Shown one piece after another: positions 1-64,000 of a DNA stretch of 64,000 bases; the first letter of the stretch is position 1; each line of letters starts with the position of its first letter. The stretch comes from an uncultured cyanobacterium (lineage in GTDB: Bacteria; Cyanobacteriota; Cyanobacteriia; Cyanobacteriales; Geitlerinemataceae), in contig CALCCD010000039.1 in assembly GCA_937899645.1 (NCBI GenBank), forward strand, positions 1 to 64,000, given 5' to 3'. The notes under the pieces were generated by a model that ran no database searches, was not told the origin of the DNA, and was given only the letters and a program-made list of their open reading frames with translations. The position numbers and the translations under genes were made by a program.

Positions 1-205
1 TCACTTCCACTACTCTGACTCCTACCTCTATTTCGCCTATTTCGCAACAGGTCTACTTTTGAAATTGCCTCTGAGGCGATGCTTCAAAGGTGTCGCCAGC
101 AAATGTGTACGTGCGTAAAGAAAATATAAATCAAGTCTTTATTTTACATGCTGCTTCTATTGGCGAGTATTAATCTCTATCCTATATAAAATATCGGTAA
201 ATCTT

Positions 206-952
206 TTGATTAAGACAATCGATCGCTTTCAATCTGAGACATACGATAGATTTTTTTCTCTCTTCGCCTCATATGATGAGGAGTTGATCGGTATTTTGAG
301 CCGTCTCTTGACTGAGAAGCCTCATAAAATCTTGGATTTAGCCTGTGGGGTAGGCTTATCTACTAAAGCACTAAGTCTCAACTTTGAAGGATCGGAGATC
401 GTTGGAGTCGATATAGACCCTAGCTTAATCTCGCTCGCCAAAAAGAAGATTAACTTTCCGAACACTCGCTTTCAATGTTGTGAGATTTCAGAGCTTCTTG
501 AGAAAGTAGGTGAAAAATCTTTCGACATTATTTTTGTTAAATCAGCCTACCATTACTTTGAAGATGAAATTAGTCTCTCGTATCTGAAGAAATTTCTTCA
601 AGATGATGGAGCGATTGTTGTCGCCGAACGGACGGCAAGATCTGCGGGCTCCTACCCACTGCCCGAGATTGCGTCAGTTTACTGGAAAAATATTTTCTCT
701 GAGCCACGGCCCACTCGTCGAGTAAACTCACCTAGCTCATTAGGACTATCACTTCTCGTTAGCTGTTATGGCAAATTTTTAACCGTTCCTAAATCTCTTT
801 ATATTGATGCTGTTCGTGAGAATCAACTTGTTGGTTTATGGATGCTTCAATCGCACTTCGTTTCTGACTGGATCGAACAGTTTTCTGAGGATGGATCTGC
901 TAGCTTAGAAATTCTCGAAGAGTTCTGGCTCTACGTATACAGGAACACGTAA
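206..952 (+). CDS. SAM-dependent class I methyltransferase
   Basis: Predicted small-molecule or peptide methyltransferase of 248 aa. The Rossmann motif I reads DLACGVG at residues 44-50 and the acidic end of strand beta2 is VDID at 68-71; both bind S-adenosylmethionine. The substrate cannot be predicted. The chosen start is TTG, with no clear Shine-Dalgarno sequence, so the true N-terminus is uncertain. The gene lies 90 bp upstream of a cysteine-synthase-like PLP enzyme on the same strand. Both have lower GC and different codon use from the rest of the window and contain no HIP1 octamer, which suggests horizontal acquisition. Confidence 0.8.
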   Translation: MIKTIDRFQSETYDRFFSLFASYDEELIGILSRLLTEKPHKILDLACGVGLSTKALSLNFEGSEIVGVDIDPSLISLAKKKINFPNTRFQCCEISELLEKVGEKSFDIIFVKSAYHYFEDEISLSYLKKFLQDDGAIVVAERTARSAGSYPLPEIASVYWKNIFSEPRPTRRVNSPSSLGLSLLVSCYGKFLTVPKSLYIDAVRENQLVGLWMLQSHFVSDWIEQFSEDGSASLEILEEFWLYVYRNT

Positions 953-1042
953 AGTCCAGTGAATTCTTGCTCGATCGAGCTTCGCTCTTTTTCTGCACGA
1001 GTCTGTACGTCTACTTTTTAGATCGAACTCATTGAAAAAACT

Positions 1043-2014
1043 ATGGCAGCCTGTGAAATAGTCGATCTAATTGGAAGTACACCGTTACTAGACTTAACTG
1101 ACCTCGTTGAGCCCGGTTCGGCACGACTGTACGCAAAATGTGAGTTTATGAATCCAGGTCTTAGCCTCAAAGACCGCATTGCTATCCACATATTAGATAC
1201 AGCAGAGGCACAAGGCCAGCTCACAAAGGGAGATACGATAGTTTGTGCTTCCAGTGGTAACACTGGTTGCAGCTTTGCAATGCTGGGCAGAATCCGAGGT
1301 TACCGTGTCACGATTGTTGTTCCAGAATCCTGTAGCCAAGAGAAACAAATTCATATCAAATCTCTCGGCGCTAAAGTTATCGTTGCCGACAAAGATGAAT
1401 ATATGAGTTGCGGCAGAGACTACGCACGAGAAAATAATTTTTTTGATGTGGATCAATATAATAATTCTCGTAATCCAGACACGTATTATAAGACTTTAGG
1501 GCCGGAAATTTGGAGAGATACTGACGGCCAAATCACTCACTTTGTCACAACGGGTTCGACCTTTGGATGCATTTCGGGAGTCGGTCGGTTCCTGAAAGAG
1601 CAAAATACAAAAATTCGCATCACCCTAGCAGAACCTGAATGTTCTAATATTTACGAGCACTACTATGGAAAAGATGTGGAAAAGCAAGATAGTAAACAAA
1701 GTGTAAAAAGAACATCATCGATTGAGGGATCTGGTAAATCTTCACCAACGCAATGTCTCGATTTATCTGTTATTGATGAAGTCAGAAAGGTTTCTGATTG
1801 GGATGCTGTTGCGATGTGTCACCTTGTTGTCAAAACAAAGGGACTCCTTGTCGGTGGAAGCAGTGGATTGAATTTATTTGCTGCAAAACAGGTGGCGGAT
1901 AGCCTCGGTAAAGAAAATATCGTTGTCACGATTCTTTGCGATAGCGGGGTGAAATATCTATCGAAGCTTTATAACCCGATTTTTTTGGCTGAGCATGACT
2001 TACCTAGCCTCTAG
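1043..2014 (+). CDS. Cysteine synthase / CBS-family PLP-dependent beta-replacement enzyme
   Basis: Fold-type II PLP enzyme of 323 aa. The PLP lysine is K43 in SLKDR, the substrate-binding loop is SSGNTG at 70-75, and GGSSG near 271-275 is another family motif. The phosphate-binding loop is unusual: it reads TTGSTFG around 169-175, where CysK and CBS normally have GTGGT. Family members make cysteine, cyanoalanine or 2,3-diaminopropionate precursors from serine derivatives. The altered loop and the neighbouring methyltransferase suggest a specialised-metabolism role rather than bulk cysteine synthesis, which is inference. Low GC and absence of HIP1 mark it as part of the same foreign-looking segment. 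Confidence 0.85.
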   Translation: MAACEIVDLIGSTPLLDLTDLVEPGSARLYAKCEFMNPGLSLKDRIAIHILDTAEAQGQLTKGDTIVCASSGNTGCSFAMLGRIRGYRVTIVVPESCSQEKQIHIKSLGAKVIVADKDEYMSCGRDYARENNFFDVDQYNNSRNPDTYYKTLGPEIWRDTDGQITHFVTTGSTFGCISGVGRFLKEQNTKIRITLAEPECSNIYEHYYGKDVEKQDSKQSVKRTSSIEGSGKSSPTQCLDLSVIDEVRKVSDWDAVAMCHLVVKTKGLLVGGSSGLNLFAAKQVADSLGKENIVVTILCDSGVKYLSKLYNPIFLAEHDLPSL

Positions 2015-2357
2015 CTATTTTCGTTTATCCCGTAAAGATCGAGTAGGAACCTACCGTACTGTAAGTCTTGCAATGAACTTGCAATGAGAAGAAAAAAAGA
2101 GCGAGAGTTAAAGCTATTGTCGTCAGGTCTACTTCATTATGTGGCTCAGGCGGAACGACACTGCAAGTGTGGCCTCGGGACACTACAGCGCCTCTTTAGA
2201 ACGAAATAGCCCTGTTATCGCGGCCACTATTGCGAGCGCCACCGCCAGCGTCCGAAGCTTTCAGAAGCAAGATAGTCTAGGCTGGTGCGCGCTCGCCCCA
2301 ATGTAGAGAGCCGGGCGCGACTCGATAGGAGCGGTTCGATGGGAATTGAGGTGCAAC
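2015..2357 (+). other. Intergenic, composition boundary
   Basis: No gene is supported here. Composition changes across this stretch from AT-richer DNA on the left to GC-rich DNA with frequent HIP1 octamers on the right; the first GCGATCGC is near 2392. A short palindrome GTAGGAACCTAC occurs near 2044. No tRNA, direct-repeat attachment site or recognisable riboswitch was found. Confidence 0.5.
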
Positions 2358-3578
2358 ATGGGAAAGGGATATCCGCGATATCAGCGCTTGGCGATCGCGC
2401 TCGGCCTCGCGCTCGGCGCGATCGGACTTTGGAGCTGCGATCGCCAAGCGCCGCCGGTGGCCTCCGACCCCAGCGGCGAAACGGCCACCGCCGCGATCGC
2501 CCCAATCGCCCCAATCTCTGACGTGCGCCGCGCGATCGCCCTCTCATCGCTGCCCGCCGACATCCTCCACCAGCTCGCGCCAGACAGGCTCGTCGGCGTC
2601 GCCCACGATCGCACCGTGGCCACCCGCGACGACCTCAACCAATATGCCAACGTCGGCGACGGGCGCGACTTCGACTTCGACGCGATCGCCGCCCTAGAGC
2701 CCGACCTAGTCGTGGGGCTGGCGGGGGTACACGAGCGCGCCCTCGAGAAGCTGGCCGAAAGCGGCGTCCCGACGCTGCGGGTAACGGTAGACGGCTGGAC
2801 GGGCCTATTCGCCGCGATCGAAACCCTGGCCGACGCCACCGACGCCGACGCCGCGCCACTGCTCGATCGTTACGCCACCGTCCGCGATCGCCTCACTCTC
2901 GCCTCAGAGCCGCAGGCGCAGTTTGCCGAACCCGGCTCCGCTCTCGCCGCCAACTCCGCCAACTCCGACACAGACAACGCCAACGAGCTCGACGCAGGCA
3001 AGTCCGACGCAGGCGAGTCCGACGCAGGCGAGTCCGAGGTCGGCAAAGCGGGCGAAACCAACGCCAAGACAGCCGAACCCGGCGCGACGCTTATCCTCGC
3101 CAGCCTCGATCCACTGTTCTCGCTGAACCAAAAAAGCTGGGGCGGCAGCACGATCGCCCTGTTTTCCGACAACATCGCCGCCGACCTCGAAGAAGAGCGC
3201 GCTGCCGCTGGGTATGTGACCCTAGCGCCCGAGGCGATCGTCGCCGCCGACCCGGCAACCATTCTGATCGTCGCCACGCCGGGAAACGAGGAGCCGATCG
3301 CTGGATTCGCCGCGCTGCCATTCTGGAAAGAGCTGCAAGCCGTCAAGGGCGATCGCGTCTTCCTCGTGGACTACTACAGCTTCGTTAAGCCCGCCACCCT
3401 AGACGATATCGACGCCGCGATCGCCCAGCTAGCCGAAATCTTCGCTCCGTCGGGCGATTCGGGCCAAACCGGCGATCCGCCGCAAGACGCCAGCGCCCGC
3501 GAGAGTGCCCCCGAAGCCGCGCCCGAGGCTGCGCCTGAAAGCGCAGCCCGACCGTCCACCGAGTCCCCGAGCGAATAG
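2358..3578 (+). CDS. Periplasmic metal-chelate (cobalamin/siderophore-type) binding lipoprotein
   Basis: Substrate-binding lipoprotein of 406 aa, related to the BtuF/FecB/FhuD group of class III binding proteins. The ATG at 2358 gives a short basic N-terminus, a hydrophobic segment and a lipobox LWSC, so the mature protein should be membrane anchored. A TTG at 2346 is an alternative start. Conserved family text includes IAALEPDLVVG and, late in the protein, FLVDYYSF. Two oddities are an Asp/Glu/Ala-rich insertion between the lobes, with SDAGE repeats around 3000-3060, and a Pro/Ala/Glu-rich tail. It is followed after 7 bp by an ExbB-type protein, which suggests TonB-linked iron or cobalamin uptake. 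Confidence 0.8.
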   Translation: MGKGYPRYQRLAIALGLALGAIGLWSCDRQAPPVASDPSGETATAAIAPIAPISDVRRAIALSSLPADILHQLAPDRLVGVAHDRTVATRDDLNQYANVGDGRDFDFDAIAALEPDLVVGLAGVHERALEKLAESGVPTLRVTVDGWTGLFAAIETLADATDADAAPLLDRYATVRDRLTLASEPQAQFAEPGSALAANSANSDTDNANELDAGKSDAGESDAGESEVGKAGETNAKTAEPGATLILASLDPLFSLNQKSWGGSTIALFSDNIAADLEEERAAAGYVTLAPEAIVAADPATILIVATPGNEEPIAGFAALPFWKELQAVKGDRVFLVDYYSFVKPATLDDIDAAIAQLAEIFAPSGDSGQTGDPPQDASARESAPEAAPEAAPESAARPSTESPSE

Positions 3579-3585
3579 CCCAGCC

Positions 3586-4239
3586 ATGATTCAGCCTCTC
3601 CCCGTCGCGATCGCCGGTCAGTTCGGCGGCATTGTCGCGCTGCCCTTGCTCGTTCTCTCGCTGGTGTCGCTCTCGGCGATCGGCGAGCGCTGCCTGTTCT
3701 GGGGGCGCATCCTGCACAAGCAAGACCGCATCATCCGCCACGCCCTCAAAGCCATCCAGATTAACGGCCCCGCCGCCACAGAGCTGCTGCGCGATAACCT
3801 CGATCTGCCGATCGCCCGCGCCTGCCTCGAAGCCCTAGAGCTCGATCGCCCGACACCGGGAGAATTTTCCCTCGCGCTCGAAACCGCCGCCCGCGCCGAG
3901 CTGGTACACCTGCGCCGATTTAATACCCTGTTCGAGACGATCGTCACCGCCGCGCCGCTGCTGGGTTTGCTGGGTACGGTGCTGGGCCTGATTCAGAGCT
4001 TCGGAGGCTTGCAGCTCGGCGACCCGACCCAAAATGACGCTGGAGCGATTACGGCAGGCATCGGCTCGGCCCTGTCTTCGACGGTGTTCGGGCTGGTAGT
4101 GGCGATCGTTACGCTACTGTTTGCCAACGGCTTTCGTAGCCTCTACCGCCGCCAGCGCCTACGCTTCGAAGAATACGGCGGGCGACTAGAGCTGATTTAC
4201 CGCCGCTTCTGCCGCCAGCATCGCGACGCTAGCCGCTAG
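3586..4239 (+). CDS. exbB: MotA/TolQ/ExbB-family proton channel protein
   Basis: Inner-membrane protein of 217 aa with three predicted membrane segments. It has the family signature APLLGLLGTVLGLI and a glycine-rich last helix, GIGSALSSTVFGLVVAI. ExbB uses the proton gradient with ExbD to energise TonB-dependent outer-membrane receptors. The ATG at 3586 was chosen because the longer reading frame runs back into the preceding gene; the resulting 7 bp spacing suggests an operon with the chelate-binding lipoprotein. No ExbD or TonB gene follows; the next gene encodes a DUF3084 protein. Confidence 0.85.
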   Translation: MIQPLPVAIAGQFGGIVALPLLVLSLVSLSAIGERCLFWGRILHKQDRIIRHALKAIQINGPAATELLRDNLDLPIARACLEALELDRPTPGEFSLALETAARAELVHLRRFNTLFETIVTAAPLLGLLGTVLGLIQSFGGLQLGDPTQNDAGAITAGIGSALSSTVFGLVVAIVTLLFANGFRSLYRRQRLRFEEYGGRLELIYRRFCRQHRDASR

Positions 4240-4387
4240 CCGTTGTGAATCTCCGAGCTGCTCGCTCGATGGCCAGACTGACCGCCCGACGAACCGCCCG
4301 ACGCTCCTTGACGATCGCGCCTAAAATACGAGAATTGCGAGCGATAGACCCACCGCTGGCGGAAACAACCGTCCGCGCTAAGAGTAG

Positions 4388-5857
4388 ATGAACGCGGGCT
4401 ACGTCCTAATTTTGGCGACATTGGTGCTGGGCTGCGCGATCGCGACGGCGGGCGATCGCATCGGCTCGCGCGTCGGCAAAGCGAGACTGCGCCTGTTTAA
4501 CCTGCGTCCGCGCGAAACGGCCACCCTGGTGACGACGATTTCCGGCGGGCTCGTGGCGGCCTCGACCCTGGGAATTTTGCTGGCGATCGACAAATCCTTG
4601 CGTACCGGCCTGTTCGAGCTAGAAGAAATCCAAACCGAGCTGAGCGACGCCCGTAGCGAACTCGACGACACCGAGCAGCGCCGCCAGAGCATCGAGCGCG
4701 AACTCGAAGCCGCCCAGCGCGCGCGCGCCACCGCTCAGCGCCGCCTGCAACAACTCGATCGCAGCCTCGAAGACGCCGAAGCCGACCTCGACGACGCCCG
4801 CGATCGCCAAGCGATCACCGACGAGCAGCTCGCCGAAACCGAGCGCCTGCTCGACCTGGCCGACGAGCTACGCACCGAAGCCGAGACCGAGATCGCTCGC
4901 ATCGAAGCCGAACTCAGCGACACTGCCGCCCGCCAAACCGTGCTCCAGGCCGAGATCGCCACCATCCAAGACGAGCGCCGCCAGCTCCTCGACGAAACCG
5001 AAGAAACTCGCCGCCTGCTAGCCGATCGCGACACCCAACTCCAGGACAACCAAGACCGCCTCGACGCCCAAGAAGCCGAGCTAGCCGAGCGCGAAGCCCT
5101 ACTGGCCGGACTGCGCGATCTGCAAGTCGAGTCCGAAGCCAAGCTCCAGGAGCTGCGCCAAAATATCCAGCGCTTCCGCGAGCGGCGCATCGCCATCGAA
5201 CAAGGCCAGGTGCTCGCATCCGGCCTGCTGCAAGTGCTCGAAGCCGATCGCGTAGACGATGCAATTTTGGCGCTGCTCCAGCAGGCCAACGCCGCCGCCG
5301 CCCAGGAACTCGGCGTCACGCCCGACGAACTGCCGATCGTCAACGTCTCGCGCAGCGAACTCGACACCCTGCGCGATCGCCTGCGCGATCGTCGCGAATA
5401 CGTCGTCCGCGCCCTCTCGACCGGGAACTACCTCCTCGGTGAAACGGGCGTACAAGTCTTCATCGAAGCCATCCCCAACGTGCTGCTGTTCTCGGCAGAC
5501 GAAGCCATTTCGCGCACGTCCCTCGCACCGAGAGGAACCGAGCCTCAGGTCTTGGTACAGCAGCTCTACTGGGCGATCGACGCCGCCCGTTTCCTGGCCC
5601 AGCGCGAAGGCATCGACGCCGACCAAATCCAACTCAGCGACGGCCAGCCGCAAACCTTTGTCGGGTTCGTCTCCAAGCTGGCCGAGCTGAGCGGCACGGT
5701 CGAGATCCGCGTCGTGGCCGCACGCGACACCTTCACCGCCAGCCCGCTCGTATTCGACTTTATCGTGGTGCGCGATGGCGAAACCGTGCTTCGCACCCGC
5801 GCCTTCGACGAAGACGACGTCACCGCCGATCGCGGCGATCGCGAACCAGGCGGATAG
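4388..5857 (+). CDS. DUF3084 coiled-coil membrane protein
   Basis: Protein of 489 aa matching the cyanobacterial DUF3084 family, whose function is not established. The N-terminus has two hydrophobic stretches (about 4-22 and 50-67) flanking a basic region with the text RLRLFNLRPRETA. A very long Glu/Arg/Ala-rich coiled coil follows from about 75 to 285. The C-terminal globular part contains PIVNVSRSELD and IEIR-like segments. The arrangement suggests a membrane-anchored structural or envelope protein, which is inference. Confidence 0.85.
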   Translation: MNAGYVLILATLVLGCAIATAGDRIGSRVGKARLRLFNLRPRETATLVTTISGGLVAASTLGILLAIDKSLRTGLFELEEIQTELSDARSELDDTEQRRQSIERELEAAQRARATAQRRLQQLDRSLEDAEADLDDARDRQAITDEQLAETERLLDLADELRTEAETEIARIEAELSDTAARQTVLQAEIATIQDERRQLLDETEETRRLLADRDTQLQDNQDRLDAQEAELAEREALLAGLRDLQVESEAKLQELRQNIQRFRERRIAIEQGQVLASGLLQVLEADRVDDAILALLQQANAAAAQELGVTPDELPIVNVSRSELDTLRDRLRDRREYVVRALSTGNYLLGETGVQVFIEAIPNVLLFSADEAISRTSLAPRGTEPQVLVQQLYWAIDAARFLAQREGIDADQIQLSDGQPQTFVGFVSKLAELSGTVEIRVVAARDTFTASPLVFDFIVVRDGETVLRTRAFDEDDVTADRGDREPGG

Positions 5858-5921
5858 CGCAGCGCCAGGTTAAGCCATCAACCCCTCCGGTGTCGGCTGT
5901 GCGCCGTCCTCAGCTGGCAAA

Positions 5922-6335
5922 CTAAGAAGCCGCAGAAACGATCGCCGGAGTCAGCTCGGTCGGTTCGCTCGCGTGCGGAACCGGCCGATCGCCAAAACCA
6001 CGCGGCAGCTCCGTCACGTTGACGCGCTCGGCCTTCAGCGCCGCCGCCAAAAACTCCAGCGCCTTACGCGGCTCGCCCGCCCCGCAAAAGAAGAAATCAG
6101 CAGCGAAATATCCGTGTTCCGGCCAGGTATGAATCGCGATGTGTGACTCTGCCAACGTCGCTGTAGCCGTTACGCCGTGGGGGCTGAACTGGTGAACGCA
6201 GAGATCGATAAGTGTCGCGCCTCCGGCGGAAACCGCATCTAGGAGCGCCTGACGGATACACTCAGGATCGTTCAGCAAGCTGTCGGGAGCTTCCCAGGCA
6301 TCAACGATTAGATGGGTTCCAATATTTTTCTGCAT
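5922..6335 (-). CDS. speH: S-adenosylmethionine decarboxylase proenzyme
   Basis: Prokaryotic-type AdoMet decarboxylase, 137 aa, which supplies decarboxylated AdoMet for spermidine synthesis. The autocatalytic processing site is visible as ESHIAIHTWPE: cleavage before the serine creates the pyruvoyl cofactor. The downstream text GYFAADFFFCG is also conserved. The ATG at 6335 was chosen because family members begin shortly before GTHLIVDAW; the longer open frame upstream has no family similarity. A GC-rich hairpin lies about 40 bp upstream in the leader. Confidence 0.92.
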   Translation of the reverse strand: MQKNIGTHLIVDAWEAPDSLLNDPECIRQALLDAVSAGGATLIDLCVHQFSPHGVTATATLAESHIAIHTWPEHGYFAADFFFCGAGEPRKALEFLAAALKAERVNVTELPRGFGDRPVPHASEPTELTPAIVSAAS

Positions 6336-6374
6336 CCTATCCACAACGCTCCATAGTCGAGTTGACGAGTTTAG

Positions 6375-6392
6375 CGGGGGCAATGCCCCCCG
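6375..6392 (-). promoter_or_regulatory. GC-rich hairpin in the speH leader
   Basis: A perfect six-pair stem GGGGGC/GCCCCC with an AAT loop lies about 40 bp upstream of the speH start. It could affect translation or act as a terminator of an upstream transcript, although no clear U tract follows. Function is unknown. Confidence 0.3.
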
Positions 6393-6556
6393 TTTACACA
6401 TTTTAATGCCGCGATTTCGAGCGCGAAGTGACCCACGTCGCGGCAAGTTACGTAGATGTTGGTGTAATACATCGGCGATCGCCCATCTTCCGCGCAAATC
6501 GCGATCGCCCGCCTGACTACCCGTCAAGATGTCCCGTCGAGATTTCTCGAAATTTC

Positions 6557-7537
6557 TCAGAGATCCCGCAGCCGATCTCGCAAAACTCCCAGCGCCAACT
6601 CGAGGCGATCGGGCGCATCGGCGTCAATCCAGGCGATCGTCTCGTCCTTCTGGAACCACGTGCGCTGGCGTTTGGCGAACTGACGCGTGTGGACTGCCGT
6701 TAGCTCGATCGCCTCACCGAGCGAGATATTGCCCGCCAAATATTGCCGAAACTCCGCATAGCCCAGCGTCTCCAGCAGCGGCAACTCTGCGCCATATTTC
6801 GCCACCAGCTCCTCCACCTCGCCGATAAAGCTCGCCTCCACCATCGAATTCGTCCGCTGCACGATGCGCTGCGCCATTCGCTCGCGATCGCAGCCCAGCC
6901 CGATTTGCACCACGGGATAGTCCGGTGGATCTTCGCCCTGCTGAGACGTGAGCGATCGCCCGGTGACGTAAAACACCTCCAGCGCCCGCTGCGTCCGGTG
7001 GGCGTCGTTGGCGTGGATTTTCGTCTCGGGATCGACGTGTTTCAGCAGCGCGTAGCAGTGGGGTTGCCCGAGGGCTTCGAGCTGCGCGCGTAGGCCGTAG
7101 TCGGGCGCGACGCGCGGGATTCTCATGCCCCGGACGATCGCCTTGATATATAGTCCCGTGCCGCCCGCCAGGATCGGCCAGCCTTGGTAGCGCGCTAACT
7201 CCGGGATTTCCTCGATTTGCCAAGACGCCAGCGCAGTGGGGTTGGCCACAATGCGATCGTGCTCTCGGGCAATAATCCCGCGCACCTGCTCCTGATAGGC
7301 CGCAACGGTCAGCGTTTCGCGCGGGTCGCAGATGTCGATCGCCTCGTGCGGCACGCCGACCCGCTCGTCGTAGTTGGGCTTGGCCGTGCCGATATCGAAC
7401 TCGCGATACACCAGGCGCGAGTCGGCGCTGATGACGATCGAGCCGAGGCGCTGCGCCAGCTCGATCGCGAGACTGGTTTTGCCCGTCGCCGTCGCGCCGC
7501 AAACGACGATCAGGCCGGGACGATCGGTGTGTGCCAT
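6557..7537 (-). CDS. miaA: tRNA dimethylallyltransferase
   Basis: Transfers a dimethylallyl group to A37 of tRNAs that read UNN codons. The protein has 326 aa. The P-loop is GATATGKT at 14-21, followed by the family motifs SADSR at 37-41 and FDIGTAKP at 47-54, then GGTGLYIKA and an arginine-rich anticodon-loop-binding region near the C-terminus (HTRQFAKRQRTWF). Length and motif order are normal for MiaA. The next gene upstream ends 31 bp away, and the spacer carries a 20 bp tandem duplication. Confidence 0.95.
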   Translation of the reverse strand: MAHTDRPGLIVVCGATATGKTSLAIELAQRLGSIVISADSRLVYREFDIGTAKPNYDERVGVPHEAIDICDPRETLTVAAYQEQVRGIIAREHDRIVANPTALASWQIEEIPELARYQGWPILAGGTGLYIKAIVRGMRIPRVAPDYGLRAQLEALGQPHCYALLKHVDPETKIHANDAHRTQRALEVFYVTGRSLTSQQGEDPPDYPVVQIGLGCDRERMAQRIVQRTNSMVEASFIGEVEELVAKYGAELPLLETLGYAEFRQYLAGNISLGEAIELTAVHTRQFAKRQRTWFQKDETIAWIDADAPDRLELALGVLRDRLRDL

Positions 7538-7551
7538 TCGTTTCTCGAGCG

Positions 7552-7591
7552 ATCTTGCAGCGTCACGGTCAATCTTGCAGCGTCACGGTCA
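7552..7591. repeat. 20 bp perfect tandem duplication at a gene end
   Basis: A 20 bp unit beginning ATCTTGCAGCG occurs twice, head to tail (7552-7571 and 7572-7591). The right copy encodes the last residues of the membrane-protein gene that ends at 7569 on the minus strand; the left copy lies between its stop codon and miaA. It looks like replication slippage. Confidence 0.9.
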
Positions 7592-8330
7592 CTTGGTAGA
7601 GCTGCGTCTGTAAATACGTCATCAGCGCATAGATGAAGATAACGACACCGCTCATTTCCAACGCCTCTTCAATGCCCGTCAGCACGTCATAAACAAAACC
7701 CCGCTCGGCCATCGCCAGCCACGCCCCGTTAATCATTTCCATCCCGATCGACCCGCTGACGAAAACCAGCCCCGACAGAATAAAAGCATTGCGAAAAAAC
7801 GTCGGTAGCCCCAGCACAAATCGGATAAACACCAGGAAAATTACGCCCGCAAACGCTGCGCCGACGAGCACCCAAGAGTGATACAGAAACCCAAAATCGA
7901 GCGCGTTCTCTTCCAGGATTGGCGTCAGTACCTTGCTAAATCCTTCATGGAACGACAGCAGCTCGTCCAGTGCGAAGATCGCAAACAAGACGCAGAGCCG
8001 ACGCCAGTTGCGAAAGCGCTTGCGATCGTTACGTTTGGCGAGATAGGCGATCGCGCCGAGCAGTAACGATGCAGTCAACAGCAGCCCCACCGAAAACAGC
8101 GTCGGGATATTCATCTCCTCGTTCATTCCCGTCCAAAAGCGGAACTGGAGCAGACGCGAGATTCGCTTATCGCTGCCCAGAATCGCCTCGAGAAAGTGAC
8201 CGCAGAAAAATGCGGCAACGCAAATAAATAGTCGCTTGGTAATCCAGTCGCGCGACGCCGTCAGCGACAGATGGAGATCGGATGGTTGGTTGCTCGCGAC
8301 CTGGCGATCGAGTTTGAAGAAAGGAATCAT
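7569..8330 (-). CDS. Hypothetical multi-pass membrane protein
   Basis: Protein of 253 aa with about six predicted membrane helices, for example LFICVAAFFCGHFLEAIL, LFSVGLLLTASLLLGAIAYLA and GVVIFIYALMTYL. Loops include the acidic text DELLSFHEGF, which is conserved-looking and may sit at a membrane interface. I do not recognise a characterised family. The ATG at 8330 (MIPFFKL) is preferred because the longer frame would overlap the upstream gene and has a non-hydrophobic, unlikely N-terminus. It is followed by miaA on the same strand. Confidence 0.65.
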   Translation of the reverse strand: MIPFFKLDRQVASNQPSDLHLSLTASRDWITKRLFICVAAFFCGHFLEAILGSDKRISRLLQFRFWTGMNEEMNIPTLFSVGLLLTASLLLGAIAYLAKRNDRKRFRNWRRLCVLFAIFALDELLSFHEGFSKVLTPILEENALDFGFLYHSWVLVGAAFAGVIFLVFIRFVLGLPTFFRNAFILSGLVFVSGSIGMEMINGAWLAMAERGFVYDVLTGIEEALEMSGVVIFIYALMTYLQTQLYQVTVTLQD

Positions 8331-8413
8331 GCGCTGCCGCTCGGACACTGTGGGTCGCCCTAAATGAAGGAAATCATCATAACCTCTGGATAACCTGCAA
8401 TTAACCGGGACAG

Positions 8414-9550
8414 CTAGCGATCGTCGTCGCCCCACAAACGTCGCCGCCGATCGGTGTTCAGCCGCACGTGCGTATCCCGCAACAGCCTGGGAATCTCCAG
8501 CCCCTCCGGACAGCGCGGCAAACAGTCCCCGCAGTCCGAGCAGCGGTGGCCGCGCCGACCGGGAAACCAGTGCCCCGCATTCTCGAACATCCGATAGCGG
8601 TACTGCCCGAAGCCGACCATGTCGTGTCCCACGGCCAGATTCCGCAGCCGCAGCACCTCGGGAATATTAATCCCCTCCGGGCAGGGCAAGCACTCGTAGC
8701 ACTGCGCGCAACGATCGCTCCCCAAGCTCTCCCGCTCGGCGCGATCGAGCCTTGCCAGAATCTCGCGCTCTTCGTCGGTTAGCGGCTCCGTCGCATCCGC
8801 CCATGCCAGCGGCGCGTCCAGCTCCTCCGGATTCGCCGCCCCCAGGCTCAGCGTCGTCACGCGCGGATCGCTCAGCAAAAAGCGGTAGTTCAGCCCCAGC
8901 GGCGAGAGCGGCGCGCAGCGAGCGACCAGCGTCTTCGGTGGCGCGAAGAGCTGCCCGCCCTTATCCACCGGCGAGATAATCAGCAAGCCGAGATCGCGCG
9001 ATCGAATCTCGCCGAGTAGCGGCGCGTGGCGCTGGAAAAACAGGTAGTAGTGCAGATTCACGAACGAAAACGCCGGGAGCGCGATCGCCTCACGAATCAG
9101 CTCGCGACTGCCGTGGGTCGAAAACCCCAGATTGCGAATCTTGCCTGCGGCTACCGCCTCAGTTAGCGCCGCCATGCAGCCGTCGGGCTCGCGAATCCAG
9201 GCTAGATGCTCGGCAGTGTTGACGCCGTGGAGCGCCAGGTTGTCGATACAGTCTGTTCGCAGGCGATCGAGCGACTCGTCAATCGCGCGTGCCGTCGCCG
9301 ATTTATCTGGCGTCGGCGGGATTTTCGTCGTGATAAAGACGCGATCGCGAGGTAGCCCGTCCGCCAGCGCCGCCCCGAGGAAAACTTCGCTCTGGCCGTA
9401 GCCCCGCGCCGTTTCGATGTGGTTGATGCCGCGATCGACCGCCGCGCGAATCGTCGCAATCGCGTTGGCCTGGGATTCGAGGTAGCGCATCGTCCCCAGC
9501 GTGAAGGTGGAGAGCTGGAGGTTCGTGCGCCCGAAGCGGCGGTATCTCAT
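8414..9550 (-). CDS. Aldo/keto reductase with C-terminal 4Fe-4S cluster domain
   Basis: NADPH-dependent oxidoreductase of 378 aa. The N-terminal TIM barrel has the AKR tetrad region: the Tyr in GYGQSE, Lys in TTKIPP and His in LALHGV. The usual catalytic Asp in the DTA motif is Glu here (HIETARGYG). Two cysteine clusters follow, CAQCYECLPCPEGI and CSDCGDCLPRCPEG, each of the ferredoxin CxxCxxC type. The combination suggests electron exchange between NADPH, a ferredoxin-like pool and a carbonyl substrate; the substrate is unknown. Confidence 0.85.
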   Translation of the reverse strand: MRYRRFGRTNLQLSTFTLGTMRYLESQANAIATIRAAVDRGINHIETARGYGQSEVFLGAALADGLPRDRVFITTKIPPTPDKSATARAIDESLDRLRTDCIDNLALHGVNTAEHLAWIREPDGCMAALTEAVAAGKIRNLGFSTHGSRELIREAIALPAFSFVNLHYYLFFQRHAPLLGEIRSRDLGLLIISPVDKGGQLFAPPKTLVARCAPLSPLGLNYRFLLSDPRVTTLSLGAANPEELDAPLAWADATEPLTDEEREILARLDRAERESLGSDRCAQCYECLPCPEGINIPEVLRLRNLAVGHDMVGFGQYRYRMFENAGHWFPGRRGHRCSDCGDCLPRCPEGLEIPRLLRDTHVRLNTDRRRRLWGDDDR

Positions 9551-9561
9551 GGTCTAGCGAG

Positions 9562-10491
9562 TTAGGGCTGCACTCGGGACTTCAGCCACTCCTGGATCGC
9601 TTGATTTTCGACCTCCTCATCACCGAACATATCTCGCTCTCCACGAGCCAGCTCGGACTCGGAAACGCTCGCAACCATCGAGCATTCCGTCGTATCAAAA
9701 GGCTCAGTCGTACTCTCGATCGCTTGCCCCGTCGAGGCTTCCAGCAGCGTTAACGTAATCTGCCGCTGATAGCGATTCACGACAAAGTTTCTGCCGTCAA
9801 AGTCGTATTCGCAGTTCTCGACGACCTCCGGTTCTTGAGAGCGATCGACGCACAAAACCAGGCTCGTACTGGAGGCATCCGCCGCTTTTCGCGCATCATC
9901 CGGGATCGCATCTTGAATCTCGAAGCTGCCATCGGGAGCCGTTTTCTCGAATGCGGTGACAAGCATAGCGTCACTAAAGGGATCGTAGGGAGTAGCACCC
10001 GCGAATGCGGAGCCGTCTACACAAACCGAAGCGAGAACGTCTCGCGCCATGTAGGTGCTGCCGTTCGGAAGTGTGGTTTGTTCGTCGAGGGTTGCCGCCG
10101 CGATCGTTGTAGCGAGATTTGCGACGCTCGCGTCGGTCAGGTTCGCACCGGCCAAGCTCGCACCCGCAAAGTTCGTATCCGTGAGATTCGCGCCCGTCAG
10201 GTTCGTGCCGTCCAATTTGGCATTGCTGAGGTCTGCGCCGCTCAGGTCTGCGCCGCTCAGGTCTACACCACTGAAGTCGGCGTCGCGCAGGTCGCAGCCC
10301 GCGCACTGTTTGCTGTCTAGCAGCGTTTCCGTATTGGTGTCGATCTCCTTTTGGGCTTCGGCACGCTCGCCCGACTCCAGCAAGTAGCTGATGCCCGTTT
10401 CCAAAGCACCCAAGACAAGGATGGCGATGATGCCGTAGCCAATCCAGGCCAAGCATCCGATTTTGCCCTTTACTTTTTCTGGTTCTGACAT
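9562..10491 (-). CDS. Membrane-anchored pentapeptide-repeat protein
   Basis: Protein of 309 aa. A single membrane helix lies near residues 13-36 (WIGYGIIAILVLGALETGI), followed by CAGCDLRDADFSG and about twelve pentapeptide repeats of the A(D/N)LS type (LSGADLSGADLSNAKL), predicted to form a right-handed beta helix. The C-terminal 170 residues are a separate domain with several cysteines and no recognised family. The ATG at 10491 was chosen (MSEPEKVKGK); an ATG 24 bp upstream is an alternative. Orientation suggests that most of the protein is outside the cytoplasm, which is inference. Confidence 0.75.
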   Translation of the reverse strand: MSEPEKVKGKIGCLAWIGYGIIAILVLGALETGISYLLESGERAEAQKEIDTNTETLLDSKQCAGCDLRDADFSGVDLSGADLSGADLSNAKLDGTNLTGANLTDTNFAGASLAGANLTDASVANLATTIAAATLDEQTTLPNGSTYMARDVLASVCVDGSAFAGATPYDPFSDAMLVTAFEKTAPDGSFEIQDAIPDDARKAADASSTSLVLCVDRSQEPEVVENCEYDFDGRNFVVNRYQRQITLTLLEASTGQAIESTTEPFDTTECSMVASVSESELARGERDMFGDEEVENQAIQEWLKSRVQP

Positions 10492-10676
10492 TTTTGAAGT
10501 TACCCGAGGTTGCATGTTGTACGAGCAAAGATTCGCATTATCGCCCGAACATCTCGAATGATTGTATGGCTCGATGCAGCGCTTTTCGCGTGCAAAAATT
10601 TCGCTGTGGGGCACGAGTCTCCCGGCTGTTGCAACAGAGCGAACTTCTGGGGATAGACGATTTTATCGTGGCAACC

Positions 10677-11696
10677 TTACTGTGATTTCTGACCCGTGGC
10701 GACATCTGCAAACCGATCGCCGATCGCCGCCGTGACGGCCTTGGCAATGCGATCGGTGACGAGCGTATTGCCCAAGCCGCTAAGGTGGATCGTGTCGCGA
10801 AATAGCTCCGGCGGTGCTTCCGATCGCTCGCGGAACATCGGCAGCACGTCCACCAAGGTCATCTCGCGATCGGCTATGAACTCCTCGAGCTGATTGCGCG
10901 CCTTAACTTCGTAGTCGCGCTGGTTTGGCTCCACCTCGCGCAACAGCGGCGTGATTACCGTCACCATCGGCACGTCGTCCTCGGCCAGCAGGTCGTGGAT
11001 GTCGCCGATCGCGATGCGGTTGGCTTCCTCAACGCCTACTGGCCCCGGCTCCGGCGGCAGCGGAAAGTTCGGCTCGACGAAAAACTGCCGCCGAACGAAT
11101 TCGTCGATCGCCGAAACGGGCTTGCGAGCGGGATAAGTAACCTTGCGTCCGACGGGCAGCGAGTTGGGCGGTGCGCCGAATAGGTCGTCGGTGTTGATCA
11201 GCAGCACGACCAGATCGGACTGGAAGTGGCCGAAGCGCTTCAAATACGCGAGCTGGTTGCGCGGGCTCCAGGAGTTGGCCGAAGCGTTGAGTACTTCAAT
11301 GGTCTCGATCGGATAGTCCACCGCCGCCTCGCCTTCGCCGACAGTGCGCTTACGCCCGCGCCAACCGTCGAGCTGTACTTTCAGACGCGCCGAAATCGTC
11401 TCGCTTTGGTCTGTCCACCAGCCGCCGTTGGCGATCGAGTCGCCGATTAGCAGCACGCGCAGCGTCGTTGGGTCGGGCGGCAGGGCAATTTCGCCGTCGT
11501 TACGCATCGAGAAGCGATCGATGCGGATGCGGTTGCCGAAGCGGCGCGTGCTTTGGTTGGGCGCGAGCCGGTAGCCGATATCATCCTCCGCGAGGTAGAG
11601 CAGCGGATTGCCGAAGCCGAACACCACGCGCAGCCCCAGTTCGACTAGCAGTACCGCCCCGATCGCGACGGCCAAGCCAATCCAGACGAGTTTCAT
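10677..11696 (-). CDS. SGNH/GDSL-type hydrolase, membrane anchored
   Basis: Predicted lipase or esterase-type hydrolase of 339 aa. An N-terminal hydrophobic segment (residues 3-22) could be an anchor. Block I is LIGDSIANGG with nucleophile S87, a later block carries the Asn-containing NSWSPRNQL, and block V is DTIHLSG near the C-terminus with the Asp-x-x-His pair. Block III is degenerate (INTDD). The start at 11696 (MKLVWIG) was preferred over a longer frame because it gives an ordinary signal-anchor. Substrate unknown; cell-wall or exopolysaccharide deacylation is common for such proteins. Confidence 0.75.
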   Translation of the reverse strand: MKLVWIGLAVAIGAVLLVELGLRVVFGFGNPLLYLAEDDIGYRLAPNQSTRRFGNRIRIDRFSMRNDGEIALPPDPTTLRVLLIGDSIANGGWWTDQSETISARLKVQLDGWRGRKRTVGEGEAAVDYPIETIEVLNASANSWSPRNQLAYLKRFGHFQSDLVVLLINTDDLFGAPPNSLPVGRKVTYPARKPVSAIDEFVRRQFFVEPNFPLPPEPGPVGVEEANRIAIGDIHDLLAEDDVPMVTVITPLLREVEPNQRDYEVKARNQLEEFIADREMTLVDVLPMFRERSEAPPELFRDTIHLSGLGNTLVTDRIAKAVTAAIGDRFADVATGQKSQ

Positions 11697-11976
11697 AGCA
11701 AAGCAGCGATCGATCGGCGATCGCAGCGGCAAACAACAGCCCCAGAATAGCCCCAGAACAGCGCCCGCATCGGCGCGGGTTCCGGTTGCCCGTATCATGG
11801 ACGAAGGACGCAGCGGGGTCGCCAGTTTTCCTCGCGCTTGACACCCCACGGCACAATTCGCCGATCGAGGATCGACACTTCGGACGGTAAGCTCGTAAGC
11901 CGAGCGCAGCGGCGACGCACGTCCGAACTCGCTACGATCTGTATCGATATATAAAAAGTCCGAATCGAGAAAACCC

Positions 11977-12876
11977 GTGGACTGTCAACAAATTTTTAAG
12001 ACCGCGAACCCCATCATTGGGGTCGTTCACCTTTTGCCACTTCCGGCCTCGCCGCGCTGGGGGGGCGATCTGAAAACCGTGATCGATCGCGCCGAACGCG
12101 AGGCCGCCGCCTTGTCCGCCGGTGGTGTGGATGGAATTATTGTCGAAAACTTTTTTGACGCGCCCTTCTGCCGCGAACGCGTCGATCCCGTCGTCGTCAG
12201 CGCCATGACGACCATCGTCGATCGTCTGATGGGCCTGGTCGCACAGCCGATCGGTATCAACGTTCTGCGCAACGACGCCCTCAGCGCCATGGCGATCGCG
12301 AGCTGCACCGGTGCGAAATTCATCCGCGTCAACGTCTTCACCAACACGATGGTCACCGACCAGGGCATCATCGAAGGCTGTGCCCACGAGCTGCTGCGCT
12401 ACCGTCGCGAACTCAATAGCGACGTGAAGATCCTGGCCGATGTGCTGGTCAAACACGCCCACCCCCTCGGCACGACCAACCTGACGCTGGCGGTGCGCGA
12501 AGCCCTCGAGCGCGGCCTGGCCGACGGTGTGATTCTTTCCGGCCTCGCCACCGGTTTGCCGCCGACTCTGGCCGACCTGGAACTGGCCAAGCGCGCCGCG
12601 AGACATAAACCCATCTTTATCGGCAGCGGCGCAAATTGGGAGAATATCCCCGAGCTGATGACCGCTGCCGACGGCGCGATCGTCTCCAGTTCCCTGAAGC
12701 GTCACGGCAATATTGAATCGCCGATCGACCCGATCCGCGTCAGCCAATTCGTCGAAGCCGCCCAGCACCCGTTCGTCGCCCCGAATGAAGTCGCCGCCGA
12801 CGCGGTCGATCCCGCCGCTTCCAACGGTGCCAGCCCCGATCGCGGCTCGCGCGCGACGGCCAGCTCCGCCTCCTAA
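11977..12876 (+). CDS. btpA: Photosystem I biogenesis protein BtpA
   Basis: Homologue of Synechocystis BtpA, an extrinsic thylakoid protein needed for stable accumulation of photosystem I reaction-centre proteins. The 299 aa protein shows family text IIGVVHLLPLPASPRWGG, GVDGIIVENFFDAPF and PIGINVLRNDA. The start is GTG at 11977, matching the usual MDxxxIFKT N-terminus. The last 30 residues are low-complexity Ala/Ser/Pro. An AT-rich TATATAAA stretch at about 11948-11956 could be the -10 region of its promoter. BtpA proteins share a TIM-barrel fold, and their chemistry is not established. Confidence 0.93.
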   Translation: MDCQQIFKTANPIIGVVHLLPLPASPRWGGDLKTVIDRAEREAAALSAGGVDGIIVENFFDAPFCRERVDPVVVSAMTTIVDRLMGLVAQPIGINVLRNDALSAMAIASCTGAKFIRVNVFTNTMVTDQGIIEGCAHELLRYRRELNSDVKILADVLVKHAHPLGTTNLTLAVREALERGLADGVILSGLATGLPPTLADLELAKRAARHKPIFIGSGANWENIPELMTAADGAIVSSSLKRHGNIESPIDPIRVSQFVEAAQHPFVAPNEVAADAVDPAASNGASPDRGSRATASSAS

Positions 12877-12939
12877 CGGGATTCTGCGATCCAGCGCTAT
12901 CGTAGTAGACGAAATTCGTACATCGCTGCCCCCACCGCC

Positions 12940-13914
12940 ATGACCGACCGTACGACGCCCGCAGGTTCGCCGCGATCCGGCCTGTCGCTCCTGCACCGTT
13001 ACGCCCGCCCCGCGATCGCCTTCATTGCCAGCCTCGGCGCGATCGAGACCGCCTTTCTTACCTGGGTGGAGCTCGGCGATCGCGCAGCAGAGGTTTGCGC
13101 GACCGGCGGCTGCGACACCGTGCTAACCAGCGACTACGCCATGCCGTTCGGGATTCCGCTACCCGCGCTGGGCTGCCTGGCGTATTTAACGATGGCGATC
13201 GCGGCGCTGATTCCGCGCAAAGTCACCGGTAACCCCTTCCGCGCCTCGAACACCGAAATCACCACCTCCTGGATCTTGGCGGTAGGCGGCGCGATTATGG
13301 CCACGGTCAGCGGCTACCTCATGTACGTGCTTTTCACCGAGCTTCAGGCGTTTTGTCCGTACTGCATCGCCTCGGCACTGTTTGCGCTGACGATCTTCGG
13401 GCTGGCGATCGCGGGGCGCGACTGGGACGATTTCGGTAGCGTGCTGTTCACTTTGACGATTGTCGGAGCCGTGACGCTAACCGGCGCGTTTGGCACGTTT
13501 GCAGGTGTGGCTCCTGCAACGGCAACCACAACCGCCAACAGCAGCAGCGGTGGTTATACAGGCGCGCCGCTCGTCAATCATTCCGATCGCGACTCGATCG
13601 CCCTGGCACGGCACCTCACTAAAACCGGCGCAAAGCAATTTGGAGCCTACTGGTGTCCCCACTGCCACACCCAAAAAGAACTCTTCGGCATCGAAGCCTT
13701 CACGCAAATCGATTACGTGGAGTGCGACTCGAAAGGAATCAACGGTCGCCCCGACCTCTGCCGCTCCACCGGCATTCACTCCTTCCCCACCTGGGAGATC
13801 GACGGCCAGCTCTATGAAGGCATCACCGAACTCGACACCCTCGCCGACCTCTCCGGCTACACCGGCGATCGCGGCTTCAGCCACACCCTCGCCAATCTCT
13901 CCGAAGCGAGCTAA
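12940..13914 (+). CDS. Vitamin K epoxide reductase-thioredoxin fusion protein
   Basis: Thiol oxidoreductase of 324 aa that couples quinone reduction to disulfide formation in exported or lumenal proteins. The VKOR domain has loop cysteines C53 and C58 (VCATGGCD) and the active-site pair C139-P-Y-C142 among four to five membrane helices. A Ser/Gly/Thr linker leads to a thioredoxin-like domain with C239-P-H-C242 and the text HSFPTWEIDG. Cyanobacterial homologues of this fusion support photosystem II assembly and oxidative folding. It lies 63 bp downstream of btpA and is probably co-transcribed with the next gene. Confidence 0.93.
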   Translation: MTDRTTPAGSPRSGLSLLHRYARPAIAFIASLGAIETAFLTWVELGDRAAEVCATGGCDTVLTSDYAMPFGIPLPALGCLAYLTMAIAALIPRKVTGNPFRASNTEITTSWILAVGGAIMATVSGYLMYVLFTELQAFCPYCIASALFALTIFGLAIAGRDWDDFGSVLFTLTIVGAVTLTGAFGTFAGVAPATATTTANSSSGGYTGAPLVNHSDRDSIALARHLTKTGAKQFGAYWCPHCHTQKELFGIEAFTQIDYVECDSKGINGRPDLCRSTGIHSFPTWEIDGQLYEGITELDTLADLSGYTGDRGFSHTLANLSEAS

Positions 13915-13935
13915 CCCGGCCTTCAACACGTCACC

Positions 13936-14424
13936 ATGCGCGCCTTAATCGTCGGCAACTCCGGCGCGGGAAAGACGACCTTCGCCCGCAAGCTTTTCCC
14001 CAACTGCCCCGATGCCGATCGCCCGATCCTCAATCTCGACGCCGTCGCCTGGGGCGAGCCAATCGACGGCAAGCCGATGCGCCGTTCGAGCGCTGATAGC
14101 ATCAACGCGATCGAAGCTTTTACACGCGATCGCGATAATTGGGCAATCGAGGGCTGCTACGGCGATCTGCTCGCGGCGATCGCATCCCAGGCGACAGTGC
14201 TGTACTGGCTCGACCCCGGCACGGACATCTGCCTCGATCGTTGCCGAAACCGCACCTGGGAGCCCGAAAAGTTCGCAACGCCCGCCGAGCAGGATGCCGC
14301 CCTGGCATACCTGCTCGAGTGGGTCGCCACCTACGACGATCGCGAGGACGAGTTCGGGCGCGATCGCCACGCGGCCCTATTTGGCGGCTTTCCCGGCGAA
14401 AAGTACCGCCTCATCAACGACTGA
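13936..14424 (+). CDS. P-loop adenylate-kinase-like (topology modulation/FlaR-type) protein
   Basis: Small nucleotide-binding protein of 162 aa. The Walker A motif is GNSGAGKT at residues 7-14. The conserved region NWAIEGCYGDL and the lid-like RCRNRTWEPEKF resemble proteins annotated as DNA topology modulation or adenylate-kinase-related. Actual substrate and role are unknown. It starts 21 bp after the VKOR-thioredoxin gene. Confidence 0.7.
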   Translation: MRALIVGNSGAGKTTFARKLFPNCPDADRPILNLDAVAWGEPIDGKPMRRSSADSINAIEAFTRDRDNWAIEGCYGDLLAAIASQATVLYWLDPGTDICLDRCRNRTWEPEKFATPAEQDAALAYLLEWVATYDDREDEFGRDRHAALFGGFPGEKYRLIND

Positions 14425-14426
14425 AC

Positions 14427-15224
14427 CTACTGAGCCGCCGCCTCGCAGTGGCCCTCGCCCACGTGGCCGAGACCGGCGATCGGCGCGGCGATTTGCGAGA
14501 TCTCGTCAACGGAAAACTGCTCGCTCATCGTTTCCGGCGTCACGACCACCTTGCCGTCTTTCTCCAGCGCCGCAAAGCGATCGAACCCGAAGCCGCCGAC
14601 GTTGATTTTGTCGTCCGCCGGAGCTCCCGCATCGCCAAAGATATGGTCGAAGTGGAACGTGATTTCCAGCTCGCCCGGCGCATCCGGCTCGACAAAGCCC
14701 TTACGCTCGTCGCCCACGTACTCACCGCAGGAGTAGGCCAAATTTGGCGCGAACGCCAGCTCGAACGCCATCTCGCGGTCGTCTTTTTTCGCCGTCCCCG
14801 TCATCACGATCGACGGTGCATCATCCGCCGACGCGATCGACCACTCCACGCCGCTGTAGTAGCCACTGGGCACGGTCACCGTTGTCAGCTCGATCGGCTC
14901 GGCATTCTCATCGCCTGCCGCCAAGTCCACAGACTGCGGCGCGATCGGCTCGACCGGATCGCCAGCTTCGCTTTTCGGTACGATTTCACCGAGGGTGACC
15001 TCCACGCGATCGAAGTCAATCCGCCAGCCGTCTTTTGAGGTAAACCCCTGCCGGACGAAATCTTCGCCATTGGCAACGACCGTGAGCTGACCCGGTTCGG
15101 TATTGGCGGCGGTGGCCGTATCTGACGACGAGGCATTTTCCTCACCTGCACAGCCTGCTAGCAGCGTCAGGCAAGCGGGCAGCGCGAGCGCGCAGAGACG
15201 AGGAGAACGAGAAAATAGAGACAT
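14427..15224 (-). CDS. Secreted lipoprotein of unknown function
   Basis: Protein of 265 aa with a signal sequence and lipobox LLAGC, followed by a Ser/Asp/Thr-rich linker. The mature domain is beta-rich with text KDGWRIDFDRVEVTL, YYSGVEWSI and ITFHFDHIFGDAG. The His/Asp-rich FHFDHIFGD segment and late cysteine (GHCEA) could bind a metal, but this is inference. I do not recognise the family with confidence. It ends two bases from the convergent adenylate-kinase-like gene. Confidence 0.7.
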   Translation of the reverse strand: MSLFSRSPRLCALALPACLTLLAGCAGEENASSSDTATAANTEPGQLTVVANGEDFVRQGFTSKDGWRIDFDRVEVTLGEIVPKSEAGDPVEPIAPQSVDLAAGDENAEPIELTTVTVPSGYYSGVEWSIASADDAPSIVMTGTAKKDDREMAFELAFAPNLAYSCGEYVGDERKGFVEPDAPGELEITFHFDHIFGDAGAPADDKINVGGFGFDRFAALEKDGKVVVTPETMSEQFSVDEISQIAAPIAGLGHVGEGHCEAAAQ

Positions 15225-15593
15225 GAGCTCGGAAATTGTGAGTTGAGTTTAGCTACTACCCTAATCCCGCCGAGCGGACGCATCAGCCATCTCTTCAGCG
15301 TTTCTTAACGTGAGTTCGGGTTAAGCAAATTCGCTTTAACATCGGTAGCTCATGGGTTCTAGCTGATGTAAGAGGCGATGAGCTTGAGCAAATTACTCGA
15401 ATTCTTAGTGAATCTCGCCAATTTCTGGATCGACCGCATATCGTTGCTTGAGCCAATCCGTCAAGAATAACGATTCTACGAGGCTTTCAGCCGATTCCTT
15501 ATCCCGACCTCACGTTTTCTTAAGTCAGCTTGAGAGATTGCGATCGTGGTGACTGAAAACAATCGAAAGTGCAGTTTTCGGGGGCCCCCTCGC
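15225..15593 (+). other. Intergenic region with possible gene remnant
   Basis: No complete gene is supported. On the minus strand, about 15405-15512, the text LTDWLKQRYAVDPEIGEIH ends in a stop and looks like a protein C-terminus, but there is no start codon. The perfect palindrome GGGGGCCCCC at 15580-15589 lies just after the stop of the permease gene; it lacks a U tract. Confidence 0.4.
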
Positions 15594-16448
15594 TCAAGCG
15601 CGCGCGCTGCTTTTCACGAAACAAGCTAGACCGACATACACGAGGATATGCGCCAGCAGAATTCCCCAATTCAGCGCGAGATTATCGAACGTCATCGCAT
15701 AGGGATCGATCGGAATCGGCAGCTTCGACAGCGTTTCTTCGACGATCGCACCGGGCATGATGCTGTCTCCTAGAATCTGGCCTTCCAGGTCGATCGGAGT
15801 GGCATATGCGCCCACCGACCACCGCCCGATTGCCAGCCACGACATCAATTTCGCCGCGCCTTCGACCTTAAACAGAACTCCAGACAAGACGATCTGCGCG
15901 ATCGTCACGAACAGCATCAAGTTACTCGCCTGATCGGTGTTGTTCGAGACCGTCGAAAGCAGCAGACCTAGGCTTAGCGCGGCGACGATCGTCAGCCAGG
16001 TCGTCACGTACAGCCCAATACCCCAGGGGACGACCTCTGCGGCAGGCGCTTGAAACAGCACCAGAACGAACAGCACGATCGCGAGCGACTGCACGAACGC
16101 GATCCCGCCCCTGACCGCCAGCTTCGAGAGAACATAAGCGGTCGGAATCAGCCCATAGAGACGCTCGTCTTCGTAGCGCTCTGTTTCGCTGACGATCTCG
16201 CGGACGGAAAATAGCAGCCCGAGCAGCAGGTTAATGCAGGTCAGGATAAAGACGACTTTCAGCGCCGACGGAAAAGCGGCTCCCTCCGGCACGACGGCCA
16301 GCGCTTCGGGCGTACCGGTCACAACGCGCAGCAGACAAATCGCGATCAGTCCTGCCAGCAGCGAGATAATCAAACTCGCTCGCGAGGCGCGCACGAGGCG
16401 AAAGTATCGCTCCGCTTGGGTGGTGAAGTGAGTCCAAAAAATACGCAT
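15594..16448 (-). CDS. ABC-2 type transporter permease
   Basis: Membrane component of an ABC exporter, 284 aa, with six predicted helices. Cytoplasmic text between helices 2 and 3 reads SETERYEDERLYGLIPTAYVLSK, typical of ABCG/White-type half-transporter permeases. The ATG at 16448 (MRIFWTHF) lies 19 bp downstream of the FHA-ABC ATPase gene, so the two should form one transporter. It is the last gene of the eight-gene minus-strand cluster that begins at 29336. Substrate unknown. Confidence 0.85.
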   Translation of the reverse strand: MRIFWTHFTTQAERYFRLVRASRASLIISLLAGLIAICLLRVVTGTPEALAVVPEGAAFPSALKVVFILTCINLLLGLLFSVREIVSETERYEDERLYGLIPTAYVLSKLAVRGGIAFVQSLAIVLFVLVLFQAPAAEVVPWGIGLYVTTWLTIVAALSLGLLLSTVSNNTDQASNLMLFVTIAQIVLSGVLFKVEGAAKLMSWLAIGRWSVGAYATPIDLEGQILGDSIMPGAIVEETLSKLPIPIDPYAMTFDNLALNWGILLAHILVYVGLACFVKSSARA

Positions 16449-16467
16449 GAAGAGAGTAGTGCAGCGA

Positions 16468-17943
16468 CTAGCGCAACTTGTCGTAAATGTCTTCGATGTC
16501 GTCAACCTCATACTTGGCTTTGACCGCCACAGGCGTATCGAAGATCTGCAAATTGCCGCCGCGACCGATCAACGCAATGCGATCGGAGTGTTCGGCAATA
16601 AAGGGCGAGTGGGTCACGATGACGATCGTCTTACCCAAAGTTTGTGCCAGCTCTCGCAGCACCCTAAAAACCTCTTTTTCCAGGCCGGGATCGAGCGCGG
16701 AGGTCGGTTCATCGAGGAAAATTCCCTGGGGGTCTGTCAACAGAGCTGCCGCAATGCCGACGCGCTTTTTCTCCCCGCCGCTCAGGCTGCGAATATATTT
16801 TTCCTCACTGTCGCCAAGATCTACGCTTGGCAATGCGATCGCTCGGATACGCTCGCGAATCTCTGTCAGGGTCGTGTCGGGCGGCAACCGCAGGCGCGCG
16901 GTGTACGTTAGCGACTCGCGCACGGTGAGGGCGGAGTCGAGAATGTCGGTTTGGGGAACGTAGCCGATCGACGCCTGCGCGAGGTTGTAGCGTCCCGGCA
17001 TCGGGCGGTTGTTGACGCGCACAACGCCCTGCGATCGCGGTAGCAGACCGAGTACGGACTTCATCGACGTTGATTTTCCCGCGCCACTCGGCCCGATAAA
17101 CGACGTGATTCCCGGCTCGATATCCAGCTTCGGGCAGTTGACGAGTTGTCGTCCGCGAGCGGGCGGCGCGAACCCGAGCTTCTGAGGCAGCGTCTTGCGC
17201 TCGGCAGCAAAACAAAGGATGTTGCGCGCTTCGATACGGAGGCTATCGCTGCCGCTGAACACCTCTTCTAAGATGGCGTCGCGATAGGTAAACACCAGCT
17301 CGCCAATCTGCACCGAGTCGCCATTGTTGAGCCGGTGGGTGGAGTCGATCGCGCTGTTGTTGACGAGTGTTCCGTTCGTGCTGTTGTTGTCTTCGAGCTG
17401 ATAGGTATCGGCCCCAGTGCGCGAGATCGTTGCGTGGACGCTGGAGACGAGCGGGTTATCGAGCCGAACTTGGCAGCTCGCATCGCGCCCGATTGACAGT
17501 GAACCAGAGGTCGCCAGCTCCTGCTGGAGATCGATGCGGAGGCGAGCGTTTTTCCCCTTGACGAGCTGCGTCTCAGAACTGGCAAATGCCAGGACGACGC
17601 AGTTGCGGGGGTCTTGACCGATTGTCAGGCGATCGTTTTGCCCATCGATGCGATACCCCGCCTGCAAATCGACGCGCTTGCGATTGGCGAACAATCCGTT
17701 ACTGCTGCCCGAGGACACGACTGCCGCAGATTCAAATGCGCCGTCGAAAATTCGGTACGTCTCGCCCTCGCGTCGCAGCACCGCTTGGCGGTTGCTCACG
17801 ACGTTCCAGAGGTCAGTGCTGGGGATTTGGATCGTCGCCCAAGTCTCGTCGCGCCCGAGCCGATATTCCGAGTCGGTGAGATCGAATTTGAGCGACTGAC
17901 CTTGGTACTTCACCTCCAGCTTGACTGCGCCCGCTACTGACAT
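16468..17943 (-). CDS. FHA-FHA-ABC transporter ATPase
   Basis: Protein of 491 aa with two phosphothreonine-binding FHA domains fused to an ABCG-type ATPase. FHA1 spans about 8-112 (YRLGRD); FHA2 spans about 147-222 (SIGRDASCQVRL, then NNSTNGT). The ATPase has Walker A GPSGAGKST at about 284-292, signature LSGGEKKR at 387-394 and Walker B IFLDEPTS. The ATG at 17943 overlaps the stop of the kinase gene (ATGTCAGTAG), indicating translational coupling; an ATG at 17967 is possible. In mycobacteria the FHA-ABC transporter Rv1747 is controlled by the neighbouring kinase PknF. A similar kinase-to-transporter switch is inferred here. Confidence 0.92.
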   Translation of the reverse strand: MSVAGAVKLEVKYQGQSLKFDLTDSEYRLGRDETWATIQIPSTDLWNVVSNRQAVLRREGETYRIFDGAFESAAVVSSGSSNGLFANRKRVDLQAGYRIDGQNDRLTIGQDPRNCVVLAFASSETQLVKGKNARLRIDLQQELATSGSLSIGRDASCQVRLDNPLVSSVHATISRTGADTYQLEDNNSTNGTLVNNSAIDSTHRLNNGDSVQIGELVFTYRDAILEEVFSGSDSLRIEARNILCFAAERKTLPQKLGFAPPARGRQLVNCPKLDIEPGITSFIGPSGAGKSTSMKSVLGLLPRSQGVVRVNNRPMPGRYNLAQASIGYVPQTDILDSALTVRESLTYTARLRLPPDTTLTEIRERIRAIALPSVDLGDSEEKYIRSLSGGEKKRVGIAAALLTDPQGIFLDEPTSALDPGLEKEVFRVLRELAQTLGKTIVIVTHSPFIAEHSDRIALIGRGGNLQIFDTPVAVKAKYEVDDIEDIYDKLR

Positions 17944-19391
17944 GCTCCAAAAGCGATTTCGTCGCATGATGGAAGGCTATAGCTCGGTGCGGGCGGATTG
18001 TAGGTCGGCGCGGGCGGATTGTAGGTCGGCGCGGGCGGATTGTAGGTCGGCGCGGGCTGGTCATAACCGTAACTCGGCGACGGCGACGAGCCGTAACCGT
18101 AGCTCGTCGCGGGCGCAGGCGCGGGCTGCGGGCTGGCGTAGCTCGAGGACGGCGCGTTCGTCTCGACGGGAGATGGCGTCGGAACAGCTTGTGGGGTAGC
18201 CGTCGGAGTCGGGGTCGGCTCCGGCGTGATGTCCGGGCTCGGTTCTGGCGAGGCGATCGGCTCGGGGATCTCAGCTTCTGCCTCTTCTAATCTGTTCGGT
18301 GCTTCGAGCTGGGGAGTTTCGGCACTGGTGGGCTCGACCGTTGAGTCACCACCGCGCAAGGCCGCAATGCCGACGCCACCGGCGATGATGCAAGCCGCGA
18401 CGCCAGAGGCCACGAAAAGGGGGGCGCGGTTGGGGCTCGGGGACGGGGACGGAGCATAGGAGCCGGTCGCGGTGTGCCCATCGGGCATGATGGTCGTCTT
18501 TCGCCCGCCCGGTTCGGGAGAGGAGGAGAGGATTTCGGTCTTTTTAGCCATGGTTGCAGGAAGAGAGTCGAGAAACTGTTGGGCGGAGGCCGGTCGATCG
18601 AGCGGGCTGGGGGAAAGCGATCGATCGATCGCGCTGGCAAATCCGACAAAAGCGGGGTGCTGCTGCGCTGACGCGGACACCGACGATCGCCACAGCAATT
18701 TGCCAGAGGGCAGGCGATCGAAGCTATCGGGATCGCGCCCGGTCAGCAAAAAGACGAGCGTGCAGCCGATGGCATAGAGGTCGCTCTGGGGCGAGAACTC
18801 TCCAGTCTCGATTTGCTCGGGCGCGCAGTAACCGGGTTTGACAACGCGGGTGCGATCGCGCTCGCCGACACCACATTGATATTTTGCTGTTGAGCCGAAG
18901 TCGATCAGGACGGGCTGGTCTCGCTCGGCGGCGTGAATGACGTTTTCGGGCGAGATGTCACGGTGGCATAATCCAGCTTCATGGAGCGTGCTGACGATCG
19001 GCACGAACTCCTGTGCAAACTTCAGCGCGCGATCGAGGTCAAAGGCTCCGGCCTTGCGCGCGATTTGCTCGTAGGTGTCGCCATCGATAAATTCTTGAAC
19101 GATCGCCGGGTAGCCGTCGCACTCATCGACGTAGCGCCAGCATTTCGGGACGCGATCGTGCAGCTCGCCGCACTTCTGAAGCGTCTCGGCTTCCTCGCGA
19201 AACATCCGCTTGGCAATCTCGAGACTCGACTCGTCAAACTGGTCGGGATTGAACTGCTTGATCGCCACGCGACGATCGTCGCGCGTGTCGGTCGCGACGT
19301 AGTTCCGACTGAAGCCGCCTTCCGGCAATATTGCGTCAATTCGATAGCGATCGAAGAGAACGTATCCGATGGAGTGGGGCGCGGCTGTCAT
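17934..19391 (-). CDS. Membrane Ser/Thr protein kinase with Pro-rich extracytoplasmic tail
   Basis: Hanks-type kinase of 485 aa. Catalytic features are K45 in VAIK, HRDISPEN at 143-150 (Ser replaces the common Lys of HRDxK), DFG at 164-166 and the activation-segment end PGYCAPEQ at 186-193. A juxtamembrane stretch has threonines such as KKTEIL (T285) and RKTTIMPD that could dock FHA domains. One membrane helix lies at about 324-346. The outer region is rich in Pro, Thr and Ala and ends in NPPAPTY repeats. The gene overlaps the FHA-ABC gene, its probable phosphorylation partner. Confidence 0.92.
   Translation of the reverse strand: MTAAPHSIGYVLFDRYRIDAILPEGGFSRNYVATDTRDDRRVAIKQFNPDQFDESSLEIAKRMFREEAETLQKCGELHDRVPKCWRYVDECDGYPAIVQEFIDGDTYEQIARKAGAFDLDRALKFAQEFVPIVSTLHEAGLCHRDISPENVIHAAERDQPVLIDFGSTAKYQCGVGERDRTRVVKPGYCAPEQIETGEFSPQSDLYAIGCTLVFLLTGRDPDSFDRLPSGKLLWRSSVSASAQQHPAFVGFASAIDRSLSPSPLDRPASAQQFLDSLPATMAKKTEILSSSPEPGGRKTTIMPDGHTATGSYAPSPSPSPNRAPLFVASGVAACIIAGGVGIAALRGGDSTVEPTSAETPQLEAPNRLEEAEAEIPEPIASPEPSPDITPEPTPTPTATPQAVPTPSPVETNAPSSSYASPQPAPAPATSYGYGSSPSPSYGYDQPAPTYNPPAPTYNPPAPTYNPPAPSYSLPSCDEIAFGACQ
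17984..18057. repeat. 21 bp tandem repeats coding NPPAPTY
   Basis: About three and a half near-identical 21 bp units in frame encode repeated NPPAPTY at the C-terminus of the kinase. Such low-complexity, Pro-rich extracytoplasmic tails may span or bind the cell wall. The repeat number is likely to vary between strains. Confidence 0.9.
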
Positions 19392-19508
19392 GGAGAACGG
19401 TGCTCGAAATCTTTGATGCTATGGTCGCATATCCGCTGGGCAATGCGGGTGGGCTCGATCGAGTGGCAAGTGCCCGATCGAGCCCTGCCGGGAAGAGAAT
19501 TCAACCCT

Positions 19509-22500
19509 CTACAAATTTAGAAATTCATCGAGGATCGACTTTTTTCGCGTCTCGAAGTCCTCATCGGAAATCAAACCCAGTTCGCGAACTTTTTGCAGCT
19601 CCTTGAGCTTGTCTTCCAAGCTCGATGACGGGGCTGCTGCGGGTGCTGGAGTCGGTGCGGACGTTTCGGCGGCGGGAGTGGCCGTTGCTTCCGGTTGGGG
19701 CATCGGCGCGGACGCCGAGTCGGCGTCAATCGACGGCAGGCCGTATTTCTCGATCGTCTCTTTGACGATCTGGCGATCGCGGCGGTACTCGGGGCTGTCT
19801 TGACCCGCAGGCAACTCGGCCTCGCGCATCTTCAAGAATTCCGCCAGCTTGTCGGTCAGCACCCGCTTCGCGTCGTCCGATTCCGCATCGGCAAAAATCC
19901 GACTCACCTGGGCGCTAACGGCCTCGCGATCGCGTCGGCAGGTGTCGATTTCGAGCAACTGAACGGCCTCTTCCCAGGTCGAGGCGATCTCGACTTTCTC
20001 ATCGCCGGTCGCGCTCTGAACCTGGTAGCAAATCGTGTTGTCTTTGCTGGCCTTGTTGAACTCGACGGTCAGCACCTCGAGGACGCGGGCGAGGACGACG
20101 AGCTGGTAGACGCGCTCGTCCGGCGGGAAGACATCCCAGAACGGTGGATCTTTCTGAATGTGAACCGGAATCGGCATATCCCGCGCCTCGCCTCGGAATT
20201 GGGCGCGTTTAGCTTCGACCATCTGCCCTTGCCAGTCCTGATAAGACTTGCGCAGTTCGCGCATCCCCTCGATGCAGCGCAGCGAGAAACCGCCCATCTC
20301 CTGCACGAAGACGATGCGGTGGCGCTCTTCTTTTGCCAGCGGCGCGATGCTCGACTTGTTACCCAGACGCTCGGAGAGAACCTCGAGCAGCTTTTGGGCG
20401 GCGGGCTCCTCAGTATCGCGCCCGTTGACGATCGCCGCCATTTGGTTGAGCTGCGGCGTGAAGCTCGCATCGCCGCGCGTCATCTCCGGCCGCGACAGGA
20501 TCAAGAACGGATTCGACTTGCCGTAGGCGATCGCGATTTGGCTGCGAATCTCGGCGTTGTCGTTGTTATAGGTCTTGTAGAGCAGGTCGCAGGCCGACAG
20601 CTCGCGCACCAGCTTGCTCGACTGCGGCGCTTTGGTGATGCGCGCGCGGGCTTCGTCAAAAATGGTGCCGCGTACGTCTTCGTCCTGTACGTCTTCGAGG
20701 CGCTGCAAGTCGAACAGTCGGAAAACGCGATCGGCGTTGCGGTTTTCTTGCCAGAGACCACTCAGCTCCGGTAGCACCGACTCCGCCATCGTCGAACATA
20801 GATTGTTTAACCCCTGTTCGTAGGGGCTCTGGCTGGTTTCACTCGATCCGGACTGCTGCTCGACGAAATCGCGATATAGCTCGTTGAGGACGGCGCGATC
20901 GTAGAGCTTGATGCCGTTGACGCTCAAGGTATCGGCGCTATTGGCCTGCTCGTCGGCCGCCGCCGCAAAGCCGTCGCGAGCGATACGCAGTTTTTGGACG
21001 AAGCGGTTGTACTGCGATCGCAGCTTCTCGAGATGTTCCTTCATCCGTGCGATGACCACCTGTCCTAGCTGGCGAGACTTGGCCTGGACGATCGCCTTGA
21101 GCGATTCGTTCAAGTTTTGCAGCGCTTCTTCGCAGAGCTCTTCCATCTTGCCCTGCTTGGTCAGGCCGAAACGATCGCGGTAGTACACGATGTCCTGGAG
21201 CTTCTGGGCGTAGGCCTCCTGGAAGACATTCTGCTGCTGTTCCCAGGTGTCGAGCTGGCGTTTGAAGATCTTCTCCGTGTTCATGATAATTTGCTCGCAC
21301 AGTTCTAGGAACTGCTCGGCAAACTTCGGCCCGCGATTGCGATCTTGTAGAATCTCGTAGAGCTTCTCTTCCAGTGATTTGCGGGTTTGGATGATGACGC
21401 GATCGCGATTCTCGTACATTTTGATGAGGTAGTCGCCGTGCATGCGATCGTCGGGGCTGCTGTCGTTGAAGTGCTCGTCGCGATACTTGCGAGCGCTCGG
21501 ATCCAGGAACGTATCGACGAAATTGCGAATCGCGCCCTCCTCGGAGCCGAACAGGTTGAGACCCTCCTTCGTGCATTTGAGGCGATCGTTGTCGGCAATG
21601 TCTTGCCGCACGGTGTTGACCCAACTGCTCACGGTTTCGAGCAGCGAGCCTTTACCCGACGAAGACAGATCGGCCAGCAGTTCCATCGAGGTGAGGCGCA
21701 TCGGCTTGAGGATTTCTTTCTCGACCTCGCTGCGCATATCTGCTGGAAGCGCCATATCGCCGTTGAGCCACCAGCCCACCAGGTCAGCAGACAGGCGCTC
21801 GGACAGTGAAGCTCGAATCTGCGAAATTGGAATTTCGACCGTCGAGAGGCCGAAGCTCATAAAGTTTTTCGGATAGCTGCGACCGCAGGGATCGGCCTGC
21901 GCCCAGGAGCCTTTGATATTGTCGCGAATCGAGCGCTTGTGCGGCGCGAAATCCGAGGTTAGATCGAGAAAAATATTCTGCGCGATCGCTTCGCGAATGC
22001 TGTCGAGGTCGAGCTCTCCCGCTTCGTTTTTCGTACCGACTAAATAGGTAAAGTCAAACGGCGCGCGCTGCTCGATAATTTCGCCCGCTGCCGAGGAGGT
22101 GAACTGCGCGCGATACTCCGTCCGCGAATCGGAAAAGTAGCTCAGCTCCATCAGCGCCGCGTAACCGTTCGCCAAGACGCGATCGCCCACGTCGATCGAA
22201 GCGAAGGCATTCGGCATCGGCACGATCGACGTCGTCGTCGGACTGGTCGTCACTTTTCGCAGCCAAGCGCGAATGCAATAAGCCAGGTCGAGAATCATGC
22301 CGCTACCCGTCCCGCCGGAGAGCGAACCGACCACGAAGACGTTCATCGCCGTCGGTTTTACTTTCACGTCATAGTTATTGAGCATGAACTGCTCGTGGCC
22401 TTTGGCGCGATTACAGGCTTGGGTGAAGGTCTTCTCGATGCCCGGGTAGTTGTAGAAAAATGCGAACCGGCCGCAGCCGCGAATCTGCCCAGCTCCGGCT

Positions 22501-22832
22501 TCGAGTGCCGTTACGTTTTTTTCGAGCTCTTTGGGAAACCAAGCCTCGATCCAGGGATAGTTCCCCATGTTTTGCAGGATCGCATCGGCCTCGATTCCTT
22601 TAACCGTGGCGTGATACTTCTCGTTGTCTTTCAGCGTCGAACCGGCGGCGCTGGGGTTACTGACTTGGTAGTCCTTGTCGGTGTCGATCGACAGAAAGCT
22701 AACAACCGGAAAAGCCTTTAAGCTGCCGTAAACCTCTTCGATCGCCCGCCGAACCCTAGCGATCACCTCATTCCCCGTACCGCCAATCCCGACGATGACC
22801 GTCGGTACCATTGTTTTCTCATCAACTGCCAT
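19509..22832 (-). CDS. Tubulin-like GTPase domain protein with C-terminal SHOCT
   Basis: Large protein of 1107 aa. The N-terminus matches the bacterial tubulin-like family (Tubulin_2 type): GIGGTGNEV at 15-23, IDTD at 49-52, GAGQIRGCGR at 113-122 and the GTP-binding signature SGGTGSG at 172-178. A long mostly helical middle region (about 380-1000) with coiled-coil character follows, then a Pro/Ala linker and a SHOCT-like segment at about 1070-1107 (LQKVRELGLISDEDFETRKK). SHOCT tails often mediate oligomerisation. A good Shine-Dalgarno sequence (AAGAGG) supports the start. Role unknown; the context is kinase, vWFA and ABC transporter genes. Confidence 0.9.
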   Translation of the reverse strand: MAVDEKTMVPTVIVGIGGTGNEVIARVRRAIEEVYGSLKAFPVVSFLSIDTDKDYQVSNPSAAGSTLKDNEKYHATVKGIEADAILQNMGNYPWIEAWFPKELEKNVTALEAGAGQIRGCGRFAFFYNYPGIEKTFTQACNRAKGHEQFMLNNYDVKVKPTAMNVFVVGSLSGGTGSGMILDLAYCIRAWLRKVTTSPTTTSIVPMPNAFASIDVGDRVLANGYAALMELSYFSDSRTEYRAQFTSSAAGEIIEQRAPFDFTYLVGTKNEAGELDLDSIREAIAQNIFLDLTSDFAPHKRSIRDNIKGSWAQADPCGRSYPKNFMSFGLSTVEIPISQIRASLSERLSADLVGWWLNGDMALPADMRSEVEKEILKPMRLTSMELLADLSSSGKGSLLETVSSWVNTVRQDIADNDRLKCTKEGLNLFGSEEGAIRNFVDTFLDPSARKYRDEHFNDSSPDDRMHGDYLIKMYENRDRVIIQTRKSLEEKLYEILQDRNRGPKFAEQFLELCEQIIMNTEKIFKRQLDTWEQQQNVFQEAYAQKLQDIVYYRDRFGLTKQGKMEELCEEALQNLNESLKAIVQAKSRQLGQVVIARMKEHLEKLRSQYNRFVQKLRIARDGFAAAADEQANSADTLSVNGIKLYDRAVLNELYRDFVEQQSGSSETSQSPYEQGLNNLCSTMAESVLPELSGLWQENRNADRVFRLFDLQRLEDVQDEDVRGTIFDEARARITKAPQSSKLVRELSACDLLYKTYNNDNAEIRSQIAIAYGKSNPFLILSRPEMTRGDASFTPQLNQMAAIVNGRDTEEPAAQKLLEVLSERLGNKSSIAPLAKEERHRIVFVQEMGGFSLRCIEGMRELRKSYQDWQGQMVEAKRAQFRGEARDMPIPVHIQKDPPFWDVFPPDERVYQLVVLARVLEVLTVEFNKASKDNTICYQVQSATGDEKVEIASTWEEAVQLLEIDTCRRDREAVSAQVSRIFADAESDDAKRVLTDKLAEFLKMREAELPAGQDSPEYRRDRQIVKETIEKYGLPSIDADSASAPMPQPEATATPAAETSAPTPAPAAAPSSSLEDKLKELQKVRELGLISDEDFETRKKSILDEFLNL

Positions 22833-22936
22833 AATTTAACCTCTTGTTTGCGATACGGAATGGGTGGGAATAGTGCCCGAATAAAACTCAAGATCGGGGC
22901 AACAATACAGAAGTTGCACGCGCTACGGACTTTGCG

Positions 22937-23845
22937 CTAGCAGGGCTTGATAAACGGAATCGTGGCAAATTTCCAAACGGCAATCAGCGTTGCTGTCGTC
23001 CAAAACAGCGCGTGTGAGACGGCGGCTCGTCCTGCCATATCGATCCGCAAGCCGAACATACCTTGAAATACCCAACGATCGAGCGGCAAAATCACCATCC
23101 ACATCAACGCGATCCAGGCCATTCCCAACCAGAAGATAATCCACTTGATGTTGCTGTTGATGCTCCCAAAGAGCTTTTCTTGCAGACTGCTCGCCAGCTC
23201 GCTGGCTTCACTCGCCAGCGACAAACCGCCCGTCGTCAGCGACATTTGACCGGCTTCGGCCAAATCTTCTGGTGCAACACCCACAAAGATGCTGTGGATC
23301 TTGATGCCCTGTGCCACGATCTGCGCCAGTAGACTGGGGTCAAGCGGCGTACTGGGTTTGCCGTCAGTCACTACGAGCAGCTCGCGACAGCGATCGGAGA
23401 CCTGCAAGAGGGCGTTAGTCGCATCGGTAATCGCGAGATTGAGATCGGTGCGCTCCGTCTCGAGCCTGCCCGCGAGCGTCGGATCGCTGAGCTTGGCGAG
23501 CATCTCCGTCTCGACGGCTTCTGGGTCGGCCTTGAATGACTCGGTGAGCGGCTCGGTCTGACCAGCAAAGCCGAAGACTTTGATTTGGTTAGGCCGATCG
23601 AGGGTCGTATTGCTGCGCTCGAGGTATGCCTTGACGGCGGCGATTTCCTCGAACATGACGCTGCCCGGCTGCTCGAAGTTTGCCAGGTCGCCGGTGCTGT
23701 TACTCAGATCGAGAGCGATTGCGACGTTGACGTTCGGCCTCCCCAAACCGAGTAGGGCAGACAGCAGCGCGATCGCGAGACAGAGCCCAAAGGCGATTGC
23801 GGGAATGTTGAATAGGGGATTTTCGAGAATCGTGCGGCGTGTCAT
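22937..23845 (-). CDS. Membrane-anchored vWFA domain protein
   Basis: Protein of 302 aa with a helix at about 11-33, a von Willebrand A domain at about 38-225 and two C-terminal helices at about 234-252 and 276-292. The metal-ion-dependent adhesion site is complete: DLSNS at 46-50, T133 in ERTDLNLAI and D161 in VVTDGKPS. The N-terminal arginines suggest N-in topology, which would place the vWFA domain on the periplasmic or lumenal side. It lies between the tubulin-like gene and the anchored binding-protein gene and may bridge partners through metal-dependent binding. Confidence 0.9.
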   Translation of the reverse strand: MTRRTILENPLFNIPAIAFGLCLAIALLSALLGLGRPNVNVAIALDLSNSTGDLANFEQPGSVMFEEIAAVKAYLERSNTTLDRPNQIKVFGFAGQTEPLTESFKADPEAVETEMLAKLSDPTLAGRLETERTDLNLAITDATNALLQVSDRCRELLVVTDGKPSTPLDPSLLAQIVAQGIKIHSIFVGVAPEDLAEAGQMSLTTGGLSLASEASELASSLQEKLFGSINSNIKWIIFWLGMAWIALMWMVILPLDRWVFQGMFGLRIDMAGRAAVSHALFWTTATLIAVWKFATIPFIKPC

Positions 23846-23956
23846 TGGTATTTAAAGTGCGATCGCAACGATCGCGAGTGCGGGCGGACGAGTGGCAGTA
23901 GAGCTCGCCGTCGAGGCGATCGAAACATCAACCTCGACGGCGGAACCGGTGAAGCG

Positions 23957-25711
23957 CTATAGACAGCCGTTCTCGACGGAAACGAAACTGAAATTCGCAC
24001 CGCTCGGGCCGCCGGAGTTCGACGGCTGGACGCAAACGAGCGGCACGCTGTCGATCACGTTGTAGTCCGCCTGGGTGGCTCCTACCTCGACGCCATCGTT
24101 GAGGATCTGCGATGCTTGGGCGCGATCGGGCGCGTTGCGCAGCACCCGCGACATCAGGTCGGTCGCGTCGAACGCCGCCGTCGTCCGCCAGCTCACCCGG
24201 CCTTTCCACAGTTGCGCCGTGTCTTTCGAGAAGCCCGCGTCGTTCTCCTCCCAGCGCCAGGGCACGGCTAGCACCATCTCGTTCACGGCCGACTCGCCGT
24301 TGAGCAGCAGCTGCGGCGAGTAGAGCGCGGCATCGCCCATCAGCAAAAGGCGATCGGAGCCGAGAGCCGCGTTGTTTTGCGCCACGCTGATGGCCACGGA
24401 AACGCCAGATTCGCCGGGAAGCGCCAGCAAAATCGAGTTGGAGTCATTCGTCCGCGCTTTGTTGACCAGTGCCGAGCCGTCGAGGCTGGTTTCGACGCCG
24501 ATATCGACCGAGTCGAGCTTTGCGCCGGGCGATAAGGTATCCTCGTTCGCCTCAAACTGTTGCTTGAGGTAGTTACTGTAAGGGTTGCGCGAGTCGAAGA
24601 CCAGCGTTACTTTGGCTTCTTTCTGCGTGGCCTTGGCGTGTTCGATCAGCGTCGCCAGTGCCTTGATGACGTACTGCTTGTAGAGGTCATCGACGCCCTG
24701 GGCGATCGGCACCGTCGTCAGGATGCTGTTGTTCGTGCCGATATCTTCGGTTAGTTCGATCGTCATCGGCGCAAGTACCGGCAGTTGTTGCGCGGCGTAA
24801 CCTTGCAGGACGACGGCGCTGTACTCCGTCGCGCCGTGGCCGATGATACCCAGCACTTGCTCCGTACCCATTAGCACGCCCGCAATTTCGCCTTCCAGCG
24901 CGTTTTCCGGCGTGGCATCGCCCGCATCTACGACGACAACCGCCATCAGGCGCTCGACCCCCCTGTCGTTGAACTGCTTCTGCGCCGTGGCGACACCGCG
25001 CAGGATTTCTTTGCCCGTATCGTCATCGAGGGGTAAGGGCGCAACGACTGAAACCACAATCGGGTTGCCGCTCTCCATTGCTTTGGAGTTGTTCAGATAA
25101 ATCTGCGCTTCGGGATCGTTCGAGTCCGCCGCCACAGCCGTCTCGTACAGCGAAATTGCCGCGCCCCAGTCGCGCAGCGCGAACTTCGTGCTGGCCGCTT
25201 CTTTCTGAGCGACGTTGTTCGAGCTTTTAATCAGCGTCCGTTCGCCTTGACTGAAGATTTCGACGATCGACTTATCGGCGCACTCGCTGACGAAGTCGTC
25301 GGGGTCGGTTGCCGCACAGTTGGCGATTGAAACGTTACCGCCACCAATATTGTTCGGGCTCGGTGGAGGCGTGCCGCCCACAGTCTGGCCGGTATTTACA
25401 CCGGGCGTTGGCGTCGATGTGGGGGAAACTGCCGTCGTTCCACCGTTTTTATTTCCGCTCAACATGCGCGACACGCCGAAAGCTCCGCCCGCCAGTGCGA
25501 CCACGGCCGCTGCCGCCATCGCGATCGGCTTCACCGGCAAACCGCTGCCGCCGCGGCCCCCAACCGGACTGCGGCCCCCACTCGAGCCGCCACCGACAAC
25601 GTCGTTCTTACTCAGACCACAGACATCACACAGTAGACCCGTATTGTCGTGTGGGAGGTGCGGATCGAATTCAGTGCCGTCCGCTTTGACCCCAGTGCAA
25701 GTCCATGACAT
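23957..25711 (-). CDS. Membrane-anchored periplasmic-binding-protein sensor with N-terminal Cys/His segment
   Basis: Protein of 584 aa. The first 35 residues contain C5, H18, H21, C28 and C31 (LCDVCG), a likely small zinc-binding segment. A Gly-rich linker and one membrane helix (about 62-81) follow, then a Thr/Pro-rich spacer, a TPR-like helical pair (WGAAISLYETAVAADSNDPEA) and a type I periplasmic-binding fold of the branched-chain amino-acid/ANF receptor group to the C-terminus. ABC-type uptake partners are absent, so it is more likely a sensor. The ATG at 25711 is supported by an upstream GGAG; the longer frame lacks family features. This binding domain is known fused to Ser/Thr kinases in cyanobacteria. 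Confidence 0.85.
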   Translation of the reverse strand: MSWTCTGVKADGTEFDPHLPHDNTGLLCDVCGLSKNDVVGGGSSGGRSPVGGRGGSGLPVKPIAMAAAAVVALAGGAFGVSRMLSGNKNGGTTAVSPTSTPTPGVNTGQTVGGTPPPSPNNIGGGNVSIANCAATDPDDFVSECADKSIVEIFSQGERTLIKSSNNVAQKEAASTKFALRDWGAAISLYETAVAADSNDPEAQIYLNNSKAMESGNPIVVSVVAPLPLDDDTGKEILRGVATAQKQFNDRGVERLMAVVVVDAGDATPENALEGEIAGVLMGTEQVLGIIGHGATEYSAVVLQGYAAQQLPVLAPMTIELTEDIGTNNSILTTVPIAQGVDDLYKQYVIKALATLIEHAKATQKEAKVTLVFDSRNPYSNYLKQQFEANEDTLSPGAKLDSVDIGVETSLDGSALVNKARTNDSNSILLALPGESGVSVAISVAQNNAALGSDRLLLMGDAALYSPQLLLNGESAVNEMVLAVPWRWEENDAGFSKDTAQLWKGRVSWRTTAAFDATDLMSRVLRNAPDRAQASQILNDGVEVGATQADYNVIDSVPLVCVQPSNSGGPSGANFSFVSVENGCL

Positions 25712-26043
25712 CAGTAATATCTCCTCAGTTTTTTGATTTCTCAGTACGATTGCGGGTTTGAATGAGTTGGGAACGTCTTGAAAGACGGCCTTTGATGCCA
25801 TGGATAAAGACGAGTCCAGTGTTTTTTCAGGCGAGCTAGAAAGGAAGCCTCAGGTGTATTAGAACTTACGGATATTTGCAGAACTCGCTTGCTCTTAACA
25901 ATCCCTGCAACAGTATATATGTGAGGTTTACTTTGAAAAGGTCTTTGTCGGCTTTTCCTATCAAAGTTATCTGACGCGATCTTAGGAATTTTTCTGAGTC
26001 TGAATCCTCTAGCGATCGCCCATCGCAGAAAAATCGCCCACGT
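25712..26043 (-). other. Intergenic region within the kinase/tubulin-like cluster
   Basis: AT-richer 332 bp stretch between the protease gene and the binding-protein gene. It holds the GGAG ribosome-binding site of the downstream gene near its left end. No gene is supported. It may contain an internal promoter, since the flanking genes are not tightly spaced. Confidence 0.4.
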
Positions 26044-26895
26044 TCAGAGAGCCGGGCCTGTTTCTGTCTCGTGGGAGGCTTCTGGGAAAAATTCCGCACC
26101 GCGCTCGAGAGCGGAGTCGATCGGGATACTCCAGCTCGATGCTGATGCCATCTCGCGTAAATCTTCGGGAATCGATCGCCCGTCCGGGTAGACGAACGGA
26201 TCGCCCCATAATGGATAAGCGTGCAAGCCGTTGATTGCGATGAGTTCGCCCCTAAGATTCACCACGGGGCCGCCGCTCATGCCCTTCATTATTGGATTGC
26301 TGTAAGCGTAGCGATAGCCGTCAACGAGCGGCTCGTCGAGAGCGTAGGTCAGCTCGCCCTGTGTCCAACGAAATTTGCTGTTCTCTGGCCGCGTGCGATC
26401 GGCATCGACAAACGGATAGCCAGTGGCAAATGTCCTCTCGCCCGGTGACACCTGAGTTTGAACGGAGGCAACACGCAGGTTGCGATCGCTGGTAAACGAG
26501 AGAAATGCAAGATCGTAGCCGCCTACACGATCGTCGAGTTCGATCGTAGCGTCATAGATCTGCCCGTCATCAGTTTGGATTTGTACGGTCTCGTCGCGCA
26601 AAACATGAGAGTTCGTCGCCACGATGTAGCGATCTTCGCCGCCTTCGATTTCGTGGCGGGCAACGATCGCGCCGCTGCCCCAGCTTTCTTCGCCGAACAC
26701 TTTTACCGTAAACTGACGAACGCGATCGCCGAACTCGCTTGCCTCGAGAGAAGGAAAAAAGTCGTCCGTTGTGTAATTGCTTTCCGGGCAGAAGAAACAA
26801 GGTAATTCTTGGGCTCTACAGGCCGGGAGTGCGATTTCCATCGTAATGGAAGTACCAAAAAGAATCGCGATCGTTCTCGTCAAGCCAATCAACAT
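26044..26895 (-). CDS. Secreted trypsin-like serine protease
   Basis: Exported protease of 283 aa in the S1/HtrA-like fold without a PDZ domain. The signal peptide covers about 1-28. The catalytic triad is H97 in TNSHVL, D128 in YDLAFLSF and S207 in GMSGGPVV. Two cysteines (PCFFCPE at 32-37) near the mature N-terminus may form a disulfide. It is transcribed toward the anchored binding-protein gene and probably acts in the periplasm on a partner of the cluster. A nine-base homopolymeric C tract (minus strand) lies about 46 bp upstream of its start. Confidence 0.88.
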   Translation of the reverse strand: MLIGLTRTIAILFGTSITMEIALPACRAQELPCFFCPESNYTTDDFFPSLEASEFGDRVRQFTVKVFGEESWGSGAIVARHEIEGGEDRYIVATNSHVLRDETVQIQTDDGQIYDATIELDDRVGGYDLAFLSFTSDRNLRVASVQTQVSPGERTFATGYPFVDADRTRPENSKFRWTQGELTYALDEPLVDGYRYAYSNPIMKGMSGGPVVNLRGELIAINGLHAYPLWGDPFVYPDGRSIPEDLREMASASSWSIPIDSALERGAEFFPEASHETETGPAL

Positions 26896-26940
26896 TCAGC
26901 AAAGAGACCAATAGGGACAAGTGCAGAGTACGCGAATGCC

Positions 26941-26949
26941 GGGGGGGGG
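26941..26949. repeat. Nine-base homopolymer (G on +)
   Basis: A run of nine G residues lies 46-54 bp upstream of the minus-strand protease start at 26895. Such tracts in promoter regions can change length and alter expression; here that is only a possibility. Confidence 0.8.
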
Positions 26950-27029
26950 AGTACGGGGTGGCGTCAGGCCCTAATGTCTCGTTACGCCGATCGTCGATCG
27001 TCTCGACTCTCTACTCACGTCAGCGCAGA

Positions 27030-29336
27030 CTAATTACTTATGAGGTAGTGCATCTGTCCTTCCGCATCTCCCGCCAGAATATCGCCGTTTGGCAGGGACG
27101 CCACGGCGCGCACGATTGGCGGGAAAGCTACAGGGGACGGAGAGGAAGAGCGCAGGCCAGTGTCGATATCCCAATATGAGACTACACCGGGGCCGATGCT
27201 ACTGTCGCCCGTTCCCACGATTGCCGTTTGGCCGTCGGGAGAGAGTGCCAGGCTGCGAACCTCAAATCCCGTGTCGAATTCTCGTAGAATCGCCCAGGTT
27301 TGAGTATCGATGACCGCGATATTGCCGTAGTTATCGCCGGTGATCAACTTAGAGCCATCGGGGGTAAAGTGCATCTCGATGATGACATGAGGAAGCTGCA
27401 ACTCGCGCGTACCGCGTCCGCCTTCAGCGATGTTCCATCGGAATAGCACTCGCCCGATCGCGCCTATGGCATGTGTGCCGTCTGGAGCTGCAATCAGGTC
27501 GCTCGGTGCAAGGATACCGTCGTTGTAGGTGCGGATTTGCGTGCCGTCGGCTACGTTATAGTGCTCGACTTTGCCACCTGCGCCGCCGATCAGTAGGCTC
27601 TGACCGCTGCGGCTAAAGGCAACCGCCGACACGCCGCGACCATCGTCGAATGCGAAGGTGCGCAAAAGCTGTTGACTCACCACATCCCACAACATCACCG
27701 TGCCGTCACCGCTGCCGCTGGCGAGCAGACGGCCATCCGGACTGAAGGCCAAGTCTTGGACGCTGGTGTCGTGGTTGCCGAGCGTAGTCGTGTTCGCGCT
27801 GCTTCGCAGATAGACCGTACCTCTGCCGGAACCGATCGCCACTCGACCGTCGGAGCTGGCGACGATTTTCTCGATCGAGTCATCCGCAATAAAGTCAGGG
27901 TCATCTGGGTCGGTAACGATGTCACCGTCATCCGGATCGACCAAGGTAATGACATCATCGTCTGGGTCGGTAACGATGTCATCATCATCTGGACTGACTA
28001 AGGTGATGACATCATCATCTGGATCGGTAACGATGTCATCATCATCCGGATCGACCAAGGTAATGATGCTACTGTTCATTCCTCCAAAGCGTTCGTCAAA
28101 GGCGGACAAGAGTGCAACTTCATAGGGCGAGGGCGATTCTGCCTCGTACTCGGATAGCAGCGTTCTGCCTTGCGACTCGTCACCGGACGCGGCGGAAAGG
28201 TCGCCGTAGGTGCGACGCACGTAGGCGCGCGAAAGCAATGTGAAGGGATGGGTGAGGGTACTCACGGCGTCGTTCGCGCTTGTATTTGCCTCGAGTGCTA
28301 AGCCTTCGTCTGCATAGCTGCGAGCTTGCAGCGCCAGAGACAGCGCTTGCAGGCGTGGAGAAAGGCGCGACTGGGCGCGACGGAGATCTTCGATCGCGTC
28401 GTTATGACGATCGAGCTTGGCGCGAGCCGCACCGCGCACTAGCAGCGCCTCGGCATTATTCGAGTTGCGTCGCAGTACCTGGCTCGCATCGTCGATAACC
28501 CGGCTGTAGTCATCGCCTTGCGCGAGGCGAGCGTGGGCGAGCCCGATCAACGCAACCTCAGAGTCCGGCTTGAAGAGTAACCCCTGGGAAAAGTCGGCGA
28601 TCGCACCGTCATAGTCTCCGTTCGCCATGCGAACGAGTGCATTTTGCGCGAAGGCACTCGGCGCGTTGTTGAGGAACGTTTCGATCGTAATCCCCCAGTA
28701 GAACCCGCCGCCTCGATCGGCAGCCGCGTGAATGCCGACCAGCTCGCTACTCTCATTGAGGATCGGTCCACCGCTCATACCGCCGCGCGTCGAACCGTTA
28801 TAAATCAGGTTATACCCGCTGCTCTGGGCTCCATCGAGCTGGTTTGACACCTGACCGAGCGAGCAAGTTGGCCGCGAGGCATTCAGACCCGTCGGCCAGC
28901 CCGAAACCGATACATCTGCACCGTTGTTAATGTCCGTCTGCATGCGATCGCCGACGATGCGGTAGTCGTCATTGCTCTCCATCGTCACGATCGCCATATC
29001 GAGATCGAGATGGCTCGGGAAGCGGATAATGTCCTCGCGTTCGAGCCGGTAGGGCGATCCGCCGCCTGGCGGTGTGACCTGGTAAGTGAGCTGCGGCTCG
29101 CCGACAACATGACCGGCAGTCAGGATGTAGTACAGACCATCCTGCTCGGCCAGCAGCACGCCACTACCTTGAGACGGGCGACTCGGATCGGCACTGTCAA
29201 TCTGAACCGTGATTTGCTCTGCAAGCTGGCACGCTGCCTCAGAACCAGAAGCTCTCGGAACGAGACCGACGAAACAGAGCGCTGCCGTCGCGAGGGCGGG
29301 AAAAGTGCGGCAGAATGGAACAGACGAGGAAAACAT
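27030..29336 (-). CDS. Secreted trypsin-like protease with TPR, acidic repeats and WD40 propeller
   Basis: Protein of 768 aa. A signal peptide (about 1-32) precedes a trypsin-like domain with H76 (TAGHVV), D113 (LDMAIV) and S188 (GGMSGGPI). TPR-like repeats span about 228-345. Three 20-residue acidic repeats of the ITLVDPDDDDIVTDPDDD type at about 425-480 may bind calcium. WD40-type repeats from about 490 to the end (LAFSPDGRLLASGSGDG, LALSPDGQTAIVG) form a propeller. It is the first gene of the minus-strand cluster. The domain set suggests a regulated periplasmic protease scaffold that recruits partners. Confidence 0.9.
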   Translation of the reverse strand: MFSSSVPFCRTFPALATAALCFVGLVPRASGSEAACQLAEQITVQIDSADPSRPSQGSGVLLAEQDGLYYILTAGHVVGEPQLTYQVTPPGGGSPYRLEREDIIRFPSHLDLDMAIVTMESNDDYRIVGDRMQTDINNGADVSVSGWPTGLNASRPTCSLGQVSNQLDGAQSSGYNLIYNGSTRGGMSGGPILNESSELVGIHAAADRGGGFYWGITIETFLNNAPSAFAQNALVRMANGDYDGAIADFSQGLLFKPDSEVALIGLAHARLAQGDDYSRVIDDASQVLRRNSNNAEALLVRGAARAKLDRHNDAIEDLRRAQSRLSPRLQALSLALQARSYADEGLALEANTSANDAVSTLTHPFTLLSRAYVRRTYGDLSAASGDESQGRTLLSEYEAESPSPYEVALLSAFDERFGGMNSSIITLVDPDDDDIVTDPDDDVITLVSPDDDDIVTDPDDDVITLVDPDDGDIVTDPDDPDFIADDSIEKIVASSDGRVAIGSGRGTVYLRSSANTTTLGNHDTSVQDLAFSPDGRLLASGSGDGTVMLWDVVSQQLLRTFAFDDGRGVSAVAFSRSGQSLLIGGAGGKVEHYNVADGTQIRTYNDGILAPSDLIAAPDGTHAIGAIGRVLFRWNIAEGGRGTRELQLPHVIIEMHFTPDGSKLITGDNYGNIAVIDTQTWAILREFDTGFEVRSLALSPDGQTAIVGTGDSSIGPGVVSYWDIDTGLRSSSPSPVAFPPIVRAVASLPNGDILAGDAEGQMHYLISN
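27897..28064. repeat. Tandem coding repeats for Asp-rich segments
   Basis: Three imperfect 60 bp units built on GATGACATCATCATC-like sequence encode 20-residue Asp/Val/Thr repeats between the TPR and WD40 regions of the protease. They could bind calcium and separate the two domains. Confidence 0.85.
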
Positions 29337-30045
29337 GATTGGAAGTTTGGTTCTGGCGAGCAGGGAGAAGAGCGACAGAGTCTTGGGGAGAGTGAGTGTC
29401 GATCGCCTTTAAACAAGTATCAAGATAGCAGCAATGGCCGATCTCAGAGGTTTAGACATCATCGAGATTGTCCTGAGTATGCCCCGAAAGTAAAAAGTCA
29501 AAAACCTTGAAAATTCAAGCGCTTCTCAGTCGTTCGGTTGCTCCTGAAACTACTCAAAGTGCTGGCAATATTTTACGAAAATCGATCTAACTCGCCGCTA
29601 TTTTGACGGCATTTATCTCAAAATTTGGCGATACTGATCGCAGGGAAGCATTGAGTCTCAATACTGCTAGCAATATTCAAAGACCCAAAATAAAATACGA
29701 TCGAAACTTGCGAAAGTTCTTGTTCTTTACCTCGTCTCACCGCTTCAAGTGATGTCGATCGTATCGAAAATTCCCCCACATCAACCACCTGATCAAAAAC
29801 CATCTACGTAGAATCCACAGTATGAGTAACAGGGGGCTTTTGTTTATACTCTGTTAGATGCTTTTTTTCTCTGGATCGAGTCTAAAGCAAAACCTGCAAA
29901 CCAATCTAAGTGAAAACACTAGAATCATGCGTTTTCCCTGATATTTGCAAAAAGGCGGGATCGCATGCGCGACGGCAGCGCCCTTCCTAGACATGTGACT
30001 CTAGCCAGAGATAGGCATTTCCCTGACGCCCTAAGTACCAACGAC
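29337..30045. other. Divergent intergenic region between the protease cluster and the COP23-type gene
   Basis: AT-rich 709 bp between two divergently transcribed genes. It should carry promoters for the minus-strand cluster and for the COP23-type gene. I see no convincing operator or RNA structure. Short open frames here have no protein-like features. Confidence 0.5.
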
Positions 30046-30702
30046 ATGCTGAATAGAACCTTTTTGAAAGCTGCCATCTTCTCACTGGTCGCCGCAGTGT
30101 CGGCAGCGGCTGGAGCTCCAGCTCGTGCGAACTACGCTTATCCCGACGCCTTTGCATGCCAGCGGGATGCATCGGGCGTGTTCACGACCTATGCCGTCAA
30201 AGGTGATATGGAGGTGGCAATTATCCAGTGGACGAGCGACTTCGGCTCTTCGTCTGGCTACTCGCAACAAGACCGCTGCGAAATGGTCTCCAACCGTCTC
30301 GATAGCACTATCCGGAACCGCACACTGCAATATTTGACCCACGGTTGGATGAACGGCCAACCCGTAATCTGCACGGCGGAGGATCGTGGTGGCTCTTGCG
30401 GTACCCTCATTCTCACCCTGCCGCACAGCCGCGCTCACCTCGCTGCTAGCACGCTTCGCAGCATGGGCGATGCGGGTCGTCTGGCTTCCGGCCCAATAAC
30501 TCAATCGGAAGGAGGGAGTTGTTCAGATGGCCCGATCGCAGATGTCGGAATGGCGTCGGATAGCGATTCGTTTGGCCCGCGCCCTGATGTTGGACATGCC
30601 GAGCCCGAAGTGCGCACGGCACGCGATGCAGGCTGCGTCACGGAAGAAGACGGAACCGTCTATGTCGATATGCTCGGCGTCTTGGGTCACGTCTTCAACT
30701 AG
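30046..30702 (+). CDS. COP23-type secreted protein
   Basis: Protein of 218 aa with a signal peptide (about 1-29, ending ARA). The mature part has the cysteine-bearing text FACQRDASG, DRCEMVSNRL, PVICTAEDRGGSCGTLILTL, matching cyanobacterial COP23-domain proteins, named after a circadian-oscillating membrane protein of Cyanothece. Function is unknown. The C-terminal 60 residues are Asp/Gly-rich and not part of the usual domain. The ATG at 30046 gives a standard signal sequence. It is divergent from the protease cluster and probably functionally linked. Confidence 0.78.
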   Translation: MLNRTFLKAAIFSLVAAVSAAAGAPARANYAYPDAFACQRDASGVFTTYAVKGDMEVAIIQWTSDFGSSSGYSQQDRCEMVSNRLDSTIRNRTLQYLTHGWMNGQPVICTAEDRGGSCGTLILTLPHSRAHLAASTLRSMGDAGRLASGPITQSEGGSCSDGPIADVGMASDSDSFGPRPDVGHAEPEVRTARDAGCVTEEDGTVYVDMLGVLGHVFN

Positions 30703-30862
30703 GTTCAGGCTGACATGGGGCGATCGAGTTCTCGGACTCGTCTCATGTCTATTCATCTCGATACCATCAGATCGCAAGCAGACCCGCGACGGCGAGCGCC
30801 ACACTCGGCGCGCAGCTCGTGGGCCTGCTTTTTGCATATTTGAGTTTTCCAGTGTCAGATCG

Positions 30863-32389
30863 CTACTGCATTCGATCGATCGTCCGATACTGGATCGCCT
30901 CGGCGATATGGTTCGTGCCGATCGCCTCGCTCCCGGCCAGGTCGGCGATCGTCCGCGACACCTTGAGGATGCGATCGGTCGCCCGCGCCGAGAGCCCCAG
31001 CTTGCGGATCGCTCCTTCGAGGATGGCCTGGGAGCCTGCATCGAGCTGACACCATTTCCGTAAATGGCTGCTGCCCATCTCGGCATTGCAGCGCACGGAC
31101 TCGCCGCGAAACCGCTCCGAGGCGCGATCGCGACCGGCCTGCACGCGATCTCGCACGTTCTCTGACGGCTCGCCGGTGCTCTGCTGGGTCATCTCCTCTG
31201 GTTTCAATCGCCCGACGACGACTTGTAAATCGATGCGATCCATCAGCGGTCCCGACAATCGCGACCAATATTGCTCGCGCTGGCGGGGCGAGCAGGAGCA
31301 GGCTTGGATCGTGTCGCCGAAGTAGCCGCAAGGGCAGGGGTTGGTGCTAGCGATGAGGGTGAATTGGGCGGGGAATTCGACGGACTGGCGCGTGCGCGAG
31401 ATCGTCACGAAGCCGTCTTCGAGGGGCTGACGGAGGAATTCGAGAACGTCGCGCTTGAATTCGGTCAGCTCGTCCAGAAACAAAATGCCGTTATGCGCCA
31501 GGGAGATTTCGCCTGGTTTCGGGTAGCTGCCGCCGCCGACCAACGACGGCCCCGAGGCGGAGTGGTGCGGGCTGCGGAAGGGCCGATCGCGCACGAGCTG
31601 GCCGCGATCGCGCAGCAGCCCCGCCACCGAATGAATTTGCGTCACCTCCAGCGCTTCCTCGACGCGCAGGGGCGGCAGGATTCCCGGCAATCGTCGCGCT
31701 AGCATGGTTTTGCCGCTTCCAGGAGGTCCTACGAATATGAGGTTGTGCCCGCCGGTTGCGGCGATCTCTAGGGCGCGGCGAGCTTGGATTTGGCCTTTTA
31801 CGTCTTTGAGGTCGAGCATCAGTCGATCGCTGTCGGCCAGCGCTGCTTCGGGATCGACGACGACGCGGGCGTGGCGGCTCGGGTCGTTCATCAGGTCGGC
31901 CACTTCGGCAATGCTCTTGCAGCCGTAGACCGACAGACCCTCGACGACGGCGGCTTCTTGGACGTTGGCTTCCGGTACGACGATCGCGCTCATGCCCAGA
32001 CGCCGCGCTGCCGCTGCGATCGGCAAGACGCCCGCCACGGGTCGCAGGCTACCGTCGAGCGACACTTCCCCGAGAAACATCGTGTCGCCGAGGAGTTGGG
32101 CGCTGACCTGCTCGGAGGCGGCCAGGATGCCCACGGCGATCGGCAGATCGAAGCTAGGGCCCTCTTTGCGGAGGTCGGCGGGCGTTAAGTTGACGACGAT
32201 TTTCCGCATCGGGAAAGCGTAGCCGGAGTTTTTTAGCGCGGCTTTGACCCGCTCGCGCGACTCTTGGACGGCGGCATCGGGCAGGCCGACGATGACGGTT
32301 TTCGGCAGGCCACCGGCCACATCTACTTCGACGCCCACTTTGACGGCGTCGATGCCGACCAGGGTTGCACTCCAAATTCGAGCTAGCAC
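30863..32389 (-). CDS. comM: YifB/ComM family Mg-chelatase-like AAA+ ATPase
   Basis: Protein of 508 aa from a GTG start at 32389; the N-terminus then reads as the family LARIWSATLVGIDA. Walker A is GPPGSGKT at about 221-228, Walker B is ILFLDELTEF, and a Cys cluster CPCGYFGD...CSCSP is present. Homologous ComM is a hexameric helicase that promotes branch migration during natural transformation. The frame extends upstream of the GTG, but the family starts here. It is convergent with the COP23-type gene. Confidence 0.92.
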   Translation of the reverse strand: MLARIWSATLVGIDAVKVGVEVDVAGGLPKTVIVGLPDAAVQESRERVKAALKNSGYAFPMRKIVVNLTPADLRKEGPSFDLPIAVGILAASEQVSAQLLGDTMFLGEVSLDGSLRPVAGVLPIAAAARRLGMSAIVVPEANVQEAAVVEGLSVYGCKSIAEVADLMNDPSRHARVVVDPEAALADSDRLMLDLKDVKGQIQARRALEIAATGGHNLIFVGPPGSGKTMLARRLPGILPPLRVEEALEVTQIHSVAGLLRDRGQLVRDRPFRSPHHSASGPSLVGGGSYPKPGEISLAHNGILFLDELTEFKRDVLEFLRQPLEDGFVTISRTRQSVEFPAQFTLIASTNPCPCGYFGDTIQACSCSPRQREQYWSRLSGPLMDRIDLQVVVGRLKPEEMTQQSTGEPSENVRDRVQAGRDRASERFRGESVRCNAEMGSSHLRKWCQLDAGSQAILEGAIRKLGLSARATDRILKVSRTIADLAGSEAIGTNHIAEAIQYRTIDRMQ

Positions 32390-32542
32390 GGGCAGGGGTC
32401 GCGTCGATCGCGCGTTTGAAACGGTCGTGCGGTATCGTCTCACGGCGAGTAGTGGCAAGGGGGCGATCGGTGTCACATCGGCCTACCGGAACGATCGCGA
32501 GCTTCCTACAATGGTCGGATAGCCGCAGGAGACTAATGCGTC

Positions 32543-34222
32543 GTGATAACACAGCGATTTTCGAGGGTGCGACGCGACGATCGCGGGGTCGATCGCAACT
32601 GGTTGCTGTGGCTGACGATCGCGGCGCTCGCTCTCTACACCCTCAACCTCGATGGGACAGCGCTGCGCGACTGGGATGAAGCCACTGTCGCCCAAGTCGC
32701 TCGCGAGATCGCCAACGCGCCGATCGAGTCGCTGACCTGGCTGTTTCCGACGCTCCAAGGCGAACCCTACTGGAACAAACCGCCGCTGCTGCACTGGGCG
32801 ATCGCGCTGTGCTTTCGGCTGTTCGGCGAGGGCGAGTGGACGGCGCGGTTGCCGGGGGCGCTGTGCGGCGCGCTGACGGCTCCGGCGCTGTATGTGGTGG
32901 TGCGCGAGCTGTGGCCGCGTCGGCTCGAGGCGATGCTGGCGAGTACGATTTTTTTGACCTGGTTGCCGGTGGTGCGCCACGGACGGCTGGCGATGCTGGA
33001 CGCGGCGATCGGGCTGTTTTTCGTCGTGGCGATCGGCTTTACGCTGCGATCGCGGCGGGATTTGCGCTACTCCTTGGGTCTGGGCGTAGCGATCGGGCTA
33101 ATGTGCCTGACCAAAGGACTACTCGGAATTTGCCTCGGCGGTCTGCTGATGGTCTTTTTGGTGTGGGACACGCCGCGCCTGCTTCGGCAGCCCTGGTTTT
33201 GGTATGGCATCGGCACGGGCAGCATTCCGGCCTGGTCGTGGTACGCGATGCAGTTCCAGCGTTACGGCAGCGAGTTCGCGAGCAAGCATCTGGGCGAGCA
33301 GGCGGTCGATCGCCTGGTCACAAGCGTCGAGAGTAATGGCGGCTCGCCGGAATATTATGTCTTTGAGCTGCTGAAGTACGGCTGGCCGTGGCTGCTGTTC
33401 GCCGTGCCGGGGATGATTTGGGCGTGGCAAAACCGAAAGTTTAGCTGGGGCAAGCTGCTAATCGTCTGCGGCCTCGGCTATGGGCTGATTATCTCGGCGA
33501 TGCAGACAAAGCTGCCCTGGTACGTGCTGCCGCTGTATCCAGTTTTAGCGATCGCGGCGGGGATTCGCCTCGGCGACCTGTGGCAGAGCGGTCACATTAC
33601 GGGGATGCCGATCGCGGTCGATCGGCGCTATCCGCATATCTGGGCGCTCGGTTTGGGCGGGCTCGCGACTGGGATGGTGAGCCTGCTGGGTTACGAGCTG
33701 CTGGCGTTTGCAGAGGGTCGCCCGCTGCTGCTGACCTGGCACGTGCAGGTGACGGTAGCCTGTCTGGCGATGACCTTTGGGCTGGCGGCTTGGCGGGTGG
33801 CGCGGCGCGATTTGCAGTTCATTTTGGTGCTGGTTTGGGGGACGTATATTTCGCTGCTGTCGTTTGTGACGTCTAACCAATGGAACTGGGAGCTGAACGA
33901 AAACTATCCCGTGCGTCCCGCTGCTGAGTTCGTCCGACAGGCGATTCCGCCCGATCGCCCGCTGCTAGTTCTCGATGCCTATCCACGCCCGTCGTTGGCT
34001 TATTACGCCGAGCGCCCGATCGCTGTCGTTGCGCCCGACGATCGCGAACAGCTGTATGAAAAATGGCAAGTTCAGCCCGAACTTTGCGTACTTGCTCCCG
34101 TCGAGCGTGCAGTAACACTGAGAGAACTCGTACGTGATTCGGACATCTCGGGGACGTTTGTTCGCTCGCAGGACTGGATCGCTGTCTGTCGTGCGTCGCT
34201 CTCCGACGGAGCCCCCGAATAG
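32543..34222 (+). CDS. GT39-family (ArnT-like) membrane glycosyltransferase
   Basis: Polyprenyl-phosphate-sugar-dependent glycosyltransferase of 559 aa with about eleven to twelve membrane helices. The acidic catalytic motif of the first periplasmic loop is RDWDEATVA (DE at 45-46), followed by the family text YWNKPPLLHW. The start is GTG at 32543 with AGGAG about 11 bp upstream. It likely transfers a sugar to a lipid or protein in the periplasm; acceptor unknown. It is divergent from the YifB gene. Confidence 0.88.
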   Translation: MITQRFSRVRRDDRGVDRNWLLWLTIAALALYTLNLDGTALRDWDEATVAQVAREIANAPIESLTWLFPTLQGEPYWNKPPLLHWAIALCFRLFGEGEWTARLPGALCGALTAPALYVVVRELWPRRLEAMLASTIFLTWLPVVRHGRLAMLDAAIGLFFVVAIGFTLRSRRDLRYSLGLGVAIGLMCLTKGLLGICLGGLLMVFLVWDTPRLLRQPWFWYGIGTGSIPAWSWYAMQFQRYGSEFASKHLGEQAVDRLVTSVESNGGSPEYYVFELLKYGWPWLLFAVPGMIWAWQNRKFSWGKLLIVCGLGYGLIISAMQTKLPWYVLPLYPVLAIAAGIRLGDLWQSGHITGMPIAVDRRYPHIWALGLGGLATGMVSLLGYELLAFAEGRPLLLTWHVQVTVACLAMTFGLAAWRVARRDLQFILVLVWGTYISLLSFVTSNQWNWELNENYPVRPAAEFVRQAIPPDRPLLVLDAYPRPSLAYYAERPIAVVAPDDREQLYEKWQVQPELCVLAPVERAVTLRELVRDSDISGTFVRSQDWIAVCRASLSDGAPE

Positions 34223-34265
34223 CGCGATACGAGGCCGTCGCTGTCTACCTTCACCAAACTTCGCC

Positions 34266-34952
34266 ATGCGCTCAGCTCCTCTGACTGCTTTGCTTTCGCG
34301 CTTCATGTTGCTGGCGGTTGCGACGATCGCGCTGCCGAGTTTTCCCGCGCTGGCGACCGAAATGGCGATGTCGCCCCACGAGCCGGACTATCAGTGCGAC
34401 CCGCCGGTGACGCAGCTCGATATGAACTTCTGCGCGCGCGATCGCTGGCAGGCGGAGGACGATCGCCTCGACGCGCTTTACGAGCGCCTAGAACCGACGC
34501 TGTCCGACCTGGCCGCGACCGCACTGGCTGAAGCGCAGCTTGCCTGGGCTGAATATCGCGACGCCGAATGCGAGTTCGCGACCAGCGCCTATATGGGTGG
34601 CTCGATCGCGCCGCTGATTTACCACGATTGCCGCCAAGCCCTGACCGCCGCGCGCGCCGACGAGTTGGCCGCATACATCGACGATCGTCGTCCCGATGCC
34701 GAACGCAGCGACTTCGAGGAACTCGAAGGCGAGCAGAGAGCCGCTCTCTACACGCTCTACTTCCACATGGCGAGCAACGTACCTCGAAGCGAAGACCTCT
34801 CCGCTGCCGACACCGCCTGGACGAACTATCGCTATACGGTTTGCGAACTCGAATCGATTCTGGGGCAGACGTCGGGGCGGCAAAACTGTCGGCTCCGCGT
34901 CACAGAGCAGCGCCTCGCCCGCCTGCAAAACTATCTGGAACAGCGCCGCTAG
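34266..34952 (+). CDS. LprI/DUF1311-family secreted protein, two repeats
   Basis: Protein of 228 aa with a signal peptide (about 1-31). The first DUF1311-type repeat reads QLDMNFCARDRWQAEDDRL...AQLAWAEYRDAECEF...YHDCRQALT, and a second shorter copy reads AADTAWTNYRYTVCELES...NCRLRVTEQRLARL. Cysteine pairs in each repeat suggest disulfides. Family members include the lysozyme inhibitor LprI of Mycobacterium, but function here is unknown. The ATG at 34266 is chosen over an upstream in-frame start because of the signal peptide. Confidence 0.75.
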   Translation: MRSAPLTALLSRFMLLAVATIALPSFPALATEMAMSPHEPDYQCDPPVTQLDMNFCARDRWQAEDDRLDALYERLEPTLSDLAATALAEAQLAWAEYRDAECEFATSAYMGGSIAPLIYHDCRQALTAARADELAAYIDDRRPDAERSDFEELEGEQRAALYTLYFHMASNVPRSEDLSAADTAWTNYRYTVCELESILGQTSGRQNCRLRVTEQRLARLQNYLEQRR

Positions 34953-34967
34953 CACGCTCCAAATAAT

Positions 34968-35045
34968 GTAGGGGCGCATGGCAATGCGCCCGGATGCCGG
35001 TTTCGCGCGAACGATATCGCGGGCGCACTGCCGTGACGCCCCTAC
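34968..35045. repeat. Large intergenic inverted repeat
   Basis: Left arm 34968-34991 starts GTAGGGGCGCA; right arm 35021-35045 ends GACGCCCCTAC. The arms pair over about 22 of 25 positions around a 29 bp loop and lie between two convergent genes. GTAGGGGCG palindromes are recurrent intergenic elements in cyanobacteria; it may also terminate transcription from both sides. Confidence 0.85.
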
Positions 35046-35066
35046 CGATATTTTTTGTATCTCTAG

Positions 35067-35951
35067 CTAGCGCTGGGGATTCGGTGCGCTGGGAGCAGTG
35101 GGGTATGCGGCCTGCGCGCCAGGGACGGGCTGCGGGGTCGCGCCGGGAGCGGCAGAATTCGAGAGCGGCTGCTGGGGCGCGGCCTGCGGCTGGGGTTGTT
35201 GAGCTGCTTGCTGAGCCTGCTGCGCCTGCTGCGCCTGCTGCTTTTGCGCCTGCTGAAGCTGCTGGGCTTGGTGCATCGCTTCCTGGCGATGAGCGCGGTA
35301 GGACGCATCCTGCTGGAGCTGGGCGCGACCGTTGTTGACCACGCGCATCATGTCGCTGAGCTGCTGCTCGATCGCCTTCAGCACGCGATCGGCGTACTCG
35401 TCGGCTCCCGCCTCGATCGCGCGGGCATCGGCCAAGGCGCGAGTGCGAATCTCGTCGGCTTCCTGCTGGGCGTGCTGGCGCAGGCGTTCGATTTCCGCCA
35501 TCGTCCGTTCCTGGGCGGCATCGCAGTCGGCTTTGATTTGCTCGCGAATGCGATCGGCTTCGGCCTTAGCCTGACGCACCAGTCCCATTTCATCGACGAT
35601 GCTCGCGGCCTGCTTCTCGGCGGCCTCGACCACGTCTCGACCGTACTTCTCCGACTGGCGTAGGATCTCGTCCTTCTGGCGCAGCACCTCTTCCGCGCCC
35701 TGGAACGCCGACGGTAAATTCAGCCGCACCAGGTCGAGGACATCGAGGATCGGCTCTTCGTCGATCAGCGTCCGACCCGTCAGCGGCACGCGCGGGCTAT
35801 CGAGGATCATTTCCTCGATGCGGCTGAGTTCTTGCTGGATATCGACCTTGCGATCGGCGCTCGCCGGAGCTGCGGCCTCTGCGGAACGATCGCCGGAAGT
35901 TCCCGCCGCCGATGCGGGCGTCGAATTGGAAGTGGTGTTGGAGTCGTTCAC
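35067..35951 (-). CDS. DivIVA-like coiled-coil protein (Cdv3-type candidate)
   Basis: Protein of 294 aa. After a disordered N-terminus, the conserved region reads [30 protein letters not shown], then [18 protein letters not shown] and a long coiled coil (about 90-215) rich in Glu, Ala and Arg, ending in a Gln/Ala-rich tail. The layout fits the cyanobacterial DivIVA-like division protein Cdv3, although this assignment is by pattern only. It overlaps the upstream coaD gene by four bases (ATGA), so the two are co-translated. Confidence 0.65.
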
Positions 35952-36478
35952 AGGTTGCCTGGATGTTTGGTCGGGATCGAGGCGGCGGTGGCCTGACCGT
36001 AGCAGTGATAAATTTCCCGCGCGACGGACGGGGGAACGAGATGATCGACGGAACCGCCGAAGCGGGCGATTTCCTTAACGACGCTGCTGCTCAGGAAGCT
36101 GTACTCGTTCGAGGCGGCGAGGAAGACGGTTTCCGTCGTCGCTGAGAGGGTTTTGTTGGTGTGCGCCATTTGCAGCTCCATCTCGAAGTCCGAGAGAACC
36201 CGCAGGCCACGCAGCAACACTTTGGCGTTGTGGGCTTTGGCGTAATCGACGGTGAGCCCGTCGAAGCGATCGACCTCGACGTTACCCAAATGCGCGGTGC
36301 TGTTGGCGATTTGCTCGACGCGGCGCTCGCTGGGGAAGAGCGGCGTTTTGTTGGGGTTCGTCACGACGGCGACGATGACCGTGCCGAAGAGCTGGCAACC
36401 CCGCTCGATGATGTCGAGATGTCCGAAGGTGATCGGATCGAAGCTGCCGGGATAGATTGCCGTGACGCTCGATCGCAT
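35948..36478 (-). CDS. coaD: Phosphopantetheine adenylyltransferase
   Basis: Catalyses the fourth step of coenzyme A synthesis, making dephospho-CoA from phosphopantetheine and ATP. The 176 aa protein has the nucleotidyltransferase HxGH-type region [14 protein letters not shown] (H20 visible) and the later SSSVVKEIA motif, equivalent to the ISSTxxR-type loop. Length is normal. It is followed by the DivIVA-like gene with a four-base overlap. Confidence 0.95.
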
Positions 36479-36589
36479 GGTGCTGGAGCCGACAAAGGCG
36501 GCACTTTTACGTAGTCAACATTGTACACGGCGAGTTTCCAGCGCTCGGACGTTGTCGAAGTTCAACCCAGGGCCGCTGATATGTAGGAG

Positions 36590-36710
36590 GCTGAGCTTAT
36601 CGTTCGCGTAGCGTCGGCCGCGCCGATAGCCTGGGTGAAATCGTGAAAAGTGGCCGCACTATTCGCAGGGCGAAGGTTACGCCGACGACAGGCTCAGTGC
36701 TCGAATCCTG
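36590..36710 (+). repeat. Dispersed intergenic repeat, family A, copy 1
   Basis: Begins GCTGAGCTTATCG, contains CCTGGGTG in the middle and ends GCTCAGTGCTCGAATCC. It shares these blocks in the same order with the copies at about 48030-48162 and, inverted, 57141-57232. The ends GAGCTT and the CTCAGTGCTCGAA boundary suggest a palindromic mobile-type repeat. Confidence 0.75.
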
Positions 36711-36753
36711 GCTCGAACGACTTCAAGAGTTTTGTATGCGTTTGCCTTGAAAC

Positions 36754-38988
36754 TCAACCCAACGGCATCAACGCCGATCGCGCCAACTCCGCCGATGCAT
36801 CCACCAGCGGTAACAGTGGCCCCAACCGCTCCGCCCCGCTCGTGTCCAAATCGCTGTGACACAGCACGATCTGCTCCTCCGCCCGCGCCATTAACTCCGC
36901 CAACACGCAGCGCAACCGCCGATCGTCCGACACTTGCTCGAAGCTTTCATCCAGCGTTTCCCCGTCCCAACTCCGCAAAAACAGCGGCGCACCGAACAGC
37001 TCTGCCGCCCCGCCCTGCGACCACAGCGGCGAGCCCACATCCAGCCAAAACTGCCAGCGATGGGTTTGGCGCGTCGATCGATACTGAAAAATATTGCTGA
37101 GCAGAATCGCGCTGCCCGCATCGTCACTCGCCAGACCGACAGGAAATGGGTCGGCGGCGATCGCCCCGCTTCGCAACAAGCGCACGAATCGCCCGACGAT
37201 CTCCCGCTCGGATTTGCGATCGCGCTGGGAATCGGTCTCGAATCGCTCGATCTGGCGCTGCACGTCCCAATAGTGCTGCGACGACTCGATCGCGGCGCGC
37301 AGCTCGACGAAACTATCGTCGTTCAAATGCGGACGCCAGAGCCAGTCCCGCACGGCGCGATCGAGTACCGCCAGCGCGTCGAGCTTTCCGGCCTCCAGCT
37401 CGCCGCGCGTTGCTTTTAGCCAGTCCAGAATCCGAGCGTAAGCCGCCGAAGCGCGGTACCCGAGCCGATCGCGACGCGGGAAAATCTCCAGCGACTGCAG
37501 GTCGGGATTTTCTAAGTCGGGAACGTAACAGAGGTCGGCGATCGCGCCCGCCCGTACCGGATCGATATCCGGCGAAAACGCCGCCAGCTCGCCCTGCCCC
37601 AGCGCGATCGGCGGCAAGTCTCGCGCGCCCGTATCCGACGATCGGCGACGCGGCGAAAGCATCGTCAGCATCTCCGCAACGGCATCGCGATCGAGCAAGT
37701 CCCCCAGGCAATACACCAGCGCCACCAGCGTCAGCAGCGCCCGCACGCGCGGCGAGCCGGACAGCGGGCGCTGGGTATTGAGCGTGCGCGATCGAATATT
37801 GCGGCCTTCCAGGATCGTGGCGATCGCATAGCGGGAGACGGCGTCGAGACCGGGCGCGATGATGGCGATATCGCCCGCCGCTAGGTCGTTGTCGGGCGAT
37901 TCGATCAGGTCGGCAACGGTCTCGGCGGTGGCGCGCAAAAGCTGCGATCGCGACACGCTCGCCAAGTTGAGCATCTGCGCCGGAAGCGACGAGAAATCCA
38001 GCGGATCGTAGACCGTGCCGAACACCGGCGATCGCAGCCGCTCCGCACAGCCCGCCCAGCCGTCGAGCCATTCGCAATTTTCATCGTCAACCCAATCTCG
38101 GACTTTTCGCAGCGCGTCGGGATCGGCGTTAATGCCCCGCCGCACGCTCGTACTTTCTACGACCAGCTCGCCATCGACCTCGAAGCGATCGGCATTGAAC
38201 GTTAGCGCCCCGAGCTTGTTCGCCTGGGCGAAAATCTCGAATAGCTCGCGGCAAATCGCCGGATATTCGTCGATATCGTCGGCATAAATCCCGCTGAATC
38301 GATCCAGCAGCTTGGCGCGATAGAACTCGTCGGCGAGCAAATCTTCGCGATACAGCCGAAAAATCGTCCCGTAGGTCAGCAGGCCACGATCGAGCGTCCA
38401 GCGAAACCACTGCGCCGCCGCCTCTTGTATCGCCAGCGCCGGACATGCCAGATAGTCCGGCAAACCGCGATCGAGCCGAGCGGCAATGTCTTCTAGCTTC
38501 CAGCACCCCGCCGTCGCCAGTTGCAATAAATCGAGAACCCGCCGCGCTTGGCGATCGGGCGCGACTCCCGGCTGTGCCAGTGCCCCATCGGCCAGCTCGT
38601 CCGCCCACAGCGATCGCGCCAGCTCCTGCTCCGTCTCCGACTGCAACCGCAGCGGGAACGCCACTTTTAAATTGCGCTTCCCGGCGATGCGCGGCCAGAA
38701 CAGCAAAACTTCCCGCTCGAAAAAGCCTAGCGGCGTCGTCATCTCCGTCGGGTGACGGCCCTGTAGCACCTGCCCGAGCCGATCGCCGAGCACCGCGCGA
38801 TTGTCGCCATTCGCCGCCAAGATCAGCAGCGGCGGCGCGCTCTGCACCACGCGCAGCGGTGACGGCACGTCGATCGGGATCTGCGGCAGGCCGGACGCGC
38901 TCCAGGCTTCGACCTGCTGTGCAATTGCTTCAATCAGTCGCTGCGTCTTGCCGCTGCGGGTCGCGCCTTCAATCCAGCGAAGCAACAC
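36754..38988 (-). CDS. Cyanobacterial helicase-like recombinase family protein
   Basis: Protein of 744 aa with an N-terminal P-loop GATRSGKT at 8-15, followed by a superfamily-I-helicase-like layout with text ILAANGDNR, YADDIDEYPAICRELF and DIAIIAPG. It resembles inactivated AddB/RecB-like proteins commonly annotated as recombinase family in cyanobacteria. The helicase motifs are diverged, so it may be a structural subunit in double-strand-break repair. It ends close to a dispersed repeat and is followed upstream by two small paralogues. Confidence 0.7.
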   Translation of the reverse strand: MLLRWIEGATRSGKTQRLIEAIAQQVEAWSASGLPQIPIDVPSPLRVVQSAPPLLILAANGDNRAVLGDRLGQVLQGRHPTEMTTPLGFFEREVLLFWPRIAGKRNLKVAFPLRLQSETEQELARSLWADELADGALAQPGVAPDRQARRVLDLLQLATAGCWKLEDIAARLDRGLPDYLACPALAIQEAAAQWFRWTLDRGLLTYGTIFRLYREDLLADEFYRAKLLDRFSGIYADDIDEYPAICRELFEIFAQANKLGALTFNADRFEVDGELVVESTSVRRGINADPDALRKVRDWVDDENCEWLDGWAGCAERLRSPVFGTVYDPLDFSSLPAQMLNLASVSRSQLLRATAETVADLIESPDNDLAAGDIAIIAPGLDAVSRYAIATILEGRNIRSRTLNTQRPLSGSPRVRALLTLVALVYCLGDLLDRDAVAEMLTMLSPRRRSSDTGARDLPPIALGQGELAAFSPDIDPVRAGAIADLCYVPDLENPDLQSLEIFPRRDRLGYRASAAYARILDWLKATRGELEAGKLDALAVLDRAVRDWLWRPHLNDDSFVELRAAIESSQHYWDVQRQIERFETDSQRDRKSEREIVGRFVRLLRSGAIAADPFPVGLASDDAGSAILLSNIFQYRSTRQTHRWQFWLDVGSPLWSQGGAAELFGAPLFLRSWDGETLDESFEQVSDDRRLRCVLAELMARAEEQIVLCHSDLDTSGAERLGPLLPLVDASAELARSALMPLG

Positions 38989-38994
38989 GGCGCG

Positions 38995-39414
38995 CTAAGA
39001 ACTCATCGCCGATCGAGCGAGACGCATCGTGTTAGGAAGCACGCCCACCAGCGATGCCAATGCCTCATCGGGCAAGCACTCCACCGTCGAAGCGTCGAAA
39101 TATTGCTCGAACTGCTCGATTAGCGTCCGCGCCCGTTCGTGGGGCATGTCGCTTTGATTCAATCGATGCACGAGCCGCGTCCAATGTCGCCGAATTGAAT
39201 ATGCTTTCTGGCGCTCGTCAAATTCTTCTAGAGGCAATAGTGCCAAATCGCCAATGGGAATAGTTCTGCGTACGTTTACATCGAGTAGGCCGCCGACTGC
39301 CGCGCCGGGGCCTGCAAATTCTGAGTGATAGCGCTTGCAGATGACGAGCCCGTTGCGGCGCGTACCATCCACAGCCAAAAGACGCCCGCTGTTGAGTTGG
39401 GCTATTGGGAGCAT
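38995..39414 (-). CDS. Small conserved protein, paralogue 1
   Basis: Protein of 139 aa whose sequence is clearly related to the gene immediately upstream (39421-39912). Shared blocks are LNSGRLLAVDG, RYHSEFAGPG, AVGG, RQKAYSIRRHW and the C-terminal LASLVGVLPNTMRLA. That C-terminal text resembles a helix-turn-helix of the Crp type, but this is only a pattern match. Family not identified. It starts six bases after the paralogue's stop codon and runs into the recombinase-like gene. Confidence 0.7.
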   Translation of the reverse strand: MLPIAQLNSGRLLAVDGTRRNGLVICKRYHSEFAGPGAAVGGLLDVNVRRTIPIGDLALLPLEEFDERQKAYSIRRHWTRLVHRLNQSDMPHERARTLIEQFEQYFDASTVECLPDEALASLVGVLPNTMRLARSAMSS

Positions 39415-39420
39415 TGGCAG

Positions 39421-39912
39421 TTACACCATGACGGGTGTCGAAACGGACTGGCGTTCTGCCTTTTTATACCGATGCGCGAGCGCAATCGTCGAGGGCATCA
39501 CACCAATCAACGTGGCGAGAGTCTCGTTGGGGATCGCCTCGATCGCGTCGCAATCAAAAAACTGCTCGAAGCGCTCGAGCAATGTCAGCGCCCTGGCCAA
39601 TGGTGCCGCGTCGGTCGTCAACTGTTCCATAAACCTAAGCCACTGGCGTCGCGTCGAGAAAGCCTTTTGCCGCGCTTCGTAAGCATCGCTCGGCGGAGCC
39701 GACAGCGACAGCTCGCCGATGGGGTAGATCCGCTGGACGCCCGCATCGAAAAAGCCTCCGACGGCAGAACCAGGCCCTGCAAATTCTGAGTGGTAGCGCT
39801 TCTGGACGATCAGTCCGCTGCGGCGATCGCCATCGACGACCAAAAGCTGGCCGCCATTCAATTGAGAGATTAAATCGCCACTGCGACACGATCGAACGAG
39901 TTCGCGAGTCAT
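39421..39912 (-). CDS. Small conserved protein, paralogue 2
   Basis: Protein of 163 aa, paralogous to the next gene along more than 120 residues: LNGGQLLVVDGDRRSG, KRYHSEFAGPGSAVGGFFD, RQKAFSTRRQW and LATLIGVMPSTIALAHRY. It has an extra N-terminal segment with RSCRSGDLIS. The tandem pair looks like a local gene duplication that has diverged. A regulatory or DNA-binding role is possible from the C-terminal motif, but I cannot name a family. Confidence 0.7.
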   Translation of the reverse strand: MTRELVRSCRSGDLISQLNGGQLLVVDGDRRSGLIVQKRYHSEFAGPGSAVGGFFDAGVQRIYPIGELSLSAPPSDAYEARQKAFSTRRQWLRFMEQLTTDAAPLARALTLLERFEQFFDCDAIEAIPNETLATLIGVMPSTIALAHRYKKAERQSVSTPVMV

Positions 39913-40711
39913 AACGCCAAAAAGTTTCTCAAAAAGGCCTGTAAATGCATCGCCTCTGTGAGCCTACCATAGCAAATCCGTTGTCGCCTTGCCGGTGTTT
40001 TTAGAGGATTTCGATTCAGTCGGCGTACGGCGCTTTAAGCCTTTCTCCAGTGGAAAGTCTCGCTTGCCATCCCCCCGCCTCGCGGACGCGATCTGCCGCC
40101 TTTACGCGACCGTCACCAGAGCTTGAATTCCTCTATACGAAAGAGTTTGAAGTGAATCTGGAGTGCAATACACCTCCTCTAACGCGGGGCGCAGAAATTG
40201 GAGGGCGAGCGCTCGAAATCCGGCAGATCCGACACCTGGCGAGTCGCTCGATTTGTGGGGAGAACCTCCCTCACCGCACCCCAAAATCTTGCCGCGATTC
40301 TATTGATTTTCTTCAGCTTCACAAGCTCGACCGTCGAGCACTGTTGTAATGAGCGACAAATCTACGCAACTATTCATATATTTTTGCGCGCGATCGTAAT
40401 TGTTTCGTGCGATCGCTCTCGCGCGCATTGCCGACATCTCGCGAAAGCGAGGCTTTTGGGTTTAGCTGAAAATCTGCGAATGTTGGAGGCCAAGTTGGGG
40501 GCGGGCCGTTGCGCCAAATCCTCAATGGCGAAGTTTGGTCCTGCCCGTTTCGCAGGGTCAGACTTCGCTGCCGGACTTCGCTGCCTGGCCTCGCGCTCGC
40601 ACGTGCTGGACCTCGTGTTGGCCGTATCCTCGCTCAGAAAACTTCTCGTGTTGCTATTGCCCTGCCTAAAACGAGCCGCTATATTAGTAAATCGTGTCAA
40701 AGCTCTCGAAC
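39913..40711. other. Intergenic region upstream of rpmI
   Basis: No convincing gene in 799 bp. A reading frame from 40198 runs through the rpmI start, with no protein-like sequence, and was not called. The last 100 bp should hold the promoter of the L35-L20 operon. Direct repeats of GACTTCGCTGCC occur near 40562-40590. Confidence 0.4.
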
Positions 40712-40912
40712 ATGCCAAAACTCAAAACGCGCAAGGCTGCGGCCAAGCGCTTCAAAGTCACGGGCAGCGGAAAAAAAATCTCGCGCCGTAAAGCATTTAA
40801 GAACCACCTGCTCGAACACAAAACGACTTCGCGCAAAAATGCGCTGAGTAAAAAGGCGCTGGTTCACGAGCGCGATGAGAAAAACGTCCGCCTGATGATG
40901 CCCTACGCCTAG
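40712..40912 (+). CDS. rpmI: 50S ribosomal protein L35
   Basis: Basic ribosomal protein of 66 aa starting [18 protein letters not shown] and containing [13 protein letters not shown], both diagnostic of L35. The ATG at 40712 is preferred over an upstream in-frame GTG. It is followed 64 bp later by rplT. Confidence 0.97.
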
Positions 40913-40976
40913 GGCGATCGAGCTGAGCTAGTCGCTCGCAGAAGCAGAACACCCCCGTCCACACCCTACTAATTTA

Positions 40977-41327
40977 ATGAGCCGAGTAAAGCGCGGTAAC
41001 GTCGCCCGTAAGCGCCGCAAAAAAATTCTGAAGCTAGCCAAAGGCTTCCGTGGTACGCAATCGACGAATTTCCGTACCGCAAACCAACAGGTGATGAAAG
41101 CGCTGCGCAACGCGTACCGCGATCGCCGTAAGAAGAAGCGCGACTTCCGCCGTCTGTGGATCGCCCGCATCAACGCCGCGTCGCGCCTGAATGGCCTGAG
41201 CTACTCGCAGCTTACCGGCAAGCTCAAGAAAGCTGGCATCGAGCTGAATCGTAAAATGCTCGCCCAACTGGCCGTCCTCGACCCCGAAGGGTTTGCCAAG
41301 GTCGTCGAAATTGCCAAGTCTGCCTAA
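40977..41327 (+). CDS. rplT: 50S ribosomal protein L20
   Basis: Ribosomal protein of 116 aa required for early 50S assembly, starting [18 protein letters not shown] with typical text [21 protein letters not shown] and [12 protein letters not shown]. It forms the usual rpmI-rplT pair; infC is not adjacent. An L20-binding leader may exist upstream of rpmI, but it is not obvious. Confidence 0.97.
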
Positions 41328-41335
41328 GAGGGGAA

Positions 41336-42331
41336 ATGGGGATGCTCGCTCGACGCTCGCTCTCCACTCTCTTCGGCTCGACCCGCTGGCGGTTTTCGCC
41401 ACGCCCTAACCTCTGCACGCCGCGACTCTGGCGCATCGGCTTGGCAGGGGTATTTTTATGGGCGATTTCGGGCAGTTTCGGACGCATTGGCGCGATCGCG
41501 GCAGACCTCGAGACGATTCGCGATCGCGGCGAGCTGGTCGTCGGCGTCAAAGACACGCTGCGTCCGCTGGGCTTTCGCGACGATCTCGGTCAGCTTCAGG
41601 GCTTGGAAATCGACCTGGCGCGCGAGCTGGCGAAAGATTTGCTCGGCGATCCCGAGGCGATCGCCTTCGTGGTGTTGCCCAACGACGAGCGCCTCGAAGC
41701 GGTTTACGATCGCGTGGATGTAACGATCGCCCAGGTCGGCGTCAACGAGTCGCGCGAGCGCCTAGTTCAGTTCAGCCTGCCCTACTGGATCGACGGTACG
41801 GCCTTGCTCGTTCGCGACTGCGGTGCGGCCGACGGAGTCGGCGCGATTGGTGAAGCGAGCAGATGCCCCGAACGAGCTGAAGATTTAGCAACGGCGACGA
41901 TCGCGGTGCTGCACGGCTCTGATGCGATCGCGGCGTTGCAGTGGCAGTTTCCCCGCGCGAACCTAACGGGAGTCGAGTCCTATCAGGCGGGGCTCGATCG
42001 CCTGGAAAGCGGGGAGGTCGAGGCTTTTGCGGGCGATCGCAGCGTGGCGATCGGCTGGACGCAGGGACGTTCGGGCTATCGCGTGCTGCCGAACTACATC
42101 ACGGCGCGATCGCTGGCGATCGTTCTGCCGAAGGGCATGCAGTACGCGACGCTGCGCGCGGCGGTCAACGACAGCTTGGAAGCGTGGCGCACCAGCGGCT
42201 GGCTCGAAGCGCGCCTGAAAGCCTGGGGTTTACTCGATGCGACTGGCGATCGACTCGCTCCCGACTCCGCAAATCCGCGCGTAACGATGGACGAAGCCGC
42301 CAGTGAAGCGACGAACGAAATTACAGAATGA
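41336..42331 (+). CDS. Polar amino-acid-type periplasmic binding protein
   Basis: Protein of 331 aa in the SBP_bac_3 family. A hydrophobic signal-like segment (about 38-58, IGLAGVFLWAISG) precedes the first lobe, which begins ETIRDRGELVVGVKDTLRPLGF, and DVTIAQVGVNESRERLVQFSLPYW marks the hinge region. It lacks transporter partners nearby, lies 8 bp after rplT, and may be expressed by read-through. Binding specificity cannot be read from the sequence. Confidence 0.8.
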   Translation: MGMLARRSLSTLFGSTRWRFSPRPNLCTPRLWRIGLAGVFLWAISGSFGRIGAIAADLETIRDRGELVVGVKDTLRPLGFRDDLGQLQGLEIDLARELAKDLLGDPEAIAFVVLPNDERLEAVYDRVDVTIAQVGVNESRERLVQFSLPYWIDGTALLVRDCGAADGVGAIGEASRCPERAEDLATATIAVLHGSDAIAALQWQFPRANLTGVESYQAGLDRLESGEVEAFAGDRSVAIGWTQGRSGYRVLPNYITARSLAIVLPKGMQYATLRAAVNDSLEAWRTSGWLEARLKAWGLLDATGDRLAPDSANPRVTMDEAASEATNEITE

Positions 42332-42416
42332 TGAGGAAGCTCGCGAATCGTTGAGGAATGTAGAAAGATAGTGAAGACGAGAAGAGCCGAAGAAACAATC
42401 CCGACGCCTGCATCAC

Positions 42417-42956
42417 ATGGATAACAACCTCGCTATTTCTTATCTGATCGTCTTAATCGTTCTGCTGCTGGGCAGCGGTATCGCCATCGCGCGGCAGGTG
42501 CTGCGGACGCGGCGCATCGAGCTAACGCTGTCGCGGCTCCAGAAAGTGGCCAAAGACGGCGAGGCTTCGGCCCAGGAGTACTACGAGCTGGGTAGCCTGC
42601 TGATCGACAAAAAGCTCTTTTCCCGCGCCGTCGTGCATCTCCAGCGGGCGCTGAAGGCCAAAGATCTAGAAGGTGACGACAACACGGCACTGATCTACAA
42701 CGCCCTCGGTTTCGCCTACGCTGCCCAGGAGCAGTACGACCTGGCGATTCGGCAGTACAAGGAGGCGATCGAGCTGCAGCCCCAGTACGTCACGGCCTTG
42801 AACAACCTCGGCTACGTGTACGAGCGTAAGGTGCTAATCGAACCGGCGATCGCGGCATACGAAAAAGCCTTAGAGCTCGAGCCGAAAAACGTCACGGCCA
42901 GCAAGCGCCTCAACAGCCTGCGCCAGCGCATCCCCGCCGGTTCGGCGAAAAAGTAG
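42417..42956 (+). CDS. ycf37: Ycf37-like TPR protein
   Basis: Protein of 179 aa with one N-terminal membrane helix (about 6-22) and three TPR motifs, such as ALIYNALGFAYAAQEQYDLAIRQYKEAIEL and ALNNLGYVYERK. This layout and length match Ycf37, a thylakoid protein that helps assemble and stabilise photosystem I. The assignment is from layout and general similarity. Confidence 0.75.
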   Translation: MDNNLAISYLIVLIVLLLGSGIAIARQVLRTRRIELTLSRLQKVAKDGEASAQEYYELGSLLIDKKLFSRAVVHLQRALKAKDLEGDDNTALIYNALGFAYAAQEQYDLAIRQYKEAIELQPQYVTALNNLGYVYERKVLIEPAIAAYEKALELEPKNVTASKRLNSLRQRIPAGSAKK

Positions 42957-42980
42957 ATTTCTCAAAATCTCTGGAGTAAT

Positions 42981-43871
42981 CTAACGCGACCGCAGCAGAC
43001 GATCGGCGCGGTCGTAAAAGTCGGCGATCGCACCTAAAAATTCATCGTCCGCAGTCTCCAAAACATCCTCGTGATCGACGCCGCTCAAGATCCGCAACTC
43101 GCTGGGCTCTGGCGTCGCCGCGTGCAGCACCTCGCTCATATCGGTCGGCACGACGGTATCTTCCGTGCCGTGGACGTACAGCGTCGGCATTGTCAGCGCG
43201 GCGACCTTGTCGATCGACTCGAAACGGTGGCGCAAGATGGCGCGCAGCGGGAATAGCCGGAAAAACAAGTCCTTGCGGGCGACATTGGCAATCGTCGTAA
43301 ACGAGCTGTCGATGACAATGGCGCGAACCTGGGGGTGGCGATTGGCAAGCGCGATCGCGGCGGCCCCGCCTAGAGAATGGCCGTAGAGAGCGATGCGCTC
43401 CGGCGCGATTTGTTCCGTTTCGGTCAAGTAGCCCCAGATTGCCTCTAGATCTTCGTAGAGCTTGTCTTCCGACGGCGGGCCTTCGATGCTTTGGCCGAAT
43501 CCACGGTAATCCGCGATAAAAAACGCGCCACCCCAGGTGCGCTGGAAAGCCGCGATGCGATCGAGGTTGAGTCGCGAGCCGATATTGCCGCGATTTCCGT
43601 GGAAATAGAGCGTGATGCGCTCGTCCGAACTGCGATCGAGCGCCGTCTCGCTGCCGATCCACCAAGCGTTTAGTTTCCCGTCTCCGACCGGAATCCAGAC
43701 CTCGCGGTAGTTCAGGCCGTAGTCCGTCGGGGTTTGGGCGATCTCGGCGTAGGGGCGAAACACCAGGCCGGTTTGAAGATGCCACAGGATCGTGCAGAGG
43801 AGACCGTAGACGATCGCCAACCCCGTAACGGCGATCGGCACGGCGTTCGTCCAGGGAAAATCGAGGATCAT
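42981..43871 (-). CDS. Alpha/beta hydrolase, membrane anchored
   Basis: Protein of 296 aa with an N-terminal membrane helix (about 10-30) and an alpha/beta hydrolase domain. The nucleophile elbow is LYGHSLGG, the acid is in HGTEDTVVP and the histidine in GVDHED. The oxyanion region HGNRGNIGSR is of the BEM46/YqkD type. The start at 43871 is preferred because the longer frame has no membrane-anchor-like N-terminus. Substrate unknown. Confidence 0.8.
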   Translation of the reverse strand: MILDFPWTNAVPIAVTGLAIVYGLLCTILWHLQTGLVFRPYAEIAQTPTDYGLNYREVWIPVGDGKLNAWWIGSETALDRSSDERITLYFHGNRGNIGSRLNLDRIAAFQRTWGGAFFIADYRGFGQSIEGPPSEDKLYEDLEAIWGYLTETEQIAPERIALYGHSLGGAAAIALANRHPQVRAIVIDSSFTTIANVARKDLFFRLFPLRAILRHRFESIDKVAALTMPTLYVHGTEDTVVPTDMSEVLHAATPEPSELRILSGVDHEDVLETADDEFLGAIADFYDRADRLLRSR

Positions 43872-44051
43872 ACGGCGCGTCGAATTGTGTATCGATGAAA
43901 AGTCGGCAAACACACAGAGAGGACGCTGACGTTGCAGCATCCTCCCTGTTGCGTGACCTATCGTAGCGTTGCCGAAGCGTTCGGGCAGAAATAAGGATTT
44001 CCGGTCGCAGCGCACTGCCACGCGCCATGCTTCGGTGGCGTCGGTCTCACG

Positions 44052-45635
44052 CTAGAAGCGATCGACCACCGGCGGAGCCTGCTGCACCGTTGCCCCCTCG
44101 AGCGCCGCCGCAATCTTGGCGTCCTCGAGTCCGGGCACGTTGTCGCGCAGGCGCGCCACGAGCTGAATCGTCGTCGCATCGTAGATCTGCGTCAGAATCT
44201 TCGGATACAGACCGATACCGATAATCGGCACGAGCAGCGAACCGATGACGAAAATCTCGCGCGGTTCGGCATCGACGAGCGCCTCTTTTGCGGTCAGCTC
44301 CTTGTTCTCGGGGCCGTAGAGCAGCTCGCGCAGCATCGACAGCAGGTAGATCGGCGTCAAGATCACGCCGATCGCCGCCAGACAGACGATCGCCACGCGG
44401 AACGTCAGCGAGTAGGCATCGCTGGTTGCAAAGCCCACGAACACCATCAGCTCGGCGACGAAACCGCTCATCCCCGGCAGCGCCAGCGACGCCATCGCGC
44501 AGGCCGTCCACATCGCGAAGGTCTTCTTCATGCTCTGGCCGACGCCGCCCATCTCGTCGAGCATCAGCGTGTGAGTGCGATCGTAGGTGCAGCCCACCAG
44601 GAAGAACAGGCTCGCGCCGATCAACCCGTGGGAGACCATTTGCAGCACCGCGCCGCTCATACCCAGGTCGGTAAAGGCCGCGATGCCGATCAGTACGAAG
44701 CCCATATGGGAAATCGACGAGTAGGCGATCTTGCGCTTGAGGTTGCGCTGGGCAAACGAGGTTAGCGCGGCGTAGATGATATTGACCACGCCGAGGATCA
44801 CCAGCACTGGCGCGAAGGTCACGTGGGCGTCGGGCAGCATGCCCACATTCATACGGATCAGCGCGTAGCCGCCCATCTTCAGCAGAATGCCCGCCAGCAG
44901 CATGTGCGCCGGAGCGGTCGCCTCACCGTGGGCGTCGGGAAGCCAGGTGTGCAACGGGAAGATCGGCAGCTTGACGCCGTAGGCGATCAAGAAGGCGGCG
45001 TAGAGCCAAAGCTGCATCGTCGCCGGGATATCTTTTTCGGCGATCGCCTGCATATCAAAGGTGAAGTTATCGCCGTAGAAGGCCATCGTCAGCGCGGCGA
45101 TCAGGATAAACAGCGAACCGCCCGCCGTGTAGATGATGAACTTCGTGGCCGCATAAAGCCGCTTTTTGCCGCCCCAAATCGAGAGGATCAGGTACACCGG
45201 AATCAGCTCCAGCTCCCAAACCAGGAAGAACAGCATCATGTCCTGGACGGCGAAGACGGCGATCTGGCCGCCGTACATCACCAACATTAGGAAGTAGAAC
45301 AGGCGTGGCTTGAAGCTCACCGGCCACGCCGCCAAGATTGCCAGCGTCGTAATGAAGCCCGTCAGGATGACCAGCGGCATCGACAGACCGTCAACGCCCA
45401 CCGACCAGTAGAGCTGGATCTGCGGGAGCCAGGCGTAGCGCTCGACCATTTGCAGACCGGACTCGTTGATGTCGTACTGGGAGTAGAAGGCCCAGACGAT
45501 CGTCACGAAGTCGATCAACCCGACGACCAGAGCGTACCAGCGCAGGGTTTTGCCGTCTTTGTCCGGAATCACGGGAACGAGCAGCGCCGCCGCGATCGGG
45601 AACAAAATGATGAATGTTAACCAGGGAAAGTCCAT
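44052..45635 (-). CDS. ndhD: NAD(P)H-quinone oxidoreductase chain 4 (NdhD)
   Basis: Antiporter-like proton-pumping subunit of thylakoid NDH-1, 527 aa, with about 14 membrane helices. Diagnostic text includes [39 protein letters not shown] and [14 protein letters not shown]. It is close to NdhD1/D2, the respiratory and cyclic-electron-flow types. The ATG at 45635 ([13 protein letters not shown]) is the family start; the upstream extension is spurious. It stands alone, not beside ndhF. Confidence 0.95.
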
Positions 45636-46318
45636 AGGACACCGAACGAACAGCAGTCGGAAAAGGAAGTTCGAGGTGTCAAGAGATCCCCGCATAGATG
45701 CTCGGTCTTCGGCACGAAACCGAAGGGCGACTTCGACGTTGCGAGGTCTGATTTTGGGAGCTCTGACACTGCTTCCTCTCAATTCCCGTTCAGCCTAGCG
45801 AATCACTTTGGCGGACGGAATGGAATCGCAACCGACTGTTAGATCCGGGGCGCTTCGGTTACAAAGCGCAATGAATTCACTAAGTTTTAAAACGCGATCG
45901 TTCTCGCGATCGCGACAGCTGTCGGCTTCTCGGACGCTCGTCGCCGTAACGCACGCACCTGCGCAGTCTGATGCTGCGAATTCGTGAAAACAGTGTCTTT
46001 TTCTTAAGATTTCAAGCCGGCTTCTCGCGATCGGCGTCTGCACGAAGTTCGTGAGATCGCTACGCCATCGATCTCAGGGGTCGGCATAGATATTTAAGTC
46101 GCCATCTAAAGAACAGTATTAGAAGATAGCGTCGCGACCTGATAAAACCGGATCGCGATTGCGGGGATCGCCTTTCTGTCAAGAGATCGGCGCTTTCTCC
46201 ACTGTCTCGATCGAGGTGCAGTCGTCCGTCGCGTGCCGATTTCCTTAAGAATCATCTCGGGAATATAAAGTAAAAAGAAATAGGCTTTAACTTGTCTAAA
46301 TACACTCGATAAGCTGGA
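45636..46318. other. Intergenic region upstream of ndhD and the pentapeptide gene
   Basis: A divergent region of 683 bp. It should contain promoters for ndhD (leftward) and for the pentapeptide protein (rightward). Short open frames here have no recognisable protein features, and no RNA gene was seen. Confidence 0.4.
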
Positions 46319-47305
46319 ATGTGGCGATCGATACCAGCAACGCGGCTGGCCAGCGGCATGACTTCCATCTCTCAATCGGATCGGCTCTCTAACCTGGGGC
46401 AGGGGTGCCAAATGGCACGCTCCTGCTTCGATCGCTGCAAATTCCGAGACCTGAACCTCGATCGCAGTCAATTTGCCCGCACCCAGTTCCAGGGCGCGCA
46501 GCTCTGTCAGGTGTCGTGCCAGCGAACGAACTTTTCTCACGCCGACCTGCGCCAGCTCGAGGTGCGCGACAGCACCTTTGCCCAGGCGAACCTCTCGAAA
46601 GTGGTGCTGGGCGGGGCGCGCTTCCTGGACACGAACCTGCGCGGCCTCTACGCGCCGAAGATCCGAGGCGAGCAGATCCAGCTCTCTAACGTGACGGCCT
46701 CGCGCGCGCGTCTGATGCAGTCCGACCTGCGACGACTGAGCGCCACCCACGTCGATTTCAGCCATGCCAACTTTGAGGGCTCGAACCTGGGAGCCTGCGA
46801 GCTGTCCGGGTGCAGTTTTAACGACACCCATCAGAAATACGCCCACTTCGAGCGCGGACGAATCGAGGCGACGACCTGGATGCGCGCCGACTTGCAGCAC
46901 GTTTCCTTTGCCGGAGCGACGCTAAGAAACACCAACTTTTTCCAGGCGATGCTCGGGGAGTCGAGCTTTCGCGGCGCGACGCTGCACACCGTCCGCTTCG
47001 AGCGCGTTGAGTGCATCGACGCCGATTTCGAGGGCGCGGCGATCGAACGCGTAGACTTCCTCGACGCCTCGCTATTCGGCGCTTGCTTCCGAGGAGCGAC
47101 CCTCTCGAAAGTGGACTTCCGCAACGCCAGCCTTCAGAGCGCTAACTTTGAAAATACGACCTGGTGCCACAGCGCCAAGTTCGTCGGTAGCTCGGTCGAT
47201 CGCGCTTCGTTTCGCGGCGCGCGCGGCCTGTCGGCCCAAACGCAGCAGTGGCTGGCGGACAACGGCGCGATCGGCCTCGAAACACCCCGGCTCAAAACCG
47301 CCTGA
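46319..47305 (+). CDS. Pentapeptide-repeat protein
   Basis: Protein of 328 aa built almost wholly of pentapeptide repeats with centre Leu or Phe: [44 protein letters not shown], predicted to form a quadrilateral beta helix. There is no signal peptide or membrane helix, so it is probably cytoplasmic. A second ATG at 46358 (MTSISQSD) may be the real start. It ends in a short tail with [10 protein letters not shown]. Function unknown. Confidence 0.8.
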
Positions 47306-47417
47306 AGATCTCCCGAACACTCTTAGTTGCGGTGATTGCGGGCTCTCGTTTGTCACGGTTTCGCCCGCCTGCCTGAAGGGCGCTACAGTAGACGGATGCA
47401 AATCGAGATGGATAGTT

Positions 47418-47753
47418 ATGGCTCATATTGAATTCGTGCGGGGTATCAAAGAGGAAGTGGTGCCGGACGTTAAGCTCACGCGATCGAAAGATGGAACGAA
47501 TGGTATTGCCACCTTCCGCTTCGAGAATCCCCAAGCGCTCGCGCCCGACTTCGGCCAGGAGATCACGGGCATGTATCTCATCGACGAAGAGGGCGAGCTG
47601 GTAAGCCGCGAAGTCAAGGGCAAATTCGTCAACGGCAAGGCCGCAGGTTTGGAAGTGGAGTACATCATGAAGTCAGTTGAAGCCTGGGATCGGTTCATGC
47701 GCTTTATGGGCCGCTACGCAGAGGCGAATGGTCTGGGCTTCAGTAAGGCGTAG
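47418..47753 (+). CDS. psb28: Photosystem II assembly protein Psb28
   Basis: Cytoplasmic-side photosystem II assembly factor of 111 aa that binds the CP47/RC47 intermediate. Diagnostic text is [10 protein letters not shown] at the start, TFRFENP and YLIDEEGEL in the middle, and the Trp in [17 protein letters not shown]. The true ATG is at 47418; the frame is open further upstream. The stop codon lies inside the first unit of a 16 bp tandem repeat, and a strong terminator follows. Confidence 0.96.
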
Positions 47754-47788
47754 TTCCAGCAAGGCGTAGTTTCAGCAAGGCGTAGTTT
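47741..47788. repeat. 16 bp tandem repeat spanning the psb28 stop codon
   Basis: Three near-identical 16 bp units, CAGCAAGGCGTAGTTT-type, begin with the last codons and stop of psb28. Later copies lie in the 3' region. It resembles the other gene-end duplication at 7552. Confidence 0.9.
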
Positions 47789-47807
47789 CGACGCAAATCT
47801 CGTTTCG

Positions 47808-47851
47808 TTGGGCCAGTTCCGCCGCGCTCGGGTAGGACTGGCCCAATTTTT
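47808..47851 (+). terminator. Rho-independent terminator of psb28
   Basis: The ten-base stem TTGGGCCAGT/ACTGGCCCAA surrounds a 19-base GC-rich loop and is followed by TTTTTAT. It lies 55 bp after the psb28 stop. Confidence 0.85.
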
Positions 47852-48029
47852 ATCGGACTTGCAATATCGAGCTCGCAATTATCAAATCCGCGCTTAGAAA
47901 GTGTTTGAAAAGTTCGCTAGACCCGTTGACTGGCAACGATCGTAGCGATCTCGATCGAAATCGCTCAAACCTATACGCCACGAGGTTTTAAGAAGATTTT
48001 TAAAACGCTTTCTTAGAGCGATCCGAGAA

Positions 48030-48162
48030 TATAGCTGTCCGGAAGTCGCCAATGAAGGCCGAGCTTGTCGTTCGCGTAGCGCCGGCCTCGCCGATCGCCT
48101 GGGTGTACCGCACGATTCGCTTCGCGAAGGCGACGCCAACGACGACGCTCAGTGCTCGAACC
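48030..48162 (+). repeat. Dispersed intergenic repeat, family A, copy 2
   Basis: Contains ATATAGCTGTCCGGAAG, GCCAATGAAGGCCGAGCTTGTCG, CCTGGGTG and CTCAGTGCTCGAA in order. The left part matches the inverted copy near 57200 (GTCCAGAAGCCGCCAATGAAG), and the right part matches the copy at 36590-36710. Confidence 0.8.
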
Positions 48163-48227
48163 CCGGACAGTGAGCGTTTTTGTCGCGGGTTACTCTCAAG
48201 TCCGGCTCGCGGCGATCGAGCCCGCAC

Positions 48228-49154
48228 TTAGCGAACCGCCGCGGCGTCGCGCACCAGCCGGAAGCCAAACAAAATGTGTCGCGACTCGGGCGGACGAGTA
48301 TGGCGGTAGGCGGCGCGACAAAATCCCGGCGAATCGTCCCAGGAACAGCCTTTCATTACCACGCGCCCGAGCTGCTGCGTGCCGGTGTACTCAAAAACAT
48401 TGCCCGCCATATCGCCAACATCAAAGGGGCTGCGATCGAGCGGCTTCGCGCCAACCGGCAGCGTACCGCCGTCGTTTTGCGCCGCCCAGTTGGTCGCCTC
48501 ATCCTGCCACTCGTTGCCCCAGGGAAAATATTCGCCGTCGATACCGCGCGCGGCCTTTTCCCACTCTAGCGCCGTCGGCAGCCGGTAGCGAAAGCCGTCG
48601 CGATCGCCCAGCCACCGCGCAAACGTCTCGGCGTCGCTAACTGAAACCATCACCACGGGATGGTCTTCCGCACCTTCCGGCGGGCGATCGCCGTCCCACA
48701 GAAAGCGCCGCACCGCCTCGTAGGGATGCACGAGAAAGCCTTGAGTTTGGTAGTCTTCGGGCGAGATATACGGCGCGCGGTGGCCGGTGGCGGCGACAAA
48801 TTCGGCGTAGTCGCGGTTCGCGACCGGGAAGGTTTGCAGGCAGAAGTCTTCGGTGGCGGCGTCTTGCCGCTCGGGCTCGCGATCGAACCAGCGGCGATCG
48901 CGCAGATTCGCCTCGCGGCGGGCGATCGCCTCCCGGTCGTCTGTGCCCGCGCTGGCCGAAATTTCGTAGGCGTAGTCGCGTTCGGCGCGATCGCTCCCGG
49001 CGATAAACTCGCCGCCGGGGATATGGGTAAACTGACCGTCGGCTTCGCAGGTTGATGCGTCGATCGGCTCGGCAGTCGATTCGGCAGTTGGCGTTAGAGA
49101 ATTGCAGCTCGCGAGAGAAAGCGCGGCGATGCAGAGTGTTGCAAGAAATTTCAT
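48228..49154 (-). CDS. Formylglycine-generating-enzyme-like (SUMF1) lipoprotein
   Basis: Protein of 308 aa from the ATG at 49154, with a signal sequence and lipobox SLASC. The C-type-lectin-like FGE fold is marked by GGEFIAGS, FPVANRDYAEFVAATGH, PVVMVSVSDAETFARWL, YRLPTALEWEKAARG, FPWGNEW, GNVFEYTG and FGFRLVRD. In the active-site region (KGCSWDDSPGFCRAAYR) one of the two catalytic cysteines aligns, the other appears to be missing or shifted, so formylglycine-forming activity is doubtful. Confidence 0.85.
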   Translation of the reverse strand: MKFLATLCIAALSLASCNSLTPTAESTAEPIDASTCEADGQFTHIPGGEFIAGSDRAERDYAYEISASAGTDDREAIARREANLRDRRWFDREPERQDAATEDFCLQTFPVANRDYAEFVAATGHRAPYISPEDYQTQGFLVHPYEAVRRFLWDGDRPPEGAEDHPVVMVSVSDAETFARWLGDRDGFRYRLPTALEWEKAARGIDGEYFPWGNEWQDEATNWAAQNDGGTLPVGAKPLDRSPFDVGDMAGNVFEYTGTQQLGRVVMKGCSWDDSPGFCRAAYRHTRPPESRHILFGFRLVRDAAAVR

Positions 49155-49176
49155 CGAAAGTATTGCGGACAAACTC

Positions 49177-49230
49177 GGGCGTTCTCGCGGGAGGTGAGAA
49201 GTCGTACGTTTCCAAACAGTCCGACTTCTG
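49177..49230 (+). repeat. Dispersed intergenic repeat, family B, copy 1
   Basis: Contains GGAGGTGAGAAGTCGTACG and CAGTCCGACTTCTG, which pair imperfectly. The inverted counterpart at 50445-50500 matches along about 50 bp. Confidence 0.75.
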
Positions 49231-49241
49231 GTGTGGCGGGT

Positions 49242-49868
49242 CTACTCCTGCAGCGTGCCGAGCCAGCGATCGCGATCGATCGAACCATCGGCGATCGCCA
49301 CGAACCGATCGCCGTTCTGCTCGATCACGATGGCGCGATCGCCCCGTTGGGGAATCACCTGGGCATCGTTGGGAATCGCGGCGTTGACCGTCACCAGATT
49401 CTTGGCCGGATCGACCACATCGATTTGTCCGACCTTGCCCGACGCCAAGCGCGGCAGCTTCGCCGAGCTGACTGTCCCCAGACAGCCCACCAGTCGCTCG
49501 CTGCGGGCGTCTTCGCTAAACGGCGCGAAAAAGATTTGGCCGAGGGGGCGGGCGATCGCGCCGCCCAGCAGCACCGCCGCGATACCGCTGCCGACGAACA
49601 CCGGCACGGCCAGCGGCGAATCCGGCACGCCCAGCGCCACGTTTGCCGCCCAGCCCAGCACGCCCCACAAGCTCAAGTCGGTCGCGACCAGCAGCAAAAA
49701 CGGCACGCGCCCGATCCCCAGCCAGCCGAACAGCAGCGCCGACAGTAGCCCCATCTCCGGCTCGCCTTCCAGCGCGTCTTCGCCACCCGTGGAAATCGAT
49801 ACCGCAAACAGCAGCAAACCCGCGCCGAGAAAGACCCAGTACGGCCAATGGGCAGCGTTGAAAACCAT
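49242..49868 (-). CDS. DUF1449/YqiJ-type membrane protein with OB-fold
   Basis: Protein of 208 aa with three membrane helices (for example WVFLGAGLLLFAVSI and VPVFVGSGIAAVLLGGAIA) and a C-terminal beta-rich NfeD/OB-like domain with VGCLGTVSSAKLP and VIPQRGDRAIVIEQNGDRFVAI. YqiJ-type proteins often act with flotillins in membrane microdomains; no flotillin gene is next to it here. The ATG at 49868 was chosen (MVFNAAHW). Confidence 0.75.
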   Translation of the reverse strand: MVFNAAHWPYWVFLGAGLLLFAVSISTGGEDALEGEPEMGLLSALLFGWLGIGRVPFLLLVATDLSLWGVLGWAANVALGVPDSPLAVPVFVGSGIAAVLLGGAIARPLGQIFFAPFSEDARSERLVGCLGTVSSAKLPRLASGKVGQIDVVDPAKNLVTVNAAIPNDAQVIPQRGDRAIVIEQNGDRFVAIADGSIDRDRWLGTLQE

Positions 49869-50037
49869 AAACTTCGCGTCAGTGGGAACCCGCAATCCGG
49901 CGCGTGCGAGACCGCACGTCCAGCATAATCACCATAAAATGAAGTCGGGCGATCGCGGCCATAAGAATTAACGTCAATCGGCGCGCACATATTGCGTATT
50001 CCTTGCCCGATCGCCATCGCTATCGAACTTACTCGCT

Positions 50038-50433
50038 ATGAATATCAAACGCCTCGGACACGTCGCCATCTGCGTCGAAGACATCCCCAAAGCCGTCGAG
50101 TTTTACCAAAATCTCGGCCTCGAGCTGGCATGGCAGGACAAAGACTGGGCGTACCTGAAGGCGGGCGATGACGGGCTCGCGCTCCTGCACCCGAGCTACG
50201 ACCAAGCGGGGCCGCACTTCGGGTTCGTGTTCGACGATCGCGCCGAAATCGAAACCGCTTACGAAAAGCTGACATCAGAAGGCGTTCGCGTTACCAAAAT
50301 CCACGAGCACCGCGACGGCACGGCCTCGTTCTACGGCCGCGACCTGGACGACAACTGGTTCGAGTACCTGTACGAACCGCCGACGGATAAGACCGCGAAA
50401 AAAGAAGCCGAACCCGCCGTCGCAGGCGCATAG
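50038..50433 (+). CDS. VOC-family (glyoxalase I-like) protein
   Basis: Protein of 131 aa with the paired beta-alpha-beta fold of glyoxalase I and related metal-dependent enzymes. Family text includes LGHVAICVEDIPKAVEFYQNLGLEL, HFGFVFDD and FYGRDLDDNWFEYLYEP. Candidate metal ligands are H8, H60 and the Glu in WFEYLY. Lactoylglutathione lyase is one option, but the exact substrate cannot be assigned. Confidence 0.8.
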   Translation: MNIKRLGHVAICVEDIPKAVEFYQNLGLELAWQDKDWAYLKAGDDGLALLHPSYDQAGPHFGFVFDDRAEIETAYEKLTSEGVRVTKIHEHRDGTASFYGRDLDDNWFEYLYEPPTDKTAKKEAEPAVAGA

Positions 50434-50444
50434 CGCGATCTACT

Positions 50445-50500
50445 CAGAAGTCGGACTTTTTGGAAAAGTCGGACTTCTCACCCCCTGCAAAAACACCCCT
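50445..50500 (-). repeat. Dispersed intergenic repeat, family B, copy 2
   Basis: Reads on the minus strand GGGGTGAGAAGTCCGAC and AAAAAGTCCGACTTCTG, the same blocks as copy 1. It ends two bases before the ATG of the small membrane protein. Confidence 0.75.
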
Positions 50501-50501
50501 G

Positions 50502-50702
50502 ATGCCACTCTCCGTCTCGGAAGCTGCTTTGGAAATCGATCGCGACCTGCTGTCTTTCTTCGGCGGCGTCGCTCTGCTCGTGCTGTATCTGTTTTGGTCG
50601 GCGGCGACGGAGATGGGCACGAAATCGCCCCGGCTGCCCTGGCACGACCGCGACCCAGACAAAGAACGCGATCGCGACGAGGTGACAGAAACTGACGACT
50701 GA
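50502..50702 (+). CDS. Small single-helix membrane protein
   Basis: Protein of 66 aa with one membrane helix (about residues 17-33, LSFFGGVALLVLYLFW) and a highly charged C-terminus. No family recognised. The ATG at 50502 is preferred because the upstream in-frame extension is encoded by the family B repeat. Confidence 0.45.
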   Translation: MPLSVSEAALEIDRDLLSFFGGVALLVLYLFWSAATEMGTKSPRLPWHDRDPDKERDRDEVTETDD

Positions 50703-50793
50703 AGCGAAGGGTTAAAATACCTTGACGCGATCGCCGATGAAACATCGTCCGGCGGTCAGTTTTTCCGTCTTTCCGCCATTTTTTGGAGTGCCC

Positions 50794-51546
50794 ATGACTG
50801 TCGCCACACCGTCGTCCCTGCGCGAACGACAATCTCCACTGATTCGCAGACTGGCCGACGCGATCGAGACCGTGTGGCAAGACAACCTCGACCTTACGCC
50901 GTTTCACCTACCCGAAGACCTCGGCTACGTGGAAGGCAAGCTGGAAGGCGAGCGGCTGACCATCGAAAACCTCTGCCACCAGACGCCGCAGTTCCGCAAG
51001 CTGCACCTCGAGCTGGCGCAAGTGGGCAAGAGCCTCGACATCCTCCACTGCGTGATGTTCCCGCGTGCCGGGTATGCGCTGCCGATGTTCGGAGCCGATA
51101 TTGTTGGCGGACGCGGCAAAATAGGCGCGGCGATCGTCGATCTTTCGCCCACCTCTGACGATCGCACCCTGCCCGACGCCTACCGCCAGGGCTTGAGCGC
51201 GCTACCGCGGCCGGACTTCAGCCAGCCGCGCGACCTGCCCGAGTGGGGCGACATTTTCTCGGAGTTTTGCCTGTTCGTCCGTCCGGCCAGCCCCGAGGAA
51301 GAAGACCGCTTCCTGGAGCGCGTCGTGTCGTACCTGACGCTGCATTGCCAGCAAGCGGTTGCGATGGAGCCCGTCATCGGCAGCGGACGCGACGCCGCGA
51401 TCGCCGGGCAGCGACGCTACTGCGCCCAACAACAACAAAACGACAAAACGCGCCGCGTCCTCGAAAAAGCTTTTGGCGACGAGTGGGCGGAGCGCTATAT
51501 GACGACGGTATTGTTCGATTTGCCGCCCGAAAGCGACGCAGATTAG
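50794..51546 (+). CDS. pcyA: Phycocyanobilin:ferredoxin oxidoreductase
   Basis: Four-electron reductase of 250 aa that makes phycocyanobilin from biliverdin for phycobiliproteins and phytochromes. The catalytic set is E73, H85 and D102, which correspond to Glu76, His88 and Asp105 of the Synechocystis enzyme by a constant offset of three. Diagnostic text is [24 protein letters not shown] Shine-Dalgarno GGAG six bases before ATG 50794 supports this start. Confidence 0.96.
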
Positions 51547-51579
51547 AGGTTGCTTCGGCACTCAATCGGACGGGACGAT

Positions 51580-51948
51580 TTAAGGCACGCCAGGGAAGCT
51601 GCTAACTTCCTCGATTTCGATATCGGGGAAGCTATCGACGTACTGAATCGTAAAGTCTGCCGACGAACTGACCTCTTTCCATTTGCCGCAAGAGTCGGGG
51701 AAGCTCGACACCCACTGGACGTTGAGGTCGGGGAAGCTCGTTACTTTTTTGACGGTGATATCCGGAAAGCTGCTAACGACCCGCACGTCGCCGTAGAGGT
51801 TGATGCCGTTGAACTGGCAGCTTGAGGCGTTAAAGCTGGCGACTTGAGGGGAAACTTGGGCGTTGGCGCGGGCGAAGAGGGTGACGCTGGCCAGTGCGGC
51901 GATCGCGAGGCTCAGCCAGGACGCCCAACGGCGGCGGAAGAAGTTCAT
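51580..51948 (-). CDS. Secreted SFPD-repeat protein
   Basis: Protein of 122 aa with a signal peptide (about 1-31, ending ANA). The mature part consists of repeats of about 11-16 residues with the consensus (V/I)xxVxSFPD: VVSSFPDITVKKVTSFPDL, WVSSFPDSCG, YVDSFPDIEIEEVSSFPG. A pair of cysteines (about 44 and 83) may form a disulfide. The alternation of beta-branched and Pro-Asp turns suggests a small beta-solenoid. I do not recognise a characterised family. Confidence 0.7.
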   Translation of the reverse strand: MNFFRRRWASWLSLAIAALASVTLFARANAQVSPQVASFNASSCQFNGINLYGDVRVVSSFPDITVKKVTSFPDLNVQWVSSFPDSCGKWKEVSSSADFTIQYVDSFPDIEIEEVSSFPGVP

Positions 51949-52390
51949 GGCTCGTATGAAAAATCTCGATCGTGGATGGATAAACGGAAAGCGGGAGACA
52001 CCTCCAAGTTAGCGCGGGCGAGTTTGCTGCTGCCCGATACGCGATCGACAAGACCGCGCGATCGATAAGACAATGCGATCGCGGCTTAGAGGAGTTTGCG
52101 ATGAAAATAATCTTCACCGCAAGGCGCACCGTTTCCGTACTCGGTTGCGTATGTTTCTGCATTCGCCGGGATGCGTTTGTCGGCTCTGTTCTTCCGGGTC
52201 TGTCTTTTAAAGCGGCTTTTCCCCTGCCGACTGACGAACTCACCCGTCGCCGCCCTTTCGTGCCGATGTTTGCCGCATTATCGGGCGATTGGAAACTTAG
52301 CCGAGATCCGATCGATTGAATGAGTACAAAAAACGCGCCGACTGCCGATTAAGCTAAGCAGGGTTAGAGTTTACAACCCCTCTCGTTTTG
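51949..52390. other. Intergenic region upstream of the MFS gene
   Basis: A divergent 442 bp region. A 72-codon frame at 52101-52319 has no protein-like features and was not called. It should carry promoters for the SFPD protein and the transporter. Confidence 0.4.
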
Positions 52391-53728
52391 ATGCGGCATC
52401 TCCCAAAGCCTGTTTGGATCCTTAGCATAGGGCGCTTTCTCTCAGAGATCGGAACTGGCTTCACCGTGTTCTACGGCCCGATTGTCTTCGTCAACCAGAT
52501 CGGCCTATCGGCCACTGATGTTGGCGTGGCGGTTGGCGTGGCCTCGATCGGCGGGATCTTTGCGCGCATCCTCAGCGGCTCGCTGTGCGACTCGAGTTGG
52601 GGTACGAAGCGGACGCTGCTGCTCTCGGGCCTGGTCTCGACGATCGGCTCGTTTCTGCTCGTGATGACTCACGACTTTCGATCGCTGCTGCTCGGCAACT
52701 TGTTTGCCGGTATGGGGCTGGGGATTTACTGGCCCGCATCGGAAGCGACGATCGCCGCAACCGCAGACCACTCCCAGCACCGCGATGCCTATACGCTGGC
52801 GCGCTTCGCCGACAATCTCGGCCTCGGGCTCGGCGTCATCTCCGGGAGTGCCCTGGTCTCGATCGAGAATGCCTACAAATACCTGTTCGCGATCGACGGG
52901 ATTTCCTATCTTCTATTCACCATCATCGCCGCAATCGCGCTGCCCCACATCCGCCGCATCCAGCACGACGAAGCTCCCAGTCACGTCGCGTCGCGCTGGT
53001 TCAAGGCTCTCGGCGATCGCGGTTTGCTGCTCTATCTGGCGATTAACGTCGGCTTCACCGTCTACGTCTCGCAGATCCAGGCGACGCTGCCGCTCTATCT
53101 CAACAACGTCATTCCCTCAATGTCGGGGCTCACGCTGACGCCGGAGTCGATCGGCGCGCTGTTCACCGGCCACATCATTCTCTGCGCCGTCTTGCAGCTC
53201 CCGATTTCGCGGGCAATAAAGTCCCTAAGTCACGTGCGTGCCCTGAGCCTGTCGGCGGCGATTTGGGGCTTGGGTTTCTTCAGCATCTGGGCGCTGAGCC
53301 TCGCCCAACTGTTACCGGTGACGATCGCCATCGTCGCCCTGGCGATCTTTGCACTGGCGATCGTCTCGTACACACCGTCGGCTTCGGCGTTCGTAGCGTT
53401 GATGGCTCCGGACGAGCTGCGTGGAATTTATCTGTCGCTGAATTCGCTGTGCTGGGCGATGGGCTATGCGATCGGGCCACCGCTGGGCGGGATGGCGATC
53501 GACGCGGGCGGGCGCACCGCGATCGGATTTTGGCTGCTAATGGCGGTGTCGAGCGTCGGATTGATGCTGGCGCTATATCTTCTGGGGCGGTGGTTCGCGC
53601 GATCGGGTCGCGGCAAGAAGCAGACCCAAGCGGCGATCGTCGCGCCTGAAGCGATCGCAGAGCCCGACGACGCGGGGTCCGAGTGCGAGGCGGCGGCTCC
53701 GCCTTCTCCGTCCGGGGGGCGATCGTAG
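52391..53728 (+). CDS. Major facilitator superfamily transporter
   Basis: Transporter of 445 aa with twelve predicted membrane helices. Helices 2 and 3 flank the loop GSLCDSSWGTKR, equivalent to the conserved MFS motif A. An overall hydrophobic N-terminus starts MRHLPKPVWILSIGRFLSE. The C-terminal tail is Ala/Glu-rich. The start is ATG 52391, immediately preceded by an in-frame TTG. Substrate unknown; a drug or sugar efflux role is possible. Confidence 0.85.
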   Translation: MRHLPKPVWILSIGRFLSEIGTGFTVFYGPIVFVNQIGLSATDVGVAVGVASIGGIFARILSGSLCDSSWGTKRTLLLSGLVSTIGSFLLVMTHDFRSLLLGNLFAGMGLGIYWPASEATIAATADHSQHRDAYTLARFADNLGLGLGVISGSALVSIENAYKYLFAIDGISYLLFTIIAAIALPHIRRIQHDEAPSHVASRWFKALGDRGLLLYLAINVGFTVYVSQIQATLPLYLNNVIPSMSGLTLTPESIGALFTGHIILCAVLQLPISRAIKSLSHVRALSLSAAIWGLGFFSIWALSLAQLLPVTIAIVALAIFALAIVSYTPSASAFVALMAPDELRGIYLSLNSLCWAMGYAIGPPLGGMAIDAGGRTAIGFWLLMAVSSVGLMLALYLLGRWFARSGRGKKQTQAAIVAPEAIAEPDDAGSECEAAAPPSPSGGRS

Positions 53729-54028
53729 GCAGACCGACAGTTCGGTGCGCCTTTCCCGCATATCCCCTCCGCGTATTTGATGCGTGTCTCGTTACCGGTG
53801 CTCTGTGTTGGAATGCCGTTCGGCCACTCTGCATCCCACACCGCAAGTCAACGGGTCAAAATCCGCCGTAACGAGCGCGATCGTTCCCTGACCCACCCCG
53901 ATCGCGATCGCGCCAAACCCAGTCTGGACAGGCGATAGCGAGGTTTTATTTTTCCTTCAGACAAGCCGCTGAGATCGCCACAAACTGTTACATAATAGGC
54001 ATTCGTTTGTTTCAGGAGAAACTATCGC
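53729..54028 (+). other. argG upstream region
   Basis: No gene in 300 bp. The right end holds a putative -10 CATAAT at 53991-53996 and the argG ribosome-binding site AGGAG at 54014-54018. No clear -35 element. Confidence 0.4.
54014..54018 (+). promoter_or_regulatory. argG ribosome-binding site
   Basis: AGGAG lies ten bases before the ATG at 54029, a consensus Shine-Dalgarno that fixes the start. Confidence 0.7.
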
Positions 54029-55231
54029 ATGGGCCGTGCAAAGAAAGCCATTCTCGCCTACTCCGGCGGAGTCGATACCTCGGTGTGTATCCCCTATCTC
54101 AAAGAAGAATGGGGCGTTGAAGAAGTCATTACCCTAGCCGCCGACCTCGGACAAGGTGAAGAACTCGGCCCAATTAAGCAAAAAGCCCTCGACTCCGGCG
54201 CGAGCACTTCCCTCGTGGTTGACGTAACGAAAGAGTTCATCGAAAACTACGCTTTCCCCTCGATCCAGGCCAACGCGCTCTACGAAAATCGCTACCCGCT
54301 TTCGACGGCGCTGGCCCGCCCGCTGATTGCCAAAAAGCTGGTGGAAGCTGCTGAAGAGTACGGCGCAGATGCCGTCGCCCACGGTTGTACCGGTAAAGGG
54401 AACGACCAGGTGCGCTTCGATGTGGCGATCGCCGGTCTCAACCCCGAGCTGAAAGTCCTAACCCCAGCGCGCGAGTGGGGCATGAGTCGCGAAGAGGCGA
54501 TCGCCTACGGCGAAAAATTTGGCATTCCGTCGCCGGTGAAGAAATCCTCTCCCTACAGCATCGATCGCAACCTGCTCGGCCGCAGCGTTGAAGCCGGTGT
54601 GCTCGAAGATCCCTGGAACGAGCCGCCGGAAGAAGTCTACGCGCTGACCTCGGCGATCGCCGATACGCCGGACGAGCCCGAGTACGTCGAAGTCGGCTTT
54701 GAAGGCGGTCTGCCCGTCTCGCTCGACGGCGAGGCGCTAGAACCGGTGGCACTCGTGACCAAGCTCAACGAAATCGTCGGCCGCCACGGCTACGGCCGCA
54801 TCGACATGGTCGAAAACCGCCTCGTCGGCATCAAGTCGCGCGAAATCTACGAAGCTCCGGCACTGCTGGCGCTAATTCACGCCCACCGCGATATCGAAAC
54901 CCTGACGCTGACTAAAGACGTGGCGCACTACAAGCGCGGCATCGAAGAGACCTACAGCCAAATGATCTACAACGGTCTGTGGTTCAATCCGCTCAAAGAA
55001 GCGCTGGACGCCTTTATCAAAGAAACTCAGACGCGCGTTGCGGGTACGGTTCGCCTGAAACTGTTTAAAGGCACGCTGACGATCGCCGGTCGCAAGTCGG
55101 CCAACACGCTGATTACCGAAGAGCTTTCGACCTACGGCGCGGACGATAAGTTCGACCACAAAGCAGCGGAAGGCTTCATCTACGTATGGGGTCTGCCGAC
55201 GCGCGTCTGGTCGGAAAAAACGCGCGGTTAA
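54029..55231 (+). CDS. argG: Argininosuccinate synthase
   Basis: Joins citrulline and aspartate in arginine synthesis. The 400 aa protein has the N-type ATP pyrophosphatase P-loop [10 protein letters not shown] at 10-19, then [10 protein letters not shown] and [13 protein letters not shown], all diagnostic. Length is normal. A strong hairpin with a T tract follows 100 bp later, directly before the next start codon. Confidence 0.97.
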
Positions 55232-55248
55232 CCATCTCGCGATCGCCC

Positions 55249-55280
55249 CAGAAGTCCGGCTTTAAAGTCGTGCTTCCCAC
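55249..55280 (-). repeat. Dispersed intergenic repeat, family B, degenerate copy 3
   Basis: Reads on the minus strand GGGAAGCACGACTTT and AAAGCCGGACTTCTG, a shortened and diverged form of the family B blocks seen near 49.2 and 50.5 kb. Confidence 0.5.
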
Positions 55281-55333
55281 CAGCCACGAAGGATGCTGCC
55301 GAACTTCTCGGCAAGAAAGCTGAATGAATCGAG

Positions 55334-55380
55334 CGTTCGCGCTAACTTGATGTTTAAATCCGTTAGCGCGAACGTTTTTT
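55334..55380 (+). terminator. Rho-independent terminator of argG
   Basis: Perfect 13-base stem (CGTTCGCGCTAAC and its complement at 55362-55374) with a 15-base loop, then six T residues. The T tract ends at the base before the ATG of the SDR-PhyH fusion gene, leaving no room for a ribosome-binding site. Confidence 0.9.
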
Positions 55381-57063
55381 ATGTCGATCCACGATGAGTC
55401 TGCACCCCGCACGGCCTTGGTGACAGGCGGCAACTCCGGCCTCGGCTTCGAGATTGCTCTCGCCTTGGCTCGCCAAAATTTTCACGTTTTTATCGCCTGC
55501 CGATCGCCCGTTAAAGCCGCCCGCGCCGTCGATCGCCTGCGCCAAGAGTCCGATCGCGCCGACACCGCAAACACCTCAAACATCGAAGCGCTGACCCTAG
55601 ATTTGGCCTCCCTCGACTCGGTGCGCGACTGCGCCGACCGCTTTCTCGCGCGAGATCTCACCCTGGACGTTCTCGTCGCCAATGCCGGAATCTTCCACGG
55701 GCGCGGCATGACCCACGAGCGCTTCGAGACGATCTGGGGGACAAATTACCTCGGTCACTTTTTGCTGGTGCAGCGCTTGCAGAGTTGCCTGAGTCGCTCG
55801 GCGCGCATTTTGGCGATCGCCTCGAATGTGGCCTACCGGCCTCAGCGGCTCGACTGGGGCGCGATCGCCCGACCGACGCCGCTGAACTTTATCGGGGCGT
55901 ACGGTCTCTCGAAGCTGTGTATGTTGCTCTGGGTGCGAGAGCTACAGAGGCGTTGGGGCGATCGCGGCGTGTGCGTTAATGCCTTCCATCCCGGCTTCGT
56001 GCGCTCGAATATCACGATCGGCCATCGGCTCGCACGGCTGGTGGGCATCGGCGTCTCGGCGGCGGACGCGGCGCGCGCTGCGGTGGAGGTCGTGGCCGAT
56101 CCGGCGCGGGAGAGGGTCGGCGATCGCTTTTTCGATCGCCACCGAAACCCGCTGCCCTGGCCGAAGCTGGCTGAGTCGGCGTCGCTAGCCGAGGAGCTGT
56201 GGGAACGCAGCCAGCTCTGGACGGGTAGCGTTCCCGTGCGGACGTTGGCCCTGACGGCAACGCCCTCGTTCGAGCCCGCCGATCGCAACTGGGCCGCTCG
56301 CGCCCAGTTCCATCGCTTCACCGATCGCGAAATCTCCGGCCCCTACCGCCTCGCGCTTTCGCCGGACGAAGTGGCTGAAATCGCGCGAGCCATCCGGCAC
56401 GAGGTGCTGCCGACCCCACCGGCAAAGCGAACGCTCGAGCAGTGTTTGCGGTTTCTGGTGACGCTGCGGTTCGGGTCGCTGCTGCTGCTGCTCGTGCAGC
56501 TCTCGAAAGGCGAATACTATATGGAGCGCCACCTCGATGCTCCCGCCGTGCAGGCGCTGGCGCGCGACCCGAAGCTGTTAGATCGCCTGCGCGATCGCCT
56601 GGGGAAGCGGCTGACGCTGTGGCGATCGGAGATTTGGGCGAACTACCCGGCGCAGCAGGCCGTGCCGTTCTGGCACCGCGACGTGTATCCGAAGCTGCTG
56701 TCGGGGCCGGGGAAAAGCCTCAACGCCTATATCGCTCTATCGGACGTAACGGCCCAAAATGGCTTCGAGTTCGTGCCCAACAACTGGCTCGACTGCAACA
56801 ATCACGCCGTTAAAATCTCCGATCCGTTCAGCGGCAACCACTTGCTGACGATCGATCCGAGCATCGAGGCCGAAGCCAAGCCGATCGTCTTGAAGGCGGG
56901 CGAGTTCGTGCTGTTTTCCGACCGCCTCGTCCATCGCTCGATCCGCAACACCAGCGGGCGGGTGCGCCTGTCGATCGTGCTGCGCGTCAGCCAGTCGGGC
57001 GTATTGGCCTCGGGCTACACCTCGGCGGCGGGCGGCAGCTCGATGGCGATCGGCGAACGTTGA
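55381..57063 (+). CDS. Fusion of short-chain dehydrogenase and PhyH-type dioxygenase
   Basis: Protein of 560 aa with two enzyme domains. The N-terminal SDR (about 1-260) resembles the protochlorophyllide-reductase/retinol-dehydrogenase group: TGGNSGLG at 15-22, NAG at 101-103, S148 and Y174xxxK178. The C-terminal domain (about 370-555) has Fe(II)/2-oxoglutarate dioxygenase ligands H432 and D434 (FWHRDVYP) and H518 with a downstream Arg (LVHRSIRN, then SGRVRLS), typical of phytanoyl-CoA dioxygenase-like enzymes. Together they could hydroxylate and oxidise one substrate. No other start codon fits, although the ATG directly abuts a terminator. Confidence 0.85.
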   Translation: MSIHDESAPRTALVTGGNSGLGFEIALALARQNFHVFIACRSPVKAARAVDRLRQESDRADTANTSNIEALTLDLASLDSVRDCADRFLARDLTLDVLVANAGIFHGRGMTHERFETIWGTNYLGHFLLVQRLQSCLSRSARILAIASNVAYRPQRLDWGAIARPTPLNFIGAYGLSKLCMLLWVRELQRRWGDRGVCVNAFHPGFVRSNITIGHRLARLVGIGVSAADAARAAVEVVADPARERVGDRFFDRHRNPLPWPKLAESASLAEELWERSQLWTGSVPVRTLALTATPSFEPADRNWAARAQFHRFTDREISGPYRLALSPDEVAEIARAIRHEVLPTPPAKRTLEQCLRFLVTLRFGSLLLLLVQLSKGEYYMERHLDAPAVQALARDPKLLDRLRDRLGKRLTLWRSEIWANYPAQQAVPFWHRDVYPKLLSGPGKSLNAYIALSDVTAQNGFEFVPNNWLDCNNHAVKISDPFSGNHLLTIDPSIEAEAKPIVLKAGEFVLFSDRLVHRSIRNTSGRVRLSIVLRVSQSGVLASGYTSAAGGSSMAIGER

Positions 57064-57140
57064 CGGTGCGATCGCAGCAGCATTACCAACAATCCCCCAA
57101 CAGTCCACTAAGAGTACTCCACGGAAATAAATATCCAGTA

Positions 57141-57232
57141 TTCAGGATTCGAGCACTGAGCTTGTCGAAGTGCGTCACCCCCAGGCTTCGACAAGCTCAG
57201 CCTTCATTGGCGGCTTCTGGACAAATATATTT
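57141..57232 (-). repeat. Dispersed intergenic repeat, family A, copy 3
   Basis: On the minus strand it contains ATATATTTGTCCAGAAG, GCCAATGAAGGCTGAGCTTGTCG, CCTGGGGGTG and CTCAGTGCTCGAATCC. The inner CTTCGACAAGCTCAG/CTGAGCTTGTCGAAG pair forms a hairpin. Confidence 0.8.
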
Positions 57233-57260
57233 GTGGAGTGCTCTAAAACTCTCCAAAAGC

Positions 57261-57926
57261 CTAGGAACCGGACAGCGCACCTGTCCGCAGCGACTCCGGC
57301 TCGACCGCCCGTATCCGGCCCGCTTCGATCGCCCAGCAGCGATCGGCGATGTCGAGAAAATCCCCCGCATCGTGGGTCACCACCAACAGGCTCCATTCCT
57401 TCTTTAGCTTGGCGAGCAGCGTCACGAGCTGGCGACGCATCGACCAGTCCAGTCCGGCGGTCGGCTCGTCGAGCATTAGGATCTGCGGCTGGCGGATAAG
57501 CTGCACGGCCAGGGCGAGGCGGCGTTGCTGTCCGCCGCTCAAGGCGTGGGGCGCGAGGTCGAGGCTAGTATTCTCCAGGCCGACTTCTGCGAGCGCGGAG
57601 CGAACGCGATCGCGCCCCAGCTCGGGATGGCCCAGCCGCAGCTCCTCGAGGATCGTCATGCCGCAAAAGTGGCGCTCGGGAAACTGAAACACCAGGCCGA
57701 CGATCTGGTGGAGCTGCTCGGGTAGGAGGGCCTGCGATCGCCACGCGACGCGCCCCGCCGTCGGCTCGGCCAGTCCCGCCAAGATATCGAGCAGCGTGGT
57801 TTTTCCCGAGCCGCTCGGCCCGACGATCGCCGTGAGCGAGGTCGGCGCGATCTCGAGATCGATTCCCGACAGGATAGGTTTCTCGGTGGCGGCGGGGTGG
57901 TAGCCGAGTTGTTCTAGAGACAGCAT
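57261..57926 (-). CDS. ABC transporter ATPase of the ECF (EcfA-like) type
   Basis: ATP-binding protein of 221 aa with Walker A GPSGSGKT at 36-43, Q-loop region LVFQFPERHFCGMTILEEL, signature LSGGQQRR and Walker B LMLDEPTAG. The FPE text after the Q-loop is characteristic of EcfA subunits, and relatives occur in plastids (NAP14/ABCI11 type). No EcfT or substrate-binding component is adjacent. A longer frame begins 54 bp upstream; the ATG at 57926 (MLSLEQL) fits the domain. Confidence 0.85.
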   Translation of the reverse strand: MLSLEQLGYHPAATEKPILSGIDLEIAPTSLTAIVGPSGSGKTTLLDILAGLAEPTAGRVAWRSQALLPEQLHQIVGLVFQFPERHFCGMTILEELRLGHPELGRDRVRSALAEVGLENTSLDLAPHALSGGQQRRLALAVQLIRQPQILMLDEPTAGLDWSMRRQLVTLLAKLKKEWSLLVVTHDAGDFLDIADRCWAIEAGRIRAVEPESLRTGALSGS

Positions 57927-58101
57927 GGCGCGGGGATGGTGGTGGGCGTCGGGCTCGATATCCGTAGCCGGAGCCGCCATCGATTTAGCCGACGGCGCGA
58001 CCGGTCGGGCGGCAGGCTCGAGTCGCAGAGACGGCTCGCTCTATTTGCTTCAGGCGCGTAATCCTTCGCTCCTCAAGGAAGCCAGGTGCGATTTAGCGGC
58101 C

Positions 58102-58329
58102 CTAGGCCGGAGTCTTTTGCAGGGCTGGGCGTTCTTCGGCCACGATCGCCTCTTCCACAGGGCACACTTGCAGGCATATACCGCAGTCGATGCAGGTCGC
58201 GAAGTCGATCCAGTACCAGTCGGTGCCTTTTTTATTCTTACCGGGGCCGTCGTGAATGCAGGCCACCGGGCATGCTTCAACGCAGTCGGCGACGCCTTCG
58301 CAAACGTCGGTGACGATAGTGTGAGCCAT
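58102..58329 (-). CDS. Bacterial-type 2x[4Fe-4S] ferredoxin
   Basis: Electron carrier of 75 aa. Cluster ligands are C10, C16, C20 and C24 (CEGVADCVEACPVAC) and C46, C49, C52 and C56 (CIDCGICLQVCP). The first motif has a longer spacing than the classic CxxCxxC, a known variant of cyanobacterial bacterial-type ferredoxins. Redox partners unknown. It starts about 35 bp downstream of a small gene that overlaps hisZ. Confidence 0.92.
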   Translation of the reverse strand: MAHTIVTDVCEGVADCVEACPVACIHDGPGKNKKGTDWYWIDFATCIDCGICLQVCPVEEAIVAEERPALQKTPA

Positions 58330-58365
58330 GATGTCGATCCTCTCAGTGTCGTTCGATTTCTGGTG

Positions 58366-58557
58366 TTAACCAAACTTCACCGCGATCGTACCGTACGACC
58401 CTTCCTCCGCAACGATTTTCTCCGCTCGCCGCAGCCCCTCGCGGCCCTCGAAACCAGCGCGGACGCTGCGATTGCGCTCCCAGAACAACGCGTGGCTGCC
58501 GCGATCGACGTTGGCGAACCGGACGCTAACCCAGCGCTTCGACCTCGACGCTGCCAT
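58366..58557 (-). CDS. Small conserved-looking protein overlapping hisZ
   Basis: Reading frame of 63 aa that begins 32 bases before the hisZ stop in another frame. The core text FANVDRGSHALFWERNRSVRAG, then GREGLRRAEKIVAEEGSYGTIAVKFG, has ordinary amino-acid composition and looks like a compact folded protein. The overlap implies translational coupling. I do not know a characterised family. Confidence 0.5.
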   Translation of the reverse strand: MAASRSKRWVSVRFANVDRGSHALFWERNRSVRAGFEGREGLRRAEKIVAEEGSYGTIAVKFG

Positions 58558-59758
58558 CTGCCGCGACCCAGGCTAAATGCTGAACCCGGCGACGGCGGGC
58601 GTACTCGCTAACAACATCTGCCGAGGTGGCGATCTCTTCGAGGGCTACTTCCACGCGGGCATCGGGATTTTCGGCGCGGAGCTGGCGGGCGTGGACGTGA
58701 GTTGCGGCGCGGGCGGCGGGGGTTTTTGGCGCGACGAGCCAGTCGGTCGCGCAGGTGGTGGCGGGCAGCCGATCGCCCGTTTGTAGGGCTTGCTGCAAGT
58801 CCTCGATGCAGAGGCCGAACCCGACGCCGGGGCGCGATTCGCCGGTGGGGTGATAGAGCCCGAGCAGGTCGTCGTAGCGTCCGCCTTTGCCCAAGACGCA
58901 GGGGCCGGTGGGAGTTTCGACGACGATCGCGAAGACGACGCCGGTGTAGTAGTCGTAGGTTTCGATCGTACTGAGGTCGAGTACCAGCCGCTCCAGCATC
59001 GTGCCGCTGCCGCTGGCGGCCAGGGTCTCGATCGTGGCCGCCAGCCCTGCGAGGCTCTGGCGCTGGCCTGCGTCGAGATCGAAGCGATCCAGCTTGTCTA
59101 AGACCGCCTGGGGTTCGCCGCGCAGCTCGAACAGCGCCAGCGCGCGCGCGCGCTGGTCTTCAGAGATCTCCATCTCCAGGAGCGCGACGCGATCGAGTTG
59201 GGCGATCGCCGCCCGCACCCGATCGCGCAGACCCATCGGAAATGACCCGAGCAGCGATCGAGTGAGATCTGCCTGTCCGAGCACCACCTTCCAGCCCGTC
59301 AGCTCCAGCGCCGTTAGACAATCCGAGAGCAGCAGCAAAATCTCCGCATCGGCCATCGACCCACCCGCGCCGAGCAACTCGACCCCGGCCTGGTGAAATT
59401 CGTGCTGGCGTCCGTGACGGCTGTGGGGCTCGCGGCGAAAGACGTTGGTGTTGTAGTAGAGGCGTTGGGGGAAGGCCGCGCCGGTCAGACGAGTGACGGC
59501 AGCACGGGCGATCGAGGCTGTCAGCTCCGGACGCAGGCCGAGGAGACCATCGTCGGGATCCTGGAGCTGGATAACGCTATTGGGGTCGATCGCGCCGCCC
59601 GCCATCAGCATATCGAGGCGCTCGAGGGTGGATGTGACGATCTGGTGGTAGCCCCAGCGCGCGAATACGGCGTTGAGGTGATGCTCGATCCACTGTTTTT
59701 GGGCGACATCGAGGGGCAGTAGATCGCGCGCTCCGGCGGGAGGCTGAAAGACGGTCAT
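58526..59758 (-). CDS. hisZ: ATP phosphoribosyltransferase regulatory subunit
   Basis: Catalytically inactive histidyl-tRNA-synthetase paralogue of 410 aa that activates short-form HisG in the first step of histidine synthesis. Text includes PAGARDLLPLDVAQK at the start, LRPELTASIARAAVTRL (motif 2-like), QHEFHQAGVELLG, and YDYYTGVVFAIV with GKGGRYDDLLGLY. The ATG at 59758 is the family start. HisG is not in the window. Confidence 0.93.
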   Translation of the reverse strand: MTVFQPPAGARDLLPLDVAQKQWIEHHLNAVFARWGYHQIVTSTLERLDMLMAGGAIDPNSVIQLQDPDDGLLGLRPELTASIARAAVTRLTGAAFPQRLYYNTNVFRREPHSRHGRQHEFHQAGVELLGAGGSMADAEILLLLSDCLTALELTGWKVVLGQADLTRSLLGSFPMGLRDRVRAAIAQLDRVALLEMEISEDQRARALALFELRGEPQAVLDKLDRFDLDAGQRQSLAGLAATIETLAASGSGTMLERLVLDLSTIETYDYYTGVVFAIVVETPTGPCVLGKGGRYDDLLGLYHPTGESRPGVGFGLCIEDLQQALQTGDRLPATTCATDWLVAPKTPAARAATHVHARQLRAENPDARVEVALEEIATSADVVSEYARRRRVQHLAWVAADGSVEVEALG

Positions 59759-60811
59759 ATATATACGAGGCAAGCAGTGCAGAGAGGCAAAGTCGGCGCG
59801 GCGATCGCGGCAGGCGAGTCCGGGCAAGGTTCGAGGCCGATATCGAGCCTTGCCGATTCGCACGCACAAACATACCGCGTTCGGTGCCAGGACTTACGCA
59901 AACCTCCAGAACTAACGCCAACCTCAGCAGGTCGGACGAGTGGTGCCTCACCTGCTTCACCCCGTCGTGCTGGCATCTCAACCGCTTCGGCCACGTTGCA
60001 GCGATTCTTGCCAGAAGCTCGTTCGTTTACTTGACCGCAATATTTCGACTGACTTGCCACGATTGAGAACTTCCTACGACCGATAACTTTCCGCAAAAAT
60101 CTCAATGTATGTCCGAGATCCGCGCGAGGTAAATCTTCTTAGGGAATTTTTTGAGGGCGAATTATCCGCCGCAGCACTCACGAAATTCGCACGATTATCG
60201 CGATCGATTTGGTGCGAGATTGCTGACGATCGCGGATCGTAACACCGGATACATCCTCCTTTTAGATTACGCCTCGAACGCGATTCGATCTCATAATATC
60301 GATAAAATCAACCCAAGATCGAATACACTAAACGAGTCAAGAGAGAGCGTTTATTCATCCGAATAATTCCCACGACCTCCCGCGAAGAAAATGCCTATAT
60401 TACCCTTCCAAAATTTGCTCTGCGAAGCTCCGAAGCGCGATTTAACATTAGCTCGGTCGGTTTTTGGGGCGGTTTACCCAAAAGAAGAGTGACCTCCCCC
60501 ATCGTTTTTTCTTTGCCAGATTGAGATTTTCAGAAAAAGTGGCTGTCTCGCTCGGAAGTTAGCCAGAAGTATCAATGTGAATTCCGTTTGCGCTCGATTG
60601 CCGCTCGATTGGCGTCCCATCTTATGCGTCGTAACTATTCCATTGAAGCCCTCGCGCAAATATGTGAAACTCGCGCTGAATTTCATCCGTGGAAAGGCCG
60701 CGATCGCGTGTCGCCCCCATTTAAATGAGCGAGTAACAGGTGTTACAGAATCTTGACAGTTAGGTTGTTAACTTTACGCAAGCCCCCGTAACTGGTGAGG
60801 AAAAGACTGTC
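59759..60811. other. Non-coding kilobase upstream of hisZ and the response regulator
   Basis: No gene is supported in 1053 bp. Short frames at 59755-60105, 60151-60366 and 60474-60686 have no recognisable motifs. The right end carries a palindrome and a TTGACA element upstream of the response regulator. Confidence 0.45.
60733..60758 (+). promoter_or_regulatory. Putative operator and -35 element of the OmpR-type regulator
   Basis: The palindrome GTAACAGGTGTTAC (60733-60746) is followed by TTGACA (60753-60758), about 54 bp before the GTG start. No good -10 is seen at the expected distance. An autoregulatory site is possible. Confidence 0.35.
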
Positions 60812-61561
60812 GTGAACCCCTTTTGCATTCAAATCGTTGAGGGCAACCCCCAACTACGCTCGCTGCTTGGCTGGCACCTTCAGCAAACAGGCTATAAAGT
60901 CTGCCAAGCTGCGGGGTTGCGTCAGTCGCGAGATCTGTTCTTACAGCATTCCCCGAAGTTGCTGCTGATCGATGTGGAGCTGCCCGACGGCAATGGCCTG
61001 GAGCTGTGTCGCTGGTTGATGCAATACGACTGCTCGGTGGCGATCGTCTCTGCCCGCAGCACCGAAGCCGACGTGGTAGCGGGACTCAGAGCCGGAGCCG
61101 ACGACTATATTCGCAAGCCTTTCGGGATGCAGGAGCTGCTGGCGCGCGTCGAGGCACTGCTCAGACGCCAGAAGGCTCCTGCCCCGGTGGCGCGCTTGTC
61201 CTACGGGCCATTGGAGATCGACCTGGTGCAGCGCCGCGTCAAGCTCCAGGACGAGCTGATCGAACTTACGCCTCAAGAGTTCAGCCTTCTCTACGTTTTG
61301 GCCCAGTCCGAGGGAACGCCGCTGACTCGCGCGGAACTGCTGAAGCGGGCGTGGCCGGATGAAATCGACAACCCTCGGACGATCGATACCCACGTCCTCT
61401 CGCTGCGGAAGAAAATCGAAATCGACCCGCGCCAACCCACTTTCGTCCAAACGGTGCGCAATGTCGGTTACTGCTTTAACGTGCCGCTCGTGCCGCCACT
61501 GCCTGAAGCGGTTGGCGAGCCGGCGCGGATGCTCGAAGCGCCGGTGCAGGTGATGTCGTAG
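60812..61561 (+). CDS. OmpR/PhoB-family response regulator
   Basis: Transcription factor of 249 aa from a GTG start, with GGTGAGG upstream. The receiver (about 5-120) has phospho-acceptor D54 (LLIDVELPDG), S80 and K102 (RKPFG). The acidic pocket is unusual: VEGNP has Gly where the second acidic residue normally lies. The winged helix (about 127-225) contains ELTPQEFSLLYVLAQ, NPRTIDTHVLSLRKKIE and TVRNVGYCF. No sensor kinase is adjacent. Regulon unknown. Confidence 0.9.
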   Translation: MNPFCIQIVEGNPQLRSLLGWHLQQTGYKVCQAAGLRQSRDLFLQHSPKLLLIDVELPDGNGLELCRWLMQYDCSVAIVSARSTEADVVAGLRAGADDYIRKPFGMQELLARVEALLRRQKAPAPVARLSYGPLEIDLVQRRVKLQDELIELTPQEFSLLYVLAQSEGTPLTRAELLKRAWPDEIDNPRTIDTHVLSLRKKIEIDPRQPTFVQTVRNVGYCFNVPLVPPLPEAVGEPARMLEAPVQVMS

Positions 61562-61611
61562 CGGTTTCCAGCGTTCCGCCCCGCAGATAGAAGCGCCACG
61601 CTCCGGCGGCC

Positions 61612-62229
61612 CTAGCGAAAGCCCTCCCAGGAAAATTCGCGCGTGACGCCGTCCAGGTTGTCGCTAAACCAATCGTCGCGCAACAGCACGGCCAGGTCGA
61701 TCGCAACGTCCGGCGTCGGATAACGCTGCAATAGCTCGATTGCCGAGACGGAGCCATCTTCGGCGGCGGTCAGGAGCGTACCGCGCAGCGCGGCGATCGG
61801 GGCGACGCGGGGCGGGTTGTGAATCGCCTGTCCGGCCACGAACAACAGGTCTTCGCCGATATCCGTATGGAGAGCGGCGTCGAGATCGAGAATATTGACC
61901 GCCACAGACTCGGTTAGCGCGTTGCACAGCGTCGCGACCTCGAGGTCGAATAGCGCCAGGCCCGCACGTAGCTCGCTGGCTGCTGCGGGAAACGTGCCGG
62001 TGTCGCACAGTACTGCGAGATGATCGATCGCGACCGTGCGCGCGAAATTCCCGTAGGCCAGGGTCAGGCGCTCGGCTGCTGAGGCTGGCGCGGCGGTCAG
62101 GGCCACGAGCGCGATCGGGGCGATCGCGACAGAACGCACCAGAACGCGGCGGGCAAAGCAACTTAGAGCGTGGCGATCGGCAGAGACGAGCGAAGGCACG
62201 GCAGACAGACAGTAAAGGGAAGCGGGCAC
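61612..62229 (-). CDS. DUF1400-domain secreted protein
   Basis: Protein of 205 aa with an N-terminal export signal (hydrophobic about 33-50, ending ASAAERL). The mature part matches DUF1400, which in cyanobacteria normally forms the N-terminal extension of an alpha/beta hydrolase: YGNFARTVAIDHLAVLCDTG and ALRGTLLTAAEDGSVSAIELLQRYP. Here the hydrolase domain is absent and the protein ends after the DUF1400 part. The start is uncertain. Confidence 0.7.
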   Translation of the reverse strand: MPASLYCLSAVPSLVSADRHALSCFARRVLVRSVAIAPIALVALTAAPASAAERLTLAYGNFARTVAIDHLAVLCDTGTFPAAASELRAGLALFDLEVATLCNALTESVAVNILDLDAALHTDIGEDLLFVAGQAIHNPPRVAPIAALRGTLLTAAEDGSVSAIELLQRYPTPDVAIDLAVLLRDDWFSDNLDGVTREFSWEGFR

Positions 62230-62282
62230 ACCCGGGCTCTCGGCGAGGCCGACGCTTCGCGAACGACTCCGCTCGGCTTCGG

Positions 62283-63986
62283 CTATTCCGGCGCGGCGTC
62301 AGACTCTGCGGCGTCAGGCTCTGCGGCATCAGCCATACGCGTCAGCGCCAGCGACATCTCGATCGCCAGGCGATCGGGCGCTTCCGAAACGAGCGTCAGC
62401 CCCAGGCCGCGCGCTGCTCCGAGCGCCACCAGCACCTCGGGCGAGACGGTGTTGGGCACACCCACTGGAATATTTTGCAGGCGGCGATCGAGTTCGGCCA
62501 GGTTGAGGTAAGCGTAGCCGCTTTTGTCGGCGGACAACTCGTTCATCACGTCCTGGAAGTTGGCGTCGTTCGACAGGCTAGTTGCGGCGGGCTGGCTGAC
62601 CGCGTCGATCGCCGGGGAGCTGAGCCCGACGACCAGGTTGCGATCGTCGCGCCAACCGTAGCCGAACAGCGCGCCGGACCCCATGCCCGGAACTGGGATC
62701 GTCCATTCCTGCACTTCTACCTCGCCCACCTGGCGCTTGTCCTCGCGCAGCGGTACGGGGACGCGATCGTTGACGAGTTTGGCGAGCTTGCCGAGGGTGG
62801 CGCTGGCCGCCTGGCGATCGCTGGTCTCGACCGTGGCGGCGGCGGCGATCCCGAGCTGCTGCAACAGTCCGGACTCGACGGGAAACGCCCCGATCGCCGC
62901 TTCGCCATCGAGCCACGCGAACACCTCGCGATCGGCATCGAGCCCCAGGCTGGCAAACGCTTCGCGCACCGTGCCGAGCGCCTGCACGGCTTCCGGCGGC
63001 GCGTCGGCGGCTTCGGCGCGGGCGACGAACTGCGTCCAGGTTTTCCCCAGGCCGTTGCCCGCCAGTAGCAGCAGCGTACCTGCGGGGAATTGAGTTTCAG
63101 CGCGATCGGACAGCACCGCAAACTCCGGCAGCTCGCGATCGGCATCGAACTGGACTTCTACTTCGCCGTGTAGGCCGCTGTCAGTGACGTTCAGCGTCGC
63201 GATCGACGAGCGAATCGCGGCACTTTCGGTGCGATCGACACTCTCGGCCGCCGCATCCCCGCCGGTTTCGATCTCCGCAAACGCCGACGTGTCGGGGATA
63301 TACACCCGCAAGATCGGAGCGGCCACGGTTTCGGCTTCGTTGAGCAGCCTCTGGATTTCGGGATTTTTGCTGGCGGTTCTCGAGGCGCTGGCATCGTCGA
63401 TCGCGTTTTGCATCGTCGCCAGCGAGTTCGTCACCAACAGGCGATCGTTCACCACCGCCAGGGTCTCGCCGCTGCCATTTTCGTCGGGGCTGACCTGGAT
63501 AATTTCCGTGCCGTTGTAGTCCGTCTTGACCGCCTCGTCACCCGCCTCGGCCTGGAGGCCTTGGGCGAACTGCCACGCCTTAACTTTGTTGCGGATGCCG
63601 ATCGCGACATAAGCCTGCGCTTCGCCGTCTTCCGATCCTTCGATCGGCGTTGCCAGCCCCAGCGTAACGCTGCCCACCCAAGGCTTCAGGTCGCGCTCCC
63701 AGTCCAGATCGGGGGAAATCTCCGCCAGACCCGACGCGAAGATTTCGCGCACCTCGGCCTGGACGGCGGGCGTGCCGAACTCAGCGATCTTATCGAAGCT
63801 AGCCGGATCGAGGTGGGCGATCGCGATCGTCTCGTCGGGCAGAGCCGTTGCATTCGCCGCCGCCGACAGCGCATCGCCGCCGCTCGGTCTCAGCGCCCAG
63901 TACGCCGCCCCGCCACCAACCAGGACAGCCGCCCCGATCGCCGGAAGCCAACAGCCGCCCGTTTTTTTAGAAGAAGTTTCGGTCAT
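62283..63986 (-). CDS. DUF3352-domain membrane-anchored protein
   Basis: Protein of 567 aa with a short N-terminus, one membrane helix (about 13-30, LPAIGAAVLVGGGAAYWAL) and a large extracytoplasmic domain of the DUF3352 type, common in cyanobacteria and of unknown function. Text includes LPDETIAIAHLDPASFDKI, LLVTNSLATMQNAIDDA and GYAYLNLAELDRRLQ. The C-terminus is Asp/Ala-rich repeats. The ATG at 63986 (MTETSSKK) is the likely start. Confidence 0.85.
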   Translation of the reverse strand: MTETSSKKTGGCWLPAIGAAVLVGGGAAYWALRPSGGDALSAAANATALPDETIAIAHLDPASFDKIAEFGTPAVQAEVREIFASGLAEISPDLDWERDLKPWVGSVTLGLATPIEGSEDGEAQAYVAIGIRNKVKAWQFAQGLQAEAGDEAVKTDYNGTEIIQVSPDENGSGETLAVVNDRLLVTNSLATMQNAIDDASASRTASKNPEIQRLLNEAETVAAPILRVYIPDTSAFAEIETGGDAAAESVDRTESAAIRSSIATLNVTDSGLHGEVEVQFDADRELPEFAVLSDRAETQFPAGTLLLLAGNGLGKTWTQFVARAEAADAPPEAVQALGTVREAFASLGLDADREVFAWLDGEAAIGAFPVESGLLQQLGIAAAATVETSDRQAASATLGKLAKLVNDRVPVPLREDKRQVGEVEVQEWTIPVPGMGSGALFGYGWRDDRNLVVGLSSPAIDAVSQPAATSLSNDANFQDVMNELSADKSGYAYLNLAELDRRLQNIPVGVPNTVSPEVLVALGAARGLGLTLVSEAPDRLAIEMSLALTRMADAAEPDAAESDAAPE

Positions 63987-64000
63987 GGTTCCCAAATGCT

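Follow-up and report, generated by a model that had tools for sequence, protein, structure and literature searches.

An uncultured cyanobacterium of the Geitlerinemataceae carries a short-chain dehydrogenase/reductase (SDR) and a PhyH-type Fe(II)/2-oxoglutarate (2OG) oxygenase joined in a single protein. The gene lies at positions 55381-57063 (+ strand) of the 64,000-nucleotide stretch of DNA analysed here (the window). It encodes an uncharacterised, conserved two-domain enzyme in which the combination is new, both component families being well known. On balance we think it probable that this is a genuine, anciently fused, stand-alone bifunctional oxidoreductase, which would perform a C-H hydroxylation and an alcohol/carbonyl interconversion on one hydrophobic molecule. 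An earlier note on this DNA knew of no characterised enzyme of this architecture. None was found either in the literature searched (which included few subscription journals) or in the PDB, where SDR and PhyH domains match separately.

The open reading frame is uninterrupted, with no internal stop, and specifies 560 amino acids. Pfam, invariant residues and Foldseek place the SDR domain at about residues 8-283 (55402-56229, + strand) and the oxygenase domain at about residues 318-548 (56332-57024, + strand). The adh_short profile PF00106 matches residues 11-212 (E 7e-24; 84.8 bits, cut-off 26.6) and the PhyH profile PF05721 residues 384-529 (E 1.5e-12; 48.7 bits, cut-off 22). With one reading frame and both Pfam domains above their cut-offs, the description of an SDR and a PhyH-like dioxygenase in a single protein is upheld. 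The two are connected by a variable linker (about residues 284-317; 56230-56331, + strand), recognised by low model confidence and family comparison: residues 285-315 mostly have pLDDT below 50 in the full-protein model, and across the fusion family the linker measures 5-53 residues with a mean identity of about 24%.

Homologues were searched in 59 near relatives and in 386 genomes across the phylum. Including the window genome, 19 genomes carry the fusion: 8 of the 59 near relatives and 13 of the phylum sample, two being common to both. The fusion is thus sparse within Cyanobacteria (13/386). The search for the same fusion in other genomes, which the earlier note had proposed, yielded homologues in 18 other cyanobacterial genomes, at 42-60% identity, full-length except for one truncated copy; 17 of these, and 18 of all 19 copies, reach the C-terminus intact, one of them (G001) beginning at a contig edge. 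In the phylum sample, at E≤1e-30, non-carrier genomes match the SDR half only, and in the host genome the fusion is present once, all remaining matches being to the SDR half. Carriers are spread over eight families of one order. Within the window's own family, the fusion is present in all three genomes of its genus and absent from the other 11. One scan of genome contigs for relatives of the fusion found none, and a contig search with SDR peptide patterns gave no fusion-type PhyH among the matches listed (80 loci, up to 8 kb on each side).

Neither accidental read-through nor an assembly join can account for the gene, as this two-domain protein also occurs in 18 other genomes, with surroundings that vary from genus to genus. 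Many independent assemblies show the frame intact, so the frameshift or join that might have undone the fusion was not encountered. The truncated copy, in G168 (L060 9248-10660), lacks the oxygenase part beyond residue 451 and with it the distal His and Arg, which no forward frame of the stretch read restores; this copy has either naturally lost one of its activities or been misassembled. Judged from these sequences, the fusion is genuine, because it turns up repeatedly in scattered cyanobacteria and retains both of its active sites there.

Comparison of the two halves indicates how the gene has been inherited. The SDR and PhyH domain trees contain the same well-supported clades, some weakly supported deep branches being different. 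Because these clades are shared, the fusion is old and passed on as one unit. Pairwise identities of the two halves are correlated (r=0.86, 153 pairs). A search of 292 genomes with the PhyH half by itself showed every close relative to be fused and detected only three stand-alone PhyH proteins, all distant. These three (L157, L158 and L159) occur in genomes that also carry the fusion (G083, G193 and G205), which belong to the family of Nostoc sp. UHCC 0926. They resemble chlorinating enzymes to differing degrees; that of G205, at 352.8 bits, exceeds the chlorinating-enzyme cut-off of TIGR01762 (226.3 bits).

Both active sites are conserved in the intact copies. In the SDR half the cofactor motif TGGNSGLG spans T15-G22, with T15, G16, S19, G20 and G22 invariant in 15 aligned proteins; the family consensus TGxxSGxG fits the classical SDR pattern TGxxxGxG. 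The catalytic set N101 (within N101 A102 G103, the NAG motif), S148, Y174 and K178 is invariant (15 proteins, 18 alignment rows), as are the iron triad H432-x-D434...H518 of the PhyH half and the predicted 2OG-binding R529, 11 residues past H518. The HxD...H triad and distal Arg are those of the PhyH superfamily. The catalytic residues named for both domains in the earlier note are therefore present and invariant, and no intact copy has lost either site. Among close pairs, dN/dS is 0.11-0.20 for the SDR half and 0.15-0.25 for the PhyH half: purifying selection acts on both domains.

In the proposed mechanism, the PhyH domain would use Fe(II), O2 and 2OG to hydroxylate an unactivated C-H bond, and the SDR domain would use NADP(H) to convert the alcohol so formed, or one close by, into its carbonyl or the reverse. 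Arg41, invariant after beta-2 as in SDRs of the LPOR and retinol dehydrogenase (RDH) types, suggests NADP(H) as the cofactor. The flexible linker could allow both domains to reach a single small hydrophobic compound and tailor it in two steps; the fusion itself is the ground for assuming such joint action. A covalent SDR-oxygenase link kept over deep divergence, both active sites being invariant, predicts that both reactions belong to one metabolite. In the full-protein model (pLDDT 74.7, pTM 0.52) the relative orientation of the domains is uncertain because of the pTM, and so is any channelling between them.

No conserved neighbours were found around the fusion gene across genera; its synteny holds within genera and not between them. 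The neighbours seen include O-antigen ligase, DUF362, SbcC-like and HlyD proteins, cytochrome b561, MurT, a phosphonate-binding protein and a helicase. Without conserved neighbours, the gene context is silent on the substrate, and since the gene stands alone, the substrate would be supplied by another, unlinked or general pathway. The interpretation given in the earlier note is reasonable in its broad lines, but the specific substrate proposed there (a pigment, terpenoid or fatty-acid derivative) gains no support, there being neither a conserved neighbourhood nor an informative co-occurrence.

That the substrate is lipophilic, also put forward in that note, is weakly favoured by a hydrophobic helix present in most members. 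This region of the oxygenase domain (residues 356-374; 56446-56502, + strand) is the Kyte-Doolittle maximum of the protein (1.78) and precedes the YMERHLD motif. The helix is hydrophobic in most relatives, though less so in G162 and in genus g64, and for this reason no more than hints at apposition to a membrane and at a lipophilic substrate. A further reading, which we hold as a tentative and rather doubtful idea, is that of a self-contained two-step oxidase acting on a membrane metabolite common among cyanobacteria, be it a pigment, an apocarotenoid or a lipid, and yielding an undescribed oxidised derivative. If so, this oxidation would occur in scattered lineages belonging to eight or more families. 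Once found, the metabolite would give a function to an unnamed enzyme family of sparse and diverse cyanobacteria, and would make a single gene available as a biocatalyst of two coupled redox steps.

Modelled alone, the PhyH half is predicted with higher values (pLDDT 81.7, pTM 0.80). Its best fold match by Foldseek is SyrB2 (2fcu/2fct, TMq 0.60-0.64), followed by SnoN, ThoJ and CytC3. A profile search of PDB sequences also gives SyrB2 (E 5.8e-11) and CytC3 (6.6e-9) as the closest solved PhyH relatives, and both share with the fusion the RHLD and WR(S/T)E motifs. In SyrB2-type halogenases the carboxylate iron ligand is replaced by Ala or Gly, which admits chloride. The fusion, unlike SyrB2 and CytC3, retains the Asp of HxD (Asp434, Asp in 18 of 18 alignment rows) and is joined to an SDR; with TIGR01762 (chlorinating enzymes of SyrB2 type) scoring 46.9 bits against 226.3, a halogenase is ruled out. 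SnoK/SnoN, ThoJ, MysH and PHYHD1 have the same fold as the PhyH half, at a low identity (15-20% over the fold alignments), and these solved proteins have no SDR domain. MysH (9c9n) ranks 24th among the fold matches, and MysH-named chains are absent from the PDB sequence matches at E≤1.

Substrates of SyrB2 and CytC3 are tethered to a carrier protein, and the fusion might likewise serve a scattered pathway of secondary metabolism, in which the oxygenase would hydroxylate a carrier-bound substrate and the SDR would perform a ketoreductase-like step. The kinship just described, the sub-threshold TIGR01762 match and the sparse distribution, once on a megaplasmid, speak for such a role. We nevertheless judge it unlikely: the TIGR01762 score is far under the cut-off, and no NRPS, PKS or carrier protein was detected among 10 neighbouring proteins scanned, all being housekeeping or unrelated. 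The megaplasmid is pn1 of Nostoc sp. UHCC 0926, which carries a close homologue of the fusion; no other record among 72,556 plasmids has a single place that matches 80% or more of the fusion protein. This strain produces mycosporine-like amino acids (MAAs), with mysFIE on its largest plasmid (PMC10510106), possibly pn1 itself. In the available text of that article the MAA dioxygenases MysH and MysI are proteins other than the fusion and no dehydrogenase of the pathway is named. A role in the MAA pathway was rejected, no link having been found in that text.

The SDR half has a different set of relatives. Best PDB matches of the full-protein model are to LPOR (6rnw/6l1g, TMt 0.70-0.80), other SDRs coming next. 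With LPOR- and RDH-like SDRs (the PRK06197 group) it shares the Rossmann fold, TGxxSGxG, NAG, the Ser-Tyr-Lys set and ACR after beta-2; unlike them, it is joined to an oxygenase domain. Both specific profiles are missed: TIGR01289, the equivalog of light-dependent protochlorophyllide reductase, at 80.7 against 331.35 bits, a score which rules out LPOR identity, and PRK06197 at 127.9 against 268. Since the scores lie far below the cut-offs for LPOR and for chlorinating enzymes, the LPOR and SyrB2 matches denote fold and distant kinship, not membership. By fold, both halves match active enzymes, a point in favour of the preferred reading.

This resemblance to LPOR and RDH-like SDRs, together with the hydrophobic helix, speaks for another possibility, in which the fusion modifies an apocarotenoid, a retinoid or another pigment, the SDR half acting like a retinol dehydrogenase. 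In G193 an RPE65-family carotenoid oxygenase gene (L054 10599-11978) adjoins the fusion gene, in convergent orientation. This adjacency was seen in that genome only, and carotenoid oxygenases of this type are present in 48 of 48 genomes tested, carriers and non-carriers alike, so that their co-occurrence is uninformative. Rhodopsin shows no association either (1 of 18 carriers, 2 of 30 non-carriers). A pigment role is accordingly unlikely too.

Fused enzymes are known in which one domain is catalytic and the other binds or positions the substrate. Such a division of roles, with only one domain here being catalytically important, is quite improbable, as both catalytic residue sets are invariant and purifying selection on the two domains is similar. 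Least credible of all, and hardly to be entertained, is a frameshift, an assembly join or a decaying pseudogene, for which one could cite the G168 relative without its C-terminal oxygenase part and a terminator-like hairpin just ahead of the ATG in the window, against a frame intact in many independent assemblies.

The hairpin (55331-55380) consists of a 16-bp stem followed by six T, directly 5' of the fusion ATG, with an RNA folding z score of -3.28. It is terminator- or attenuator-like, and looks like the terminator of argG (argininosuccinate synthase, 54029-55231). A search with its 13-bp arms found a single occurrence in the genome, and no such hairpin was observed ahead of the congeneric fusion gene. 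Its position counts against the preferred reading, in that the fusion gene may not be expressed in this genome. Elsewhere in the window, positions 50722-51546 encode a ferredoxin-dependent bilin reductase of the PcyA family; this gene, argG and the close homologue in Nostoc mark the DNA as cyanobacterial. A same-strand gene run at 15594-29336 (- strand) contains what by eye resemble components of ABC transporters with FHA domains, a Ser/Thr kinase, a tubulin-like protein of 1107 amino acids, a vWA-like protein and trypsin-like/WD-repeat proteins.
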